A stretch of DNA of 64,000 nucleotides, from contig NZ_AP024871.1 in the NCBI RefSeq assembly GCF_024346875.1, forward strand, positions 992,001 to 1,056,000, in the 5' to 3' direction. The notes below the pieces were generated by a model. The model ran no database searches. It was not told the DNA's origin and saw only the letters and a program-made list of their open reading frames with translations. Positions 1 through 64,000 of the stretch are shown here, in pieces; within the stretch, counting starts at the first letter, position 1; each line of letters begins with the position of its first letter. This DNA comes from Vibrio gallicus (GTDB taxonomy: Bacteria; Pseudomonadota; Gammaproteobacteria; Enterobacterales; Vibrionaceae). The position numbers and the translations under genes are program-made.

Positions 1-578
1 TAGTGCAATTGCCTGCTGCTAAGGTTCCTATGTATGGCATGGTGTGTCGTTTAACCCATCAAAAAGGCTTTCACTATTTACTACCGATATTAGAGAAGGT
101 ATTACACAATGATGTTCAGTTGGTGATTGTGGGTACTGGTGACCCTGAGATTGCAGCTCAACTTCATGCTGTATCTGAGCAATTTGGTGATAAATTTGCC
201 TTTGTTGAAGCATACGATAACAAACTCGCTCACCTTGTAGAGGCGGGGGCTGACTTCTTCCTTATGCCTTCAGAATTCGAAGCGTGTGGACTAAATCAAA
301 TCTATTCTATGGCTTATGGCACCTTACCTATTGTACGCGCGGTTGGTGGACTAAAAGACACGGTTAATGATTATGATAGCGACCCCCAAACAGCGACTGG
401 ATTTGCATTTGATGAGCCGCAAGCGAGTGATTTGTTAGCTATTATGCAGCGTGCATTGATCCTGTACCTGCAAGACCCAGCGGAGTTTGCTAATTTGCAG
501 CTACGCGCTATGAAGCAAGATTTCGGATGGAATATTGCCGCTGAACGTTATGTAGAGATGTATCGCAGCGCTTTATAA
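1..578 (+). CDS. glgA: Glycogen synthase, C-terminal part (gene cut by window start)
   Basis: This is the last ~190 residues of a GT5-family glycogen synthase, which transfers glucose from ADP-glucose to the growing alpha-1,4-glucan. The visible part is the C-terminal Rossmann domain: VCRLTHQKGF, then PSEFEACGLNQIYSMAYG with the conserved acidic nucleotide-sugar site, then PIVRAVGGLKDTV. Full-length enzymes are about 480 residues, so roughly 60% lies upstream of the window. The reading frame is open back to base 1; the GTG at position 3 is internal. The gene ends in a strong terminator, so it is the last gene of its transcript. Family assignment is secure; the N-terminus cannot be seen. Confidence 0.93.
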   Translation, partial: VQLPAAKVPMYGMVCRLTHQKGFHYLLPILEKVLHNDVQLVIVGTGDPEIAAQLHAVSEQFGDKFAFVEAYDNKLAHLVEAGADFFLMPSEFEACGLNQIYSMAYGTLPIVRAVGGLKDTVNDYDSDPQTATGFAFDEPQASDLLAIMQRALILYLQDPAEFANLQLRAMKQDFGWNIAAERYVEMYRSAL

Positions 579-604
579 TTAACTGAATAATCAATAATTT
601 TATC

Positions 605-643
605 AAAGCCTAGTTCGGATTTTTTCTGAACTAGGCTTTATTT
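605..643 (+). terminator. Intrinsic terminator after glgA
   Basis: A perfect 12-bp stem AAAGCCTAGTTC (605-616) pairs with GAACTAGGCTTT (628-639), with a T-rich loop and a T-rich 3' side, 27 bases past the glgA stop. Confidence 0.85.
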
Positions 644-748
644 ATATATAAGACCACAAAAATGGGATTTAACTTTTAACCCAAATAGGCAGTAAAGTGT
701 TTGGGAAATAGCGTGCATAAACTTACCCTATGCATGGAGGTGCAAGAT

Positions 749-1570
749 ATGGATTGGTCAAAGCGCTATGCATTGCTATTTATTACCCTAGTTATCGGTA
801 TAACTTGGGGATTTAATTATTATATATTTGAAAACCAGAATCATCTGGATATGTATACGTTGAGTATGATTATTCCAGGGGTTGTGGCGGTTTTGTTGAA
901 TCTTATACGCTATCAAAATATACAGGGTGTGATATCGCCTTTTAATAAACCTATATCGAGACAAATCATCGGTTTCTCTGTGGTTTATCCGGTGCTTTTC
1001 ATTACTGTGTTGGCTGTATTAGATGTGCTGTGTTTGATAGGAACTATCGATTATCAAAGGCTAGAAACCTTACAGTGGTTCCCGTCACTATCGGTCGTAG
1101 TTACTGGCTTGTTGATTGTTTGCGCCGAAGAGTATGGATGGCGCGGATTTTTACTCCCTAATTTAGCTAAATGTTATGGAGAGCTATCCGCAACCATAGT
1201 GGTTGGGGTTGTATGGGCAGTATGGCATGTACCCGCTATTTTGTTTGTAGCCAAGCTCACTCAAGTTGGCAACGTATTTACCCTAGTTGGCGTACAAATA
1301 TGCGCAATGTTCGTATTTTCACTGCCGTTTGCTTATTGCTACTTTAAGTCAGGCAGCATAGTGCCGCCGATACTGCTCCACTTTATATGGAACTATTACA
1401 ATCCATTAATATTGGGGAGTATTTACAATAATCGACACGGTATTATTGATGGTGACATATTGGTAATTAACGGGGAAGGGGTCGCAGGCGTCGTGCTAGG
1501 TTCGCTATTTCTGCTTTGGTTTATTCCGCGATTGATGAAACGCAGATTGCCACCGATTTACTCGATATAG
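749..1570 (+). CDS. CPBP-family intramembrane metalloprotease
   Basis: A 273-residue polytopic membrane protein of the CPBP (CAAX protease / bacteriocin-processing) family, also called Abi proteins. The diagnostic motifs are in order: EEYGWRGF (about residues 127-134, the EExxxR motif), a histidine in VWHVPAI (about 160) and HFIWNYYN (about 211). These Glu and His residues are the presumed metal ligands and catalytic groups inside the membrane. The frame is open to a TTG at 701 and an ATG at 734, but GGAGG at 736-740 lies 8 bases before ATG 749, so that start is chosen. It stands alone, convergent with purB. Family substrates in Vibrio are unknown; a role in peptide processing or immunity would be a guess. 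Confidence 0.85.
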   Translation: MDWSKRYALLFITLVIGITWGFNYYIFENQNHLDMYTLSMIIPGVVAVLLNLIRYQNIQGVISPFNKPISRQIIGFSVVYPVLFITVLAVLDVLCLIGTIDYQRLETLQWFPSLSVVVTGLLIVCAEEYGWRGFLLPNLAKCYGELSATIVVGVVWAVWHVPAILFVAKLTQVGNVFTLVGVQICAMFVFSLPFAYCYFKSGSIVPPILLHFIWNYYNPLILGSIYNNRHGIIDGDILVINGEGVAGVVLGSLFLLWFIPRLMKRRLPPIYSI

Positions 1571-1575
1571 ATATA

Positions 1576-1607
1576 AAAAAACGGCTACCTAATAGGTAGC
1601 CGTTTTT
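1576..1607. terminator. Bidirectional terminator between the CPBP gene and purB
   Basis: A-tract, stem ACGGCTACC (1581-1589) pairing with GGTAGCCGT (1595-1603), and T-tract. The flanking A and T runs make it work on both strands for the convergent genes. Confidence 0.88.
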
Positions 1608-1619
1608 ATAAGGGTATGA

Positions 1620-3125
<1,506 letters not shown>

Positions 3126-3129
3126 TCAA

Positions 3130-3747
3130 TTAGATTCGAGCTAATAGGATTTCAGCTTGCTCTACCATCTTCTTGCGACTGAAGATAAGATGACGACGTT
3201 TTCCGCCAACCTGACGCCATAGAACAGCACTACGAATACCAGAAAGTAGTAGGGCTCTTACCTTATTTTGAACGCTGGTTTGTTGCAGCATGCTTGGGTT
3301 GCCGGTAACCTGAATGCGTGGCCCAATAGGGCTAACAACATCCAGGTAAATGCTGGCAAGATTGGATACCATTTGGTCATTAAATAGATCAAAGTGACCC
3401 GCTTGACGATCAGCTAGTTGAATGCGATCGCCCAGTTGCGCCATAGCGTCAGGACGTTGGCTGAGCTTACGCTCTAAAGCCATTAAACTGATGATGTAGC
3501 GAGTTAGGTCGTTGCCAGTTGCCGAGCTATCAATATTACGACTTAAGGTTTCTAATCCAAGCTGCAGGTCACGCTCGTGACCGAAAACAGCAAGGGTATT
3601 AGCAGGGGACATATTGATAATTGAACTAACAGAGGTTTCATACGCAGCTGAGTCACATTGTCCGGTTTGCGCCACCTTCTGTACTAGAGCGACGGCTTGG
3701 CAGATGCCGGCAAAAGCGATGGTACGGTCGTAATTTGTGTTTGCCAC
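3130..3747 (-). CDS. hflD: Lysogenization regulator HflD homolog
   Basis: A 205-residue member of the HflD (YcfC) family, peripheral inner-membrane proteins. In E. coli HflD influences lambda lysogenization by interacting with the phage CII activator; its housekeeping role is unclear. The N-terminus [18 protein letters not shown] and the central segment [19 protein letters not shown] are typical, and the length is close to the ~210 usual for the family. It lies between mnmA (19-base gap) and purB in a conserved trio. The protein is mostly helical, with no membrane-spanning segment visible. The assignment rests on family pattern plus gene order. Confidence 0.93.
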
Positions 3748-3766
3748 GTAAAAACTCCTAATTAGG

Positions 3767-4891
3767 TTAGATTCGTTTCTCTATGATGCCGCCACCTAGG
3801 CATACATCATCTTTATAAAATACCGCGGATTGCCCTGGTGTAACAGCAACTTGCGCTTCATCGAAGATAACTTTGATGTTGTCATCATCCATCGGAATAA
3901 TGGTACATGCAATATCTTGTTGGCGATAGCGTGTTTTAACAGTACATGTCATTGGCTCACGAATTGGGGTGCGATCTACCCAATGTAATTGCGATGCCAG
4001 TAATCCCTCTGATTTCAGTAGTGGATGATCACCACCTTGTACCGCAATGAGTACGTTACGCTTTAGGTCTTTTTCTGCAACATACCATGGGTCTTCGTTA
4101 CCACCGCCGCCTTTTTGGCCACCGATGTGCAAGCCTTTGCGTTGTCCAAGGGTATGGTACATTAGACCCATATGTTCGCCAATTTCTTTACCTTCAGGCG
4201 TTTCAATTTTACCCGGTTGAGCGGGCAAATAGCGAGAAAGGAAGTCCGTAAATTTGCGCTCACCAATAAAACAGATACCGGTTGAATCTTTTTTCTTAGC
4301 TGTAATTAAATCTTGCTCTTCGGCGATGCGGCGCACCTCTGGCTTTTCTAGATCACCAACTGGGAACAGGCTACGAGCGACTTGCTCATGGCTCAATGTA
4401 TAGAGAAAATAGCTTTGGTCCTTATTGCTGTCTAAACCACGTAGCATTTTAGGCAATTCACCGTCCGCTTGTTGCTGTGCTGTAGGGAAAGTGCGACGCA
4501 CGTAGTGACCCATAGCAATATAGTCAGCATCCAAAACCTCATCGGCAAACTCTAGGAATGCCTTAAACTTGATCTCTTTGTTGCACAAGATATCTGGGTT
4601 AGGAGTGCGACCTGCTTTGTATTCTTCGAGGAAGTATTCAAAAACATTGTCCCAGTATTCAGCAGCAAAGTTGATCTTATGGAGATGAATGCCAAGTTTG
4701 TCACACACCGCTTGTGCATCGGCAAGGTCATCAGCTGCTGTGCAGTACTCTTCGTTATCATCTTCTTCCCAGTTCTTCATGAACAGGCCTTCAACTTGGT
4801 AACCCTGCTGCTGAAGTAGATAAGCTGATACTGATGAGTCCACACCGCCTGACATACCGACGATAACTTTCTTTTGGCTATTGTTTGACAT
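3767..4891 (-). CDS. mnmA: tRNA-specific 2-thiouridylase MnmA
   Basis: MnmA (TrmU) installs the 2-thio group on U34 of tRNA Lys, Glu and Gln, using ATP to activate the uridine and sulfur relayed from IscS through TusE. The 374-residue protein has the N-terminal PP-loop SGGVDSS (residues 14-20), the catalytic cysteine C103 in DILCNKE and the second cysteine C207 in [10 protein letters not shown], which form the persulfide/disulfide pair. The Met start follows directly on VIVGMSGG homology. It is the first gene of the mnmA-hflD-purB operon. Its promoter must lie in the 167-base divergent gap shared with the small gene at 5059. Confidence 0.97.
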
Positions 4892-5058
4892 CCAAATTAC
4901 ACCACTGAATAAACACGGAGACGAATTCTAACAGAAACAAATTGACTGTGACAGTTCCGAGAGATAAATCACACTTCAATCTATCGTAAAAAGTGTGGTG
5001 AACAATCCATGCATTGTGATCAATAATAGCGGCTACATTTACACAAGTTATTAAGACT

Positions 5059-5322
5059 ATGACCGAACAAAACGAAACTGAGCAACAGATCCTAGAAATT
5101 GTCGCTAATCAAATTGAGTCAGGTGAACCTAAAAAGGTCACTGAAACACTGATGCGCCTTATGATGACAGGCAATAGTCGCGAAGATGCCATGGCGTTGA
5201 TTGGGTGCGCATTAGGTATTGAGCTATTTGATGTGGTTAACAATGGCGCTGAGTTTAATCTAAAGCGTTATAGTGAACATTTAGATCGCTTACCCGATAT
5301 TGGATTTATGGAAGGGGAGTAA
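5059..5322 (+). CDS. Small conserved-looking protein of unknown function (87 aa)
   Basis: I do not recognise a named family. The 87-residue product is acidic and looks entirely helical: an N-terminal NETEQQILEIVANQI helix, a central TETLMRLMMTGNSREDAM segment, a hydrophobic ALIGCALGIELFDVV helix and a C-terminal RYSEHLDRLPDIG. It has no signal peptide or membrane segment. Start ATG 5059 lacks a strong ribosome-binding site. The gene diverges from mnmA and is followed by a GC-rich hairpin at 5361-5386. Regular codon use and balanced composition suggest a real gene. No function is proposed. Confidence 0.7.
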   Translation: MTEQNETEQQILEIVANQIESGEPKKVTETLMRLMMTGNSREDAMALIGCALGIELFDVVNNGAEFNLKRYSEHLDRLPDIGFMEGE

Positions 5323-5360
5323 GGGCGCTACCATAAGCGACTAAAACAGGGCAATCGCTC

Positions 5361-5386
5361 GCCCCGGTAGCTTTTTGAACCGGGGC
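5361..5386. other. GC-rich hairpin after the 87-residue gene
   Basis: Perfect 8-bp stem GCCCCGGT (5361-5368) with ACCGGGGC (5379-5386) and a 10-base loop. It has no T-tract on either side, so it is not a canonical terminator; it could stabilise the 3' end of the upstream mRNA. The rest of 5387-5467 holds nothing I can name. Confidence 0.5.
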
Positions 5387-5467
5387 CAGTTGCAATGCCT
5401 GGCGTCAATTTCATATCGCAAACCCAATCAATAGCTGAGTATGTACAGATCCCACCGGCGCAGGTAC

Positions 5468-5507
5468 GAAAAATTGGCTACATCCGGTGTCTAATAGCCA
5501 ATCTTTT
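5468..5507 (-). terminator. rluE: Intrinsic terminator after rluE
   Basis: Stem ATTGGCTA (5473-5480) with TAGCCAAT (5495-5502). Read on the minus strand the hairpin is followed by TTTTTCG, 20 bases past the rluE stop. The other side carries CTTTT, so weak activity on the plus strand is also possible. Confidence 0.75.
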
Positions 5508-5521
5508 ACCGCCGAACCTCG

Positions 5522-6178
5522 TTACTCCGCTTCTCTCCATTCACCATTTGGTAAATCGCCTAAGGTATATTTACCAACCGAGTAACGAATTAACCTAAGG
5601 GTGGGATATCCGATATTGGCCGTCATGCGCCTTACTTGCCTATTACGCCCTTCGATTATGGTAATGGACAACCAAGTTGTTGGGATGGCTGCGCGAAATC
5701 GTACTGGAGGGGTTCTGTCCCATAGGTGCGGTTCAGCGATGACTTCTATCGTGGCAGGGAGTGTCATACCATCTTTTAACTTTACACCTTGACGCAACTT
5801 ATCTAGGTCACTTTCACTTGGTGTCCCTTCAACTTGAGCCCAATAGGTTTTAGGTGATTTAGAGTTGGGTTGAGTTAATCTCGCTTGCAATATCCCATCG
5901 TTCGTAAGCAGGAGTAATCCCTCACTGTCTCGGTCTAAACGACCAGCCGCGTAAACATCTTTCACTTTAACGAAGTCCGCTAGGGTTTGCCGACCGTCGC
6001 CATCAGTAAACTGGCTGAGTACGTCAAATGGTTTATTGAACAAGATCACCTTTCTATCCTCGGGTGACACCCTTGGTTTTGATCTATTGCTATAGGATGT
6101 ACGACCTTTAGATTTTGCCACTGGCGTGCCCGATGGCTTACTTTTGGGATGAGAAAAATGGCGTGGCCTTTGAGACAT
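5522..6178 (-). CDS. rluE: 23S rRNA pseudouridine(2457) synthase RluE
   Basis: A 218-residue pseudouridine synthase of the RsuA/RluE group, which converts U2457 of 23S rRNA to pseudouridine. The catalytic aspartate is D82 in [33 protein letters not shown] opens the domain and [18 protein letters not shown] closes it. A basic N-terminal tail rich in Lys, Arg and Ser (residues 1-42) replaces an S4 domain, as in RluE rather than RsuA or RluB, supporting this assignment over its paralogues. It is monocistronic with its own terminator, divergent from icd across a 315-base gap. Confidence 0.9.
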
Positions 6179-6300
6179 GTTAACTACCTTGCAAAATTGT
6201 AAACAAACTGTGCGAGTAATTTCTAATGGATTAAGAATTGTTTTATGATGCGCACTGCACTGGTTATTTTAATCAATATCGTAATAGATTGATATTATGC

Positions 6301-6344
6301 GCCACTTTTTGTTAGGTTAGGGTGGCATTTTATAAAAAAGTGGC
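6301..6344. repeat. Inverted repeat in the rluE-icd gap
   Basis: Perfect 10-bp arms GCCACTTTTT (6301-6310) and AAAAAGTGGC (6335-6344) around a 24-base G/T-rich centre. A second short hairpin, CGCACT-TT-AGTGCG (6354-6367), follows at once. Neither has a T-tract, so they may be 5'-leader structures or operators of icd. I saw nothing else recognisable in the 315-base gap 6179-6493. Confidence 0.5.
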
Positions 6345-6484
6345 CTATGAATCCGCACTTTAGTGCGTCGAATTGCATATTGAGCCACACCAAGCAAGAT
6401 TATCGCATGAAGCGATTTATTAATATTGTAAGCAATTGATCTTCTATTCACAGCAGTGAAGAGACAGAAAAATTATAAAAATAG

Positions 6485-8725
<2,241 letters not shown>

Positions 8726-8753
8726 AGTATTAAGGTTGCCACATGAGATTAAG

Positions 8754-8784
8754 CCCTGATTTTATAATCAGGGTTTTTTTTCTT
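8754..8784 (+). terminator. icd: Intrinsic terminator after icd
   Basis: Stem CCCTGATT (8754-8761) with AATCAGGG (8766-8773) followed by a long T run, 28 bases past the icd stop. Confidence 0.9.
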
Positions 8785-8912
8785 TAACGAACAGTATCAC
8801 GATATTTGATGGCTTATTTTGCTTGTGTTCTACAAAAAATGTGAGTTGAACCATAGTTTAGTTATATTTGTATTATTATAATCCCATTTCGTTTTTTGAG
8901 TGATATTAGGTA

Positions 8913-9221
8913 TTGCGTTTGTCTTGGGCTGTCGTTTCAGATCTGTTAAGTATTATATTATTGGTCATCTTGGCAGTGGCACTACTACGTGCAAAAAACT
9001 CACTTATTAGGTTGATTGCCATAACTCAAAAAACAGAAGGGGGGGAAGAGGAAACCCGTAAGCAGCTTGCCAAGTTAAGTATGAACCGTTTTATTGTGGT
9101 GATAACTGTCGCCACCATTGCGGTAAAGACCGCGCTTCTACTAGGGGCGCTTGTGGATTTAGATGCCATAGATAAGAATGGTTTATTGGATGATTCGATT
9201 GTCCAATATGTTCAAGATTAA
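8913..9221 (+). CDS. Small two-helix membrane protein, unknown function
   Basis: A 102-residue protein of unrecognised family. Two hydrophobic helices are visible, about residues 6-25 (SDLLSIILLVILAVALL) and 59-82 (VVITVATIAVKTALLLGAL). They are joined by a charged cytoplasmic-looking loop with a GGEEETRKQ stretch, and a short acidic tail follows. The only in-frame initiator near the N-terminus is TTG 8913, with AGG a few bases upstream; no ATG occurs until residue 54. It has its own terminator, shared with the convergent antiporter gene. The pattern suggests a genuine small inner-membrane protein but gives no role. Confidence 0.62.
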   Translation: MRLSWAVVSDLLSIILLVILAVALLRAKNSLIRLIAITQKTEGGEEETRKQLAKLSMNRFIVVITVATIAVKTALLLGALVDLDAIDKNGLLDDSIVQYVQD

Positions 9222-9225
9222 AAAT

Positions 9226-9254
9226 AAAAAGGCCGCTCACTGAGCGGCCTTTTT
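9226..9254. terminator. Bidirectional terminator
   Basis: A-tract, stem GGCCGCTCA (9231-9239) with TGAGCGGCC (9241-9249), then T-tract. It sits between two convergent genes and can serve both. Confidence 0.9.
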
Positions 9255-9272
9255 GGTTCTGTATTAAACAGG

Positions 9273-10697
9273 TTATGCTTGCATTTGCCCTGTTATCAAT
9301 AGATATATCGAAACTACAGCTAAAATTAAAAGCGCAGCTTCAATACACTTATCTAGGTTAGAGTAAACCTTTTCACCTGCTTTCATCCGAGCTCTATGAG
9401 TGAAACGGAAAAATGGGATACCAATGGCATATAAGATGGTTGCCAGCAATTGATAATTAAGTCCTGCGGCGGTGATAAGCCATAAACAAAATAGGGCAGT
9501 GGTAGCAGATAATGCTACGTAGCCATAGTTACGCTTACTAAGTCCAAGCTCTTTATAGTTGATTGATAACTTAAGTAGATATAAGCAACTAAGTAGGTAG
9601 CAAGGCAGTACAATAACCGAAGCGATATTGATTGCTGCAAGGTATACGTTTTCGAACATCACAACCATTAATACACACAATTGCATAAATGCGGTTGATA
9701 CATTGAGTGCTATGATTGGGGCGTCATTTTTATTGGTACGAGCGAATACTTTAGGAAACTCGCCAGTCTTGCCTGCTTCATAAGGAACCTCTGCTACCAA
9801 TATAGTCCAAGCAACTAGAGCACCAAATACAGAAACCAACACACAAAGGTTAACCAGTAGACGACCATTAGAACCGATAGCAGCTTCTAGCAATGATGCT
9901 GCGGAAGGGTTAGGGAGTTGCGCTAATTCGGCTTGTGGCAAGATGCCAAAAGATAGGATTGAAATCAGGCTATACATAGTAATTGCAACTAAGAACCCAA
10001 TTAGAGTCGCTTTGCCAACATCTGATTTGTTGCGCGCTCGTCCAGATAATACAACCGCACCCTCAATTCCAACGAAACACCACAGGGTTACCATCATGGT
10101 ACTCTGAATCTGTCCAAAAACAGAACCCAATTGGTTTTCATTACCCCATACATCAACTGAAAGCATACTGCTATCATAGCTATAGAGAACGATACCAATA
10201 ATCACTAATAGACCAATCAGTTTCACCACTGTTGATATGATGTTTACGAAAGATGAGCTGTTGGTTCCACGTAACGCTAAGGTGTTCATACCCCATAGTA
10301 GTACAGAGCATAAAATCACGGTTTCAATACCATGATTGAGTAGTATTGGGAAAAATAATCCAAGAGAATCGTTGAGCATAACCGCAAGGGCAACGTTGCC
10401 CATACATGTCATCAGCCAATAGCCCCAAGCAGAATGGAAGCCTATATACTCACCAAAGCCTGCCTTTGCATAAGAGAAAATGCCTGAGTTAAGGTGGGGT
10501 TTATGCTGGGCAAGGATTTTAAATGTTTGGACCAACAATAGCATGCCGATACCGGTTATGAGCCAAGCGAGGCCGACCGCCCCAATTGAGGCTTGCTCTG
10601 CCATATTTTGTGGAATGCTAAAGATACCACTTCCTATCATAGAGCTAAATACGATAGCAATCAGGCCGATGAGGCCAACAGTGTTTTTTTTACTCAT
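9273..10697 (-). CDS. APC-family amino-acid antiporter, ArcD/basic amino acid type
   Basis: A 474-residue, about 12-helix inner-membrane transporter of the APC superfamily, basic amino acid/polyamine antiporter branch. The substrate-binding helix motif IGSGIFSIPQNMAE (residues 22-35) and the LWCFVGIEGAVVLSGRA segment in helix 6 are characteristic of arginine:ornithine and lysine antiporters. Exact substrate cannot be read from the sequence. No arginine deiminase genes are next to it, so an acid-resistance or ArcD role remains inference. It is monocistronic, convergent with the small membrane gene and divergent from a lipase gene across 336 bases. Confidence 0.85.
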   Translation of the reverse strand: MSKKNTVGLIGLIAIVFSSMIGSGIFSIPQNMAEQASIGAVGLAWLITGIGMLLLVQTFKILAQHKPHLNSGIFSYAKAGFGEYIGFHSAWGYWLMTCMGNVALAVMLNDSLGLFFPILLNHGIETVILCSVLLWGMNTLALRGTNSSSFVNIISTVVKLIGLLVIIGIVLYSYDSSMLSVDVWGNENQLGSVFGQIQSTMMVTLWCFVGIEGAVVLSGRARNKSDVGKATLIGFLVAITMYSLISILSFGILPQAELAQLPNPSAASLLEAAIGSNGRLLVNLCVLVSVFGALVAWTILVAEVPYEAGKTGEFPKVFARTNKNDAPIIALNVSTAFMQLCVLMVVMFENVYLAAINIASVIVLPCYLLSCLYLLKLSINYKELGLSKRNYGYVALSATTALFCLWLITAAGLNYQLLATILYAIGIPFFRFTHRARMKAGEKVYSNLDKCIEAALLILAVVSIYLLITGQMQA

Positions 10698-11002
10698 TGA
10701 TTTAATTCAACCGTAAATAAAGCAAATTAGCTTGCTTTTAATTTAATTCGGCCAAATCCGTCTAGCCATACAAGCGCGCTAATATGGAGCTAAAGCTCAT
10801 TACATGCGCAACTGAGAGCAGATATTATAACTGCTTATAGTTAGCATAAATATTGCGTGGCTCAACAATCTATCATTGCGATTATGATCAGTTTCACAGC
10901 TAGGGTAAATCGTGGTTCACTAGCATATCCCGATACCCTTGTTGGATTTTCATACAAAATGAAAAGTTAGGTTTCGTGCAACTTATTGCAGAATAATGCT
11001 AG

Positions 11003-11017
11003 AGTGGTCTAACCACT
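11003..11017. promoter_or_regulatory. Perfect palindrome resembling a FadR operator before the lipase gene
   Basis: AGTGGTCTAACCACT is a perfect inverted repeat (arms of 6, spacer CTA), 17 bases before the lipase start. Its core TGGTCTAACCA differs at one place from the FadR core TGGTCNGACCA as I remember it. An AATAAT-like -10 element lies just upstream, so a bound protein would block transcription. I saw no other recognisable element in the 336-base gap 10698-11033. Confidence 0.4.
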
Positions 11018-11033
11018 ACTTTAGGAACGCGCC

Positions 11034-11831
11034 ATGGCTAAGTGGATATTGTCGTTATCACTTTGTATGTTTATCGTCGGATGTACTAAATCAGAACCAG
11101 ACATGGGGCTAAATTATGATCCGAGTAATCACAATCAACAGGTTGTATTAGTACACGGTCTAGCTCGCAGCGGTGAATCTATGCAAGCCATGTCCAATAT
11201 GATCAAGAAACTGGGTTATCAGGTTTGTGTGGTTGATTACCCTACTTTAGTGATGTCGGTCGAAACCACTCTCGAGAAAAGCGCCGCTCAGATAGAACAT
11301 TGTGTCACTCAATTTAAGCTGCAACCCACTCAAGCCCATCAATTAAGAGAGATCCACTTTGTGGGACATTCACTTGGTGGATTGATGATCCGTAATTATT
11401 TGGGAACTCATCCTAATTTTGTGAACTCTAAAATGATGGGCAAAGTGGTGTTTGTTGGTACACCCAATCATGGGAGTGATGTGGCGGATTTTTTTGCGAA
11501 GTTTTGGCTGTTACCCTTGGCTGGCGATACTGCAAAATCATTAACGAGTCAGCCCAATAGCTTGCCAAACTCCCTTCCTAAACCAAACTATGAGTTTGGT
11601 GTGATTGCGGGAATACACAGTTATCCAATCCTTAAGTATATGTTCAATAACGAAAATGATGGTTTAGTATCGGTTAAATCGGCAAGGTTGGAGGGCATGC
11701 AAGATTTTATTGAGGTAGATGTTAAGCATGATAGTTTGCGTAGCGATCCACATGTAACGCAACTCATTACACGCTATATATCTCATGGTCAATTTCTGGA
11801 TAAGGGAACGGAAACGTACAGTGTCCATTAG
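11034..11831 (+). CDS. Lipase-like alpha/beta hydrolase lipoprotein
   Basis: A 265-residue alpha/beta hydrolase. It begins with a lipoprotein signal peptide ending IVGC (Cys17 would be lipidated). The oxyanion strand VVLVHGLARSGE is at residues 37-48, and the nucleophile elbow GHSLGG puts the catalytic serine at S113. VGTPNHGSD follows at the typical lipase position, and H244 or H250 could complete the triad. This arrangement matches triacylglycerol-lipase/PGAP1-like hydrolases anchored in the envelope. It stands alone, with a palindrome resembling a fatty-acid regulator site in its promoter. Substrate is not known; an acyl ester is the likely class. Confidence 0.82.
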   Translation: MAKWILSLSLCMFIVGCTKSEPDMGLNYDPSNHNQQVVLVHGLARSGESMQAMSNMIKKLGYQVCVVDYPTLVMSVETTLEKSAAQIEHCVTQFKLQPTQAHQLREIHFVGHSLGGLMIRNYLGTHPNFVNSKMMGKVVFVGTPNHGSDVADFFAKFWLLPLAGDTAKSLTSQPNSLPNSLPKPNYEFGVIAGIHSYPILKYMFNNENDGLVSVKSARLEGMQDFIEVDVKHDSLRSDPHVTQLITRYISHGQFLDKGTETYSVH

Positions 11832-11860
11832 TTGATGTCGAGGGCATATAATTTGGACAT

Positions 11861-11886
11861 AAAAAAAGAGGCGTTAGCCTCTATTT
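11861..11886. terminator. Terminator between lipase gene and cspD
   Basis: A-tract, stem AGAGGC (11867-11872), loop GTTA, stem GCCTCT (11877-11882). On the minus strand it is followed by seven T residues, so it mainly ends cspD, and may serve the convergent lipase gene too. Confidence 0.78.
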
Positions 11887-11901
11887 CTATATGGTACGAC
11901 G

Positions 11902-12123
11902 TTATTTCGATGCGTCGGCTTCTAATGGAGTAATAGCACTGGCGTGGTAGCCCTTAGGACCTTGCTCAACTTCATAGGTTACGGTTTGACCTGCTTTAAG
12001 TGTCCGATACCCGTCCATTTGGATTGTTGAGTAGTGTGCAAATACATCTGAATCTTCATCTTCTGAGCAAATAAACCCAAATCCTTTGGCATTGTTAAAC
12101 CATTTAACTGTACCTGTTGCCAT
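11902..12123 (-). CDS. cspD: Cold-shock-like protein CspD
   Basis: A 73-residue cold-shock-domain protein, with the RNA/ssDNA-binding RNP1 motif KGFGFI (residues 14-19) and an RNP2-like DVFAHY (26-31). In E. coli, CspD is induced in stationary phase, binds single-stranded DNA and inhibits replication. The C-terminal tail LEADASK and its position divergent from clpS-clpA, as in E. coli, separate it from CspA-type paralogues. A 362-base gap to clpS must contain both promoters; I saw no clear operator in it. Confidence 0.92.
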   Translation of the reverse strand: MATGTVKWFNNAKGFGFICSEDEDSDVFAHYSTIQMDGYRTLKAGQTVTYEVEQGPKGYHASAITPLEADASK

Positions 12124-12485
12124 GCTTTACATCCTTTTGCATAAAAATTGTGTCGCTGAGTATTAGTCGCCTCGCAGGCGTGATGTCTAATAAGAAAGTG
12201 ACGAGATTTTCATATTAGACAATTTCAAATTTAGACAAAGAACGGCTTTCGTCAATAAATAAGCAATAAAAAATGCATTATGGGGTGGTTAAGTTGAGCT
12301 AGAAGCTGATATGAATCATGTAAAGAGCAAAGTGGTGTGGCTGGTCTGATTTTTCATAATTGATTAACTATCATTCAGATAGCAATCTTTTATTTGCAGG
12401 GATACAATTGCTCTATTAGTCTCTTAAGTAGTAGGAAAGATTTCTGCTATTAAGGTAATTGTTTTTTCTACTATAAGTCGTAAAA

Positions 12486-12806
12486 ATGAGTAAGAATTTT
12501 GAATGGGTGACTCCAGATAGCGATCTCTTGGAAAAAGAGAAAACTGAGTTGAAGCCGCCGTCTTTATATCACGTTATGTTGAATAACGATGATTACACAC
12601 CGATGGATTTTGTAATTGAGATCCTAGGGCGTTTCTTTGGCATGGACGAAGACAAAGCGACGCAAACCATGCTACAGGTGCACTATCAAGGGAAAGCTTG
12701 CTGTGGCACCTTCACCGCTGAGGTTGCAGAGACCAAGGTAGTACAGGTGACAGCTTACGCAAAAGAATGTGAGCATCCATTGCTTTGCACTATGGAAAGA
12801 GCATAG
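12486..12806 (+). CDS. clpS: ATP-dependent Clp protease adaptor ClpS
   Basis: A 106-residue ClpS adaptor, which binds proteins with N-terminal Leu, Phe, Tyr or Trp and delivers them to ClpAP. The binding-pocket segment [18 protein letters not shown] (about residues 28-45) includes the conserved Asn-Asp-Asp residues that grip the substrate's alpha-amino group. The C-terminal region is the part that docks on the ClpA N-domain. It is followed 58 bases later by clpA in the same transcript. Together with aat and bpt at 15559-16963 it makes up the local N-degron pathway. Confidence 0.96.
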
Positions 12807-12864
12807 CTATAGCCAACGAGTAAAAAATTGGCATGGCTGTATTAGATGTTTATGGGAGGCCTGT

Positions 12865-15129
12865 ATGCTAAATAAAGAACTTGAAACCAGTTTGAACAAC
12901 GCGTTTGCGCAAGCACGCGACAAACGTCACGAATTTATGACCGTCGAGCATTTGTTGCTGGCGCTTCTAGATAACCAATCCGCTCAAGAAGCACTAAAAG
13001 CTTGTGGCGCAAATCTTGATATCATTCGTCAAGATTTGGATGTATTTATTGAGCAGACGACGCCACTAATTGCAGTAGATGACTCAACTCGTGAAACGCA
13101 GCCAACATTGAGCTTTCAACGTGTACTGCAGCGGGCAGTATTTCATGTGCAGTCTTCAGGGCGTAACGAAGTTTCTGGTGCTAACGTGCTGGTGGCTATT
13201 TTTAGTGAGCAAGAATCACACGCCGCGTACCTTCTGAAGAAGAATGACGTTAGCCGTCTTGATATTGTTAACTACATTTCTCATGGAATCACTAAAATAT
13301 CTAAAGATGAACCTTCTGAGTTGTTTGGCAGTAGCGAAACGGCCGAGGACGTAAATCAAGAAGATAAGCTAGAGAACTTTGCAACCAACCTCAATCAAGT
13401 CGCTCGCGCGGGCAAGATTGACCCATTGATTGGCCGTGACCAAGAACTGGAGCGCACGATACAGGTTTTGTGTCGACGCCGTAAAAACAACCCATTATTG
13501 GTAGGTGAAGCCGGGGTTGGTAAAACCGCAATTGCCGAAGGACTTGCATGGCGTATCGTTGAGGGTGATGTCCCTGAAGTGATTGCCAATAGCATTATAT
13601 ATTCTCTGGATATTGGTTCCCTACTTGCGGGTACTAAATATCGAGGCGATTTTGAAAAGCGCTTTAAAAACATCTTAAAACAGCTTGAGAAAGAGGATGA
13701 TGCGGTACTATTTATCGATGAAATTCATACGATTATCGGTGCTGGTGCAGCTTCTGGTGGGCAGGTGGATGCCGCAAACCTGATCAAACCTCTGCTGAGT
13801 AGCGGTAAACTGCGTTGTATTGGTTCCACAACATATCAAGAGTACAGCACTATCTTTGAGAAAGAGCGCGCCTTGTCTCGCCGCTTCCAAAAGATTGATG
13901 TAATCGAGCCCTCATTGGATGATACAACTAAGATCTTGATGGGGCTGAAATCGAAGTACGAGCAGCACCATGAGGTACGCTATACCAACAAAGCGCTACG
14001 AGCAGCTGTAGAGTTATCCGCTAAATATATTAATGAGCGTCATCTTCCTGATAAAGCCATTGATGTGATTGATGAGGCGGGAGCGAAGAGCCGCTTGGTT
14101 CCAAGTAGTCGTCGTAAGAAGACCGTTGGAGTAGGGGATATCGAAGCCATGGTGGCTAAGATGGCTCGTATTCCTGAAAAGTCGGTATCCTCTTCTGATA
14201 AAGATATTTTGCAAAAGCTTGATAGCAAAATGAAGATGCTGGTGTTTGGACAAGACCAAGCGATTGATGTATTGAGTGAATCGATCAAGCTGTCTCGTGC
14301 TGGACTTGGTGCTGAGAACAAGCCTGTGGGTTCTTTCTTGTTTGCAGGCCCAACTGGGGTAGGTAAAACAGAGGTGACGGTTCAACTATCCAAATTAATG
14401 GGGATTGAGCTACTTCGCTTTGATATGTCTGAATACGGTGAAAGGCACTCTATCTCACGCCTTATTGGTGCGCCTCCAGGTTATGTTGGCTATGATCAAG
14501 GTGGCTTGCTGACCGATTCTGTTATTAAGCATCCCCATTCCGTAGTGTTGCTTGATGAGATAGAGAAAGCGCACCCAGATATCTTTAACCTGCTGTTGCA
14601 GGTAATGGATAACGGTACGTTAACGGACAACAATGGGCGCAAGGCTGACTTCCGTAATGTGATTTTGGTCATGACAACGAATGCAGGTGTTGTTGAAACT
14701 GAGAAGAACTCTATTGGCCTAATCCAACAAGATCACGCTCCTGATGCAATGGCAGAGATTAAGAAGATATTTACGCCTGAGTTTAGAAACAGGTTAGATA
14801 ACACGATTTGGTTTAACAGCCTTGATGAGCATGTTATTCATCAGGTTGTCGACAAGTTCATTGTTGAGTTACAAGCTCAGTTGGACTCGCGTGGGGTTTC
14901 TCTTGAGGTAACTGAAGATGCTCGTCATTGGTTAGCAACGCGCGGTTATGATAAGGCTATGGGCGCTCGTCCAATGTCTAGAGTTATTCAAGAAAAATTG
15001 AAAAAGCCGTTGGCAAATGAGCTGTTATTTGGTTCTTTGGTAAATGGTGGGTCTGTTGTGGTTAACTTAGATGGAGAGCAGCTGAAATTTAAGTATCTAG
15101 GTACGGAAGAAGAAGCGCTTAATCATTGA
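12865..15129 (+). CDS. clpA: ATP-dependent Clp protease ATP-binding subunit ClpA
   Basis: ClpA is the AAA+ unfoldase that feeds substrates to ClpP. The 754-residue protein has the N-terminal repeat domain, a first AAA module with Walker A GEAGVGKT (about 215) and DEIHTIIGAGAA, and a second with Walker A GPTGVGKT (about 495) and LLDEIEKAHPD. It lacks the long middle domain of ClpB. The frame is open 32 codons further upstream into clpS, but GGGAGG sits 6 bases before ATG 12865 and the conserved start MLNKELETSLN begins there. E. coli ClpA is 758 residues. clpP is not in this window. Confidence 0.97.
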   Translation: MLNKELETSLNNAFAQARDKRHEFMTVEHLLLALLDNQSAQEALKACGANLDIIRQDLDVFIEQTTPLIAVDDSTRETQPTLSFQRVLQRAVFHVQSSGRNEVSGANVLVAIFSEQESHAAYLLKKNDVSRLDIVNYISHGITKISKDEPSELFGSSETAEDVNQEDKLENFATNLNQVARAGKIDPLIGRDQELERTIQVLCRRRKNNPLLVGEAGVGKTAIAEGLAWRIVEGDVPEVIANSIIYSLDIGSLLAGTKYRGDFEKRFKNILKQLEKEDDAVLFIDEIHTIIGAGAASGGQVDAANLIKPLLSSGKLRCIGSTTYQEYSTIFEKERALSRRFQKIDVIEPSLDDTTKILMGLKSKYEQHHEVRYTNKALRAAVELSAKYINERHLPDKAIDVIDEAGAKSRLVPSSRRKKTVGVGDIEAMVAKMARIPEKSVSSSDKDILQKLDSKMKMLVFGQDQAIDVLSESIKLSRAGLGAENKPVGSFLFAGPTGVGKTEVTVQLSKLMGIELLRFDMSEYGERHSISRLIGAPPGYVGYDQGGLLTDSVIKHPHSVVLLDEIEKAHPDIFNLLLQVMDNGTLTDNNGRKADFRNVILVMTTNAGVVETEKNSIGLIQQDHAPDAMAEIKKIFTPEFRNRLDNTIWFNSLDEHVIHQVVDKFIVELQAQLDSRGVSLEVTEDARHWLATRGYDKAMGARPMSRVIQEKLKKPLANELLFGSLVNGGSVVVNLDGEQLKFKYLGTEEEALNH

Positions 15130-15168
15130 TAAAGAGCGAGGCCAAGTGTCTCGCTAATGGTAGATATA

Positions 15169-15199
15169 AAAAAACGGAGCATAAGGCTCCGTTTTTTTT
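15169..15199. terminator. Bidirectional terminator between clpA and infA
   Basis: A-tract, stem ACGGAGC (15174-15180) with GCTCCGT (15186-15192), then a run of T. It serves both convergent transcripts. Confidence 0.9.
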
Positions 15200-15238
15200 G
15201 CTCATTATTAATTCAAGCCTAACTTGAATTAGAGATTA

Positions 15239-15457
<219 letters not shown>

Positions 15458-15558
15458 TTAATCCTCTTTAAAATTGGACAATTCATTAGGTGCTGTTTTG
15501 TCTGACTGCAAAATGATCTTTTGTAGTATGAGCAACCAATTAAACGTTGGGCGGTATT

Positions 15559-16257
15559 CTACCCTTGCCACCGGTGATTTACTAGCCTTTGATGCGAATC
15601 AAAGCGGACTTTATAGCTCATTGCGGGACATTCATCGATCTGATACCCCAAATAGAGCCATCTTTTGCCTTGTTTACGGGTTAACTCTAGTTGATATAAC
15701 ACAGACAGAGTCCCGATAGAAAGTTTGATATCTGGGTCATAAAAGGTATAGAAGGCGCTATTTGCGTCCTGCATTTGGTCGGTCACTGCTACTGAGATCA
15801 ATTGATTGTCAGCGTATATTTGCAGATACGATGTGGCAAAATGGGATGAATTGACGAATTTAGTAAAGTCTTGCTGGCTTGGTGGGTACATGCTGCCATC
15901 TTTGTGTCGCTTGGTGATGTAACGCTCATATATGGAAAACCAATCTGGGTCGATGGTGTTACTGATGGTCCAGGTTAAATGCTTCCCTTTATTTATTAAC
16001 CGTTTTTGGCTTTTAGATGCGGTAAAAGTTTGTGCATCTACGCGAATTGGAATGCATTTGTGGCAGGTTTCACAATAGGGGCGGTAGATGATGTCACCGC
16101 TGCGTCTAAACCCATTGGCAAGCAGTAGCTCGTAGCCATCTGCATCTTGTAGGTTGTCGTCCAACGCAACAGCTACTCGCTCTTGTTGGTCTTTTAGGTA
16201 GCTACAGGGATGGTTTTTAGTAAAACCCACGCGAATCTCTTGATTGTCTGGTTGCAT
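15559..16257 (-). CDS. bpt: Aspartate/glutamate leucyltransferase (Bpt)
   Basis: Bpt transfers leucine from Leu-tRNA to the N-terminal Asp or Glu of proteins, turning them into ClpS/ClpAP substrates. It was characterised in Vibrio vulnificus and is absent from E. coli. The 232-residue product has the cysteine cluster YRPYCETCHKCIPIRV typical of the ATE family and KRWLYLGYQIDECPAMSYK near the C-terminus. The frame extends 22 codons upstream into aat, but family members begin like the QEIRVGFTKNHPCSYL segment, so ATG 16257, 7 bases after the aat stop, is preferred. It forms an operon with aat and infA. Confidence 0.93.
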   Translation of the reverse strand: MQPDNQEIRVGFTKNHPCSYLKDQQERVAVALDDNLQDADGYELLLANGFRRSGDIIYRPYCETCHKCIPIRVDAQTFTASKSQKRLINKGKHLTWTISNTIDPDWFSIYERYITKRHKDGSMYPPSQQDFTKFVNSSHFATSYLQIYADNQLISVAVTDQMQDANSAFYTFYDPDIKLSIGTLSVLYQLELTRKQGKRWLYLGYQIDECPAMSYKVRFDSHQRLVNHRWQG

Positions 16258-16264
16258 ATTTATA

Positions 16265-16963
16265 TTAAAGCCATTGCGGTTGAAAACAATTTGTTGATAG
16301 TTGCTGCTGTCTGCCTTGGACAAGGTGCTCTAAGAATGCATCTCTGCTTAACTCGCTTGCACCGAGCGACTCAAGGTGTGGATTCATAATTTGGCAATCG
16401 ATCAAAGTACCGTGGTGCTTAACAAAGTGTAGGCAAAAATGCCAAAGGGCGACTTTAGAAGCGTTGGTTTTTAACGAGACCATTGATTCGCCGCAAAAAA
16501 CAGTGCCAACGCTTATACCATATAGACCACCAATTAATGCATCATCCTCCCACACTTCAACAGAGTGGCACCGGCCGTATTTAGCCAGTTCAACATAGGC
16601 TTGTTTCATTTCTGCTGTGATCCACGTTTCAGACTCTGAACGTGAATCTGCGCACAGATTAATTATTTGCTCGGTTGCGTGGTTAATGCTGATCTTGTAT
16701 TGATGCTTACGCTGGAATTTTTGTAAACTTTTAGCTGGTTTAAATGTCTTAGGATCGAATACTGCTCTAGGCGCAGGGCTCCACCAAAGAATGGGCTCAT
16801 TGTGGCTAAACCAAGGAAAAATCCCTTGCTGGTATGCCATGATAAGGCGCTCTTTAGAGAGATCCCCGCCAAAGGCGAGTAAGCCATTGGGCTCGTCTAA
16901 TGCTAAACTGATATCAGGGAATTCAAGGTTGTCAGCATCTAGCTGCGGTAAATATAGAGTCAT
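16265..16963 (-). CDS. aat: Leucyl/phenylalanyl-tRNA--protein transferase
   Basis: Aat attaches Leu or Phe from aminoacyl-tRNA to proteins with N-terminal Lys or Arg, creating primary N-degrons read by ClpS. The 232-residue protein matches the family closely: EPNGLLAFGGDLS near residue 24, GIFPWFSHNEPILWWSPAPR, GTVFCGESMVS and LIDCQIMNPHLESLGA. It starts the aat-bpt-infA operon. Its ATG lies only 12 bases from the divergent start at 16976, and no clear ribosome-binding site precedes it, so initiation may be leaderless or weak. The promoter must lie inside the neighbouring coding region. Confidence 0.96.
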   Translation of the reverse strand: MTLYLPQLDADNLEFPDISLALDEPNGLLAFGGDLSKERLIMAYQQGIFPWFSHNEPILWWSPAPRAVFDPKTFKPAKSLQKFQRKHQYKISINHATEQIINLCADSRSESETWITAEMKQAYVELAKYGRCHSVEVWEDDALIGGLYGISVGTVFCGESMVSLKTNASKVALWHFCLHFVKHHGTLIDCQIMNPHLESLGASELSRDAFLEHLVQGRQQQLSTNCFQPQWL

Positions 16964-16975
16964 TGAGGTGCGATA

Positions 16976-17431
16976 ATGAGAAACGTATTTTTGTTGCTAC
17001 TAATAGTTCCATTTTTAGCACAAGCTGGATACCAAAGGAATACAGCAAGGCCAGTAAACGAGGTGGTTTATGGCAAGGTTGAGACCGTCCGCTATATTTC
17101 TCAGCAAGAAATTGTCGATTCCGAAGCTAAAGGGTGGCATACCTTACTTGGCGCTGTTGTTGGCGGAGTAATAGGCAATCAATTTGGTGACGGAACAGGT
17201 AGAGAGGTCGCGACAGCGGTTGGTGCCGTTGCCGGTGCAGGTTTAACTCGACATTATGGACATCAAACTTACCGTGTTGAACATCGCTTGGTGGAGTTGT
17301 TAATCAAAACAGACAAAGGCAAGTTAATTGATGTGATTCAAGATGTTGACCCTAATATGCTGTTTTCTGCTCAAGATGAGGTGCGTATCTTGTATTTTGA
17401 TCGCGGTGTAAGAGTCGATATTGCCTTATAA
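16976..17431 (+). CDS. Glycine-zipper envelope protein (SlyB/17-kDa antigen-like)
   Basis: A 151-residue exported protein. A signal peptide (residues 1-17, cleaved after AQA) is followed by a glycine-zipper 2TM-type region at about 57-90 (GAVVGGVIGNQFGDG, then VGAVAGAGL). A C-terminal beta-rich domain has EVRILYFDRGVRVDI. Similar domains occur in SlyB and rickettsial 17-kDa antigen, but those carry a lipobox cysteine, absent here, so this one is probably periplasmic or inserted through the zipper. GAGGTG precedes the ATG. It diverges from aat with a 12-base spacing. Its exact role is unknown. Confidence 0.8.
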   Translation: MRNVFLLLLIVPFLAQAGYQRNTARPVNEVVYGKVETVRYISQQEIVDSEAKGWHTLLGAVVGGVIGNQFGDGTGREVATAVGAVAGAGLTRHYGHQTYRVEHRLVELLIKTDKGKLIDVIQDVDPNMLFSAQDEVRILYFDRGVRVDIAL

Positions 17432-17564
17432 ACGAGTGGAAATTACTAGATTTAATGTGATTTATTGGGATCTGATCTTCTTTTCTTAGAGGATTTTCGA
17501 TAGTCTGACTTTATGTTTGATTTATTGGCCTGTGTGCCAAGTAGCTTTCAAGGAAATTAAGTCA

Positions 17565-18848
17565 GTGGAAAGCCTTACCCTTCAACCAATAGCCAAGGTA
17601 AATGGTGTTATAAACCTACCCGGCTCAAAAAGTGTTTCTAACCGTGCGTTATTATTAGCGGCACTTGCATCGGGAACAACCCGCCTTACCAACTTGTTAG
17701 ATAGTGACGATATTCGTCATATGCTCAATGCCCTGCAATCTATGGGGGTTAAGTTTAACCTATCTGAAAGTAAAACCGAGTGTGAAATCCACGGCTTGGG
17801 TGGCGTGTTTAATGTCGAAGATACCTTAGAGCTGTTTTTGGGTAATGCAGGTACTGCAATGCGCCCATTAGCGGCCGCTTTATGTGCTAGTCGTGGTGAG
17901 TTTGTTCTTACCGGCGAACCGCGCATGAAAGAACGTCCGATTGGCCACTTAGTTACTGCACTTCGTGAGGCTGGGGCTGATGTGACCTATCTAGAGAACG
18001 ACGGTTTTCCACCCCTACAGATTAAAGGGACAGGCCTTAAATCTGGAACGGTATCAATTGATGGTTCAATATCGAGTCAGTTCTTAACTGCGTTCTTGAT
18101 GATAGCGCCACTGGCCGAAGGTGATATCGTTATTAATATCGAAGGTGACTTGGTGTCTAAGCCGTATATCGATATCACGCTGGATATTATGCAGAAATTC
18201 GGTGTTGAGGTAGATAACCAAGATTATCAACGCTTCTTAGTGAAAGGCGGCCAGACATATATTGCCCCTGGAGATTTTCTGGTAGAGGGCGATGCGTCAT
18301 CCGCTTCTTACTTTCTTGCTGCCGCAGCCATTCGTGGTGGCGAGATTAAGGTAACGGGAATTGGTAAAGATTCTATTCAAGGGGATGTTCAATTTGCCGA
18401 AGCGTTAGAAAAAATGGGCGCAGAGATAGAGTGGGGTAAAGACTACATTATCGCTCGTGGTGGAGAGTTGAAAGCAATCGATATGGATTTCAATCACATT
18501 CCAGATGCCGCTATGACCATTGCGACTACCGCACTTTTTGCTAAGGGCACTACTGCCATTCGTAATGTTTACAACTGGCGTGTGAAAGAGACGGATCGCT
18601 TAGCTGCGATGGCGATTGAACTGCGTAAAGTTGGCGCAACAATTGAAGAGGGTGACGATTACATTGTGGTTACGCCACCTGAGACTCTTACTCATGCGGC
18701 TATTGATACCTATGATGACCACCGTATGGCAATGTGCTTCTCGTTGGTTGCACTTAGCGATACGCCTGTGACTATCAATGACCCTAAGTGTACATCTAAA
18801 ACCTTCCCTGATTACTTTGAGAAGCTTCAAGGCCTAGTCAGTGAATAA
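17565..18848 (+). CDS. aroA: 3-phosphoshikimate 1-carboxyvinyltransferase (EPSP synthase)
   Basis: AroA condenses shikimate-3-phosphate with phosphoenolpyruvate in the shikimate pathway. The 427-residue protein has the class I signatures [31 protein letters not shown] (the PEP/glyphosate loop) and [13 protein letters not shown]. These are the glyphosate-sensitive residues as far as can be read. The frame is open to ATG 17517, but conserved homology begins [13 protein letters not shown], and AAGGAAA at 17550-17556 precedes GTG 17565 by 8 bases, as in E. coli, which has the same N-terminal sequence. serC is not adjacent. A good terminator follows. Confidence 0.97.
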
Positions 18849-18874
18849 GCTCAAGCTTTACTAAGGTTGAATGT

Positions 18875-18905
18875 AAAAAGGCTCCATTAATATGGAGCCT
18901 TTTTT
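18875..18905. terminator. Bidirectional terminator after aroA
   Basis: A-tract, stem GGCTCCAT (18880-18887), loop TAAT, stem ATGGAGCC (18892-18899) and T-tract. It lies between the convergent aroA and the Bax-like gene. Confidence 0.9.
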
Positions 18906-18929
18906 ATGCTGCTGTGACTTAGTGTCAAA

Positions 18930-19697
18930 TTAGCTTTTAGTCAGAAATTTCTTATTGTGACGAAGCATAGCTAGAATATCGTTGATATATGCGTCGGCAC
19001 GTTCAGAGTAGTTATCTAGACCGTGGATCAATTGCTCAGCAGTTGGTTCTTTATGTTGAGCACGAACTTGAGCACGGATCTGTCTGAAGTGAACATACGC
19101 TGAGTTGGTGTTTAGGTTCTTAACATAAGATGCTACAGAATCACCAACGTTATCAAACTTAGCCACTTCATGGGTTTTACCGCTTGCACGACGGCTTGGT
19201 ACAACACCACAACCTTTAGTAAAGCACCACTCACCAAAGAAGTTATTGGCAGTACGTGCAAAGCGAGATGTACCCCAGCCACTTTCATTAGCGGCTTGAA
19301 TTAGAACTAGGTTTTCTGGAATAGTGTCTACGCGAGATAGCAGTTCTTTTAGCTCTTTGTGGCCAAATTGTTTTGGCGTATAGCGATAATTTTGAGCGAT
19401 ATCTTGAACATCACTAAGGTCAGAACCTGAAAGAGTTTTACCTGAAAAACCTTTAGAGATATCTAATAACTCTTTACGTTGTTCTGTAATGATTTGGTTT
19501 TCGTGTTGTACGTGAGGACGAATAAAATCAAAGAAGGCTTGTTTCTTTTGGTTTACATCAGTGTAGCTATTAAAATCCGGTACCGCTTGGGATACCTGCT
19601 GCTTTTTAGCAATATGCGCGACACTGCATCCGACAAGTAAAGTAACAATGCCTAAGGCAATCAATAATGGTTTTTTGTTGGTAATAGACTTCACCAA
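18930..19697 (-). CDS. Bax-like glucosaminidase-domain lipoprotein
   Basis: A 255-residue envelope protein with a lipoprotein signal ending LVGC (Cys24) and a GH73-like glucosaminidase domain of the E. coli Bax type. The probable catalytic glutamate is E138 in LIQAANESGWGTSRFA, followed by NNFFGEWCFTKGCGVVPSRR with the paired cysteines seen in Bax proteins, and NSAYVHFRQIR. It should cut N-acetylglucosaminyl linkages in peptidoglycan, although Bax activity itself is poorly documented. A CRP-like palindrome lies about 100 bases upstream (19798-19813). It is monocistronic. Confidence 0.85.
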   Translation of the reverse strand: MVKSITNKKPLLIALGIVTLLVGCSVAHIAKKQQVSQAVPDFNSYTDVNQKKQAFFDFIRPHVQHENQIITEQRKELLDISKGFSGKTLSGSDLSDVQDIAQNYRYTPKQFGHKELKELLSRVDTIPENLVLIQAANESGWGTSRFARTANNFFGEWCFTKGCGVVPSRRASGKTHEVAKFDNVGDSVASYVKNLNTNSAYVHFRQIRAQVRAQHKEPTAEQLIHGLDNYSERADAYINDILAMLRHNKKFLTKS

Positions 19698-19797
19698 GCT
19701 CTCCTCAATGTATAGATTTTTGGTATTCTTTTGCCTGATATTAAGGGCTATTTCTTAGAAAAGACCTTGAATAGCTAGGATTCAATTTGAGTCAAAC

Positions 19798-19813
19798 CGT
19801 GATGTAGATCACG
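19798..19813. promoter_or_regulatory. CRP-like operator upstream of the Bax-like gene
   Basis: CGTGATGTAGATCACG is a near-perfect dyad matching the CRP pattern TGTGA-N6-TCACA with one change in each half. It is centred about 108 bases before the start codon at 19697, a workable distance for a class I site. Inferred from pattern only. Confidence 0.5.
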
Positions 19814-19887
19814 TGACTTGGGCGGGAGTGTAAGCGGTTAATGTCAGAAAAAGGTCAACTGGTTTTAAGTTTTCATATTACAATGAA

Positions 19888-19913
19888 GGTTCTAGGCTTT
19901 AGAGCCCAGAACC
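19888..19913 (-). terminator. Possible terminator after yciN
   Basis: An 11-bp stem GGTTCTAGGCT (19888-19898) with AGCCCAGAACC (19903-19913), one G-T wobble and a 4-base loop, 10 bases past the yciN stop. The following TTCATT is a poor T-tract, so termination would be partial. Confidence 0.45.
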
Positions 19914-19922
19914 CAGTGCCTT

Positions 19923-20174
19923 TTATTTCTTCTCAAGGCTGAATTGTTTAGATAGCTCGATTGCTAACAATTTAAACATATTAAATACGGCAGTAGTGTT
20001 GGGTGTAGGAAGTCCTTTTTCGTCTAGAAAATATTCGCCCTTGAAGATCAGAATGTCGTCTTTTTCTTCGACTGCGGTTGCGCGCATTCCTTCAATATAA
20101 CTGTCGTGCTGTTGAATAATGTTATTTGCGATAAGAAGTAGATCAAACTCTGAGATGATTTTTTTGTCGGTCAT
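19923..20174 (-). CDS. yciN: YciN family protein
   Basis: An 83-residue protein closely following E. coli YciN (DUF2498), also 83 residues. The LLLIANNIIQQHDSYIEG helix, the FKGEYFLDEKGLPTPN segment and TTAVFNMFKLLAIELS are the conserved blocks. The function is not established; E. coli YciN has been noted only as a small stress-related protein. Its position beside topA, divergently transcribed, is the same as in E. coli and supports orthology. No signal peptide or membrane helix is seen. Confidence 0.88.
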   Translation of the reverse strand: MTDKKIISEFDLLLIANNIIQQHDSYIEGMRATAVEEKDDILIFKGEYFLDEKGLPTPNTTAVFNMFKLLAIELSKQFSLEKK

Positions 20175-20442
20175 AATTTACTCGATGTCATTTAACTGCT
20201 GATTTCGCAATAGTCTATCTTAGTCTTGGATGTGATCCAAATCATAAACTCACGGTAATTTGTCATAAAATAGTCGAGTAAAACTTAGGTTTAATGGCAA
20301 ATTGTGTTGGCTAAATCCCATGCGATTAGAAATAAAACACTAAAAATGGGTTGATTTTCAGAAAATCTCGCTCAATAGTAAAAAAAGAATTTTGTAGAGC
20401 ACGGCGTGGTCGTGCCTAATATATAGGACAAAGCATTCAGTT

Positions 20443-23070
20443 ATGGGTAAGTCTCTCGTTATCGTGGAGTCACCAGCCAAGGCGAAAACTATTAATAAGT
20501 ATCTTGGTAAAGACTACATCGTAAAATCCAGTGTCGGTCACGTTCGTGATTTACCGACGGCTGGGCAGTCCAGTGGTGAGAAAGCAAAACCAATCTCCAC
20601 AAAAGGACTGAGTGCTGAAGAAAAAGCACGACTTAAAAAAGAAAAAGATCGCAAGTCCTTGATCAAGAAAATGGGTATCAATCCATATAATGAATGGGAA
20701 GCGAATTATAAAATCCTACCTGGTAAAGAGAAGGTAGTATCAGAACTACAGAAATTGGCCAAAGATGCTGATCATGTCTATCTCGCAACCGATTTAGACC
20801 GCGAGGGAGAAGCCATCGCTTGGCACCTTCGTGAGATCATCGGTGGCGATGAAAAGCGATATAAGCGAGTGGTCTTTAACGAGATCACTAAAAATGCAAT
20901 TCAGCAAGCCTTTGAAAGTCCTGGCGAGCTTAATATGGATGGCGTTAACGCTCAGCAAGCGCGACGTTTCCTTGACCGCGTAGTAGGCTTTATGGTCTCT
21001 CCGCTGCTATGGAAAAAAGTGGCACGTGGTTTGTCAGCAGGGCGAGTACAGTCAGTCGCGGTTAAGCTGGTGGTTGAGCGCGAACGTGAGATAAAAGCGT
21101 TTATCCCAGAAGAGTATTGGGACATCCATGCTGATACCCTGACGCAATCGGCATCAGACTTCCGTTTGATGGTTGCACAGCACAATGGGACAAGCTTTAA
21201 ACCGACCAACGAAGCGGACACCAAAGCGGCGCTGTCTATTCTTGAAAATGCCGAATATGAAGTATGTAAGCGTGAAGATCGTCCAACTAAGAGTAAACCA
21301 TCTGCACCTTACATCACCTCAACGTTGCAGCAAGCGGCGAGTACGCGCTTAGGCTATGGGGTGAAAAAGACCATGATGCTAGCTCAGCGCTTATATGAGG
21401 CCGGTTACATCACTTACATGCGTACTGACTCAACTAACCTAAGTAAAGAAGCTGTTGAGGCCGCCCGTGGATATATAGGTAGTGAATACGGTGAAGCGTA
21501 TTTACCAGCAAAACCACTGGTTTATGGTAGCAAGCAAGGTGCTCAAGAGGCGCACGAAGCGGTTCGCCCTTCTAATGTTGAAGTTAAGTCTGAAGATCTC
21601 GTAGGCGTGGATGCCGATGCGCATAAACTCTATACCCTGATTTGGAATCAATTTGTGGCATGTCAAATGACACCTGCTCAATATGATTCAACCACTATTA
21701 GCGTAAAAGCCGATGAATTTACCCTTAAAGCGAAAGGACGTATCCTTAAGTTTGATGGTTGGACTCGCGTTCAACGTCCAATGGGGAAAAATGAAGACCA
21801 GATTTTACCGGAAGTAAAACTGGGCGATAAATTAGCGCTTAAGCAACTGGATCCTAAACAGCACTTCACTAAGCCACCGGCACGCTTTACTGAAGCGGCT
21901 TTGGTTAAAGAATTGGAGAAAAAAGGTATTGGTCGTCCTTCAACGTACGCATCGATAATCTCAACGATTCAAGACCGTGGCTATGTGAAGATAGATCAAC
22001 GCCGTTTCTATGCTGAGAAAATGGGTGAGATTGTTTCTGATCGATTAAACAACAGTTTTAGCGATCTGATGAACTACGATTTTACCGCTCGAATGGAACA
22101 AAAATTAGATCAGGTTGCTGAAGGTGATGCGGCATGGACTAACGTGTTGGATAACTTCTTCAACGACTTTACGACTGAATTGGAAAAGGCGGAGCTTGAT
22201 TCAGAGCATGGCGGTATGGAACAAAACCATATCGTTATGACCGATATTGAGTGTCCAACCTGTTCACGCCCAATGGGGATACGCACCGCTTCAACAGGTG
22301 TATTCTTAGGCTGTTCAGGCTATGCACTGCCACCGAAAGAGCGTTGTAAAACCACCATTAACTTAGGGGATGAAGAGGGTATTATTAATATCCTTGAAGA
22401 AGACCCTGAAACAGCAGCCTTACGCGCTAAGAAACGTTGTCCAGTGTGCGAAACCGCAATGGATGCGTATCTTATTGATGAAAAACGCAAGCTACACGTG
22501 TGTGGTAACAACCCTAATTGTGATGGTTACGTTATTGAACACGGTGAGTTTAAGGTTAAAGGCTATGATGGTCCACTGGTCGAATGCGACAAGTGTGGTT
22601 CAGATATGGTGCTTAAAAATGGTCGCTTTGGTAAGTATATGGACTGCACCAATGACGATTGTAAGAACACTCGTAAGATATTAAGAAACGGTGAAGTCGC
22701 GCCTCCTAAAGAGGACCCAGTACATTTCCCTGAACTGCCTTGTACTCAATCGGATGCGTATTTTGTGTTGCGTGATGGTGCTTCTGGTCTGTTTATGGCA
22801 GCGAGTAACTTCCCGAAATCACGTGAAACACGGGCACCATTGGTTGAAGAATTAGCTAAGTTTAAAGATCGTATTTCACCAAAATTCCAATATCTAGCCG
22901 ATGCTCCAACGCATGATCCTGATGGTCGTCCTGCGGTTGTTCGCTTTAGTCGTAAGAGTAAAGAGAACTATGTGCGCAGTGAAAATGACGGTAAGCCAAC
23001 GGGATGGACCGGTCTATTTATAGATGGTAAATGGGAAATTACCGATAAACGCAAAAAGCCGAAGGCCTAA
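20443..23070 (+). CDS. topA: DNA topoisomerase I
   Basis: TopA relaxes negative supercoils by a type IA mechanism. The 875-residue protein has the TOPRIM domain ([10 protein letters not shown] at the start, [13 protein letters not shown] with the metal-binding acidic triad) and the catalytic tyrosine Y325 in [11 protein letters not shown]. Three C-terminal zinc-finger-type segments follow from about residue 605 ([27 protein letters not shown]) and then further ribbon domains. The length is close to E. coli's 865. It is preceded by a 268-base gap shared with yciN and ends in its own terminator. Confidence 0.97.
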
Positions 23071-23091
23071 ATAAATAGCGTTCAGTAAATC

Positions 23092-23118
23092 AAAACCGTG
23101 GCTTATGCCGCGGTTTTT
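23092..23118 (+). terminator. topA: Intrinsic terminator after topA
   Basis: Stem AAAACCGTGGC (23092-23102) with GCCGCGGTTTTT (23107-23118), one T-G wobble and a 4-base loop. Confidence 0.88.
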
Positions 23119-23244
23119 GTTTATTTAGTGTCCAGTTGATAGATTAAGTTATCGAGCCAACCGTTTGCGTTATTTTGATATATTGCTCTGTGAAAACTCT
23201 AAGTCTACTATTATCAAATCGAATCCTTTGAATGTAATAGTGGC

Positions 23245-24546
23245 ATGAAATTTCCTGGCCAACGTAAGTCTAAACATTACTTTCCCGTTAATAGTCGCGA
23301 TCCCTTAGTTGCAAAATCAACACCGAATACCACAAAGCAAACCTATGTAATTGGAATTGACCAAACCTTGGTTGATATCGAAGCTAAGGTGAGCGACGAG
23401 TTTATTCAAAAGTTTGGTCTGAGCAAGGGGCACTCATTAGTTATTGATGACGATACAGCGGAATCTTTATACAACGAATTAAAGCAGGCTCAGCTGATTT
23501 CCAATGAGTATGCTGGCGGTACTATTGGCAATACCTTGCACAACTATTCTGTTCTGGCTGATGACAAATCTATTTTATTGGGTGTCATGAGTGAAGATAT
23601 TAAGATCGGTAGCTACGGTTTTCGCTATTTATGTAATACTTCAAGCCGCGTTGATCTGAATCATCTACAAGGTGTAAATGGTGCGATAGGACGCTGCTTT
23701 ACTTTGATCTCGGACGATGGCGAACGTACCTTTGCTATTAGCGAAGGTCAAATGAACCAACTAGATGCCAGCAACGTGCCTGAAAGCATCTTTGAGGGGG
23801 CATCGGCGTTAGTTCTGACCTCATACTTGTTGCGTTGCAAGCAAGGTGAGCCTATGCCTGAAGCGACTATGCAGGCGATAGAGTACGCTAAAAAATATAA
23901 GGTACCGGTGGTTTTAACACTAGGTACCAAGTTTGTGATTCAAGATTGCCCAGACTTTTGGCAAAAGTTTATTGCAGAGCATGTATCTATCGTCGCGATG
24001 AATGAAGATGAAGCTGAGGCACTTACTGGTTTATCTGATCCTCTGTTAGCGACGGATAAAACCCTTGATTGGGCAGATGTAGTACTGTGCACAACCGGAC
24101 CGATTGGCTTGTTTATGGCAGGTTATACAGAAGATAGCGCAAAGCGTGAAACGACGCTGCCTTTATTGCCTGGTGAAATCGCCGAATTTAATCGCTATGA
24201 ATTTAGTCGACCTGCTCTTAGACAAAACTGTGTTAACCCAGTAAAGGCTTTTTCGCATATTGCACCATATATGGGCGGCCCTGAAAAAATCAAAAATACC
24301 AACGGCGCTGGAGATGCGGCATTATCCGCGTTATTGCATGATCTGTCAGCAAATAGATATCATAAGTTAAATGTGCCTAATTCTAGCAAGCACAATTATG
24401 AATTCTTGACCTATTCTTCTTTTTCTCAGGTGTGCAGATACGCTAATAGAGCGAGTTATGAGGTATTAGTACAACACTCTCCTCGCTTATCAAAAGGTTT
24501 GCCAGAGCGTGAAGATAGCCTTGAGGAGGCTTATTGGGAACGTTAG
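23245..24546 (+). CDS. gsk: Inosine-guanosine kinase
   Basis: A 433-residue PfkB/ribokinase-fold kinase that phosphorylates inosine and guanosine for purine salvage. The nucleoside-binding N-terminal region shows GGTIGNTLHNYSVL (about residues 92-105). The catalytic anion-hole/base motif NTNGAGDAALSALL (about 352-365) holds the essential aspartate. Family Gsk proteins are about 430 residues. It follows topA with its own promoter region and precedes vicH convergently. Confidence 0.94.
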   Translation: MKFPGQRKSKHYFPVNSRDPLVAKSTPNTTKQTYVIGIDQTLVDIEAKVSDEFIQKFGLSKGHSLVIDDDTAESLYNELKQAQLISNEYAGGTIGNTLHNYSVLADDKSILLGVMSEDIKIGSYGFRYLCNTSSRVDLNHLQGVNGAIGRCFTLISDDGERTFAISEGQMNQLDASNVPESIFEGASALVLTSYLLRCKQGEPMPEATMQAIEYAKKYKVPVVLTLGTKFVIQDCPDFWQKFIAEHVSIVAMNEDEAEALTGLSDPLLATDKTLDWADVVLCTTGPIGLFMAGYTEDSAKRETTLPLLPGEIAEFNRYEFSRPALRQNCVNPVKAFSHIAPYMGGPEKIKNTNGAGDAALSALLHDLSANRYHKLNVPNSSKHNYEFLTYSSFSQVCRYANRASYEVLVQHSPRLSKGLPEREDSLEEAYWER

Positions 24547-24563
24547 GAAATATCTAGTTAAAT

Positions 24564-24590
24564 AAAAAGCTCCCCAGGGAGCTTTTTATT
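24564..24590. terminator. Bidirectional terminator between gsk and vicH
   Basis: Perfect dyad AAAAAGCTCCC (24564-24574) and GGGAGCTTTTT (24577-24587) separated by two bases. Confidence 0.9.
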
Positions 24591-24610
24591 TATTGCGGGA
24601 ATTAGATGAG

Positions 24611-25027
24611 TTAGATTAAGAAATCTTCTAATTGAGCACCCGCTTCTAATTGAGTTTGGATAGCTGAAGGTGTACGACCTTGACCTGTCCAAGTTTTCTC
24701 TTCGCCTTGCTCATTTACATATTTGTATTTTGCTGGGCGAGGAGCGCGTTTCTGTTTTTGCTTGTTAGTTTTAGTTGAGCCTTCACCTGCCATAGCAGCA
24801 ATTAGGTCTTCTAAATCGATACCTTGTTCGCGGATTTGCGCAGCATATTCAGCAAGTTTCTTTTCTTTCTCTTCACGAACCGCACGTTCTTCGGCTTCAG
24901 CTTCGCGGCGTTCTTCTACAACGATAGTCAGTTTGTCTAATGCTTCCTCTAATTGCTCAAGAGTCAGTTCACGGCCAAATGCGCGAAGGCTACGAATATT
25001 AAGAAGAGTTTTTGTTAGTTCAGACAT
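24611..25027 (-). CDS. vicH: H-NS-family nucleoid protein VicH
   Basis: A 138-residue H-NS-like nucleoid protein, similar in size to Vibrio VicH (about 135). The N-terminal helical oligomerisation region (residues 1-65) is rich in Glu and Arg. A flexible Lys-rich linker follows, and the C-terminal AT-hook-like DNA-binding motif TWTGQGRTPSAIQ is intact. The protein silences AT-rich and acquired DNA and usually represses itself. The upstream region from 25028 to about 25300 is strikingly AT-rich, which fits autorepression. The gene ends at a terminator shared with gsk. Confidence 0.95.
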   Translation of the reverse strand: MSELTKTLLNIRSLRAFGRELTLEQLEEALDKLTIVVEERREAEAEERAVREEKEKKLAEYAAQIREQGIDLEDLIAAMAGEGSTKTNKQKQKRAPRPAKYKYVNEQGEEKTWTGQGRTPSAIQTQLEAGAQLEDFLI

Positions 25028-25327
25028 TATACATTCCTGTTGATTGAAAATGGTCTTTATATAGCGAGTATAAGATAGCTTTATTACAAAAGATATAGGA
25101 TGGCAAATCTTTTAATATATAAATGAGATTTAGTTATTTCAATTTGTAACTGTCCATCAATATGATACGTATTAATATGATAATGGTGTTAATAATAAGT
25201 TTATCTTTATATAAGATAGCTGAATGTCTTTATTTTGAAACGCTGGTTTAAATAATAGAATATTTGTGCTTCTTCACTAATTGCTCAAAGGCTACGTCGC
25301 AAAGTACTGCAAATAGTAAATCTTTCA

Positions 25328-25355
25328 TTGCATTTTTCTATGCCTACAGTAAAAT
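25328..25355 (+). promoter_or_regulatory. Candidate promoter for the riboswitch transcript
   Basis: TTGCAT (25328-25333), 16-base spacer, TAAAAT (25350-25355), placing the start of transcription around 25362, just before the lysine riboswitch. Between vicH and this point (25028-25327) I see AT-rich sequence only, likely the vicH promoter zone. Confidence 0.45.
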
Positions 25356-25399
25356 CCGTGCACCTGATTCGCCGTTGCATAATCAATCGTGATTTATGC

Positions 25400-25582
25400 T
25401 GTGGTGAGGTAGAGGAGCGATTTGCATAATTAGCCATCAATAGGGTGATGCCGTTGTAATTGGTGGTGAAAGGGCATGTCGCCGAAGTGAAAGAGGATAT
25501 CTAACTCTTTTGCTGGGGTTGTTTTCGAAAGGGGCAACACTGCCATAGTCTATTGTCGTTAAACTATGGAGCGCTACTGTGG
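25400..25582 (+). ncRNA. Lysine riboswitch (L-box)
   Basis: The leader carries the conserved L-box blocks in order: GAGGTAGAGGAGCG (25406-25419), GAAAGGGCATGTCGCCGAAG (25468-25487), GCTGGGGTTG (25512-25521), ACTGCCATAGT (25539-25549) and ACTATGGAGCGCTACTG (25563-25579). The CATAGT...ACTATG pairing forms P5 and GGTAG with CTACT forms part of P1. A terminator follows at once (25584-25613). Lysine binding is expected to stabilise P1 and favour termination, shutting off the transporter downstream. The match to the E. coli lysC leader pattern is strong by eye. Confidence 0.93.
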
Positions 25583-25583
25583 G

Positions 25584-25613
25584 GTAATCGGGAACCGACC
25601 TGATTGCTTTTTT
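25584..25613 (+). terminator. Riboswitch-controlled terminator
   Basis: Stem GTAATCGGG (25584-25592) with CCTGATTGC (25599-25607), including G-T wobbles, followed by six T. It is the expression platform of the lysine riboswitch, 60 bases before the transporter start. Confidence 0.82.
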
Positions 25614-25672
25614 ATATAGATATTAATAACTATCTGCAGTAGATCTCTTATTAATTTGGTTATAAGAAGATC

Positions 25673-27262
25673 ATGAATTTAATTGATTTTGCATCATCTC
25701 CTATATCGCTATTACCCGCCATTTTGGCATTGGGCATGGCGATCGTTACTCGTCGTGTATTACTTTCCCTAGGCGCAGGTATTATTGTTGGCGCTCTACT
25801 TCTTGCTGATTTTTCCGCGTCAGGCGCAACGGGTTATATCTTTAATAAAGGACTGGCAGTTTTTATTGAAGATGGTGGTATTAATACCTGGAATATGAGT
25901 ATTGTCGGCTTTTTATTGCTGTTGGGTATGATGACAGCCTTGCTGACTCTATCGGGCGGCACAAAGGCGTTTGCTATCTGGGCGCAAGCTCGGGTAAAGA
26001 GTAAGCGTGGTTCCCAGTTATTAGCCGCGCTCTTAGGCGTATTTATCTTTATCGATGATTATTTCAATAGCCTTGCGGTTGGAGCAGTATCGCGTCCAGT
26101 GACTGACCGCTTTTATGTGTCGCGAGCAAAGCTTGCATATATTTTAGACTCCACGGCTGCGCCTATGTGCGTATTAACTCCGGCTTCGAGTTGGGGCGCA
26201 TATATAATGACTATCGTCAGTGGCATTTTAGTGTCACATGGGATTACAGAGTACTCACCATTGGGGGCCTATGTTCGCCTTATCCCGATGAATTTTTACG
26301 CGGTGTTTGCGCTGTTGATGGTGTTTGTGGTGGCTTGGTTTCGCATTGATATTGGTTCCATGCGTCGACATGAAATTGAAGCGACTCAAGGGTATGGGTT
26401 TGATACAAAATCAGACGATGATAGTGCCAGTCATGATGAGCTAAATATTGTAGAAAGCGATAGTGGGCATATGTTGGATCTACTACTGCCTATATTGTCA
26501 CTAATTATCGCAACCGTTGCTGCAATGATGTACACCGGGGCACAAGCATTATCTGGGTCTGGAATAACATTCACTATGCTTGGAGCGTTTGAGAATACCG
26601 ATGTAGGGGTATCACTTATATATGGAGCGAGTGTCGGCCTCATTGTTGCTCTCGCCACCGTATTTAAACAAAAGATAGCCTCACTGGAGATTATTCGCAC
26701 CTTGTGGATTGGTGCGAGATCTATGTTCGGTGCCATCCTTATTTTAGTGTTTGCATGGACAATTGGTAGCGTTATTGGTGATATGAAGACGGGGACTTAT
26801 TTGTCGAGCTTAGTGCAAGGTAATATTGATACCTCTTGGTTACCCGTTATATTATTCTTGCTAGCTGGACTTATGGCATTCTCTACCGGGACATCATGGG
26901 GCACATTTGGCATTATGTTGCCGATTGCCGGTGATATGGCTGGGGCGACAGATATAGCCTTAATGTTACCTATGCTAAGTGCTGTATTAGCAGGTTCGGT
27001 ATTTGGTGATCATTGTTCTCCGATCTCAGATACAACTATTTTGTCATCAACTGGTGCGCGCTGTAATCATATTGATCATGTGCAAACACAACTTCCATAT
27101 GCATTGGCGGTAGCAAGTATTTCTTGTATCGGATTTATTGTATTGGGCATTACAGCCTCAGTATTGCTTTCATTTATAGCAACCTCAATTGCATTTGTAA
27201 TGTTATGTGTCGTGCTATCAATGTTGTCACGCGCCAAAATGAAGGTGTGTCCAGTTGCATAG
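25673..27262 (+). CDS. lysW: NhaC-family transporter, probable lysine transporter LysW
   Basis: A 529-residue protein of about 12 membrane helices in the NhaC ion-transporter superfamily. Visible motifs are FIDDYFNSLAVGAVSRPVTDR (about residues 124-144), the STAAPMCVLTPASSWGAY segment and GSVFGDHCSPISDTTILSS near 440. These are family landmarks, not proof of Na+/H+ exchange. Because the gene is controlled by a lysine riboswitch, lysine uptake is the likely job; comparative work on L-boxes named such NhaC-like genes lysW. Start ATG 25673 has AAGAAG upstream. Genome annotations usually call it a Na+/H+ antiporter. Confidence 0.85.
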   Translation: MNLIDFASSPISLLPAILALGMAIVTRRVLLSLGAGIIVGALLLADFSASGATGYIFNKGLAVFIEDGGINTWNMSIVGFLLLLGMMTALLTLSGGTKAFAIWAQARVKSKRGSQLLAALLGVFIFIDDYFNSLAVGAVSRPVTDRFYVSRAKLAYILDSTAAPMCVLTPASSWGAYIMTIVSGILVSHGITEYSPLGAYVRLIPMNFYAVFALLMVFVVAWFRIDIGSMRRHEIEATQGYGFDTKSDDDSASHDELNIVESDSGHMLDLLLPILSLIIATVAAMMYTGAQALSGSGITFTMLGAFENTDVGVSLIYGASVGLIVALATVFKQKIASLEIIRTLWIGARSMFGAILILVFAWTIGSVIGDMKTGTYLSSLVQGNIDTSWLPVILFLLAGLMAFSTGTSWGTFGIMLPIAGDMAGATDIALMLPMLSAVLAGSVFGDHCSPISDTTILSSTGARCNHIDHVQTQLPYALAVASISCIGFIVLGITASVLLSFIATSIAFVMLCVVLSMLSRAKMKVCPVA

Positions 27263-27394
27263 GTAGCGTTTGCTTATCATTTAGCGAATAAGAATATTTA
27301 TTTATAGGAATCGATATTTTTCCTGTTTTAACTATTGCAAAGTTTAACTGGCTTAGTTAGTGTGTATTTAACAAAACAAATTGAGACCACAATT

Positions 27395-27442
27395 ATGCGT
27401 ACAATTGGTATTAATCACCACCATCATCATCACCCAATCTAG
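27395..27442 (+). CDS. hisL: his operon leader peptide
   Basis: A 15-residue leader, MRTIGINHHHHHHPI, with six consecutive histidine codons (CAC CAC CAT CAT CAT CAC) ending in TAG. Ribosome stalling at these codons when histidyl-tRNA is scarce lets the operon be transcribed. It is too short for routine gene calling. A hairpin CCGGGAG/CTCCCGG (27466-27484) and the attenuator terminator follow. The upstream stretch 27263-27394 should hold the his promoter; I cannot pick it out confidently. Confidence 0.95.
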   Translation: MRTIGINHHHHHHPI

Positions 27443-27465
27443 TCTTTCGGGCGATGTACGCATAT

Positions 27466-27484
27466 CCGGGAGACAAGCTCCCGG
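27466..27484 (+). promoter_or_regulatory. his leader hairpin (pause/anti-terminator region)
   Basis: CCGGGAG (27466-27472) pairs with CTCCCGG (27478-27484). Its place between hisL and the terminator fits the pause hairpin or part of the mutually exclusive leader folds. Confidence 0.7.
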
Positions 27485-27511
27485 AGGTTAAATCAAAAAA
27501 ATTTACGATTT

Positions 27512-27543
27512 AAACCCTTGGAGCCTAGCCCCAAGGGTTTTTT
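27512..27543 (+). terminator. his operon attenuator
   Basis: Perfect 10-bp stem AAACCCTTGG (27512-27521) with CCAAGGGTTT (27531-27540) and T run, 70 bases after hisL and 51 before hisG. Confidence 0.92.
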
Positions 27544-27594
27544 CGTATTAATTTAAAGTAATAAATTGCTAACCTCTGTAATAGGGAGATCACA

Positions 27595-28491
27595 ATGCAA
27601 ACACAACGTTTAAGAATTGCAATTCAAAAGAAAGGTCGTTTAAGTAAAGAGTGCCAACAACTTCTTAAAAAGTGCGGTGTACAGTTTAATATTATGGGCG
27701 AACGCCTTGTTGCTCATTCTTTAAATACGCCAATCGATCTTCTACTAGTGCGTGATGATGATATCCCCGGCCTAATCATGGATGGCGTGGTTGACTTAGG
27801 TTTTATCGGAGAAAATGAATTAGAAGAGGTGCGTTTGGAGCGTAAGGCGATTGGTCAGCCAAACAGCTTTAAAGCGCTTCGTCGCTTGGACTTTGGTGGA
27901 TGTCACCTGTCTATTGCTGTTGATAAAGAGATGGATTATAACGGTCCTCAAGACTTAGCTGGTAAGCGTATTGCCACAAGTTACCCTCAGCTATTGAAAG
28001 CATATATGGATAAGCAAGGCATTGAGTTTAGTACGTGTATGCTTGCTGGGTCGGTTGAAGTAGCACCGCGCGCAGGTCTTGCTGATGGCATCGCTGATCT
28101 TGTTTCTACAGGTGCGACCTTAGAAGCAAACGGCCTCAAAGAAGCCGAGGTTATCTTCCGTTCAAAAGCAACGCTTATTCAACGCGATGGTATTCAAGAG
28201 CAAGAAAAATTAGACCTTATCGACAAGATGCTGACACGTATCCAAGGCGTTCAGCAAGCGAAAGAATCTAAATACATCATGTTGCACGCGCCCCTTGAAA
28301 AGCTGGAAGCGGTCAAGTCACTGCTTCCAGGTGCAGAAGATCCAACAGTTCTTCCTTTAGCATCAGATGATTCAAAGGTTGCCGTACACCTAGTGAGCTC
28401 AGAGAATCTGTTTTGGGAAACTATGGAGCAACTTAAAGCGTTAGGTGCAAGCTCTATTCTTGTACTACCGATTGAAAAAATGATGGAGTAA
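27595..28491 (+). CDS. hisG: ATP phosphoribosyltransferase
   Basis: HisG joins ATP to PRPP, the first and feedback-inhibited step of histidine synthesis. The 298-residue protein is the long form with a C-terminal regulatory domain (from about 225), so it works without HisZ. The PRPP-binding segment [18 protein letters not shown] (about 168-185) and [14 protein letters not shown] are typical. It is the first structural gene of the operon, after the attenuator, and is followed 3 bases later by hisD. AGGGAG lies upstream of the ATG. Confidence 0.97.
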
Positions 28492-28494
28492 GTC

Positions 28495-29787
28495 ATGAGA
28501 ACGGTTACATGGCAAACATTAAGTGAAGAGCAACAGAATTCTGTTTTGCAACGCCCGGCGATTACTGAAGGCGCAAATATTACGGCTGCAGTTTCAGATG
28601 TCGTTGGATTGGTTAAAAAAGACGGTGATGCGGCGCTTAAAACCCTAACAGCTAAGTTCGACGGGGTTGAGCTAGATAATATTCGCGTATCTCAGTCCGA
28701 AATCGATACCGCTGCACAGCGCCTTTCTCAAGAGATGAAAGATGCTCTTGAGCAGGCCTATCGCAACATTTCGACCTTCCATACTGCGCAGAAATTGCCG
28801 CCACTCATGGTGGAAACTCAACCTGGGGTCGTGTGTGAGCAAGTAACGCGCCCGATTAACACGGTTGGTCTTTATATCCCAGGTGGCAGTGCGCCATTGC
28901 CTTCTACCGTTTTAATGCTGGGTGTTCCGGCACAAATTGCGGGCTGTCGCAAGGTTGTATTGTGTTCACCACCACCTATTGCAGATGAAATTCTGTATGT
29001 GGCTAAGCTGTGTAACATCGATGAAGTATATAATCTTGGTGGTGGTCAAGCGGTTGCGGCTATGGCATATGGCACCGAGAGCGTTGCTAAAGTCGATAAG
29101 ATTTTTGGCCCAGGCAATGCTTATGTAACCGAGGCGAAGCGCCAAATTAGTAATGACTTTAAAGGTGCTGCCATTGATATGCCTGCGGGTCCTTCTGAGG
29201 TGCTGGTTATTGCTGATGAGACGGCAGATGCAGATTTTGTTGCGGCCGACCTTTTAAGCCAAGCAGAGCACGGTCCTGATTCACAAGTGGTATTAGTGAC
29301 GCCGTCAGTGATGATTGCAGATCAAGTAACAGACGCTGTACAGCGCCAGCTCAAAGAGTTGTCCCGTAGTGAGATTGCACAGCAAGCACTTGCATCTAGC
29401 CTAATCATAATAGCCGAGTCCATAACTCAAGCGGTTTCTATCTCTAACTACTATGGTCCGGAACATTTGATTGTTCAGACTAAAAACCCTCGTGAACTGC
29501 TGCCTCTATTAGATAACGCGGGCTCTATTTTCTTGGGAGAATGGTCTCCAGAGTCTGCTGGTGATTATGCATCAGGTACTAACCATGTGTTGCCGACCTA
29601 CGGTTACACTCGCACTTATTCGAGCTTAGGCCTGGCTGATTTTAGCAAGCGTATGACGGTACAAGAACTGAGTTCGCAAGGGCTTGCTACGTTAGCGCCA
29701 ACGGTGGTAACTATGGCCGATGCCGAAGGGTTAGATGCGCATAAACGTGCTGTAACTATCCGTGTTGAAAAACTGCAAGCCAAGTAA
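28495..29787 (+). CDS. hisD: Histidinol dehydrogenase
   Basis: HisD oxidises L-histidinol through histidinal to histidine with NAD, the last two steps of the pathway. The 430-residue protein has the zinc-enzyme family blocks [34 protein letters not shown] and [16 protein letters not shown] with conserved His. [17 protein letters not shown] holds the second catalytic histidine region. It begins 3 bases after hisG and is followed 11 bases later by hisC, so translation is probably coupled. Confidence 0.97.
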
Positions 29788-29798
29788 GGAGTGTTGAC

Positions 29799-30848
29799 AT
29801 GGAAAAGTTAGCTCGTAAACAAGTTCAGGCATTGACTCCTTATCTTTCTGCTCGCCGTATTGGGGGGAGCGGGGATGTATGGCTCAATGCCAATGAATCC
29901 CCATTTAACAATCAATATCAAATTGAAGCCTCTCGTCTTAACCGCTATAGCGAGTGCCAACCAGAAGCGTTAATTAACGCATATGCCAGTTATGCAGGAG
30001 TGACACCATCACAGGTGCTAACATCTCGTGGCGCTGACGAAGGCATTGAGCTGTTGATTCGCGCCTTCTGCGAACCGGGCGAAGACGCGATTCTTTATTG
30101 CCCACCAACCTATGGTATGTACTCTATTAGTGCTGAGACAATAGGGGTAGAGCGGAAACTGGTTCCGTTGACGCCGCAGTGGCAGCTTGATCTAGATTCG
30201 ATTGCACAAAATCTTGATAACGTAAAACTGGTTTTTGTTTGTTCACCGAATAACCCAACTGGAAACCTTATCAAGCGTGAAGACATTGTTTCATTATTAG
30301 AAATGACCAAAGACCGTGCTATCGTGGTGATGGATGAGGCCTATATCGATTTTTGTCCAGAAGCGTCGACAGTAGACCTATTATCCGAGTACCCAAATTT
30401 GGCAATTTTGCGTACCTTATCTAAGGCATTTGCCTTAGCTGGTTTGCGCTGCGGTTTTACCCTGGCTAATGAAGAGCTGATTAATGTTCTGTTGAAGGTG
30501 ATAGCGCCATACCCTGTGCCAATCCCAGTATCAGACATTGCAGTCCAAGCACTTTCCGCATCAGGACTGGCGCGAGCTGCCAAACAGGTGACGAATATCA
30601 CTCAAAGTCGTACCAAGCTTGAGCAAGCTTTGGCGGCCTTACCCGGCGTTGAGGTGTTTCCCGGCTATGGTAATTACCTACTAGTAAAATTTCCAGACGG
30701 TGATGCGCTATTTAAAGCAGCTTGGGATGCAGGTATTATTTTACGTAATTCGCCGATACAAGACTGCGTGCGCATCAGCGTTGGCGATGAGACGGAATGC
30801 AGTAAAACGATTGAATTTATTACGCAACAGTTCACTACGGTTGCGTAG
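29799..30848 (+). CDS. hisC: Histidinol-phosphate aminotransferase
   Basis: HisC is a PLP fold-type I aminotransferase that converts imidazole-acetol phosphate to histidinol phosphate. The 349-residue protein shows the start region [11 protein letters not shown], the [12 protein letters not shown] motif and the PLP-binding lysine K209 in [25 protein letters not shown] holds the pyridine-ring aspartate. GGAGTG precedes the ATG. Fourth step order in the operon (G-D-C-B) is the standard enterobacterial/vibrio arrangement. Confidence 0.97.
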
Positions 30849-30872
30849 GACGCTCTAGAAAAAGGAACAGTG

Positions 30873-31946
30873 ATGAGCAATCCACAGAAGATTTTATTTA
30901 TTGACCGTGATGGAACCTTAATTGTTGAGCCACCGGTTGATTTCCAAGTTGATAGATTAGATAAATTGGTATTTGAACCATTGGTTATACCGAGTCTATT
31001 AAAGCTACAAGATGCAGGTTATCGCTTAGTGATGGTAACTAACCAAGATGGTTTAGGCACTGACAGCTACCCTCAGGCGGATTTTGACGCGCCGCACAAC
31101 ATGATGATGCACATCTTTGAGTCTCAAGGTGTGATATTTGATGAGGTACTGATTTGCCCACACTTTAACGAAGATAACTGCTCGTGCCGTAAGCCAAAAT
31201 TAGGTTTGGTTAAACCGTATCTGCAGCAGGGCAAAGTGGATTTCAAAACCTCAGCGGTTATTGGAGATAGAGTTACCGATCTGCAACTCGCTGAAAACAT
31301 GGCTATCGAGGGGATTCAATATAACCCTGAAACTATGAATTGGCCGGCGATTGTTAAAAAACTGACGACCAATCCGCGTGTTGCCGAGGTGATACGTACC
31401 ACTAAAGAGACCGACATCCGAGTTGCGGTAAACCTTGATGAAGCGGGTGGAAACGAGATCAATACCGGTATGGGCTTCTTTGATCATATGCTTGATCAGA
31501 TAGCGACCCACGGCGGATTCCAAATGAAGGTTGATGTAAAAGGCGACCTGCATATTGATGACCATCACTCAATTGAAGATACAGCGCTAGCGTTAGGCCA
31601 AGCCCTGAAAGAAGCATTGGGTGATAAACGTGGTATTGGCCGTTTTGGCTTCTCGTTGCCGATGGATGAATGTCTTGCTCAGTGCGGATTAGATTTATCT
31701 GGTCGTGCATATCTCAAATTTGATGCTACCTTCCAGCGTGAAACTGTAGGGGAGTTCTCTACTGAGATGGTGGAGCACTTCTTCCGCTCATTAACCGATG
31801 CACTAGCTTGCACATTACACCTTTCCTCAACAGGTGAGAATGATCACCATATCATCGAAAGCCTATTTAAGGTATTTGGTCGTACCTTGCGTCAAGCGAT
31901 AAAGGTTGAAGGAAATGAACTGCCAAGCAGCAAAGGCATGTTGTAA
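30873..31946 (+). CDS. hisB: Bifunctional histidinol-phosphatase / imidazoleglycerol-phosphate dehydratase
   Basis: The 357-residue fusion protein performs two non-consecutive steps. The N-terminal half is a HAD phosphatase ([13 protein letters not shown] near residue 9, VMVTNQDG, and zinc-binding [15 protein letters not shown]). The C-terminal half, from about 170, is the IGPD dehydratase with [35 protein letters not shown] and the metal-binding histidine clusters. A GTG at 30870 is in frame, but AAGGAA at 30862-30867 sits 5 bases from ATG 30873, which is preferred. This fusion is typical of gammaproteobacteria. Confidence 0.96.
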
Positions 31947-31957
31947 GGGAACAATAG

Positions 31958-34060
<2,103 letters not shown>

Positions 34061-34064
<4 letters not shown>

Positions 34065-34708
34065 GCTTTTCAGTAGGTGCTCAACCCGAAGATATTCAAG
34101 CGTTAATTGAGCGCGTTGATTGGCAAAAAATAGATGGCTTAGTGCCAGCTATCATTCAAGACTATAGCTCTAGCCAAGTGTTGATGATGGGATACATGAA
34201 CCAAGATGCGCTATTAGAAACAGCCAAAACTGGACTAGTAACCTTTTTCTCGCGCTCTAAGCAGCGCTTATGGACTAAAGGCGAAACCTCAGGAAATACA
34301 CTGGGATTAAAAAGTATCGCATTAGATTGTGATCAAGATACGCTGCTCGTAAAGGTTTTGCCGATTGGCCCAACCTGTCACACCGGAACGACGACTTGTT
34401 GGGACGGCGATGCGAGCGAGGAGTCACAATTGGTGTGGCTGTCTCAACTTGAAACCCTTTTAGCCGAACGAAAAAATGCAGACCCAGATTCTTCTTACAC
34501 AGCAAGCTTATATGCTCGCGGTACCAAGCGTATATCGCAGAAAGTGGGCGAAGAAGGCGTTGAAGTCGCGCTTGCGGCGACGTCGGGCGATAAGGCGGAA
34601 TTAGTTTGTGAATCTGCCGATCTGATTTATCACTTGCTTGTGCTTCTAAATGATCAAGGGTTGTCACTTAGCGATGTTATTGACAAGCTAAAAGAGCGCC
34701 ATAAATAA
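34061..34708 (+). CDS. hisI: Bifunctional phosphoribosyl-AMP cyclohydrolase / phosphoribosyl-ATP pyrophosphatase
   Basis: The 215-residue HisIE fusion performs steps two and three of the pathway. The HisI half has [33 protein letters not shown] and the zinc-binding cysteines in DCDQDTLLV and [11 protein letters not shown]. The HisE half, from about residue 125, has the [13 protein letters not shown] motif of MazG-like pyrophosphatases. It ends the operon, followed by a strong terminator. Confidence 0.97.
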
Positions 34709-34728
34709 TTTCAATGGTTCTCACAACC

Positions 34729-34752
34729 AAAAGGCCCTTACGGGCCTTTTTT
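34729..34752 (+). terminator. Terminator of the his operon
   Basis: Stem AAAAGGCCC (34729-34737), loop TTAC, stem GGGCCTTTT (34742-34750) and T-tract. Because of the A-tract it could also work for the convergent YchJ-like gene. Confidence 0.9.
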
Positions 34753-34769
34753 ACTTTCTGCTGATAGCA

Positions 34770-35264
34770 TTATTTGGCGCAGCACTTCTTATATTTTTTA
34801 CCGCTACCACAAACACAAGGGTCGTTACGCCCGAGCTGAGGCTTTTTGATAGGCAGTGGAAAATCGTACATTTCACCATCTAGGTAATACCATAAGCCAC
34901 CTTCTTTTTTAAAGCGTGACTTCTCAGTCATGCTATAACGTCTTTTATCTTCGTTGAAATAGGCATTAAAGGTAACAAACCCCTCGCTATCAGAGCTACC
35001 TTGTTGAGATTCAACCACCTCCAATAAACACCAGTCTCCGGCAATGGATTCTGCGATAGCATCACGCTCAAGGTGTGCATTGCAACTGGGGTGATAGGTA
35101 CTCACTACAAAATCAACCAGTTCTAATTCATGGGCGCAATATCTTGCACGCATAAGTTGCTCGGGGGTAAGGGCTCGTTTAGGGTCTTGGTGTATCGGAT
35201 AGCAGCAATCTTGATAAGTCTTACCGCTGTGACAGCGACAGGCGTGGGTAGTGATTAAGCTCAT
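34770..35264 (-). CDS. ychJ: YchJ-family SEC-C motif protein
   Basis: A 164-residue UPF0225/YchJ protein with SEC-C metal-binding motifs at both ends: [13 protein letters not shown] (residues 9-21) and [13 protein letters not shown] (about 150-162), which bind zinc as in the SecA tail. Between them is an NTF2-like domain with [16 protein letters not shown] and [19 protein letters not shown]. The function is not known; SEC-C motifs suggest SecB, ribosome or DNA contacts. E. coli YchJ is 152 residues. It is a single gene, facing the his operon. Confidence 0.9.
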
Positions 35265-35312
35265 GTGGACTTATAGGTTCTATGGGTAATCAGTTATTAT
35301 ATTCTGAAGCCC

Positions 35313-36059
35313 TTATTTTACACAAATTTGATTAACCATTGTCTGGTCACTCATAAAACCAATTACTGGGTTTTTATGACTAGTTGGCAAGGGATTGTGA
35401 GTTGCAGATGTGTTGCATGTTAACGTTTGATAGTGGGCTATAAATGCATGCCGATAATTGTGGTTCAAAGGTAATTTATATAATAACTCCGGTCGGGATA
35501 AATAGTAGCCTTGGAAGAGGTTAAACCCTTGTTGCTTAGCCTGTAGATAAGCGCGTTTAGTTTCGATCTTTTCTGCAATAAACTGAATATGTTGATGTTC
35601 AAGTTGTGAGATAAAATATCCCGCATCTGCGATCGAGAACTGTTGGAGGTCAAATTTAATATATGAGATATAGGGGTAGCACTCCGCCCAACTTTGATGT
35701 GGGATATAGTCATCAAGAGCTAGGGTATAACCCTTGTGGTGAAGCTTTTGTAGCGCTTGAATAAGCCCTAAGCTTGGAGTCGTTGATTCGAGAACCTCAA
35801 TGACAACCTTAGTTGGGTCTAGGGCGTATGGAAGACCTTGTATGATGGCTTGCTGTGTGAAATTAATAAACGCCTTAGTGTCACCGACTAACTGCTGTTT
35901 AATATCTAGATGAAAATCGGTAATAATTGAGCGTGTGGCATGCTCTTGGCAAATGTCAGGAAAGTGGTTTACGTGATTGTGACGATACAATAACTCATAG
36001 GCTTTAATGACCATATTTTGATTAAAAATGGGCTGGCGAGTAATAAAGTCACTGATCAT
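35313..36059 (-). CDS. EAL-domain protein, degenerate, lacking the HDOD partner
   Basis: A 248-residue protein with an EAL domain of the YuxH/CdgJ type: FITRQPIFNQNMVIKAYELLYR at the start (written in two parts, YELLYR replacing EAL), FINFTQQ, EVLEST, LALDDYIPHQSW, IKFDL, AEKIET and FQGYYLSRPE. The loop after the double aspartate (normally DFGTG) is replaced by DYIPHQ, so c-di-GMP hydrolysis is doubtful. Relatives usually continue into an HDOD domain and reach ~400 residues; here only a 50-residue tail rich in Asn, Thr and His follows. It may bind c-di-GMP or act by protein contact. Confidence 0.8.
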   Translation of the reverse strand: MISDFITRQPIFNQNMVIKAYELLYRHNHVNHFPDICQEHATRSIITDFHLDIKQQLVGDTKAFINFTQQAIIQGLPYALDPTKVVIEVLESTTPSLGLIQALQKLHHKGYTLALDDYIPHQSWAECYPYISYIKFDLQQFSIADAGYFISQLEHQHIQFIAEKIETKRAYLQAKQQGFNLFQGYYLSRPELLYKLPLNHNYRHAFIAHYQTLTCNTSATHNPLPTSHKNPVIGFMSDQTMVNQICVK

Positions 36060-36154
36060 TAAATGGCTATTCCTAATAAATACTTATATTAGATAATAGA
36101 CACTATTGAATTGATTGATATGTTATAGCCAACACTTGTTTGATTATTGAACAA

Positions 36155-36178
36155 ATATACCCAAATTCATGGGTATAT
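36155..36178 (-). terminator. Weak terminator after lpxH
   Basis: Dyad ATATACCCA (36155-36163) and TGGGTATAT (36170-36178), 17 bases past the lpxH stop. Only a short T-rich tail follows on the minus strand. It shares TATACCCA with the repeat at 36931-36975. Confidence 0.5.
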
Positions 36179-36194
36179 GAAGGTATTTGTAAGA

Positions 36195-36908
36195 TTAAAG
36201 TGGTCGGTTTATGAGCTCAATATCGTGCTCAGTCACTTGTAAAATAGAGCTTTGGCTATACCAATCACCTAGAACGATGCGCTGTTTATTATCATTAAGT
36301 TGATGGAAATTAGGACGGTGGGTATGACCATGAATAAGCAGTTCGACACCGTTACGTGTGATAGCCTCGGCTACGGCGTCTGGATTCACATCCATGATCT
36401 GAGAGGATTTAGTTTCTTTCTCACTACTGGCACCGGTTTGAACTTTTTTTACCAGTTTTCGACGCCATACTAATGGAATGCGGTTGTAAACCCATTGCAG
36501 CCATGGTTGATGTACCTTAGCGCGAAACTCCTGATACTTTACATCATCGGTACACAAGGTATCGCCGTGCATAATGAGGGTTTTTCTACCATAGAGATCG
36601 ATGACGGTTTCATCACCAAGCAATATAGCGCCGGTTTTTTTCACAAAGCGTTTACCCACCAGAAAATCGCGATTACCCTGGACAAAGAAACAGGGAACGC
36701 CAGAGTCCACTAAGCGACGAATAATGGATACGACTTGTTGATTGAAGGGGGAATTATCATCATCGCCTACCCAAAACTCAAACAGGTCTCCTAGGATATA
36801 AACCGCATCAGCACCAAGAGCATCTTGGCTCATAAAAGCGTCGAACGCTCGGGTGATGTCTTCACGTTCCGCGGTCAGGTGCAAATCGGATATAAATAGA
36901 GTGCGCAT
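36195..36908 (-). CDS. lpxH: UDP-2,3-diacylglucosamine diphosphatase
   Basis: LpxH cleaves UDP-2,3-diacylglucosamine to lipid X and UMP, step four of lipid A synthesis, at the inner face of the cytoplasmic membrane. The 237-residue calcineurin-like phosphoesterase has the metal-binding series SDLHLTAE, GDLFEFWVGDD, GNRDFLVGKRF, MHGDTLCTDD and HGHTHRPNFH. Length fits E. coli LpxH (240). It follows ppiB in the same direction, as in E. coli, with a terminator-like repeat between them. Confidence 0.96.
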   Translation of the reverse strand: MRTLFISDLHLTAEREDITRAFDAFMSQDALGADAVYILGDLFEFWVGDDDNSPFNQQVVSIIRRLVDSGVPCFFVQGNRDFLVGKRFVKKTGAILLGDETVIDLYGRKTLIMHGDTLCTDDVKYQEFRAKVHQPWLQWVYNRIPLVWRRKLVKKVQTGASSEKETKSSQIMDVNPDAVAEAITRNGVELLIHGHTHRPNFHQLNDNKQRIVLGDWYSQSSILQVTEHDIELINRPL

Positions 36909-36930
36909 GGTATGGTCTCAAAATGGAAAA

Positions 36931-36980
36931 ATACCCAAGTATTACCGCAGGGTATACGGCAATGAACTTGGGTATATAAG
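36931..36980 (-). repeat. Imperfect 45-bp inverted repeat, likely terminator of ppiB
   Basis: Arms ATACCCAAGT (36931-36940) and ACTTGGGTAT (36966-36975) are perfect; inner bases ATTACCG/CGGCAAT extend the stem with one mismatch. On the minus strand the stem runs into ATTTTTCC, fitting a terminator after ppiB. The TATACCCA word recurs at 36155, so this may be a dispersed intergenic element. Confidence 0.65.
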
Positions 36981-36992
36981 GTATAGACTAGA

Positions 36993-37484
36993 TTAAGCGA
37001 TAGTTGTGCTAGTAATAATCACTTCTTCTAGAGGAACGTCTTGGTGCATGCCCATGCTACCAGTGCTAACGCCCTTGATCTTGTTTACAACGTCCATGCC
37101 TTCAACAACTTTAGCAAATACACAGTAACCCCAGCCTTGCATATCTTCTGATTTGAAGTCTAGGAAGGTGTTGTTATTTACGTTAATGAAGAATTGAGAA
37201 CTTGCAGAGTGCGGTTCCATTGTACGCGCCATTGCGAGCGTACCAACTTCATTACTTAGGCCGTTGTTTGCTTCGTTTTTGATGGTATCGCGTGTTGCTT
37301 TTTCACGAAGACCAGATGTCATACCACCGCCTTGAATCATGAAACCATCAATGACGCGGTGGAATAGCGTGTTATCGTAGAAGCCATCTTTACAATACTG
37401 CTCAAAGTTAGCTGCTGTGATAGGTGCTTGTTCGTGATTCAGTTCAATCTTAATATCACCGTGATTAGTGTGAAGGGTGATCAT
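36993..37484 (-). CDS. ppiB: Peptidyl-prolyl cis-trans isomerase B (cyclophilin)
   Basis: A 163-residue cytoplasmic cyclophilin that speeds proline isomerisation in folding proteins. The conserved active-site strand is [15 protein letters not shown] (about residues 43-57), followed by [12 protein letters not shown] and [15 protein letters not shown]. The frame is open 16 codons further, but the family start is [21 protein letters not shown] lies upstream of ATG 37484, and the length then equals E. coli PpiB (164). No signal peptide, so PpiB not PpiA. It diverges from cysS, as in E. coli. Confidence 0.95.
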
Positions 37485-37625
37485 AGGTATGTCCTTTAAT
37501 TGGATGGATAAATCGAACCAAATTCTAACCAAACTCTCAGGACATTCAACTGTAATCGGTGTTTTCTGTTAGTTAATGTCGTATAATGGCGGTCTATTTC
37601 CCTAATTAAAATAATCTCAGAGCCG

Positions 37626-39005
37626 ATGTTAAAGATATACAACACACTTACTCGTCAAAAAGAAGAATTCAAACCAATTCATGCTGGAAAGATAGGCATG
37701 TATGTGTGTGGAGTTACCATTTATGACCTATGCCACATTGGCCATGGTCGTACCTTTGTTTCTTTTGATGTGGTGTCGCGTTATCTACGTTACCTCGGTT
37801 ATGACCTAACATTTGTGCGTAATATTACCGATATTGATGACAAGATCATCAAGCGTGCTAATGAAAATGGTGAGAGTTGTGAGGCCTTAACTGAGCGCCT
37901 TATTAGTGACATGCATGCCGATTTTGATGCACTTAATATGAAGCGTCCTGATGTTGAACCGCGTGCAACTCAGTTTATTGATGAGATCATTGCGCTGGTT
38001 GAAAGACTCATTCAACGTGGTTTCGCTTATGTTGCTGATAATGGCGATGTGATGTTTGAAGTGAGCAAGTTTGATGAATATGGCAAGCTATCTGGCCAAG
38101 ACCTTGAGCAACTGCAAGCCGGCGCTCGCGTTGATATCGAGACTGCTAAGCGTAGCCCATTAGATTTTGTACTGTGGAAGATGTCTAAACCGGGTGAACC
38201 GACTTGGGAATCACCTTGGGGGGATGGCCGCCCTGGTTGGCACATTGAGTGTTCTGCCATGAACTCTTCTATCTTAGGTGATCACTTTGATATCCACGGT
38301 GGTGGTTCAGATCTTCAATTCCCACACCATGAAAATGAAATCGCTCAATCTTGCTGCGCGCACAGTACCCAGTATGTAAATACATGGATGCACAGCGGTA
38401 TGGTGATGGTTGACCGTGAAAAAATGTCTAAATCTCTTGGTAACTTCTTCACGATCCGTGATGTGCTGGGCCACTATGATGCTGAAACGGTACGCTACTT
38501 CTTGATGTCCGGTCACTATCGCAGCCAATTAAACTATAGCGAAGAAAACCTCAATCAAGCGCGTGCTTCACTTGAGCGTTTGTATACCTCTCTACGCGGT
38601 TTGGATTTGAGTGCCGAGCCTGCTGGTGGCGAGGAGTATGTATCTCGCTTTGCTGCGGCTATGAACGATGATTTTAATACCCCCGAAGCCTATTCAGTAC
38701 TGTTTGATATGGCCCGTGAGATCAACCGTATTAAAGGTAATGACCTAGAAGCTGCGAGCCAACTTGGTAGCCTAATGCGCGAACTAGCTGAGGTGATTGG
38801 TATTTTACACCAAGACCCAGAGGCCTTCTTACAAGGCGGCCAAGCGGATGATGAAGTAGCAGAAATCGAAGCGCTTATTAAACTGCGTAATGATTCTCGC
38901 GCAGCTAAAGATTGGGCGAATGCCGATCTTGCTCGCGATAAGCTAAATGAAATGGGTATTGAATTGGAAGATGGCGCCCAAGGCACAAGTTGGCGACGCA
39001 AATAG
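37626..39005 (+). CDS. cysS: Cysteinyl-tRNA synthetase
   Basis: A 459-residue class I aminoacyl-tRNA synthetase that charges tRNA-Cys. It has zinc ligand C28 in [12 protein letters not shown], the HIGH motif at 37-40 (HIGHGRTF), zinc site [10 protein letters not shown] and [11 protein letters not shown], and KMSKSLGN at about 266. The C-terminal anticodon region ends [22 protein letters not shown]. coli CysS is 461 residues. It is monocistronic, divergent from ppiB. Confidence 0.98.
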
Positions 39006-39032
39006 TACATTGAATATTTAATCTATTACCTC

Positions 39033-39060
39033 GGGGCTGATATTCAGCCCCTTGTTTTTA
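39033..39060 (+). terminator. cysS: Intrinsic terminator after cysS
   Basis: Stem GGGGCTGA (39033-39040), loop TAT, stem TCAGCCCC (39044-39051), then TTGTTTTTA. It lies only 20 bases before tdk, so tdk must rely on read-through or on a promoter inside this short gap. Confidence 0.85.
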
Positions 39061-39079
39061 CTTTTTTTAGGACCTAGTT

Positions 39080-39658
39080 TTGGCACAACTTTACTTTTAC
39101 TACTCGGCGATGAATGCAGGCAAATCAACCACTTTGTTGCAATCAGCATTTAACTATCAAGAGCGTGGCATGAATCCCATCGTATTTACTGCGGCCTTGG
39201 ATAATCGTTATGGAGTAGGGAAGGTGACCTCTCGTATAGGGTTACAGTCGGATGCTCATCTATTTGATACTGAGTCTGATTTGCATGCCATGATGGAGAC
39301 CTTTAGTCAGGACAAGAAATATCATTGTGTATTGGTCGATGAGTGTCAGTTTCTGACCAAAGAGCAGGTATACCAACTTACAGAAGTGGTAGATAAGCTT
39401 GGCGTCCCAGTATTGTGTTATGGGCTGCGTACCGACTTTTTGGGTGAGTTATTTGAAGGGAGTCTGCATCTACTCGCATGGGCAGATAAGCTGGTTGAAT
39501 TAAAGACCATCTGTCATTGCGGACGCAAAGCGAATATGGTGATGCGCACCGATGAGCATGGAAACCCTATCTCAGAGGGGGATCAAGTCGCCATCGGTGG
39601 TAATGATAAGTACGTTTCGGTATGCCGCGTTCACTACAAACAAGCACTCAATAAATAA
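39080..39658 (+). CDS. tdk: Thymidine kinase
   Basis: A 192-residue type II thymidine kinase phosphorylating thymidine for salvage. The P-loop [13 protein letters not shown] (about residues 9-21), the DECQFLT Walker-B-like motif with the catalytic Glu, LCYGLRTDF, and the zinc-binding cysteines ICHCGRKAN and VCRVH are all present. The start is TTG 39080 with TTAGGA upstream; homology to E. coli Tdk begins exactly at this codon. Shorter than E. coli Tdk (205), lacking its C-terminal tail. Confidence 0.96.
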
Positions 39659-39661
39659 CCC

Positions 39662-39688
39662 AAGGGCTCCTAGATAGGAGCCCTTTTA
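39662..39688 (+). terminator. tdk: Intrinsic terminator after tdk
   Basis: Dyad AAGGGCTCCTA (39662-39672) with TAGGAGCCCTT (39675-39685) and TTTT. Confidence 0.88.
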
Positions 39689-39751
39689 GATCCTGTCGCT
39701 ACATTACTCACTATAGCAACCGAGAATGCTCCTTTGATAGAACAGCGGTTA

Positions 39752-39840
39752 CCATACGTATGGCAAGTAGCTAACTATTACAGGGAATAGCCCTTCGAAA
39801 AATTAATGGTGAGCAGTATGCATTTACCTAGTAGTTAGCT
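39752..39840. repeat. Palindrome plus inverted repeat before the SnoaL-like gene
   Basis: A perfect 12-bp palindrome CCATACGTATGG (39752-39763) is followed by arms AGCTAACTATTA (39769-39780) and TAGTAGTTAGCT (39829-39840), which pair over 12 bases with one wobble. They could be operators or a structured leader; I cannot name a regulator. Confidence 0.5.
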
Positions 39841-39918
39841 GCACAATATCAATCTTTTGCTACATAGTATGGTTCTAGATTAAGCTTGGGTTATCTATTT
39901 CGATTTTAAGAGGCTACG

Positions 39919-40302
39919 ATGACAAATCAACGTAAAGCGAACAAACAAAACGCGATAGCTTTTTATCGTACAGCATATATGGGTGAGCCGACAAAAGCGG
40001 TTGAGCTGTATGTGGGTGATGATTACGTTCAGCACAACCCGATGGTTGCTGATGGCAAGCAAGGTTTTATTGAGTATTTTACCCAGATGTCACAACAGTA
40101 CCCAAAAAAGGATATTGAGTTCTTACGAGTCATAGCTGAAGGTGATCTTGTCGCTTTGCATACAAGGCAAACCTGGCCTGAGGGTGATGAGTACGTCACC
40201 ATGGATTTTTTCCGTTTCGATGTAAACGGAAAAATAGTTGAGCACTGGGACTCAATTCAATTAGTGCCTAACGAGTCAGCCAATAATAACTCGATGTTTT
40301 AA
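39919..40302 (+). CDS. SnoaL-like / ester cyclase domain protein
   Basis: A 127-residue single-domain protein of the NTF2/SnoaL fold. The typical pattern is an N-terminal helix NAIAFYRTAYMGEPTKAVELY, VQHNPMVADGKQGFIEYF, an LVALHTRQTWP strand and a final DFFRFDVNGKIVEHWDSIQ. Many such proteins are polyketide-cyclase-like or simple ligand-binding domains with no known chemistry. The histidines in QHNPM and EHWD line the cavity of family members. AGAGGC precedes the ATG. It appears monocistronic, with a palindrome-rich upstream region. Confidence 0.8.
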   Translation: MTNQRKANKQNAIAFYRTAYMGEPTKAVELYVGDDYVQHNPMVADGKQGFIEYFTQMSQQYPKKDIEFLRVIAEGDLVALHTRQTWPEGDEYVTMDFFRFDVNGKIVEHWDSIQLVPNESANNNSMF

Positions 40303-40551
40303 ATTTAATACAGTCGAAATTCCATAGCGATGGACAACACCAGATTCATTCTAGGAAACAGCGAAGCATTACTTTTGTTCCATTTTCGGTATTTATACCC
40401 ATCACCTCAGGCGCTCTAGTCCGAATGAATATGGTTTTAATGTGGGTTATCTGATGGTGTAAATCCGTTTGAAATTGGGATGTGGTTATCAATGATGGCG
40501 TAAACCACCCGGCTGATAGGTAAGTTAAAACATGAGGAATTTTAGGAAATT

Positions 40552-40833
40552 ATGTGCAAAGTTATATTAAAAGGACACATTGTTGTTCCAGAGCGTGAAC
40601 TTTCAATAATACTTAAAGAGCTTGAAATACATAAAAATCTCACCCTTAAAGAGCAAGGCTGTATTGTTTTTGAGGTAACGCAGAGCGCTGCTGAAGTAGC
40701 TCGATTTGAGGTTTATGAAGAGTTCATCAATAGGGCGGCATTCGACTACCATCAACAGCGCGTTGCTATCTCACATTGGGGATCTGTATCTAAAAATGTA
40801 CAAAGGTTCTATCAAATCGTTGAGGAACAATAA
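40552..40833 (+). CDS. Antibiotic biosynthesis monooxygenase (ABM)-like protein
   Basis: A 93-residue ferredoxin-like alpha/beta protein of the ABM/YgiN group: KVILKGHIVVPERELSIIL, then HKNLTLKEQGCIVFEVTQSA, RFEVYEEFINRAAFDYHQQR and a final helix. Members include quinol monooxygenases and heme-degrading enzymes, but small ones often lack a known activity. Start ATG 40552 lies within a good AGGAAATT context. It stands alone between two non-coding gaps of 249 and 112 bases, and is followed by a hairpin ACAAAGG/CCTTTGT (40858-40879). Confidence 0.78.
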   Translation: MCKVILKGHIVVPERELSIILKELEIHKNLTLKEQGCIVFEVTQSAAEVARFEVYEEFINRAAFDYHQQRVAISHWGSVSKNVQRFYQIVEEQ

Positions 40834-40857
40834 TTTGATAGTTAATGGGGAGGCGTG

Positions 40858-40879
40858 ACAAAGGCGTTTCTCCCTTTGT
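40858..40879. other. Hairpin after the ABM-like gene
   Basis: ACAAAGG (40858-40864) pairs with CCTTTGT (40873-40879), loop of 8. No T run follows, so any termination would be weak. Confidence 0.4.
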
Positions 40880-40945
40880 TCAATAGTTAGGTCGTGTTAG
40901 TGACAGGCTTACTATATACTTGTTTGTTTCAAAGGACAGTCAGTA

Positions 40946-41296
40946 ATGGAAATGCTCATCGTTTCATCAGAGCAACAAAAGCGACTTATTATGATCTTTA
41001 GTCGTACAACAGCAAAAATGTCAGATAAGGCACTTCTTCAAGACCTTAACTCTCATCCAATTAAATCTTCAGTTTACCCTGCGTTTAAAACTGCTCGCGA
41101 TCTGCGTGTTGAGCGGATTAAGTTGCCGGTTGGTGATGATAAAACAGCGTCTCTAAATGGTGGTGATTTTCTATATCGTTACTTAGCCAAAGGGTATATT
41201 TGCCTAGGTGACTTTACCGGTCAGCCTAAACCTGATTTATCACCTTGGGGCGTTCGTTCGGTGCGTAAATTACCAAAAATAGGTTTTGGATTGTAG
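40946..41296 (+). CDS. Unknown protein, 116 aa
   Basis: I do not recognise this family. The 116-residue product is basic, with a long N-terminal helix region (SSEQQKRLIMIFSRTTAKM), a middle with LRVERIKLPVGDD and a Gly-Asp-rich LNGGDFLYRYLAKGYICLGDF segment. It ends in TGQPKPDLSPWGVRSVRKLPK. No signal peptide or membrane helix. AAGGA lies 9 bases ahead of ATG 40946. It is convergent with the RIO kinase, with a long imperfect inverted repeat between. It looks like a lineage-restricted single gene. Confidence 0.65.
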   Translation: MEMLIVSSEQQKRLIMIFSRTTAKMSDKALLQDLNSHPIKSSVYPAFKTARDLRVERIKLPVGDDKTASLNGGDFLYRYLAKGYICLGDFTGQPKPDLSPWGVRSVRKLPKIGFGL

Positions 41297-41316
41297 ATAG
41301 CAGTTTACTGACCCTT

Positions 41317-41379
41317 GTGATTGAAAGTGGCTTGCACTGTGTACTAGATAGCACCACAAGTGGATGCCACTTTCATCAC
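41317..41379. repeat. Long imperfect inverted repeat between convergent genes
   Basis: GTGATTGAAAGTGGC (41317-41331) pairs with GCCACTTTCATCAC (41366-41379) except for one bulged T. Inner bases CACTGTG and CACAAGTG extend the stem imperfectly. A second hairpin TCACG-taaag-CGTGA overlaps its right end. It may serve as a terminator for both genes despite lacking a T-tract. Confidence 0.6.
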
Positions 41380-41408
41380 GTAAAGCGTGAGCTTTGCTAG
41401 GGGGTTAA

Positions 41409-42299
41409 CTATTGGGTGTCAGCCCAATTAAACTTGCTTTCGTCGATACCTTCTTTTTGTTCCTTAATGCGCTCTTTGCGATTTTGCTCTTCAATTCGAG
41501 CCGCATCGATCTCTTGCATTATTGAGTCAAGATCCGCCAACGAGTTATCGTCTTCAAATTGTCCAGTCAACTCAGTGTCAGGTTTTAAATCACCTTTCTC
41601 ATAGATGGACCAGATTTCCTTAGCGTATTCAGTGGAAAGAAGCTCAGGGGCAAATTGACCATAATAGTCGCGAATATTGTTGATATCACGAGCGAGCATC
41701 CATTGTGCATTATTATTGGCCGCTGCATTTACCGCTTGTGGTAAGTCAATAATTACCGGGCCGTATTCATCAACTAGCACGTTGAATTCAGATAAATCAC
41801 CATGGATTATGCCCGCGCACAGCATTTTAACTACATAGCCCATCATTACTTGATGGTCTTTAATAGCTTGTTGCTGGTTCATTACCACGTCATTTAGCCG
41901 TGGAGCAACGTAACCTTCTTCATCGGTGACAAGCTCCATGAGTAGCACGCCATCAAAGCAACCAAAAGGCTTTGGTACTCTAACGCCTGCTTGTGCAAGC
42001 TTATACAAGGCATCAACTTCAGCACTTTGCCACACCTTTTCTTGCTGGTCTCGACCAAAGCCAGAGCCTTTTTCCATTGCTCTAGCGCGGCGGCTATTAC
42101 GTACTTTTCGGCCTTCTCGATAGGCGACGGCCTTTTTAAAGTTACGTTGATTTATTTCCTTGTAGACTTTGGCGCAACGGGTCTCTTCCCCGCAGCGTAC
42201 AATGTACACCGAGGCTTCTTTGCCACTCATTAATTGGCTTTGCACTTCGTCAACTAAACCATCGTCAACTAAGGGTTGTATTCTTTTAGGTATCTTCAT
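41409..42299 (-). CDS. RIO-type serine/threonine protein kinase
   Basis: A 296-residue RIO1-like atypical kinase. The ATP loop SGKEASVYIV (about residues 25-34), lysine K44 in CAKVYKE, the catalytic loop IIHGDLSEFNVLV (D168) and the metal motif VIIDLPQAV (D185) are complete, so activity is likely. The C-terminal 60 residues are acidic and charged. The frame is open to 42377, but the family-like sequence begins MKIPKRIQPL, so ATG 42299 is preferred, though without a strong ribosome-binding site. Bacterial RIO kinases have no settled substrates. A terminator separates it from the upstream module. Confidence 0.88.
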   Translation of the reverse strand: MKIPKRIQPLVDDGLVDEVQSQLMSGKEASVYIVRCGEETRCAKVYKEINQRNFKKAVAYREGRKVRNSRRARAMEKGSGFGRDQQEKVWQSAEVDALYKLAQAGVRVPKPFGCFDGVLLMELVTDEEGYVAPRLNDVVMNQQQAIKDHQVMMGYVVKMLCAGIIHGDLSEFNVLVDEYGPVIIDLPQAVNAAANNNAQWMLARDINNIRDYYGQFAPELLSTEYAKEIWSIYEKGDLKPDTELTGQFEDDNSLADLDSIMQEIDAARIEEQNRKERIKEQKEGIDESKFNWADTQ

Positions 42300-42396
42300 A
42301 GCGTCTTTATACATTAGTTGTGTTGCAGATGAAATATTAATCAGGAAAATATGTGCCATGGTGTAAGGCGTATACAAGCAACTATTGGCGATGATG

Positions 42397-42427
42397 TAAA
42401 AAAGCCAGCAACTTTCGTTACTGGCTT
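42397..42427 (-). terminator. Terminator after the ATP-grasp gene
   Basis: On the minus strand AAGCCAGTAAC, loop GAAA, GTTGCTGGCTT and six T (stem arms at 42402-42412 and 42417-42427). A GAAA tetraloop and long stem make it strong. Confidence 0.9.
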
Positions 42428-42460
42428 AAGATCCATCATGACTAAGATAGTGTTAGTAAA

Positions 42461-43426
42461 TTACTTAAATGCCGTCCCAAATTGCTTAGCTGCGTAGGCA
42501 ACGCGCTCTGCTGGTTTTGGATATTCTATTGGTGTTGCTAAATTTTCTATATGATGAAGACGAGGTAGCAACCCAGCCCCATTGGCTATTTGTATTGCCA
42601 GCCCTGGTCTAGCATTAAGCTCTAATACCATAGGCCCTTCTTCTTGGTCTAGAACCATATCTGTACCCATATAGCCAAGCCCAGTCATTTCCCAAGCACT
42701 AGAGGCGAGGGTAAGTAACCTTTCCCAGTGCGGTACTTGCAAAGACATAAGATCTTTACCTGTATCAGGGTGGTGAGTGACGGGTAGGTCATATTGTACC
42801 GCTCTTACTGCCTTACCTGTCGCAATGTCTATACCGACCCCAACCGCGCCTTGGTGAAGGTTGGCTTTGCCGTCTGAGTTGGAGGTCGATAAACGCATCA
42901 TTGCCATCACTGGGTAGCCCTTAAATACGATAATCCGTACATCGGGAACCCCTTCATAACTGAAGCCTTTAAAGCAGTCATCAAACTTGATGAGGTTTTC
43001 TACTACAGCGACATCATTTTTCCCCCCAAGAGAGAACAACCCAGCGAGGGTATTACTGATATGCCGCTCAACATCTTGTTCATTTACCGTATCGCCAGAT
43101 GGCTTGGTATAGACGCCATCTTTGTGAGAAAGGATAACTAAAATACCCTTACCGCCACTACCTTGCGCCGGCTTTATACAAAAGCCAGGCCAGTTTTTCA
43201 CCATGTTATGGATGCGCTTTACTTCAGCTTGTTGGCTAATTACCCCAATAAGCGCTGGCGTTGTGGCACCGTGTAACTTTGCGATTTCCTTAGTCTTTAG
43301 TTTGTCATCAACTAATGGGAATTTACTGCGATCATTATACTTACTGATATAACTGTGATTGCGTTGATTCATCCCCATAATGCCTTTGGAGCGGATCTTC
43401 GATGGCGAAGTAAATTGACTAAACAT
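42461..43426 (-). CDS. ATP-grasp ligase, alpha-L-glutamate ligase-like
   Basis: A 321-residue ATP-grasp protein of the RimK-related (alpha-L-glutamate ligase-like) group. GFCIKPAQGSGGKGILVI (about residues 81-98) is the nucleotide-binding glycine loop, with DFENLIKFDD-like spacing further on. VLELNARPGLAIQIANGAG (about 277-295) is the metal-binding C-terminal motif with the conserved Glu and Asn. It would form an amide or peptide bond with a carboxylate activated by ATP. It is the last gene of a three-gene module, 3 bases after the 7TM gene. The substrate is unknown. Confidence 0.87.
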   Translation of the reverse strand: MFSQFTSPSKIRSKGIMGMNQRNHSYISKYNDRSKFPLVDDKLKTKEIAKLHGATTPALIGVISQQAEVKRIHNMVKNWPGFCIKPAQGSGGKGILVILSHKDGVYTKPSGDTVNEQDVERHISNTLAGLFSLGGKNDVAVVENLIKFDDCFKGFSYEGVPDVRIIVFKGYPVMAMMRLSTSNSDGKANLHQGAVGVGIDIATGKAVRAVQYDLPVTHHPDTGKDLMSLQVPHWERLLTLASSAWEMTGLGYMGTDMVLDQEEGPMVLELNARPGLAIQIANGAGLLPRLHHIENLATPIEYPKPAERVAYAAKQFGTAFK

Positions 43427-43429
43427 AAT

Positions 43430-44935
43430 CTAGTCCTCCGCTAAAGGCTTGAAGCGACGCAGTTCGGTTAGGCGATAGCCTGTATAGTTGCCTAGCATCA
43501 GAATCATCGCCAATACAATCAGCTGAACACCAATAAAGTTAAACGTTAGGTGCTGGATATAGATGTTGGTCATTGCTAGGTAAACAAGTACCGCGGTAAG
43601 CAGTGAACCACCACCTTGTAGCATAACTTCTTTGGCACCTTCCTCTTCCCACAGTATCGACATACGTTCGATAGTCCAAGACAGGATAATCATAGGGAAG
43701 AAGGTGATTGAAAGTCCCTCAATTAAGCCGATGTTAAATGCCACTATGGTAAATACTGAGATAATCAGTATTACGGTTATTATCACCGCGGATATTCGTG
43801 CTACCAGTAACAGGTTGAGTTTGGATAGATAACTTCGAATTACCAGACCTGTACCTACAATCAATAGGAAGCCGACGATGCCGGTTAATAATTGAGTTTG
43901 AACAAAGGCAACCGCAATTAACACTGGCATGAAGGTACCAGATGTTTTCAGGCCAATAAGTATTCTTAAGAACACCACGATAAATGCCCCAATAGGAATT
44001 AGCATGATGGTCTTAAACATCGATTGCTCTTCTAGGGGTAAGCTGTGGATTGAAAAGTTCAGCAGGTCGTCAGAGCGAACCTTGCTATTGGTCGCGGCAC
44101 GTGGGGTTATATCTTGCGCAATCATAGAGAACAGTACTTGGCTATTACGTCCTCCCGTAACGTCGAGCAGTGATACGTTCGACTCATCCCAGATCAGGGT
44201 ATTTGCGTCTTGTCCTTGTTCGCCGGTTTCTGCATTAAATAGTGACCAATGATCTCCGTTCCAAACATCAACCATAGGCTGTATTGTTTGGCGGCGGCGT
44301 CCATCTTCTAATTGAATTACGCCAACGGTTTTATTGGGTACTTTAGCGTAAGAGAGCAGGGCAGCTAATGCCTCAGGCTTAGTGTACTGATTCAATAGTA
44401 GTGCTGCGTTTTGGCTATTCTCATCATTAAGTTTGCGAATAATCTCACGAGCAAGGGTTTCATCGTTAGCACTGCGCTCAGTTGCCTGTGAAATAATAGC
44501 CTGTGCCGCAGCCTCTTGAGGCCCATCAAATGTTGGAGGTACAATATCGCCATCGGGAGCGATTTGTTTCACCTTAGCTTGAGGGTCTACAAGAAATTGA
44601 GCCTTATAATAGATGGTTTGTGGGCCTTGTGCGTGGCGTACACTCCACTCTGCTCGTCTGCCTATGTCAGAGGACACAAATGCGACCCCATAACCTGGAG
44701 ATGAGGTGGATTCATCTACTAAGGTATAACCATTTTGTGTACTAGGAGCGGCTAAAGAAACCGTAACTGGTTCACCCTGCGCAACGAGCTCGACTCGTGC
44801 TTCTACATCCCATAATTCACGACTATCACCTGGGGTCCAAGGTACCCCGTAAGAGTCGTGTCGCATGTACATTAATGTTGCACCCGCGACAACCAACAAG
44901 GCAATAAATATATAAAACGGCACTCGTGAAGTCAT
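43430..44935 (-). CDS. Inactive transglutaminase domain fused to 7 transmembrane helices
   Basis: A 501-residue protein of the 'UUP1' type. A membrane anchor at residues 7-24 is followed by a large periplasmic part (about 25-300) containing an inactive transglutaminase-like domain. In YAKVPNKTVGVIQLEDG and WNGDHWSLFNAETGEQ the Cys of the triad is not seen. A C-terminal block from about 300 has roughly six or seven hydrophobic helices (IPIGAFIVVFLRILIGL, FMPVLIAVAFVQTQL, VIITVILIISVFTIVAF, VQLIVLAMILMLG). It probably senses or presents a peptide in the periplasm to its partners. It sits 3 bases before the ATP-grasp gene and 32 after the protease gene. Confidence 0.88.
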   Translation of the reverse strand: MTSRVPFYIFIALLVVAGATLMYMRHDSYGVPWTPGDSRELWDVEARVELVAQGEPVTVSLAAPSTQNGYTLVDESTSSPGYGVAFVSSDIGRRAEWSVRHAQGPQTIYYKAQFLVDPQAKVKQIAPDGDIVPPTFDGPQEAAAQAIISQATERSANDETLAREIIRKLNDENSQNAALLLNQYTKPEALAALLSYAKVPNKTVGVIQLEDGRRRQTIQPMVDVWNGDHWSLFNAETGEQGQDANTLIWDESNVSLLDVTGGRNSQVLFSMIAQDITPRAATNSKVRSDDLLNFSIHSLPLEEQSMFKTIMLIPIGAFIVVFLRILIGLKTSGTFMPVLIAVAFVQTQLLTGIVGFLLIVGTGLVIRSYLSKLNLLLVARISAVIITVILIISVFTIVAFNIGLIEGLSITFFPMIILSWTIERMSILWEEEGAKEVMLQGGGSLLTAVLVYLAMTNIYIQHLTFNFIGVQLIVLAMILMLGNYTGYRLTELRRFKPLAED

Positions 44936-44967
44936 AACAATCCTTATTCTCGATGCGACCTAAAATG

Positions 44968-45723
44968 TCACTTTAGTGGTTTGGTTTGAACGTAAGTTTT
45001 ACTTACATCTACTAATGCGATGTCTTTGATAAATTCCCTTCCTAAAAGAACATCATGATCCATATGGGTACGGTCGGCTAATGTAAACAGGGTGTCCTGT
45101 CGTATGTTACCAACGGTAATCCAAAGCTTAATTACTGGGCGGCGTAGGGCCTTATCGGTATTGGATTGGCGAACCTTGGCATAACGCACAAATTTGGCCT
45201 CCATCCATACCGGTTCAGCGTTGTCACTGCTGTCGTTTGATACATCAAAGCGAACCCATTTTTTGCCATTTCGTTCGAACATTTGAACCTGTTTTGCATT
45301 GAGCGATGAGGTTTCAGCTCCAGTATCAATGCGCGCCTCAAAACTGATCTTGTTTTGTTCAAACTCCACGGTCTCAATGGCACCTAATACGGTCTGAGTA
45401 TCTGCAATAGGCTTAGATGGGATGATAATAGGTTTCGGTGCTTCCTCAGTTTTTGCGAGTAGTTGTCTAGCGTTCTGTTTTGCAAGGTTATCAACTCGGT
45501 ATGAAAGCCTACCCACATTAGTGTGCAGCTTCTTAATCGTTGAGTTTTGAGTCTCAATGGTGGCTCTTAGAGCAGCAATTTGGGTGTTTATATTTTGCTC
45601 TGATTGCTCAACCGCTTGTATTGACTCCTGTCTAAATTGTCGTTCTTCCTCTTGCGCTTGCTTGGAGGTGACACATCCGGAAAGTAACAAAGCGCCGGAT
45701 AAAGTGACAATATACTTGAGCAT
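44968..45723 (-). CDS. Retropepsin-like aspartyl protease lipoprotein
   Basis: A 251-residue envelope protein. Lipobox LLSGC (Cys17) is followed by a predicted coiled coil (about residues 22-92) and then a retropepsin-fold domain (PF05618-type, often misnamed 'ATP-dependent zinc protease'). The active aspartate is D133 in ARIDTGAETSSLNAK, and LLGREFIKDIALVD closes the fold. One Asp per chain means it should dimerise; the coiled coil may help. It is the first gene of the module, so it sets the transcript. It begins 172 bases after the cmoB stop. Confidence 0.88.
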   Translation of the reverse strand: MLKYIVTLSGALLLSGCVTSKQAQEEERQFRQESIQAVEQSEQNINTQIAALRATIETQNSTIKKLHTNVGRLSYRVDNLAKQNARQLLAKTEEAPKPIIIPSKPIADTQTVLGAIETVEFEQNKISFEARIDTGAETSSLNAKQVQMFERNGKKWVRFDVSNDSSDNAEPVWMEAKFVRYAKVRQSNTDKALRRPVIKLWITVGNIRQDTLFTLADRTHMDHDVLLGREFIKDIALVDVSKTYVQTKPLK

Positions 45724-45894
45724 TATGAACTTATACCTATTAGTTATATTTTATAATCGCCAAGTTACTAGATTTTATGCAACCAGTGGCTTTTCTAGTC
45801 TTCTTGTTCGAGTGTAGCCTATATTGAATTCTTCGTGAAGTATCAACGTGTTATATCACAAATAACTCATTTTTTCGTTTGAGGGTTGGTTGAA

Positions 45895-46869
45895 CTATTG
45901 AGGGTTTTCGCCAATCAATATTGCCCTTCTTGGAGCCGGATACCCTTCAACTGTTTTACTTGGATCTGTCGGATCTAAGTATTCAGGAAGAGAGTTGTGC
46001 GTCATCCAATCTGTGCTGCGCTGTTCACCTAAGGATGTAACGTTCTCATCGACAATTCGCACGTTCACTAGTCCACATTTTTCCATCCAAACCTTTAATG
46101 CTTTAGCGGAAGGGAAAAAATAGACATTACGCATCTGGGCATAGCGATCAGCTGGAACTAAGACTGCGTTCTCATCTCCGTCGATAACCAAGGTCTCAAG
46201 AACCAATTCGCCGCCAGGCAGCAGTTGGTTTTTGAGCTGCATTATGTGGTCAAGGGGAGAGCGGCGATGATAAAGCACGCCCATACTAAATACGGTATCG
46301 AAGGCCTTAAGCTCTGGCAGTTGTTCTATTCCAAGTGGTAGCAGATGAACTCGCTGATCGTTGTTCATCAATTTACGCACTGCTTCAAACTGAACGAGGA
46401 ATAGATGTGAAGGGTCAATTCCCACACAAAGGCGTGCACCTTCACCGAGCATACGCCACATATGGTAGCCATTGCCACATCCGACATCCAATACTGAGCG
46501 TCCTTTCAAAGGTGTAATATGTGGAAGTAATCGATCCCATTTCCAGTCAGAACGCCACTCGGTGTCGATATGAATGTCATGCAGGGTAAATGGACCTTTG
46601 CGCCAAGGATGGAAGGTCTTGAGCAGGTTCTCTAGCTTCTTTTTCTCACCTTCAATCAATGGCTGAGAATTAGAAACGCTAACCTCATATTTTAGCTCTA
46701 TATTATCGGGTGTTAGCTCGGGGATCTTATTGAGCGCTCGTATCCAGCGATCAAAATCACCGTGTTCAGCTCGCTGCCAGTCAATCAGCTGCTTGGGTAA
46801 TATTTCTAGCCAAGAGTGCAAGCGCGTGTCTTGGGCAATGAGTTGGTAAAAATTGGCGAAATTAAACAT
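45895..46869 (-). CDS. cmoB: tRNA U34 carboxymethyltransferase CmoB
   Basis: CmoB uses carboxy-S-adenosylmethionine to turn 5-hydroxyuridine 34 into 5-carboxymethoxyuridine in tRNAs. The 324-residue protein matches E. coli CmoB (323): [11 protein letters not shown] start, SAM-type loop [52 protein letters not shown] and [21 protein letters not shown] 46869 is chosen over TTG 46890 by homology. cmoA, which makes the cofactor and is usually adjacent, is not next to it here. Confidence 0.96.
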
Positions 46870-47133
46870 GTATTTCAACTTGTTAGTCAACGAATCTTAA
46901 GCGTCGAAAACCTTACACCGCAGTGACCAAAATTGATAGAGGTTCTGTGCTTATTGATGTCAAATTTGAGTTAAATGATGAATGTTTGTTGGCTTAGCAG
47001 CGTGATTCACCATCAAAGCGTGGTTTATGCAACTAATCTAGCCAATCTCTGACTATGTTTAGCAAGACAATAGAGGAATAAATTGTCGCTATGCATCTCA
47101 TATGCAATTGCTAGTAACTTGTGGTTGATTGGG

Positions 47134-47139
47134 TATAAT
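47134..47139 (+). promoter_or_regulatory. Possible -10 element for ppaC
   Basis: A perfect TATAAT, preceded by TGATTGGG, lies 61 bases before the ppaC start. TTGCTA at 47108 is too far (20 bases) to be a convincing -35 box. The remaining gap 46870-47199 shows no other structure. Confidence 0.4.
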
Positions 47140-47199
47140 AGTGACATTACCACGTTTAATAATAGACGTAACATTAGATAAACCATTATAGGATTAGTG

Positions 47200-48105
47200 A
47201 TGATTTTAGTTGTTGGTCATAAAAACCCAGATAGCGATAGCATTTGCGCGGCACTTGCTGCAACGGAACTTCTCAAAGCGCGTGGCTTAGATGCAAAGCC
47301 TGTTCGCCAAGGAGAAATCAACCGTGAGACTCAACATATTCTAGAGCAAGCGGGCCTTGAACAACCTGAATTTCGTGACTCTGTAGCGGGTGAAAAGATC
47401 TGGCTAGTTGACTATAGCGATCTTGCTCAAGCTCCGGATGATGTGGAGCAAGCTGAGATCTTAGGCATTGTCGATCACCACCGCCTTGGTGATGTAATGA
47501 CAGTTAACCCATTAGAAGCATGGATCTGGCCAGTAGGCTGTTCTTGTACAGTATTGTTTAATATGTTCAATATCGAAGGCACTGAAATTGCTCCTGCAAT
47601 TGCAAAAGCAATGATGTCTGCAATCCTGTCTGATACGGTAGGCTTTGCATCTCCAACGTGTACTCAAAAAGATAAAGATGCGGTTGAAGCGCTAGCGAAA
47701 ATTGCAGGTGTTGAAGACCTAGAAGGGTTTATTAAGGCACTTCTTATTGCAAAAACTGATATTGAAGGTTTGTCTCCAGCAGAGCTAGTAGAAAAAGACC
47801 TAAAAGCATACCCATTTAATGGTCGTGATGTTGTTGTTGGTCAGATTGAACTTGCGACTCTTGAGCAAGTAGATGGTCAAATTGAAGCGTTAGAGCAAGA
47901 CTTAGAGCGTCGTTGTGCAGAGCAAGATTTAGCGTTTGCAGCAGTAATGTTAACCGACATCACCACGGCAACAACTCGTCTATTGTTTAAAGGCGAGTGG
48001 GCTGAAAAACTGAATAAGCATGCCGATAATGGTGTGCTAATGATGGAAAACACCCTTAGCCGTAAGAAGCAAGGCTGGCCATGGTTGCAAGCTGAACTGG
48101 TTTAA
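47200..48105 (+). CDS. ppaC: Manganese-dependent inorganic pyrophosphatase
   Basis: A 301-residue family II pyrophosphatase of the DHH superfamily, hydrolysing pyrophosphate with Mn2+ or Co2+. The metal-binding motifs are VVGHKNPDSDSICAA (start), LVDYSDLAQ, IVDHHRLGD (the DHH) and TDTVGF-like LSDTVGFASPT. The C-terminal DHHA2-like domain ends TLSRKKQGWPWLQ with the SRKKQ substrate loop. A GTG at 47197 precedes the ATG in frame; the ATG is preferred. It stands alone, divergent from cmoB. Confidence 0.96.
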   Translation: MILVVGHKNPDSDSICAALAATELLKARGLDAKPVRQGEINRETQHILEQAGLEQPEFRDSVAGEKIWLVDYSDLAQAPDDVEQAEILGIVDHHRLGDVMTVNPLEAWIWPVGCSCTVLFNMFNIEGTEIAPAIAKAMMSAILSDTVGFASPTCTQKDKDAVEALAKIAGVEDLEGFIKALLIAKTDIEGLSPAELVEKDLKAYPFNGRDVVVGQIELATLEQVDGQIEALEQDLERRCAEQDLAFAAVMLTDITTATTRLLFKGEWAEKLNKHADNGVLMMENTLSRKKQGWPWLQAELV

Positions 48106-48150
48106 TTGTTCAGTGTCGATTTAGCCTAGTGTGCTAATTCAAATTTAGAA

Positions 48151-48188
48151 AAAGCCCCATATGATATAAATGTATGGGGCTTTTTTTT
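48151..48188 (+). terminator. ppaC: Intrinsic terminator after ppaC
   Basis: AAAGCCCCATA (48151-48161) with TATGGGGCTTT (48173-48183), then a T run. Confidence 0.88.
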
Positions 48189-48214
48189 GTCTGTTATAAA
48201 CACTTATGAGTGTT

Positions 48215-48583
48215 TTAAGCTAATGATTTAGGGCTAGCACCATATTGATTACTGTCTGAATCGCTATCTAGTGCCATGAAAATCAGCAGCGCGATAATTC
48301 CGATAATTGGAATTAGAACAATCAACATCCACCATCCAGAGCGGTTTGTATCATGCAGTCTGCGCACGCCAACTGCAATATAGGGAATAAACATAAACAG
48401 TGTATAGATCCCGCTTAATAACCCACGACCAGTTTCTGGGTTTAAATTGCCCATTAATTGATCAGCAAATGCCAGTGAAAATCCAACTAACATATTGATT
48501 AAAAAGAAGTACCAAAACTCTTTTCTACGCGCACGCCCGCTAAATGTAGCGTATTTCTTTAACGCCATGATGTACCAATTCAT
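48215..48583 (-). CDS. DUF805 inner-membrane protein
   Basis: A 122-residue DUF805 protein (the YhaH/YhaI group). It has the typical YATFSGRARRKEFWYFFLIN start, about three to four membrane helices (FLINMLVGFSLAFADQL, IYTLFMFIPYIAVGVRRL, GWWMLIVLIPIIGIIALLIF) and the HDTNRSGWW motif. Function is unknown in any member. AAGGAAG precedes the ATG, and the gene starts 35 bases after sapF on the same strand, so it may be a sixth gene of the sap transcript. Confidence 0.88.
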   Translation of the reverse strand: MNWYIMALKKYATFSGRARRKEFWYFFLINMLVGFSLAFADQLMGNLNPETGRGLLSGIYTLFMFIPYIAVGVRRLHDTNRSGWWMLIVLIPIIGIIALLIFMALDSDSDSNQYGASPKSLA

Positions 48584-48618
48584 ATACTCTTCCTTATTAC
48601 ACTTACAAGCAGTTATGC

Positions 48619-49410
48619 CTAACAGCGATTGTAGTTTCGGTTCTTATAAAAATGATTGTCGACTAATTTTTGCGTAATAGAATGCTGAGGCTCACTTAGT
48701 ACCTGCAATGTATCACCAGATTCAACCACATCACCTTGCGCCATGACCATGACTTTATCGGAGATATGTTTAATGATTCCAATTTGTTGTGACACATAGA
48801 TAAAGGAAACGCCCATCTCATCTTGCAGCTCTAATAACAGGTTGATGATCTGTGAGCGCATTGCCATATCTAAGCCATTAAGAGCCTCATCCGCTATTAT
48901 TATAGAAGGCTGCAGGATAAGAGCGCGTGCAATACAGACTCTCTGTTTTTGCCCAGCAGCGAGCATCTGAGGATAGAAATAGGCATGCTCTGGTAGCAGT
49001 CCAACGCGGCGCAATGTGTCATGGACGCGCTTCTTTCTCGCCTCAGGCGGCATATTTGTGTTTCTTTTTAGTGGCCCCTCTAAGATTTTCCCTATCTGAA
49101 TTCGAGGATTGAGCGATAAGTTAGGGTCTTGAAATATGACTCGAATCAATTTGCAGCGGGTAGAATAATCTTTATGTTCCAGTTTTTCACCGTTAACAAA
49201 TATCTCCCCTGACGTAGGCTCGATAACCCCAGCTAGCATTCTGGCTAAGGTAGACTTTCCTGAGGAGTTTTGTCCTATCAGAGCCAAGGTTTGCCCCGGC
49301 TCAAGAGAAAAGCTAACCGGCTTTACCGCTTCAAGGTGTTGCTTACGAAATAGTCCGTATCGATTGACAAACGTTTTACTGAGGTTGCGCACCTCTAACA
49401 GCGAACTCAT
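48619..49410 (-). CDS. sapF: Peptide ABC transporter ATP-binding protein SapF
   Basis: The second ATPase of the SapABCDF importer, which in enterics handles antimicrobial peptides and possibly putrescine or heme. The 263-residue protein has Walker [15 protein letters not shown], the signature region [17 protein letters not shown] (a variant of LSGGQ) and Walker [14 protein letters not shown]. SapF lacks the oligopeptide-binding C-terminal cysteine motif of SapD. It overlaps sapD by 4 bases. Confidence 0.94.
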
Positions 49411-50402
49411 GCTTTCACCTTAGTGTTTAGGGGGAAGTGGCAGTTGTATTTGTGGTCTTTCTCTTTTTTAGATTGTGGCGCTTTTACACAACGGTGTTGG
49501 GCATAAGGACAGCGTGGCCCCAATCTGCATCCAATAGGAAGGTGCTGAAGGGGAGGGATACTACCAGACAGCGATTGCAGCTTTTGTTTATGTGGTAACC
49601 AACCATTAAAATCGGGCACCGCTTCAAGCAGTGCTTGGGTGTAAGGGTGCTTAGGTGCGTTTAAAAGCTTCTCGGTTGGCGCCGATTCGACACTTTGACC
49701 GCAATACATAACCGTGATCTTAGTTGCCCACTGGGTAATAGTGGCAAGATCATGGCCTATTAACAGTAACGTCGTATTGTTAACCTGATTCATGCGGCTC
49801 AACAACTTAAGGATTTGTGTTTGAGTGATAGGATCAAGGTCATTGGTCGGCTCATCGGCAATCAATATTTTAGGCTTGGCCGCAATCGCCATTGCAATCA
49901 TCACCTTCTGACACTCACCATCGGTAAGCTCATAGGGATAACTGCGCATAACGCGGGAGTGGTTTTTGATACCGACTTTGTGCAGCAGGGCAATCGATGT
50001 TTTTTTGCGCCATCCCCAACGTTGCCAAATTTTACCCTTGAATGTTCTTGATGGAATAGATTCAGCTAATTGCTGACCAACCGGCTCACTCGGGTCTAAG
50101 CAGGTAGATGGCTCTTGAAATATCATGCCAATTTGCTCGGCGATAACCTTTCTACGCTCCCTACGGTTGAGGGATAAAAGGTCGATATCACCTAGCCGCA
50201 TTCTATCTGCGGTAACCCGCCAGTTGTGTTTGCTTAGGCCAACGATAGCCTTTGCTATCAAGCTCTTTCCTGAACCCGATTCACCTACTAGCCCGCGAAT
50301 TTCACCTTCATTTAGGGTGATACTCATTCGGTCAACGGCCTTTACTAGGCCATGAGGCGTTTCAATTTCTATCGTAACGTGTCGAAAGTCTAAAACTGGC
50401 AT
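49407..50402 (-). CDS. sapD: Peptide ABC transporter ATP-binding protein SapD
   Basis: First ATPase of the Sap importer, 331 residues. Walker A is [14 protein letters not shown], the signature reads [14 protein letters not shown] and Walker B is [14 protein letters not shown]. The C-terminal extension with [19 protein letters not shown] binds iron-sulfur or stabilises the domain in Opp/Dpp-type ATPases. The LTDGE signature is the SapD version and is not a defect. It abuts sapC without spacing and overlaps sapF by 4 bases, so translation is coupled. Confidence 0.95.
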
Positions 50403-51290
50403 CTATTCAACTCCCGCATTAAGTGCGTCACGCATGCCTTCACCGACAAGGTTAATCGTAATAACGGTATACATAATAACTAAACCAGGTAATACAACGG
50501 TCCAAGGGGCAAGATAGATGAGCTCTACCGAGTCACCTAATATCGCTCCCCATTCTGGGCTTGGGGCTTGTGCACCAAGACCAAGAAAACCAAGCGCAGT
50601 GATATCCAAAATGGCGATAGTTAATGCAAAGGTAAACTCAGCCACAAATGCGGTCAAAACATTAGGTAAGATAGAAACTGTCAACAAATACCAATTATCG
50701 GCACCATCCAACTTCGCCGACATAATGTAATCCTTGTCGACTTCAGCATGGATATTTTGATAGGCAGAGCGAATAAATCGCGGTATAAGCGCAAGGCCGA
50801 TTGCCAACATAATAGGTACCAATCCAGTCCCTAAGAAGGCCACAAAAATCAGTGCTAGTAATAAGGATGGAATAGACATCACCACATCAAGCAGGTGATT
50901 TAATATGCTAGATAGTAACCCGCGAGTCATGCCTGCAAGTGCACCGATAGTACTGCCGACGATTGCGGCAATAAAGGTAATCAATAATGCAGAGCCAATC
51001 GTAAGCTGCGAACCCATCAATAGTCTAGATAAAATATCGCGGCCAAGGTCGTCCGTTCCTAAGAAGTATTCGATGCTACCTTCTCTTGCCCAAGAGGGGG
51101 GTTGTAGCAGAACCGAAGACTGAACAATTGGGTCATGGGGTGATATTAGGGTTGCGGTTAGAGTGATAATCGCAATAACACCGAGATTCCATAGCCCAAA
51201 CATAGCCAAATTGTTGCTACGAAAATGTCGCCAAAAGCGCTCTCTTTGGGTTGGAATGTTCTCTTCCAGATACACACTAGTGTTTAGCAT
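50403..51290 (-). CDS. sapC: Peptide ABC transporter permease SapC
   Basis: A 295-residue inner-membrane permease of the DppC type, with about six helices and the EAA-like cytoplasmic loop ending IMSAKLDGADNWYLLTVSILPN. The start NTSVYLEENIP and the stretch FLGTDDLGRDILSRLLMGSQ (20 residues) match E. coli SapC. It pairs with SapB. It overlaps sapB by 14 bases and directly abuts sapD. Confidence 0.95.
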   Translation of the reverse strand: MLNTSVYLEENIPTQRERFWRHFRSNNLAMFGLWNLGVIAIITLTATLISPHDPIVQSSVLLQPPSWAREGSIEYFLGTDDLGRDILSRLLMGSQLTIGSALLITFIAAIVGSTIGALAGMTRGLLSSILNHLLDVVMSIPSLLLALIFVAFLGTGLVPIMLAIGLALIPRFIRSAYQNIHAEVDKDYIMSAKLDGADNWYLLTVSILPNVLTAFVAEFTFALTIAILDITALGFLGLGAQAPSPEWGAILGDSVELIYLAPWTVVLPGLVIMYTVITINLVGEGMRDALNAGVE

Positions 51291-52239
51291 ACCATTCCTT
51301 ACGAGCTAGTGGGTTGATAAGAGTGCCGACCAATTCGGACAGGATTTGTGTTGCTAGAACGAAGGTAGCAACCACCATAACCCCAGCTTGTATCGCCACG
51401 TAGTCGCGAGTCGCAAGGGCATCTAATAGATAGCGCCCAATTCCAGGCCAGTTAAAAATAGACTCGGTGATAATAGCAAAGGTCAGCATACTGGAAAGCT
51501 GTACTCCAATCATAGGTAACAGCGGTGGAATCGCATTTCGCAATACATGTTGAAACATGATCTCTGCGCGGGATAAGCCTTTTATTTTAGCTACCCGGAT
51601 ATAGTTTTGCCCAATCACATCTGCTACGGAGGCGCGCATGAGTCGAATAAACTGCGTAGTAGGGGCGAGTGCTAGCACGAATGCAGGTAAGATAAGGTGC
51701 TTAAGAACACTACTAAACGCAGCTTTGCGATCAGGAGAGTCACTTAGCCACGCATCGACTAATGAGAAGCCAGTGACATGGTCGATATCGTACAAAAGGT
51801 TATAGCGACCTGATATAGGTAACCACTCCAACTGTAGGGAGAAAAGCATCACTAAAAGCAAAGCGACCCAAAATAGTGGCGCTGAATATCCCGCCATCGA
51901 AATGAAAGAAATAATTCTATCCGACCATTTATTCATACGAACGCCGGCTATCGTTCCCAAAGGGAGACCGATACACAGAGCAAGTACGAAGGCCAGGGTG
52001 CAAAGCTCAAGTGTCGCACTAAATACAATACGTACATCATTAAACACAGGCTCGCCATTGGCATTGTTACCTAGATTTAGGTGTGACAATTGTGTCAGGT
52101 ACTCCTGCCAGCCAGGCCAGAAGTCGTTGATAGCCCAAGGCGATGTCGGATCGAGTCGTAAAATCGAATACCCAATCAAAGATAAAATGAGTAGGGTAAT
52201 GATGAAGAGATTGAGACGGCGTATGGTGTAGATAAACAC
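51277..52239 (-). CDS. sapB: Peptide ABC transporter permease SapB
   Basis: A 320-residue DppB-type permease with about six helices. The first TM (LNLFIITLLILSLIGYSIL), a periplasmic region with YLTQLSHLNLGNN, and the cytoplasmic EAA loop VAKIKGLSRAEIMFQHVLRN are visible. It ends close to sapC and starts immediately after the sapA stop, with no gap, confirming one transcript. Confidence 0.95.
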   Translation of the reverse strand: MFIYTIRRLNLFIITLLILSLIGYSILRLDPTSPWAINDFWPGWQEYLTQLSHLNLGNNANGEPVFNDVRIVFSATLELCTLAFVLALCIGLPLGTIAGVRMNKWSDRIISFISMAGYSAPLFWVALLLVMLFSLQLEWLPISGRYNLLYDIDHVTGFSLVDAWLSDSPDRKAAFSSVLKHLILPAFVLALAPTTQFIRLMRASVADVIGQNYIRVAKIKGLSRAEIMFQHVLRNAIPPLLPMIGVQLSSMLTFAIITESIFNWPGIGRYLLDALATRDYVAIQAGVMVVATFVLATQILSELVGTLINPLARKEWYAKH

Positions 52240-53871
52240 TTATTGTTCCCTCTCTACATTCTCAAAACTCAAGGTATTAAAGGCACTGGTATCAAAGCCC
52301 TTAAGTGAATTATGTTTGGCTTGAAACTGCATGCCGTGCGCTATAGGCACAATAGGCACCTCTTGATTTAATATATTCTGAGCCTGTCGGTAGAGATTCA
52401 AACGATATCGTTGTTCGGTGGTTTCCTTTGCCAGATCGAGTAAAAAATCAAAATCGGAATTGCACCAAGTGGATATGTTTAGTCCTGCATTTTGCGCATC
52501 ACATGATAACAGTGGCCTGAAAAAGTTATCTGGGTCCATTGTATCTGCGCTCCAACCCGTAAGAACCATGTCTGCCGATGTTCGCTCGCGAATTTGTGTT
52601 CTTGTTAGGCGCTCATCAAGCAATATATTTAGCTTAATGCCAATATCCGCAAAGTTTGATTGCAGTAATTCAGCGACTTTTCGAGGGCTTGGATTGTATA
52701 CCGTAGGCTCAACTTGAACCCAAATGGAAAGCTCTAAACCCTTGCTATAACCTGCTTCGCGCAATAGTGCTCGAGCATAGTTCCGGTCATATCGTATCGA
52801 TGTGGTGTCATTGTTATATGCCCAAGATTCTGGCGGTAGAATAGAGTAGGCCGGTGTACCATAGCCATAATATACGGACTCGATAATCGCTTCACGGTTA
52901 ACCGCAAGGCTTATTGCCTTTCTTACTCTTGGGTCGCTAAGGGCGGGATGAAAGGCATGTAATGCAATAAACGACACATTCATGCTTGGGTGAGCTTGCA
53001 ACACAAGACTTGGGTTACGTTGAATGGTCGGTATTTGACTTGATTTAGGAGCATATAAGACATCACATTTATTGCGTAATAACTTGGCTAGAGTGCCTGT
53101 GCCGCGTGAGGAGATATCAAATACTACCTGTTTCATTTTAGGCATGCCACGCCAGTAATTTTCGTTGCGGCGCAGGCGAATATAGTCATTAACACTAAAA
53201 CCATCCAAATAAAAGGGGCCAGTACCCACAGGATGACTATCAATGTAGCCTTTTAGGTCGGATTTTATCAATAAATCGCCGTACTCTTTGGACTGGATAC
53301 CTGTATAGATAGTTGATAGATTGGCTAAAAATGTATTGTCAGGGTGATTAAGGGTAAACCTAACGTGGCTGTCATCTAGGGCCTCAATGCTTTTAACTGT
53401 TTCGCCAAATCCGATCCCAGTAAACCACGGATACTGAGCACTGCCAACATAGTGAAAGGGGTGTCGGCTATCTAAGATTCGATTAAACGTAAACACAACA
53501 TCACTGGCATTCATTGTGCGTGTTGGTGTAAACCATTTTGTGTGCTGAAAGCTTACATTGTGACGAAGGGTAAAGGTGTATACCGTCTTGTCATCGCTTA
53601 TTTGCCAACTGCTAGCAAGCATTGGTTTGGGTTTTTGGTCGTCTTTAGATAACTCAACTAAGGTATTGAACAGTTGAGGGGCAAGCGCTTCTGCAGCAAT
53701 ATCATTGTCCACTCGCTGCGGGTTCAATGATTGTGGTGTACCTTGACCACAGAAGATAAAACCATCTTGTTTGATCTGATTATTATCCGCTGTATCGTCG
53801 CAGCCCATAAGGACTATGCCTGTAATCAACAGGACCGCGGTTTTAGTTACTCGCCAAAAGTCAGCTTTCAT
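52240..53871 (-). CDS. sapA: Peptide ABC transporter substrate-binding protein SapA
   Basis: A 543-residue family 5 (DppA/OppA) solute-binding protein, first gene of the sap operon. The body shows FIFCGQGTPQSLNPQ at the mature start and the family signature NRILDSRHPFHYVGS with GTGPFYLDGFS. The signal peptide ends VLMGC, a plausible lipobox, so this SapA may be lipid-anchored rather than free periplasmic. ATG 53871 is preferred to GTG 53886. It lies 98 bases after the pspF stop in the same direction. Confidence 0.93.
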   Translation of the reverse strand: MKADFWRVTKTAVLLITGIVLMGCDDTADNNQIKQDGFIFCGQGTPQSLNPQRVDNDIAAEALAPQLFNTLVELSKDDQKPKPMLASSWQISDDKTVYTFTLRHNVSFQHTKWFTPTRTMNASDVVFTFNRILDSRHPFHYVGSAQYPWFTGIGFGETVKSIEALDDSHVRFTLNHPDNTFLANLSTIYTGIQSKEYGDLLIKSDLKGYIDSHPVGTGPFYLDGFSVNDYIRLRRNENYWRGMPKMKQVVFDISSRGTGTLAKLLRNKCDVLYAPKSSQIPTIQRNPSLVLQAHPSMNVSFIALHAFHPALSDPRVRKAISLAVNREAIIESVYYGYGTPAYSILPPESWAYNNDTTSIRYDRNYARALLREAGYSKGLELSIWVQVEPTVYNPSPRKVAELLQSNFADIGIKLNILLDERLTRTQIRERTSADMVLTGWSADTMDPDNFFRPLLSCDAQNAGLNISTWCNSDFDFLLDLAKETTEQRYRLNLYRQAQNILNQEVPIVPIAHGMQFQAKHNSLKGFDTSAFNTLSFENVEREQ

Positions 53872-53968
53872 ATGGTGAAACACCAAAGATTTTTCTTGAA
53901 TTGATCTAGCTAATTTAGCATTTATCCTAGATAACCTCCAATATCAAAGGCGTGTTTAATTGTTGATC

Positions 53969-54955
53969 CTAAACCATTTTATATTTTCTCAACATTCCTC
54001 TAAATTGATGGTAACTCAAACCTAATAATTGCGCGGCTTGTTTCTGGTTATGTTTAGCTTGTGCTAAGGCTTGGGTAAGTATTTGGCTCTCTTGCTGATA
54101 AAGCCACTGTTTATAGTTAAGCGGAAGAGTGATTGAGGTAGAGGTGTGGTGCTCTTGAGTGGGCTTAGCACAAGTAAAAGGGTCAAATACCAGTGTATCA
54201 ATGGCCAACTCAGGGTTAGGGTTTTGATATACAGCCCGCTCCACAACATTTTTAAGCTCTCGTACGTTACCTGGCCACGGGTAGGCGATCAGACTTTGTA
54301 GGGTGCGAGTACTGAATCCTGCAAAGAGTTCATAGCCCAATTCTTGGCACATCTTGATGGCAAAGTGCTCGGCTAATAGTGGAATGTCTTGCTGCCTATC
54401 TCTTAAGGGTGGCAGAACTAAAACATCAAATGCTAACCTATCAAGGAGATCGGCTCGAAATTCTCCTTGTTGAGCCAACTCAGGCAGGTTGGCGTTGGTT
54501 GCACAGATTAGGCGCACATTACACTCGAGTTTTTGGGTGCCCCCGACGCGTTCATATTCGCCGTATTCAATGACTCTCAGTAGTTTCTCTTGTACATATA
54601 AAGGGGCGGTTGCCAGTTCATCTAAAAACAGGCTTCCTCCTTCTGCACGCTCAAAGCGTCCTTGATGGCGCCCTTTGGCACCAGTAAACGAGCCAGCTTC
54701 GTGTCCAAACAACTCCGAATCAACCACGCCCTCATTGAGGGTTGCACAATTGAGGTTAATTAACGGTTTATCCCAACGTTGAGACAGATAATGCAGCCGT
54801 CGAGCAATCAACTCTTTACCTGTGCCACGTTCTCCAATGATAAGCACTGGCCGGTTAATTGCGGCTACACGCGACACCTTATCTAATACACTTAAAAAAG
54901 CACTGGACTGTCCCAAAAGGGTTTGTTGTTTCATGTTATTAGCCAAATTAACCAT
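53969..54955 (-). CDS. pspF: Psp operon transcriptional activator PspF
   Basis: PspF is a sigma-54 enhancer-binding AAA+ ATPase without a receiver domain; PspA binds and inhibits it until membrane stress. The 328-residue protein has Walker A GERGTGKE (41-48), the sigma-54 contact loop GSFTGA (88-93, Ala to Ser against GAFTGA), Walker B GGSLFLDELATAP and a C-terminal Fis-type helix-turn-helix (KHNQKQAAQLLGLSYHQFR). An internal ATG at 54934 gives a start closer to E. coli PspF; ATG 54955 lies in a 21-bp palindrome. It diverges from pspA. Confidence 0.95.
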   Translation of the reverse strand: MVNLANNMKQQTLLGQSSAFLSVLDKVSRVAAINRPVLIIGERGTGKELIARRLHYLSQRWDKPLINLNCATLNEGVVDSELFGHEAGSFTGAKGRHQGRFERAEGGSLFLDELATAPLYVQEKLLRVIEYGEYERVGGTQKLECNVRLICATNANLPELAQQGEFRADLLDRLAFDVLVLPPLRDRQQDIPLLAEHFAIKMCQELGYELFAGFSTRTLQSLIAYPWPGNVRELKNVVERAVYQNPNPELAIDTLVFDPFTCAKPTQEHHTSTSITLPLNYKQWLYQQESQILTQALAQAKHNQKQAAQLLGLSYHQFRGMLRKYKMV

Positions 54956-54967
54956 AATATGGTTAAT
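54947..54967. promoter_or_regulatory. 21-bp perfect palindrome over the pspF start
   Basis: ATTAACCATA-A-TATGGTTAAT spans 54947-54967 and includes the upstream ATG of pspF. It may be an operator for pspF expression; if so the true start would be ATG 54934. The binding protein is unknown. Confidence 0.5.
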
Positions 54968-55034
54968 ATTTTGCCATCCTTGAGATTAGTCAAGTGCAAA
55001 TGATTGACTAATGTGAATTCTGTAACGCAGTTCC

Positions 55035-55060
55035 TGTTTTTAACTTATTGTTTAAAAACA
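55035..55060. promoter_or_regulatory. Candidate PspF upstream activating site
   Basis: TGTTTTTAA (55035-55043) and TTAAAAACA (55052-55060) form an inverted repeat 34 bases before the -24 element of pspA, where PspF activator sites are expected. Confidence 0.45.
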
Positions 55061-55093
55061 AGTTTCAGGATTATCTGTTGAGTATGTAAAAAC

Positions 55094-55110
55094 TTGGCAC
55101 TCGATTTGAA
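55094..55110 (+). promoter_or_regulatory. Sigma-54 promoter of pspA
   Basis: TTGGCACTCGATTTGAA matches the sigma-54 consensus TTGGCACG-N4-TTGC with correct GG/-12 spacing; only the final C is A. It would start the transcript near 55121, about 30 bases before pspA. Confidence 0.82.
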
Positions 55111-55150
55111 TGTAAAATGGAGGAATAAACTGATTTAGGTTGGAGAAACA

Positions 55151-55819
55151 ATGGGTATTTTTTCGCGCTTTGCAGACATCGTCAACTCAAATATCAATGC
55201 CTTATTGGATAAAGCAGAAGATCCTGAAAAGATGATTCGTCTTATTATTCAAGAGATGGAAGATACCTTGGTTGAGGTGCGTACTAATTCGGCCAAGGCG
55301 TTAGCTGAAAGAAAAGATCTATCCCGACGCGTTGAACAGGTTGAAACTCAAATTGAAGAATGGCAACACAAAGCCAATCTTGCGTTAAGTAAAGGTAGAG
55401 AAGAACTTGCAAGAGCTGCGTTAATTGAAAAGCAGCGGGTCGCCAAATTACTGCAGGGTTTGCATGCAGAGCAAAGCTTAGTCGAGGAAACAATCTCTAA
55501 GCTTACCGGTGAGGTGAGTAAACTCGAGAACAAAATCACTGAAACGCGCTCTAGGCAGTCGGCACTGGTGATGCGTCAAAATGCGGCTAACAGTCGTAAG
55601 CAGGTTCAACAACACTTACACAGTGGTCGTACCGAAGATACACTGGCAAAATTTGAAGAGTATCAAAAGAAAATTGACCGTCTAGAGGCCGATGCTGAAA
55701 GCTATGAGCTAAACGATGAACACAAATCATTGGATAGAGAGTTCGCTGAACTTAGCGCTGATGATGAAATAGAAAAAGAGCTTCAAAAAATGAAGCAAAA
55801 TATCAATAAAGACCAATAG
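55151..55819 (+). CDS. pspA: Phage shock protein A
   Basis: PspA inhibits PspF in resting cells and, on membrane damage, binds lipids and repairs the membrane as an ESCRT-III-like polymer. The 222-residue protein is almost all coiled coil, beginning with the amphipathic FSRFADIVNSNINALLDKAE helix, then EDPEKMIRLIIQEMEDTL and long heptads up to EKELQKMKQN. E. coli PspA is 222 residues. It starts the pspABC operon behind a sigma-54 promoter; GGTTGGAG precedes the ATG. Confidence 0.97.
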   Translation: MGIFSRFADIVNSNINALLDKAEDPEKMIRLIIQEMEDTLVEVRTNSAKALAERKDLSRRVEQVETQIEEWQHKANLALSKGREELARAALIEKQRVAKLLQGLHAEQSLVEETISKLTGEVSKLENKITETRSRQSALVMRQNAANSRKQVQQHLHSGRTEDTLAKFEEYQKKIDRLEADAESYELNDEHKSLDREFAELSADDEIEKELQKMKQNINKDQ

Positions 55820-55827
55820 GGGGCGCA

Positions 55828-56058
55828 ATGTCGACAGCATTGATTGCAATACCACTCGCTATATTTTTAATCTTCGTTGCGCCTTTATGGCTAATTTTAC
55901 ATTATCGTAGCCAACGTAAGCTTGACCGAGGATTGACTGACCAGCAAAGAGAGCAGCTGCAACAGCTTTCTACTCAAGCGATACAGATGAAGCAACGGAT
56001 AGACATTTTAGAGAGTCTGCTTGATGCGCAAACGCCTGAGTGGAGAAATAAATCATGA
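55828..56058 (+). CDS. pspB: Phage shock protein B
   Basis: A 76-residue inner-membrane protein that, with PspC, relays membrane stress to PspA. One N-terminal membrane helix (residues 3-26, LIAIPLAIFLIFVAPLWLIL) is followed by a leucine-zipper-like basic cytoplasmic tail (RGLTDQQREQLQQLSTQA). It begins 8 bases after pspA and its stop overlaps the pspC start (ATGA). Confidence 0.95.
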   Translation: MSTALIAIPLAIFLIFVAPLWLILHYRSQRKLDRGLTDQQREQLQQLSTQAIQMKQRIDILESLLDAQTPEWRNKS

Positions 56059-56438
56059 ATGGATTGTATCGGGATACTCATAATGGAAAACTCTCTGGGG
56101 TGTGCGCGGGCGTCGCTGCGCGCTTTGGGTTAGAAGTATGGGTGGTACGCATTTTAGTGGTATCGGCAACCTTGTTAGGTGGTGGTTTTTTAATGGTATT
56201 GGTGTATTTTGCAGCCAGCCTAATGTTAGAAAAACAAACCCCACAGATTTTTCAATCAAATCAACAGCAGTTTGACCATCAGATGAAGCAAAAAAGTTGG
56301 CAATCAGGACGTTCAGCGCAGGATTTACTAAATATACTGGATACGGATTTCAAGCACATGGAAGGCTCCCTACGGTCACTAGAGGCTTATGTAACCTCGG
56401 ACACCTATAAAACCAACAAGGCTTTTCGCGATCTGTAG
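56055..56438 (+). CDS. pspC: Phage shock protein C
   Basis: A 127-residue PspC-domain protein: LYRDTHNGKLSGVCAGVAARFG (N-terminal), then a membrane helix about residues 32-55 (VWVVRILVVSATLLGGGFLMV), then a helical cytoplasmic/periplasmic tail ending in a coiled coil. It overlaps pspB by four bases and ends the operon; pspD, pspE and pspG homologues do not follow. Confidence 0.95.
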   Translation: MNGLYRDTHNGKLSGVCAGVAARFGLEVWVVRILVVSATLLGGGFLMVLVYFAASLMLEKQTPQIFQSNQQQFDHQMKQKSWQSGRSAQDLLNILDTDFKHMEGSLRSLEAYVTSDTYKTNKAFRDL

Positions 56439-56638
56439 TGCGCATCAGAAAGGCTTTTCGTTTTCACTATCACAATCAAATATACCGATACTTTCAATGC
56501 TCACCATAAAGTATTGCTAACCTACCGCTTTCTACCCAACTCATTGATCGTTAATTAGTTGATATTTTATGTAATAAAAATGGCGTTAACATATTGATAC
56601 ATCTATGTTTAATAGAAGTAATTAAACAAGGATGAGTT

Positions 56639-57673
56639 ATGCGCCTCCATTGGATTGCATTATCAGTGTGCGCTTTAGGGATATCAGCGTGTTCGAAAGA
56701 AAAAGACACCATCCCAGAGCCTGAATCTCGGCCAGCAAAATTTTTTACCGTATCGGTGGGAGACAAGCCTTTTGAACGGGTTTTCCCAGCAACTTCCAGC
56801 GCGGGAGACCGTGCGGTTTTGGCTTTTCGCGTTCCAGGGGAGTTAATAGACCTGCCTGTTAATGCGGGTCAACAGGTGAGACAAGGTGAGGTATTAGCGC
56901 GCCTTGATGATGAAGAATATAAGCTGCTTCGCTCGCAAGCCAAAGCCAATTTTACTCTGGCAAATGTTCAGTTTAAGCGTATGCAAACCCTGATCAAAGA
57001 TAAGGTGGTGTCAGAGCAAGAATTTGATCAAGCTGTTGCGAATCAAAAATCTGCGCGGGCGGCGTTTGAACAAGCGGATGCGAATTACAGCTATGCAAAG
57101 CTGATAGCGCCGTTTGAGGGGACTATCTCAATTATCAATATTGATAATTTTGAATATGTTTCCGCCAAACACGGGGTGATGAATATTCAATCTGATGCGT
57201 TATTAAAAGTGATTTTTCAGCTACCAGATTCACTCTTTAGCCGCTTTAGCAATAGTGGTGGTGTGCATTCTAAAATGGTGTTTGACTCCTTTCCCGACCG
57301 TGAATTCCCCCTTACTTTCCAAGAAATTGATACCGAATCTGATCCCGCAACCGGCAGTTATAAAGTAACTATGATAATGCAGCGTCCCAAAGACATTGGC
57401 ATTTTACCCGGTATGTCTGGCCATATTCATACCTTGATCCCGCGTTCTAGCGCATCTGTATTACCTACTACTTCGTTATACCAATGCGGTGAAAAGCAAT
57501 GTGTATGGCGTATTGATGAGCAATCTCAGGTAGAGCAAGTCGCGGTGTCGACCGATGATAAAGGTGCTGTCACCAGTGGTTTACTTGATGGCGACCAGAT
57601 TGTTGTGTCGGGGGTCACCGAGCTTGAATCTGGAATGAAGGTCAGAGAGTGGATTAAGGAGCGCGGACTATGA
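56639..57673 (+). CDS. RND efflux periplasmic adaptor lipoprotein (first of two)
   Basis: A 344-residue membrane-fusion protein. Lipobox ISAC (Cys18) anchors it to the inner membrane. The lipoyl domain begins PGELIDLPVNAGQQVRQGEV (20 residues), followed by a helical hairpin (residues 80-145), then a beta-barrel with PDSLFSRFS and a membrane-proximal domain. It bridges the RND pump at 58752 to an outer-membrane channel (TolC not in this window). AAGGAT precedes the ATG. It overlaps the second adaptor by 4 bases (ATGA). Confidence 0.9.
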   Translation: MRLHWIALSVCALGISACSKEKDTIPEPESRPAKFFTVSVGDKPFERVFPATSSAGDRAVLAFRVPGELIDLPVNAGQQVRQGEVLARLDDEEYKLLRSQAKANFTLANVQFKRMQTLIKDKVVSEQEFDQAVANQKSARAAFEQADANYSYAKLIAPFEGTISIINIDNFEYVSAKHGVMNIQSDALLKVIFQLPDSLFSRFSNSGGVHSKMVFDSFPDREFPLTFQEIDTESDPATGSYKVTMIMQRPKDIGILPGMSGHIHTLIPRSSASVLPTTSLYQCGEKQCVWRIDEQSQVEQVAVSTDDKGAVTSGLLDGDQIVVSGVTELESGMKVREWIKERGL

Positions 57674-58755
57674 TGGTTCAATTAATGAAACCCTTGCTGA
57701 TTGTAACGCTTTTTATGGGGCTTTTGGGGTGCGAGCGTAAGGCAGTAGAGCCGATTTCCCATATTGCAAATGTTGAGGTCATGGCATTAGGAAAGCATAC
57801 AGTAACAGATCGCTTATTTTTCCCCGCGGTCGCACATGCGGCGCACCGCTCTCATTTAAGCTTTAGGGTTGCAGGAGAGGTGGTAGAGCTAGTCGTAAAT
57901 GAAGGTGATATCGTAAAGAAGGGCGACCTTATTGCGCGGCTTGATACCCGTGATTTTAATATTAATGTCGATACCGCGCGTGCTTCATATAACGCCATTA
58001 ACAGTCAGTATCGTCGCTCGCGACCTCTGGTTAAAAAAGGATTACTTGCACAATCCCAATTTGATGAATTGGCTGCCAAGCGTCAGATTGCACTTGTGCA
58101 GCTGCAACTCGCTAAGATGCATCTAAAATTTACCTCATTACAGGCTCCTATTGATGGCGTAATTTCCCGGGTGAATATTGACCGATTCGAGAATATCCAA
58201 GTTGGACAACAGATTGTAAACATCCATAGTGTCGAAGAGATTGAGGTGTTGATCCAAATTCCCGACCGTCTGTTTATTCATCAGCCTACTCAAAGAGACC
58301 TTCGAAAGGTAGTGGCGAAGGTTAAAGTACAAAGTGGCAATGTGTATGAGGCGACAATCAAGGAATTTACTACAGAACCGGACCCTAAATCGGGAACTTA
58401 CAACGTAACCTTAACTATGCCGATGCCTGAAAAAGAACTGATTTTAGATGGGATGGCAGTTGAGGTGACAGCCAAGAGTAGTGACGCAGGCCTAAATGTC
58501 AGTATTGGTACTCAGGTTCCATTTAGCGCCGTAGTGAATATGGATGGAGACAGCCTAGATAGAACCGAGAAATACGTATGGTTATTAGAGGGCGATAAGG
58601 TACGCAAACAGCAAATAGAACTGGGTAATATAAATAATAATACGGTTCAGGTAATAAGCGGACTGGTGGGAGAGGAAACCCTAGTTGTTAAGGGATTAGC
58701 GCAACTGAGAGAGGGAGCGTCAGTGAAGGTGATTAAACAGGAGACTGCACAATGA
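57670..58755 (+). CDS. RND efflux periplasmic adaptor lipoprotein (second of two)
   Basis: A 361-residue membrane-fusion protein with lipobox LLGC (Cys18 or 19, depending on the start), lipoyl domain (VAGEVVELVVNEGDIVKKGD, 20 residues), a helical hairpin and a beta-barrel domain with IQIPDRLFIH. It resembles its neighbour, so the pair probably arose by duplication. Two adaptors with one pump is the arrangement of VexIJK in Vibrio and TriABC in Pseudomonas. It overlaps both neighbours by 4 bases, so the three genes are translationally coupled. Confidence 0.9.
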   Translation: MMVQLMKPLLIVTLFMGLLGCERKAVEPISHIANVEVMALGKHTVTDRLFFPAVAHAAHRSHLSFRVAGEVVELVVNEGDIVKKGDLIARLDTRDFNINVDTARASYNAINSQYRRSRPLVKKGLLAQSQFDELAAKRQIALVQLQLAKMHLKFTSLQAPIDGVISRVNIDRFENIQVGQQIVNIHSVEEIEVLIQIPDRLFIHQPTQRDLRKVVAKVKVQSGNVYEATIKEFTTEPDPKSGTYNVTLTMPMPEKELILDGMAVEVTAKSSDAGLNVSIGTQVPFSAVVNMDGDSLDRTEKYVWLLEGDKVRKQQIELGNINNNTVQVISGLVGEETLVVKGLAQLREGASVKVIKQETAQ

Positions 58756-61700
58756 GCAAGGAAGTCGCTGAGCAGTCTAACGATGAAGATATCAAAGGTA
58801 TTGCGGCATACTTTATTCATAATAGAGTAATTAGCTGGATGATATCCCTTATATTCTTGATAGGTGGTACCTTCGCTTTCTTTGGATTAGGAAGACTCGA
58901 AGACCCCGCATTTACCATCAAGGATGCTATGGTCGTTACCTCATACCCCGGAGCTACCCCGCAGCAAGTTGAAGAAGAGGTGACCTATCCAATTGAGAAA
59001 GCCATTCAACAGTTAACCTATGTGGATGAGGTTAATTCTATTTCTAGCCGCGGTTTATCACAGATAACCGTCACCATGAAGAACAACTATGGCCCGGATG
59101 ATCTTCCGCAAATATGGGATGAACTGCGTCGCAAAGTGAATGATATTCAAGGCTCACTACCTCCAGGGGTAAATCCGCCTTCGGTTATTGACGATTTTGG
59201 TGATGTGTATGGGATATTACTCGCGGTTACCGGGGAAGGTTATTCCAACAAAGAGCTCCTGGATTACGTGGATTATTTACGGCGTGAATTGGAGTTGGTT
59301 GATGGCGTAAGTAAGGTGTCAGTAACCGGTGATCAGCAACAGCAAGTATTCATTGAGATGTCGATGAAGCGCTTAACTAGCCTTGGAATATCACCAGATA
59401 CGGTTTTTAACCTGTTGAGTACGCAAAATATTATTGCTCCCGCGGGTGCGATTCGAGTTGACGATGAATATGTTCGTATTCACCCAACAGGCGAATTTCA
59501 GGATGTCGAACAGCTTGGCGATCTGATTATTACCGATGAAACCACCGAAGGGCTGATTTATCTTCGAGATGTGGCTCAGGTAAAAAAAGGTTATGTCGAT
59601 GTGCCATCGAATATTATTACCTTCAAAGGCAATCTCGCGCTTAATATGGGGGTCTCATTTAATGCTGGAGTTAATGTAGTCAGTATTGGTGAGATGGTTG
59701 ATAAAAGACTGGCAGAGCTTAAATATCAACAGCCAGTAGGTATTGATATACAAGAGATCTATAGCCAACCCAAAGAAGTAGACAAATCAGTAAGCGGTTT
59801 CGTAGTCAGCCTAGGTCAAGCGGTTGCCATTGTCATTGTGGTATTGCTGTTCTTTATGGGGTTGCGGTCAGGTTTATTGATTGGGCTGATCCTACTATTA
59901 ACCGTTTTGGGTACGTTTGTGTTTATGAACTACCTAGATATAGAACTGCAACGTATCTCCCTTGGTGCATTAGTGATAGCACTGGGGATGCTGGTGGATA
60001 ATGCCATTGTCGTCGTCGAAGGAATACTGGTCGGAACGCAGCGGGGAAGAACACGCTTGCAAGCGGCAACCGATATTGTGACCCAAACGAAGTGGCCATT
60101 ACTTGGTGCGACCGTGATTGCGGTAACAGCGTTTGCTCCTATCGGTCTTTCGCAAGATTCGACCGGAGAATACTGCGGCACGCTATTCACCGTTCTCCTT
60201 ATCTCCTTGATGCTATCGTGGTTTACAGCGATATCATTGACGCCGTTTTTTGCAGATATCTTTTTTAGAGGGCAAAAACAGCAACACGATGCCAATAGTG
60301 ACCCGTATAACGGCTTTGTATTTGTCATTTATAAGAAGTTTCTCGATTTTTGCATGCGACGTGCGTGGTTAACCGTGATTGTATTAGTCAGCCTGCTGAT
60401 GGGGAGTCTATATGGCTTTACTTATATCAAGCAGGCATTCTTCCCATCATCAACCACACCAATGTTCTTATCAGACATCTGGCTACCGGAAGGGACCGAT
60501 ATCCGCACCACCAATACCAAACTTAAGGTGATTGAGAGTTGGTTATTGGAGCAAGAAGGGGTTGAGCATGTAACAACGACGGCAGGTAAAGGCTTGCAAC
60601 GCTTTATGCTGACTTATACTCCAGAAAAATCCTACGCATCGTACGGTGAAATTGTTACTCGTGTGGCTAATTACGAGGTGCTTGATGATTTGATGAAGCG
60701 CTATCGAGAATATATCGCAAGCAGTTTTCCGGAGGTAAATTATAAGCTTAAAAAAATTGAGCTTGGTCCTGGGGGAGGAGCGAAAATTGAAGCTCGAGTG
60801 ATTGGTTCAGACCCAACGGTTTTGCGTACTATTGCAAAACAGGTGATTGACATTATGAACGCCGATCCTGGTACAACCAACATTCGTCATGATTGGCGTG
60901 AGCGTACCAAAGTGCTAGAGCCTATCTTCAATGAGAGTCAGGCGCGCCGTTACGGTATTACTAAGTCTGATATGGATGATTTCTTGCAAATGTCATTCTC
61001 TGGAAAATCGATTGGTGTATACCGTGATGGTACGACGCTAATGCCAATTGTTGGACGATTAACCGAAGAAGAGCGCGTAGATTTTCGTAATATAGAGAGC
61101 TTGAAAATCTGGAGCCCAGCACTGCGTGAATATATTCCATTACAGCAAATTATGTTGGGATATGAAGTGCGCTGGGAAGATCCTCTGATTGTGCGTAAGA
61201 ACCGCAAACGCATGCTAACTATCATGGCCGACCCCGATCTATTAGGTGAAGAGACCGCCGCAACATTGCAAAAACGCCTACAAGATCAGATTGAAGCCAT
61301 ACAATTACCGTCGGGTTATAGCCTTGAGTGGGGCGGGGAGTATGAGTCATCTAGAGATGCTCAAGCTTCGTTATTCCAAACGATGCCTATGGGTTATCTG
61401 TTTATGTTCTTAATAACGGTATTTTTGTTTAATTCGGTAAAAGAGCCATTAATAGTTTGGATGACGGTGCCACTGGCGGTGATTGGTGTTGCTACTGGAT
61501 TGCTGGTATTGGATACCCCGTTTGGCTTTATGGCGCTATTGGGCTTTTTAAGTCTTTCGGGAATGCTACTTAAGAACGGAATTGTATTGATAGACCAGAT
61601 AGAGGTTGAAATGCACTCCGGTAAAGAACCCTATAATGCGGTTGTTGAGGCGGCGTTAAGTCGCGTTCGCCCTGTGTGTATGGCGGCAATTACCACTATT

Positions 61701-61850
61701 TTGGGCATGATACCGCTGCTTCCAGATATCTTCTTTAAGCCTATGGCTGTAACCATCATGTTTGGGTTAGGATTTGCAACGGTACTAACACTTATCGTGG
61801 TACCTGTGTTATATCGTCTATTTCACAACATCAAGATAGAGCAGGTGTAA
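58752..61850 (+). CDS. RND efflux transporter, VexK/TriC-like
   Basis: A 1032-residue inner-membrane pump with about 12 helices and two large periplasmic loops, of the HAE1-type RND family. The N-terminal GLGRLEDPAF segment, YPGATPQQVEEEVTYPIEKA and the TM4 motif GMLVDNAIVVVE are visible; in that motif the two proton-relay positions read Asp416-Asn417, where AcrB has Asp-Asp. The N-terminus has an extended cytoplasmic tail (residues 1-25). Likely substrates are detergents, bile salts or triclosan-like compounds, by analogy only. Confidence 0.9.
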   Translation: MSKEVAEQSNDEDIKGIAAYFIHNRVISWMISLIFLIGGTFAFFGLGRLEDPAFTIKDAMVVTSYPGATPQQVEEEVTYPIEKAIQQLTYVDEVNSISSRGLSQITVTMKNNYGPDDLPQIWDELRRKVNDIQGSLPPGVNPPSVIDDFGDVYGILLAVTGEGYSNKELLDYVDYLRRELELVDGVSKVSVTGDQQQQVFIEMSMKRLTSLGISPDTVFNLLSTQNIIAPAGAIRVDDEYVRIHPTGEFQDVEQLGDLIITDETTEGLIYLRDVAQVKKGYVDVPSNIITFKGNLALNMGVSFNAGVNVVSIGEMVDKRLAELKYQQPVGIDIQEIYSQPKEVDKSVSGFVVSLGQAVAIVIVVLLFFMGLRSGLLIGLILLLTVLGTFVFMNYLDIELQRISLGALVIALGMLVDNAIVVVEGILVGTQRGRTRLQAATDIVTQTKWPLLGATVIAVTAFAPIGLSQDSTGEYCGTLFTVLLISLMLSWFTAISLTPFFADIFFRGQKQQHDANSDPYNGFVFVIYKKFLDFCMRRAWLTVIVLVSLLMGSLYGFTYIKQAFFPSSTTPMFLSDIWLPEGTDIRTTNTKLKVIESWLLEQEGVEHVTTTAGKGLQRFMLTYTPEKSYASYGEIVTRVANYEVLDDLMKRYREYIASSFPEVNYKLKKIELGPGGGAKIEARVIGSDPTVLRTIAKQVIDIMNADPGTTNIRHDWRERTKVLEPIFNESQARRYGITKSDMDDFLQMSFSGKSIGVYRDGTTLMPIVGRLTEEERVDFRNIESLKIWSPALREYIPLQQIMLGYEVRWEDPLIVRKNRKRMLTIMADPDLLGEETAATLQKRLQDQIEAIQLPSGYSLEWGGEYESSRDAQASLFQTMPMGYLFMFLITVFLFNSVKEPLIVWMTVPLAVIGVATGLLVLDTPFGFMALLGFLSLSGMLLKNGIVLIDQIEVEMHSGKEPYNAVVEAALSRVRPVCMAAITTILGMIPLLPDIFFKPMAVTIMFGLGFATVLTLIVVPVLYRLFHNIKIEQV

Positions 61851-62443
61851 TGAGTAAACCACAGCAATCCACCTTCATAGCGCCAGATGACGGCACGTGC
61901 GGGTGGGCACAAAACACCCAGATTGAGCGACATTATCACGACAATGAATGGGGCATACCTAGCTTTGATGATAGGCATTTATTTGAGTGTCTAACCCTAG
62001 AAGGCGCGCAAGCAGGTCTGAGTTGGTTAACGGTTTTGAGAAAGCGTGAAGGTTATCAAAAAGCGTTTTTGAACTTTGATATTGATGAGTTGGCTAAGCT
62101 TGACCACAGTAACGTAGAGTTCATCAAGGAAAACTACGATATCGTACGCCATAAAGGAAAAATAGCATCAGTTTATAGCAATGCACGCGCAGCTGTTATT
62201 TTGCAACGCGAGTTTGGTTCGTTAAGTCATGCGCTATGGCAGTTTGTAGACCATAAACCGGTAACAAATCATTGGCAGTCGCTCAATGAGATACCTGCGT
62301 TTACCGAGCAATCAAAAGCAATGAGCAAGTTTTTGAAGAAAAGAGGGTTTAAGTTTGTAGGGGAAACCATATGTTACGCCTTTATGCAGGCGGTAGGTAT
62401 GGTTGATGACCATATAGTGTCATGTCCGGCAAAGCAGCATTAG
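61850..62443 (+). CDS. tag: DNA-3-methyladenine glycosylase I
   Basis: Tag removes 3-methyladenine from alkylated DNA. The 197-residue protein has the four zinc ligands in place: C17 (GTCGWA), H30 (HYHDNEWG), H188 and C192 (DDHIVSC). E51 in TLEGAQAGLSW matches the catalytic Glu38 of E. coli Tag. FKFVGETICYAFMQAVG is typical. Its ATG shares one base with the stop of the RND gene (TAATG), so it is coupled to efflux-pump translation. Confidence 0.95.
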   Translation: MSKPQQSTFIAPDDGTCGWAQNTQIERHYHDNEWGIPSFDDRHLFECLTLEGAQAGLSWLTVLRKREGYQKAFLNFDIDELAKLDHSNVEFIKENYDIVRHKGKIASVYSNARAAVILQREFGSLSHALWQFVDHKPVTNHWQSLNEIPAFTEQSKAMSKFLKKRGFKFVGETICYAFMQAVGMVDDHIVSCPAKQH

Positions 62444-62460
62444 AATCTATTTTCTAGGAC

Positions 62461-62563
62461 TAGGGTTTTTAGACGTGCGTCTCACGTAATTTAACCCTAT
62501 ATTACGCTTTAATATAAGCTGCCTAATCGCCTCGTTGTTCGAGGTATGATTTCGACAGCTTAT
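62461..62563. other. Two consecutive nested stem-loops between tag and its convergent neighbour
   Basis: Module A: outer stem TAGGGTT (62461-62467) with AACCCTA (62493-62499), inner hairpin ACGTG (62473-62477) with CACGT (62483-62487). Module B: outer stem ATAAGCTG (62514-62521) with CAGCTTAT (62556-62563), inner hairpin CCTCG (62530-62534) with CGAGG (62540-62544). TTTTTG follows module B, so B may be the tag terminator. Confidence 0.6.
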
Positions 62564-62589
62564 TTTTGTATTTTGATAATCGCTATTAC

Positions 62590-63033
62590 TTATGCTGCTT
62601 CAGTTTTTCGGAACGAAGAGAATTGCTCAGCATTTTTGTTAAGTAATGAGTACAAGGTCTGCAGTTCCTGATTATCGAGAACTTTATGATTGACGGTATA
62701 GCGTGTGATCATATAGTTCACTTCATCGATCAGTTTTTGAGTAACACATGCTTCGCGGTGCTCTATACTCTGGTCTCTTACAACACCATAGTGTTCAGTT
62801 TTTTCACCTAAGGTATAAACTTGGTTGTCAAAACGACTGACACCGTGGGTTTGGCCATCTTCTCTTTTGAAGCGACCTAGCTCTTCAATATCAAAGAATT
62901 GGTTAGTGACCTTTGAAACCGTATAAGGAATAAAATATTTTTGGTGGTTTGAAGATGAATTTCCTCTTTGTTCTGTCCAAATTGGAGTAAGAACAAATAC
63001 GGTGTCGCCAGTTTGTAGATTAGGAAATTTCAT
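62590..63033 (-). CDS. Unknown protein, 147 aa
   Basis: A soluble-looking 147-residue protein that I do not recognise. It begins MKFPNLQTGDTVFVLTPIW, with the look of a small beta-barrel or CarD/KOW-like strand, and continues with PYTVSKVTNQFFDIEELGRF. Its helical C-terminal half holds REACVTQKLIDEVNYMITRY and LQTLYSLLNKNAEQF. AAGG lies 11 bases ahead of ATG 63033; an upstream ATG at 63120 would add 29 basic residues. It is convergent with tag and divergent from fpr. No function proposed. Confidence 0.65.
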   Translation of the reverse strand: MKFPNLQTGDTVFVLTPIWTEQRGNSSSNHQKYFIPYTVSKVTNQFFDIEELGRFKREDGQTHGVSRFDNQVYTLGEKTEHYGVVRDQSIEHREACVTQKLIDEVNYMITRYTVNHKVLDNQELQTLYSLLNKNAEQFSSFRKTEAA

Positions 63034-63241
63034 GAGAAACCTTATTTGATTTGTTATTTGTTGATATTTTGTCCGAAAACGAGGCATTAAAAGGCGAAGA
63101 GTGATCTTGGTAGTGTTCATGTTTTTGTGATCTTAGTCATATTTTCTTGCAAAGGCCGTGGTTAAGTTATTGGTTTTAAAGATTATTGTTTTTGGTAGTC
63201 AATATATTGTGACGTTCAACTAATTGAGGGAGAATAGGCAA

Positions 63242-64000
63242 GTGTTGAAGAGTTTTCAGATAGGTTGTGTAACATTTAAACGCTACTGGAGTGATTCCTT
63301 ATTTTCCATTCGTATTAAGGTTGATAACCACCCATTTAATGCAGGGCAATTTACTAAGCTAGGTTTGTTTAATTCTGGTGAGGAATTAATCAGGCGTGCA
63401 TATTCAATTGTTAATTCCCCCCAAGATTACCAACAAACCTCTGAACTTGAGTTCGTTATTGTGACTGACTTAAATGGGAAATTGTCTCCGCAATTGCACC
63501 TGTTAGAGGTTGGAGACCCCGTTTATGTGGGATTAGAAGGCGCCGGATATATGGTGCCCACTGAGATCCCAGACACCGCTTCTCAGTTGTGGTTACTATC
63601 AACGGGAACAGGGTTAGGCCCATTTATTTCCATGCTAACCGAGGTGGGATTTATTGAGCGTTATCAGCAGGTTATCTTAGTCCATGCCGCAAGATTTGAA
63701 TCAGATTTAACCTATAAAGAGGTAATCGAGGGTCTCGCATCTCGATACCCTCAGTTGAAATATGTGCCGATTGTATCCCGAGAGCAAGTCGATGGTGTGA
63801 TGAGCGGACATATACCTGACTTGATTAAAAATCGTGAGTTAGAATCGGCAGTAGGGATTAATTTGGATTTTGAAAAGAGCTTCCTTTATTTATGCGGCAA
63901 TCCCGCGATGGTGCGTTCGACCAGCGCAGTGCTACAAGATAGAGGCTATCATAAGCATCTAAGGCGCAAAGCAGGGCACTTTAGCTGTGAAAACTACTGG
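63242..64000 (+). CDS. fpr: Ferredoxin/flavodoxin--NADP reductase (stop codon just beyond window)
   Basis: Fpr passes electrons from NADPH through FAD to flavodoxin or ferredoxin, serving radical-SAM activation and oxidative-stress defence. The 253 codons seen include FAD-binding RRAYSIVNSP (R52, Y54, S55), NADP-binding STGTGLGPF (about 121-129), YLCGNPAMV and the C-terminal HFSCENYW, whose final aromatic residue is the family's usual end, so only the stop lies outside. GTG 63242 is preceded by AGGGAG with a 9-base gap. It diverges from the 147-residue gene. Confidence 0.94.
   Translation, partial: MLKSFQIGCVTFKRYWSDSLFSIRIKVDNHPFNAGQFTKLGLFNSGEELIRRAYSIVNSPQDYQQTSELEFVIVTDLNGKLSPQLHLLEVGDPVYVGLEGAGYMVPTEIPDTASQLWLLSTGTGLGPFISMLTEVGFIERYQQVILVHAARFESDLTYKEVIEGLASRYPQLKYVPIVSREQVDGVMSGHIPDLIKNRELESAVGINLDFEKSFLYLCGNPAMVRSTSAVLQDRGYHKHLRRKAGHFSCENYW

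Follow-up and report, generated by a model that had tools for sequence, protein, structure and literature searches.

The closest described relative of the locus analysed here is rloABC, a system named in Pseudomonas aeruginosa by Lormand and others (mBio 2025; PMC12239564). According to the accessible parts of that paper, structures of P. aeruginosa RloA have been solved, the protease cuts stretches of 8 or 10 glutamates in a row and leaves those of 6 or fewer intact, and an aspartate and two arginines are needed; their loss abolished rescue. A strain devoid of the three RloA paralogs fails to grow in hypo-osmotic, salt-free medium, a defect that an additional deletion of rloB or rloC relieves. 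Furthermore, the same parts report effects on osmotic survival, biofilm, cell shape and response to wall antibiotics, an upregulation of the V. cholerae orthologs by VxrB and a search by the authors that found no genome-encoded candidate substrate of RloA (PMC12239564). An envelope phenotype is also reported from Shewanella vesiculosa, where disruption of hm2192, a gene that also encodes an inactive transglutaminase fused to seven helices, leads to more vesicles (PMC12096838, excerpts). Polyglutamylation of ribosomal protein S6 by RimB-RimK likewise involves a retropepsin paired with an ATP-grasp ligase; however, RimB is cytoplasmic and this system has no RloB.

The window, i.e. the whole stretch of 64,000 nucleotides that was analysed, belongs to Vibrio gallicus (contig NZ_AP024871.1, positions 992,001 to 1,056,000), whose genome consists of a 2.53-Mb and a 0.99-Mb contig. 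It carries three ORFs in the order rloA-rloB-rloC on one strand, separated by 32 and 3 bases (Table 1), exactly as in the first-pass annotation. The functions proposed there, a retropepsin lipoprotein, an inactive transglutaminase-7TM protein and an ATP-grasp ligase, agree with the matches to PF05618, to PF14400 and PF14402, and to PF14397 and TIGR02291, respectively. The operon is the Vibrio ortholog of rloABC, with which it shares the three domains, gene order and strand, the D-T-G-A motif and two key arginines of the protease, the dead transglutaminase-7TM protein and the ATP-grasp ligase. As rloABC was described in 2025, the module is therefore not an undescribed system, and its initial presentation as poorly described has to be abandoned: the system has been named and characterised, with mention of the V. 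cholerae orthologs (PMC12239564, in its accessible parts). PF14402 is found once in the genome, and the closest other RloB, 93% identical, is that of Vibrio ishigakensis.

Table 1. Features of the rlo locus (positions in the window)
Feature	Position	Strand	Description
rloA ortholog	44968..45723	-	251 aa; predicted outer-membrane lipoprotein, coiled-coil stalk, C-terminal retropepsin domain
rloB ortholog	43430..44935	-	501 aa; inactive transglutaminase domain and membrane domain; PF14400 and PF14402
rloC ortholog	42461..43426	-	321 aa; ATP-grasp ligase; PF14397, TIGR02291 above cut-off
Catalytic Asp133 of RloA D-T-G-A	45325..45327	-	phmmer alignment and residue check
RloA Arg195	45139..45141	-	corresponds in position to P. 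aeruginosa RloA Arg114 (polyglutamate coordination); hand-counted along the alignment, numbers from PMC12239564 (accessible parts)
RloA Arg218	45070..45072	-	corresponds in position to P. aeruginosa RloA Arg137; hand-counted along the alignment, numbers from PMC12239564 (accessible parts)
RloB transglutaminase-fold domain, residues 39-277, triad lost	44105..44821	-	
RloB PF14402 membrane domain, residues 255-498	43442..44173	-	profile match
RloC Lys85 of the conserved KPAxGSGGxGI stretch	43172..43174	-	invariant in 40 aligned RloC
RloC Glu269-x-Asn271	42614..42622	-	invariant in 40 aligned RloC
Terminator-like stem-loop 3' of rloC	42402..42427	-	11-pair stem, loop of 4, T run
Gap upstream of rloA, probable promoter region	45724..45894	-	171 bases, after a same-strand DUF1698 methyltransferase gene
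DUF1698 methyltransferase gene	45895..46890	-	precedes rloA; presumably cmoB

Residues 112-249 of RloA match PF05618 (E 1.6e-40), and phmmer relates the protein to 9g58 (1.8e-16), 9g59 (6.1e-15) and 2pma, the first two of which we take to be the RloA crystal structures of the P. aeruginosa rloABC study. Alignment to 9g58/9g59 followed by a check of the residues indicates that Asp133, already designated as the D-T-G aspartate by the first-pass annotation, is retained together with Arg195 and Arg218. The N-terminus, MLKYIVTLSGALLLSGC, judged by eye, looks like a lipobox (LSGC) and would be the export signal of this D-T-G-A retropepsin; its Cys17 is the sole cysteine of RloA and is directly followed by a valine. 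According to the +2 rule, a valine after the lipid cysteine directs a lipoprotein to the outer membrane. RloA should therefore be located at the outer membrane and point inward. Of 1000 shuffles, one matched the heptad pattern seen in residues 26-90. The window RloA differs from its P. aeruginosa counterpart by its lipobox, its long coiled coil and its R-I-D-T-G sequence, and its protease domain lacks the cysteine pair (disulfide) of the Pseudomonas type. It scores 86.5, 82.2 and 109.3 bits against the NCBIfam models RloA, RloA2 and RloA3, below their cut-offs of 280, 250 and 210, and 81.4 bits against RimB (cut-off 200). An identity as RimB is ruled out by the lipobox, by an RloA3 score that exceeds the RimB score and by the neighbouring RloB. 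No RimK above the TIGR00768 cut-off was found in the genome, in a search that also missed RloC and so is not exhaustive.

The design of RloA was surveyed in 73 same-strand proteins from the class and phylum samples, lipoboxes being called by a simple pattern that misses some of them. The first design has at least two cysteines after the aspartate (52/73); most of these proteins are short and carry K-L-D-[TS]-G, and the pattern flagged a lipobox in 2 of the 52. No cysteine follows the aspartate in 19 proteins, most of which carry R-[IV]-D-[ST]-G. Among these 19, 13 were flagged with a lipobox and have a linker that spans 40 residues or more (62 to 117, one of 214), and L189 and L194, which belong to the other six, look like the first design minus its cysteines. 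The two remaining proteins have a single cysteine after the aspartate. By its predicted lipobox, coiled-coil stalk and missing cysteine pair, the window RloA is a member of the second design. The D-T-G motif is altered in three RloA orthologs encoded by rlo operons, D-P-G in L205, D-D-E in L073 and D-T-A in L093, which are possibly dead proteases.

The genome encodes two further secreted-looking retropepsins. One, a 214-aa lipoprotein that shares 45% identity with the window RloA across 150 residues, is encoded on the second contig (L007:4447-5091 (+), G000:C2), away from rloB, with an aminotransferase gene on one side and a gene for a solute-binding protein on the other. The other is a 650-aa protein (L006:3875-5827 (-), G000:C1 near 120877-122826) with four retropepsin units in one chain, of which, by eye, the first and last keep D-T-G and the middle two do not; its neighbours are, by eye, presumably OmpR/EnvZ, GreB and Tex. 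Long homologues of this protein occur in 6/59 genomes of the order, including that of the window, and its arrangement resembles a natural step from a dimeric retropepsin towards a single-chain enzyme.

RloB consists of an inactive transglutaminase domain (PF14400, E 2.2e-55) fused to a membrane domain (PF14402, E 1.5e-107). The catalytic triad has been lost, with a gap, Q and N in the corresponding columns of the alignment, and the mean pLDDT of the AlphaFold2 model is 80. With NF052267, the NCBIfam model for RloB, the score is 363.6 bits; this model has a curated cut-off of 900 and, being of the kind 'exception', reads as a narrow one. The identity of the window RloB (alignment A1) reaches 34-54% with 14 class relatives of the A-B-C lineage, versus 24-25% with three proteins of a sister lineage that keeps the triad. 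RloC, the adjoining ligase, matches PF14397 (E 1.8e-100) and TIGR02291 (545 bits, cut-off 314.2). Lys85 and Glu269-x-Asn271 are invariant in all 40 RloC that were aligned, out of 80 at hand, and are also found in one RloC of the sister lineage; the KPAxGSGGxGI stretch presumably binds ATP, and Glu269-x-Asn271 is assumed to be the metal-binding pair of the ATP-grasp fold.

On balance, we favour a model of an acidic tag that originates from RloC, is passed on or displayed by RloB and is trimmed by RloA. In the cytoplasm, the RimK-related RloC would use its ATP-grasp fold to attach glutamate, or an acidic residue resembling it, to a carrier, or to assemble a short polymer from it. At the inner membrane, the product would then be carried or displayed by RloB, whose dead transglutaminase domain would hold it in the periplasm. 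There, RloA, tethered to the outer membrane by its lipid and extended on a coiled coil of about 60 residues, would form a retropepsin dimer and cut the acidic chain. The level of the product would have to stay low, uncut product weakening the envelope. The nature of the product and its route through RloB are inferred, as are the retention of the product by the dead domain, the dimeric state of RloA and its outer-membrane location. The core of this scheme, a cytoplasmic ligase that makes what a periplasmic protease trims, had been anticipated in the first-pass annotation and agrees with P. aeruginosa genetics, as loss of rloB or rloC rescues the loss of the three RloA paralogs (PMC12239564, accessible parts).

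The tight module recognised at the outset is borne out by its conservation: the three genes do co-occur across genomes, contrary to what the first-pass annotation named as a refuting observation. PF14402 is present in 26/143 class genomes, including that of the window, and a profile of the divergent form has matches in 77/369 class and 46/299 phylum genomes, the two samples overlapping. The 98 RloB loci compared correspond to 78 places of the class (80 matches minus the window's own and the second fragment of a split gene) and to 20 of the 46 matched phylum genomes, which were chosen by us. Among the 85 triad-less loci, 72 have A>B>C on one strand, and in 78 a retropepsin gene, of either orientation, lies no more than 700 bases from rloB. 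The A-B-C arrangement is also found in 79 of the 80 nearest relatives (Vibrio, Photobacterium, Aeromonas, Halomonas and others, which are not independent), the lone miss, L058, being cut by a contig end. That the three genes are mere neighbours without a joint role has only the general possibility in its favour; it is refuted by this conservation and by the epistasis published for the ortholog (PMC12239564, accessible parts), and is thus exceedingly improbable. A third, triad-less RloB clade has no same-strand rloC adjoining rloB (L193, L198, L202, L215, L216, L219, L220 and L221). In five of these eight loci (L198, L215, L216, L219 and L221), an opposite-strand retropepsin adjoins rloB. The linkage between RloA and RloB therefore persists where no same-strand RloC adjoins rloB.

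Neither a sigma-70-like match nor a VxrB-like site was found in the 171-base gap before rloA. In several Vibrionaceae relatives, an inverted repeat, then T runs and a CTAAACT-like stretch precede rloA, a layout suggestive of a promoter belonging to rlo itself; the corresponding gap in the window is less clear. The VxrB motif has been reported as TTGACAAAA-N2-TTGAC (PMC7695739, accessible parts). Even when 4 mismatches are allowed, it is missing from the 200 bases upstream of the window rloA, and the whole window holds 15 matches at up to 3 mismatches versus 10.6 expected. Sites with 3 mismatches occur in 5/24 scanned loci (the window and L034-L056) versus 10/400 shuffled sequences; as the scanned loci are related, these near-matches hint only weakly, if at all, at retention of a VxrB site in some relatives. 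No control by VxrB is proposed for the window rloA.

This bears on another explanation, according to which the target of RloA would be peptidoglycan or its enzymes, rloBC making a wall modification through which the effect on the envelope arises. The cell-shape and cell-wall-antibiotic phenotypes of P. aeruginosa and the control of V. cholerae rloABC by VxrB, which is linked to wall integrity, would fit such a role (PMC12239564), but no wall substrate is shown in the literature consulted and no VxrB-like site precedes the window rloA, despite the near-matches in some relatives. We consider a wall target quite improbable.

The sister RloB lineage has the same membrane domain and the same kind of adjoining ligase (34% identity between window-type and sister-lineage RloC, two compared), but it keeps the complete transglutaminase Cys-His-Asp triad, lacks a secreted retropepsin and is followed by a TPR protein, which was found downstream in all four loci looked at. 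PF01841 is detected in 120/120 of the triad-bearing-type matches listed, some of which are named 'UUP1 family membrane protein' by NCBI and some of which carry names of Nitrospirota or Deltaproteobacteria. RloB and RloC are adjacent without RloA in 13/13 loci. In one of them (L151:4923-7436 (+)), the triad-intact RloB and RloC are even fused in a single 838-aa protein (PF01841, PF14402 and PF14397), followed by the TPR protein. The ligase and the membrane protein therefore belong together. No retropepsin lies near the triad-bearing RloB in any of the 13 loci, versus 78/85 triad-less loci with one, and no secreted retropepsin was found in any of the 11 genomes that have only a triad-bearing RloB, an absence made less sure by the completeness below 90% of four of the 13 triad-bearing genomes. 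No published description of the triad-bearing form was found in the open-licence literature; together with the lipoprotein form of RloA, it is an addition to the known rlo system.

The sister lineage also weighs on a signalling role, in which RloB would be a receptor-like sensor reporting the state of the envelope to RloC, and RloA would cut RloB itself rather than the product of RloC. The suppression of rloA loss by deletion of either rloB or rloC (PMC12239564, accessible parts) is explained just as well by a restraint that RloA exerts on RloB, and the dead domain of RloB, predicted to be periplasmic, is ligand-binding-like. Against this, the sister lineage retains B and C together with the triad in RloB and shows no secreted retropepsin; moreover, RloA cuts 8 or 10 glutamates but spares 6 or fewer, and the accessible parts of PMC12239564 report no genome-encoded candidate, the longest glutamate run of the window RloB being 3. 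We regard signalling of this kind as unlikely. The simplest joint account, offered as a testable idea and not as a result, takes B and C as the core and holds that the product must be cut in the periplasm, by the transglutaminase domain in the sister lineage and by RloA in the rlo lineage. Three RloA with a partly lost D-T-G, together with the single switch and the four genomes described below, keep this account at the level of an idea.

A more specific history can be proposed tentatively, although we would not call it probable. RloB would once have been a working transglutaminase-fold peptidase, fused to a membrane domain, that cut in cis what its ATP-grasp partner had made; the active site would have died in the rlo lineage, an unrelated retropepsin taking over in trans and the dead domain being left as a holder of the product. 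The domain is cast as the former cutter and RloA as its replacement because of the distribution of retropepsins, 0/13 triad-bearing versus 78/85 triad-less loci and none in the 11 triad-only genomes. However, a tree built from the columns of the membrane domain only has a single change of triad state, so that the correlation between triad and retropepsin rests on one event, and a sign test on the split has one pair and cannot be passed; L151 lies on a very long branch of this tree, for which the program warned of long branches meeting. Furthermore, a whole-genome PF05618 search of seven class- and phylum-sample genomes with a triad-less RloB and no adjoining retropepsin found no secreted retropepsin in four of them (no match in G275, only RimB-like matches in G167, G120 and G345), the three others (G544, G055 and G214) having an Rlo-like retropepsin elsewhere. 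By eye, nothing protease-like lies upstream of the triad-less rloB that lacks RloA in L180, L181 and L207. Because of the single switch and of these four genomes, displacement is put forward as a hypothesis.

Globally, the window carries the second, lipoprotein design of the protease, found in Vibrio and relatives, and the triad-intact sister lineage without a secreted retropepsin provides a concrete way into the system, as two unrelated proteases may cut the same product and the cysteine enzyme could be trapped on its substrate. If displacement did occur, RloA and the triad-bearing RloB would be interchangeable, and studying either enzyme would reveal the substrate of RloA.
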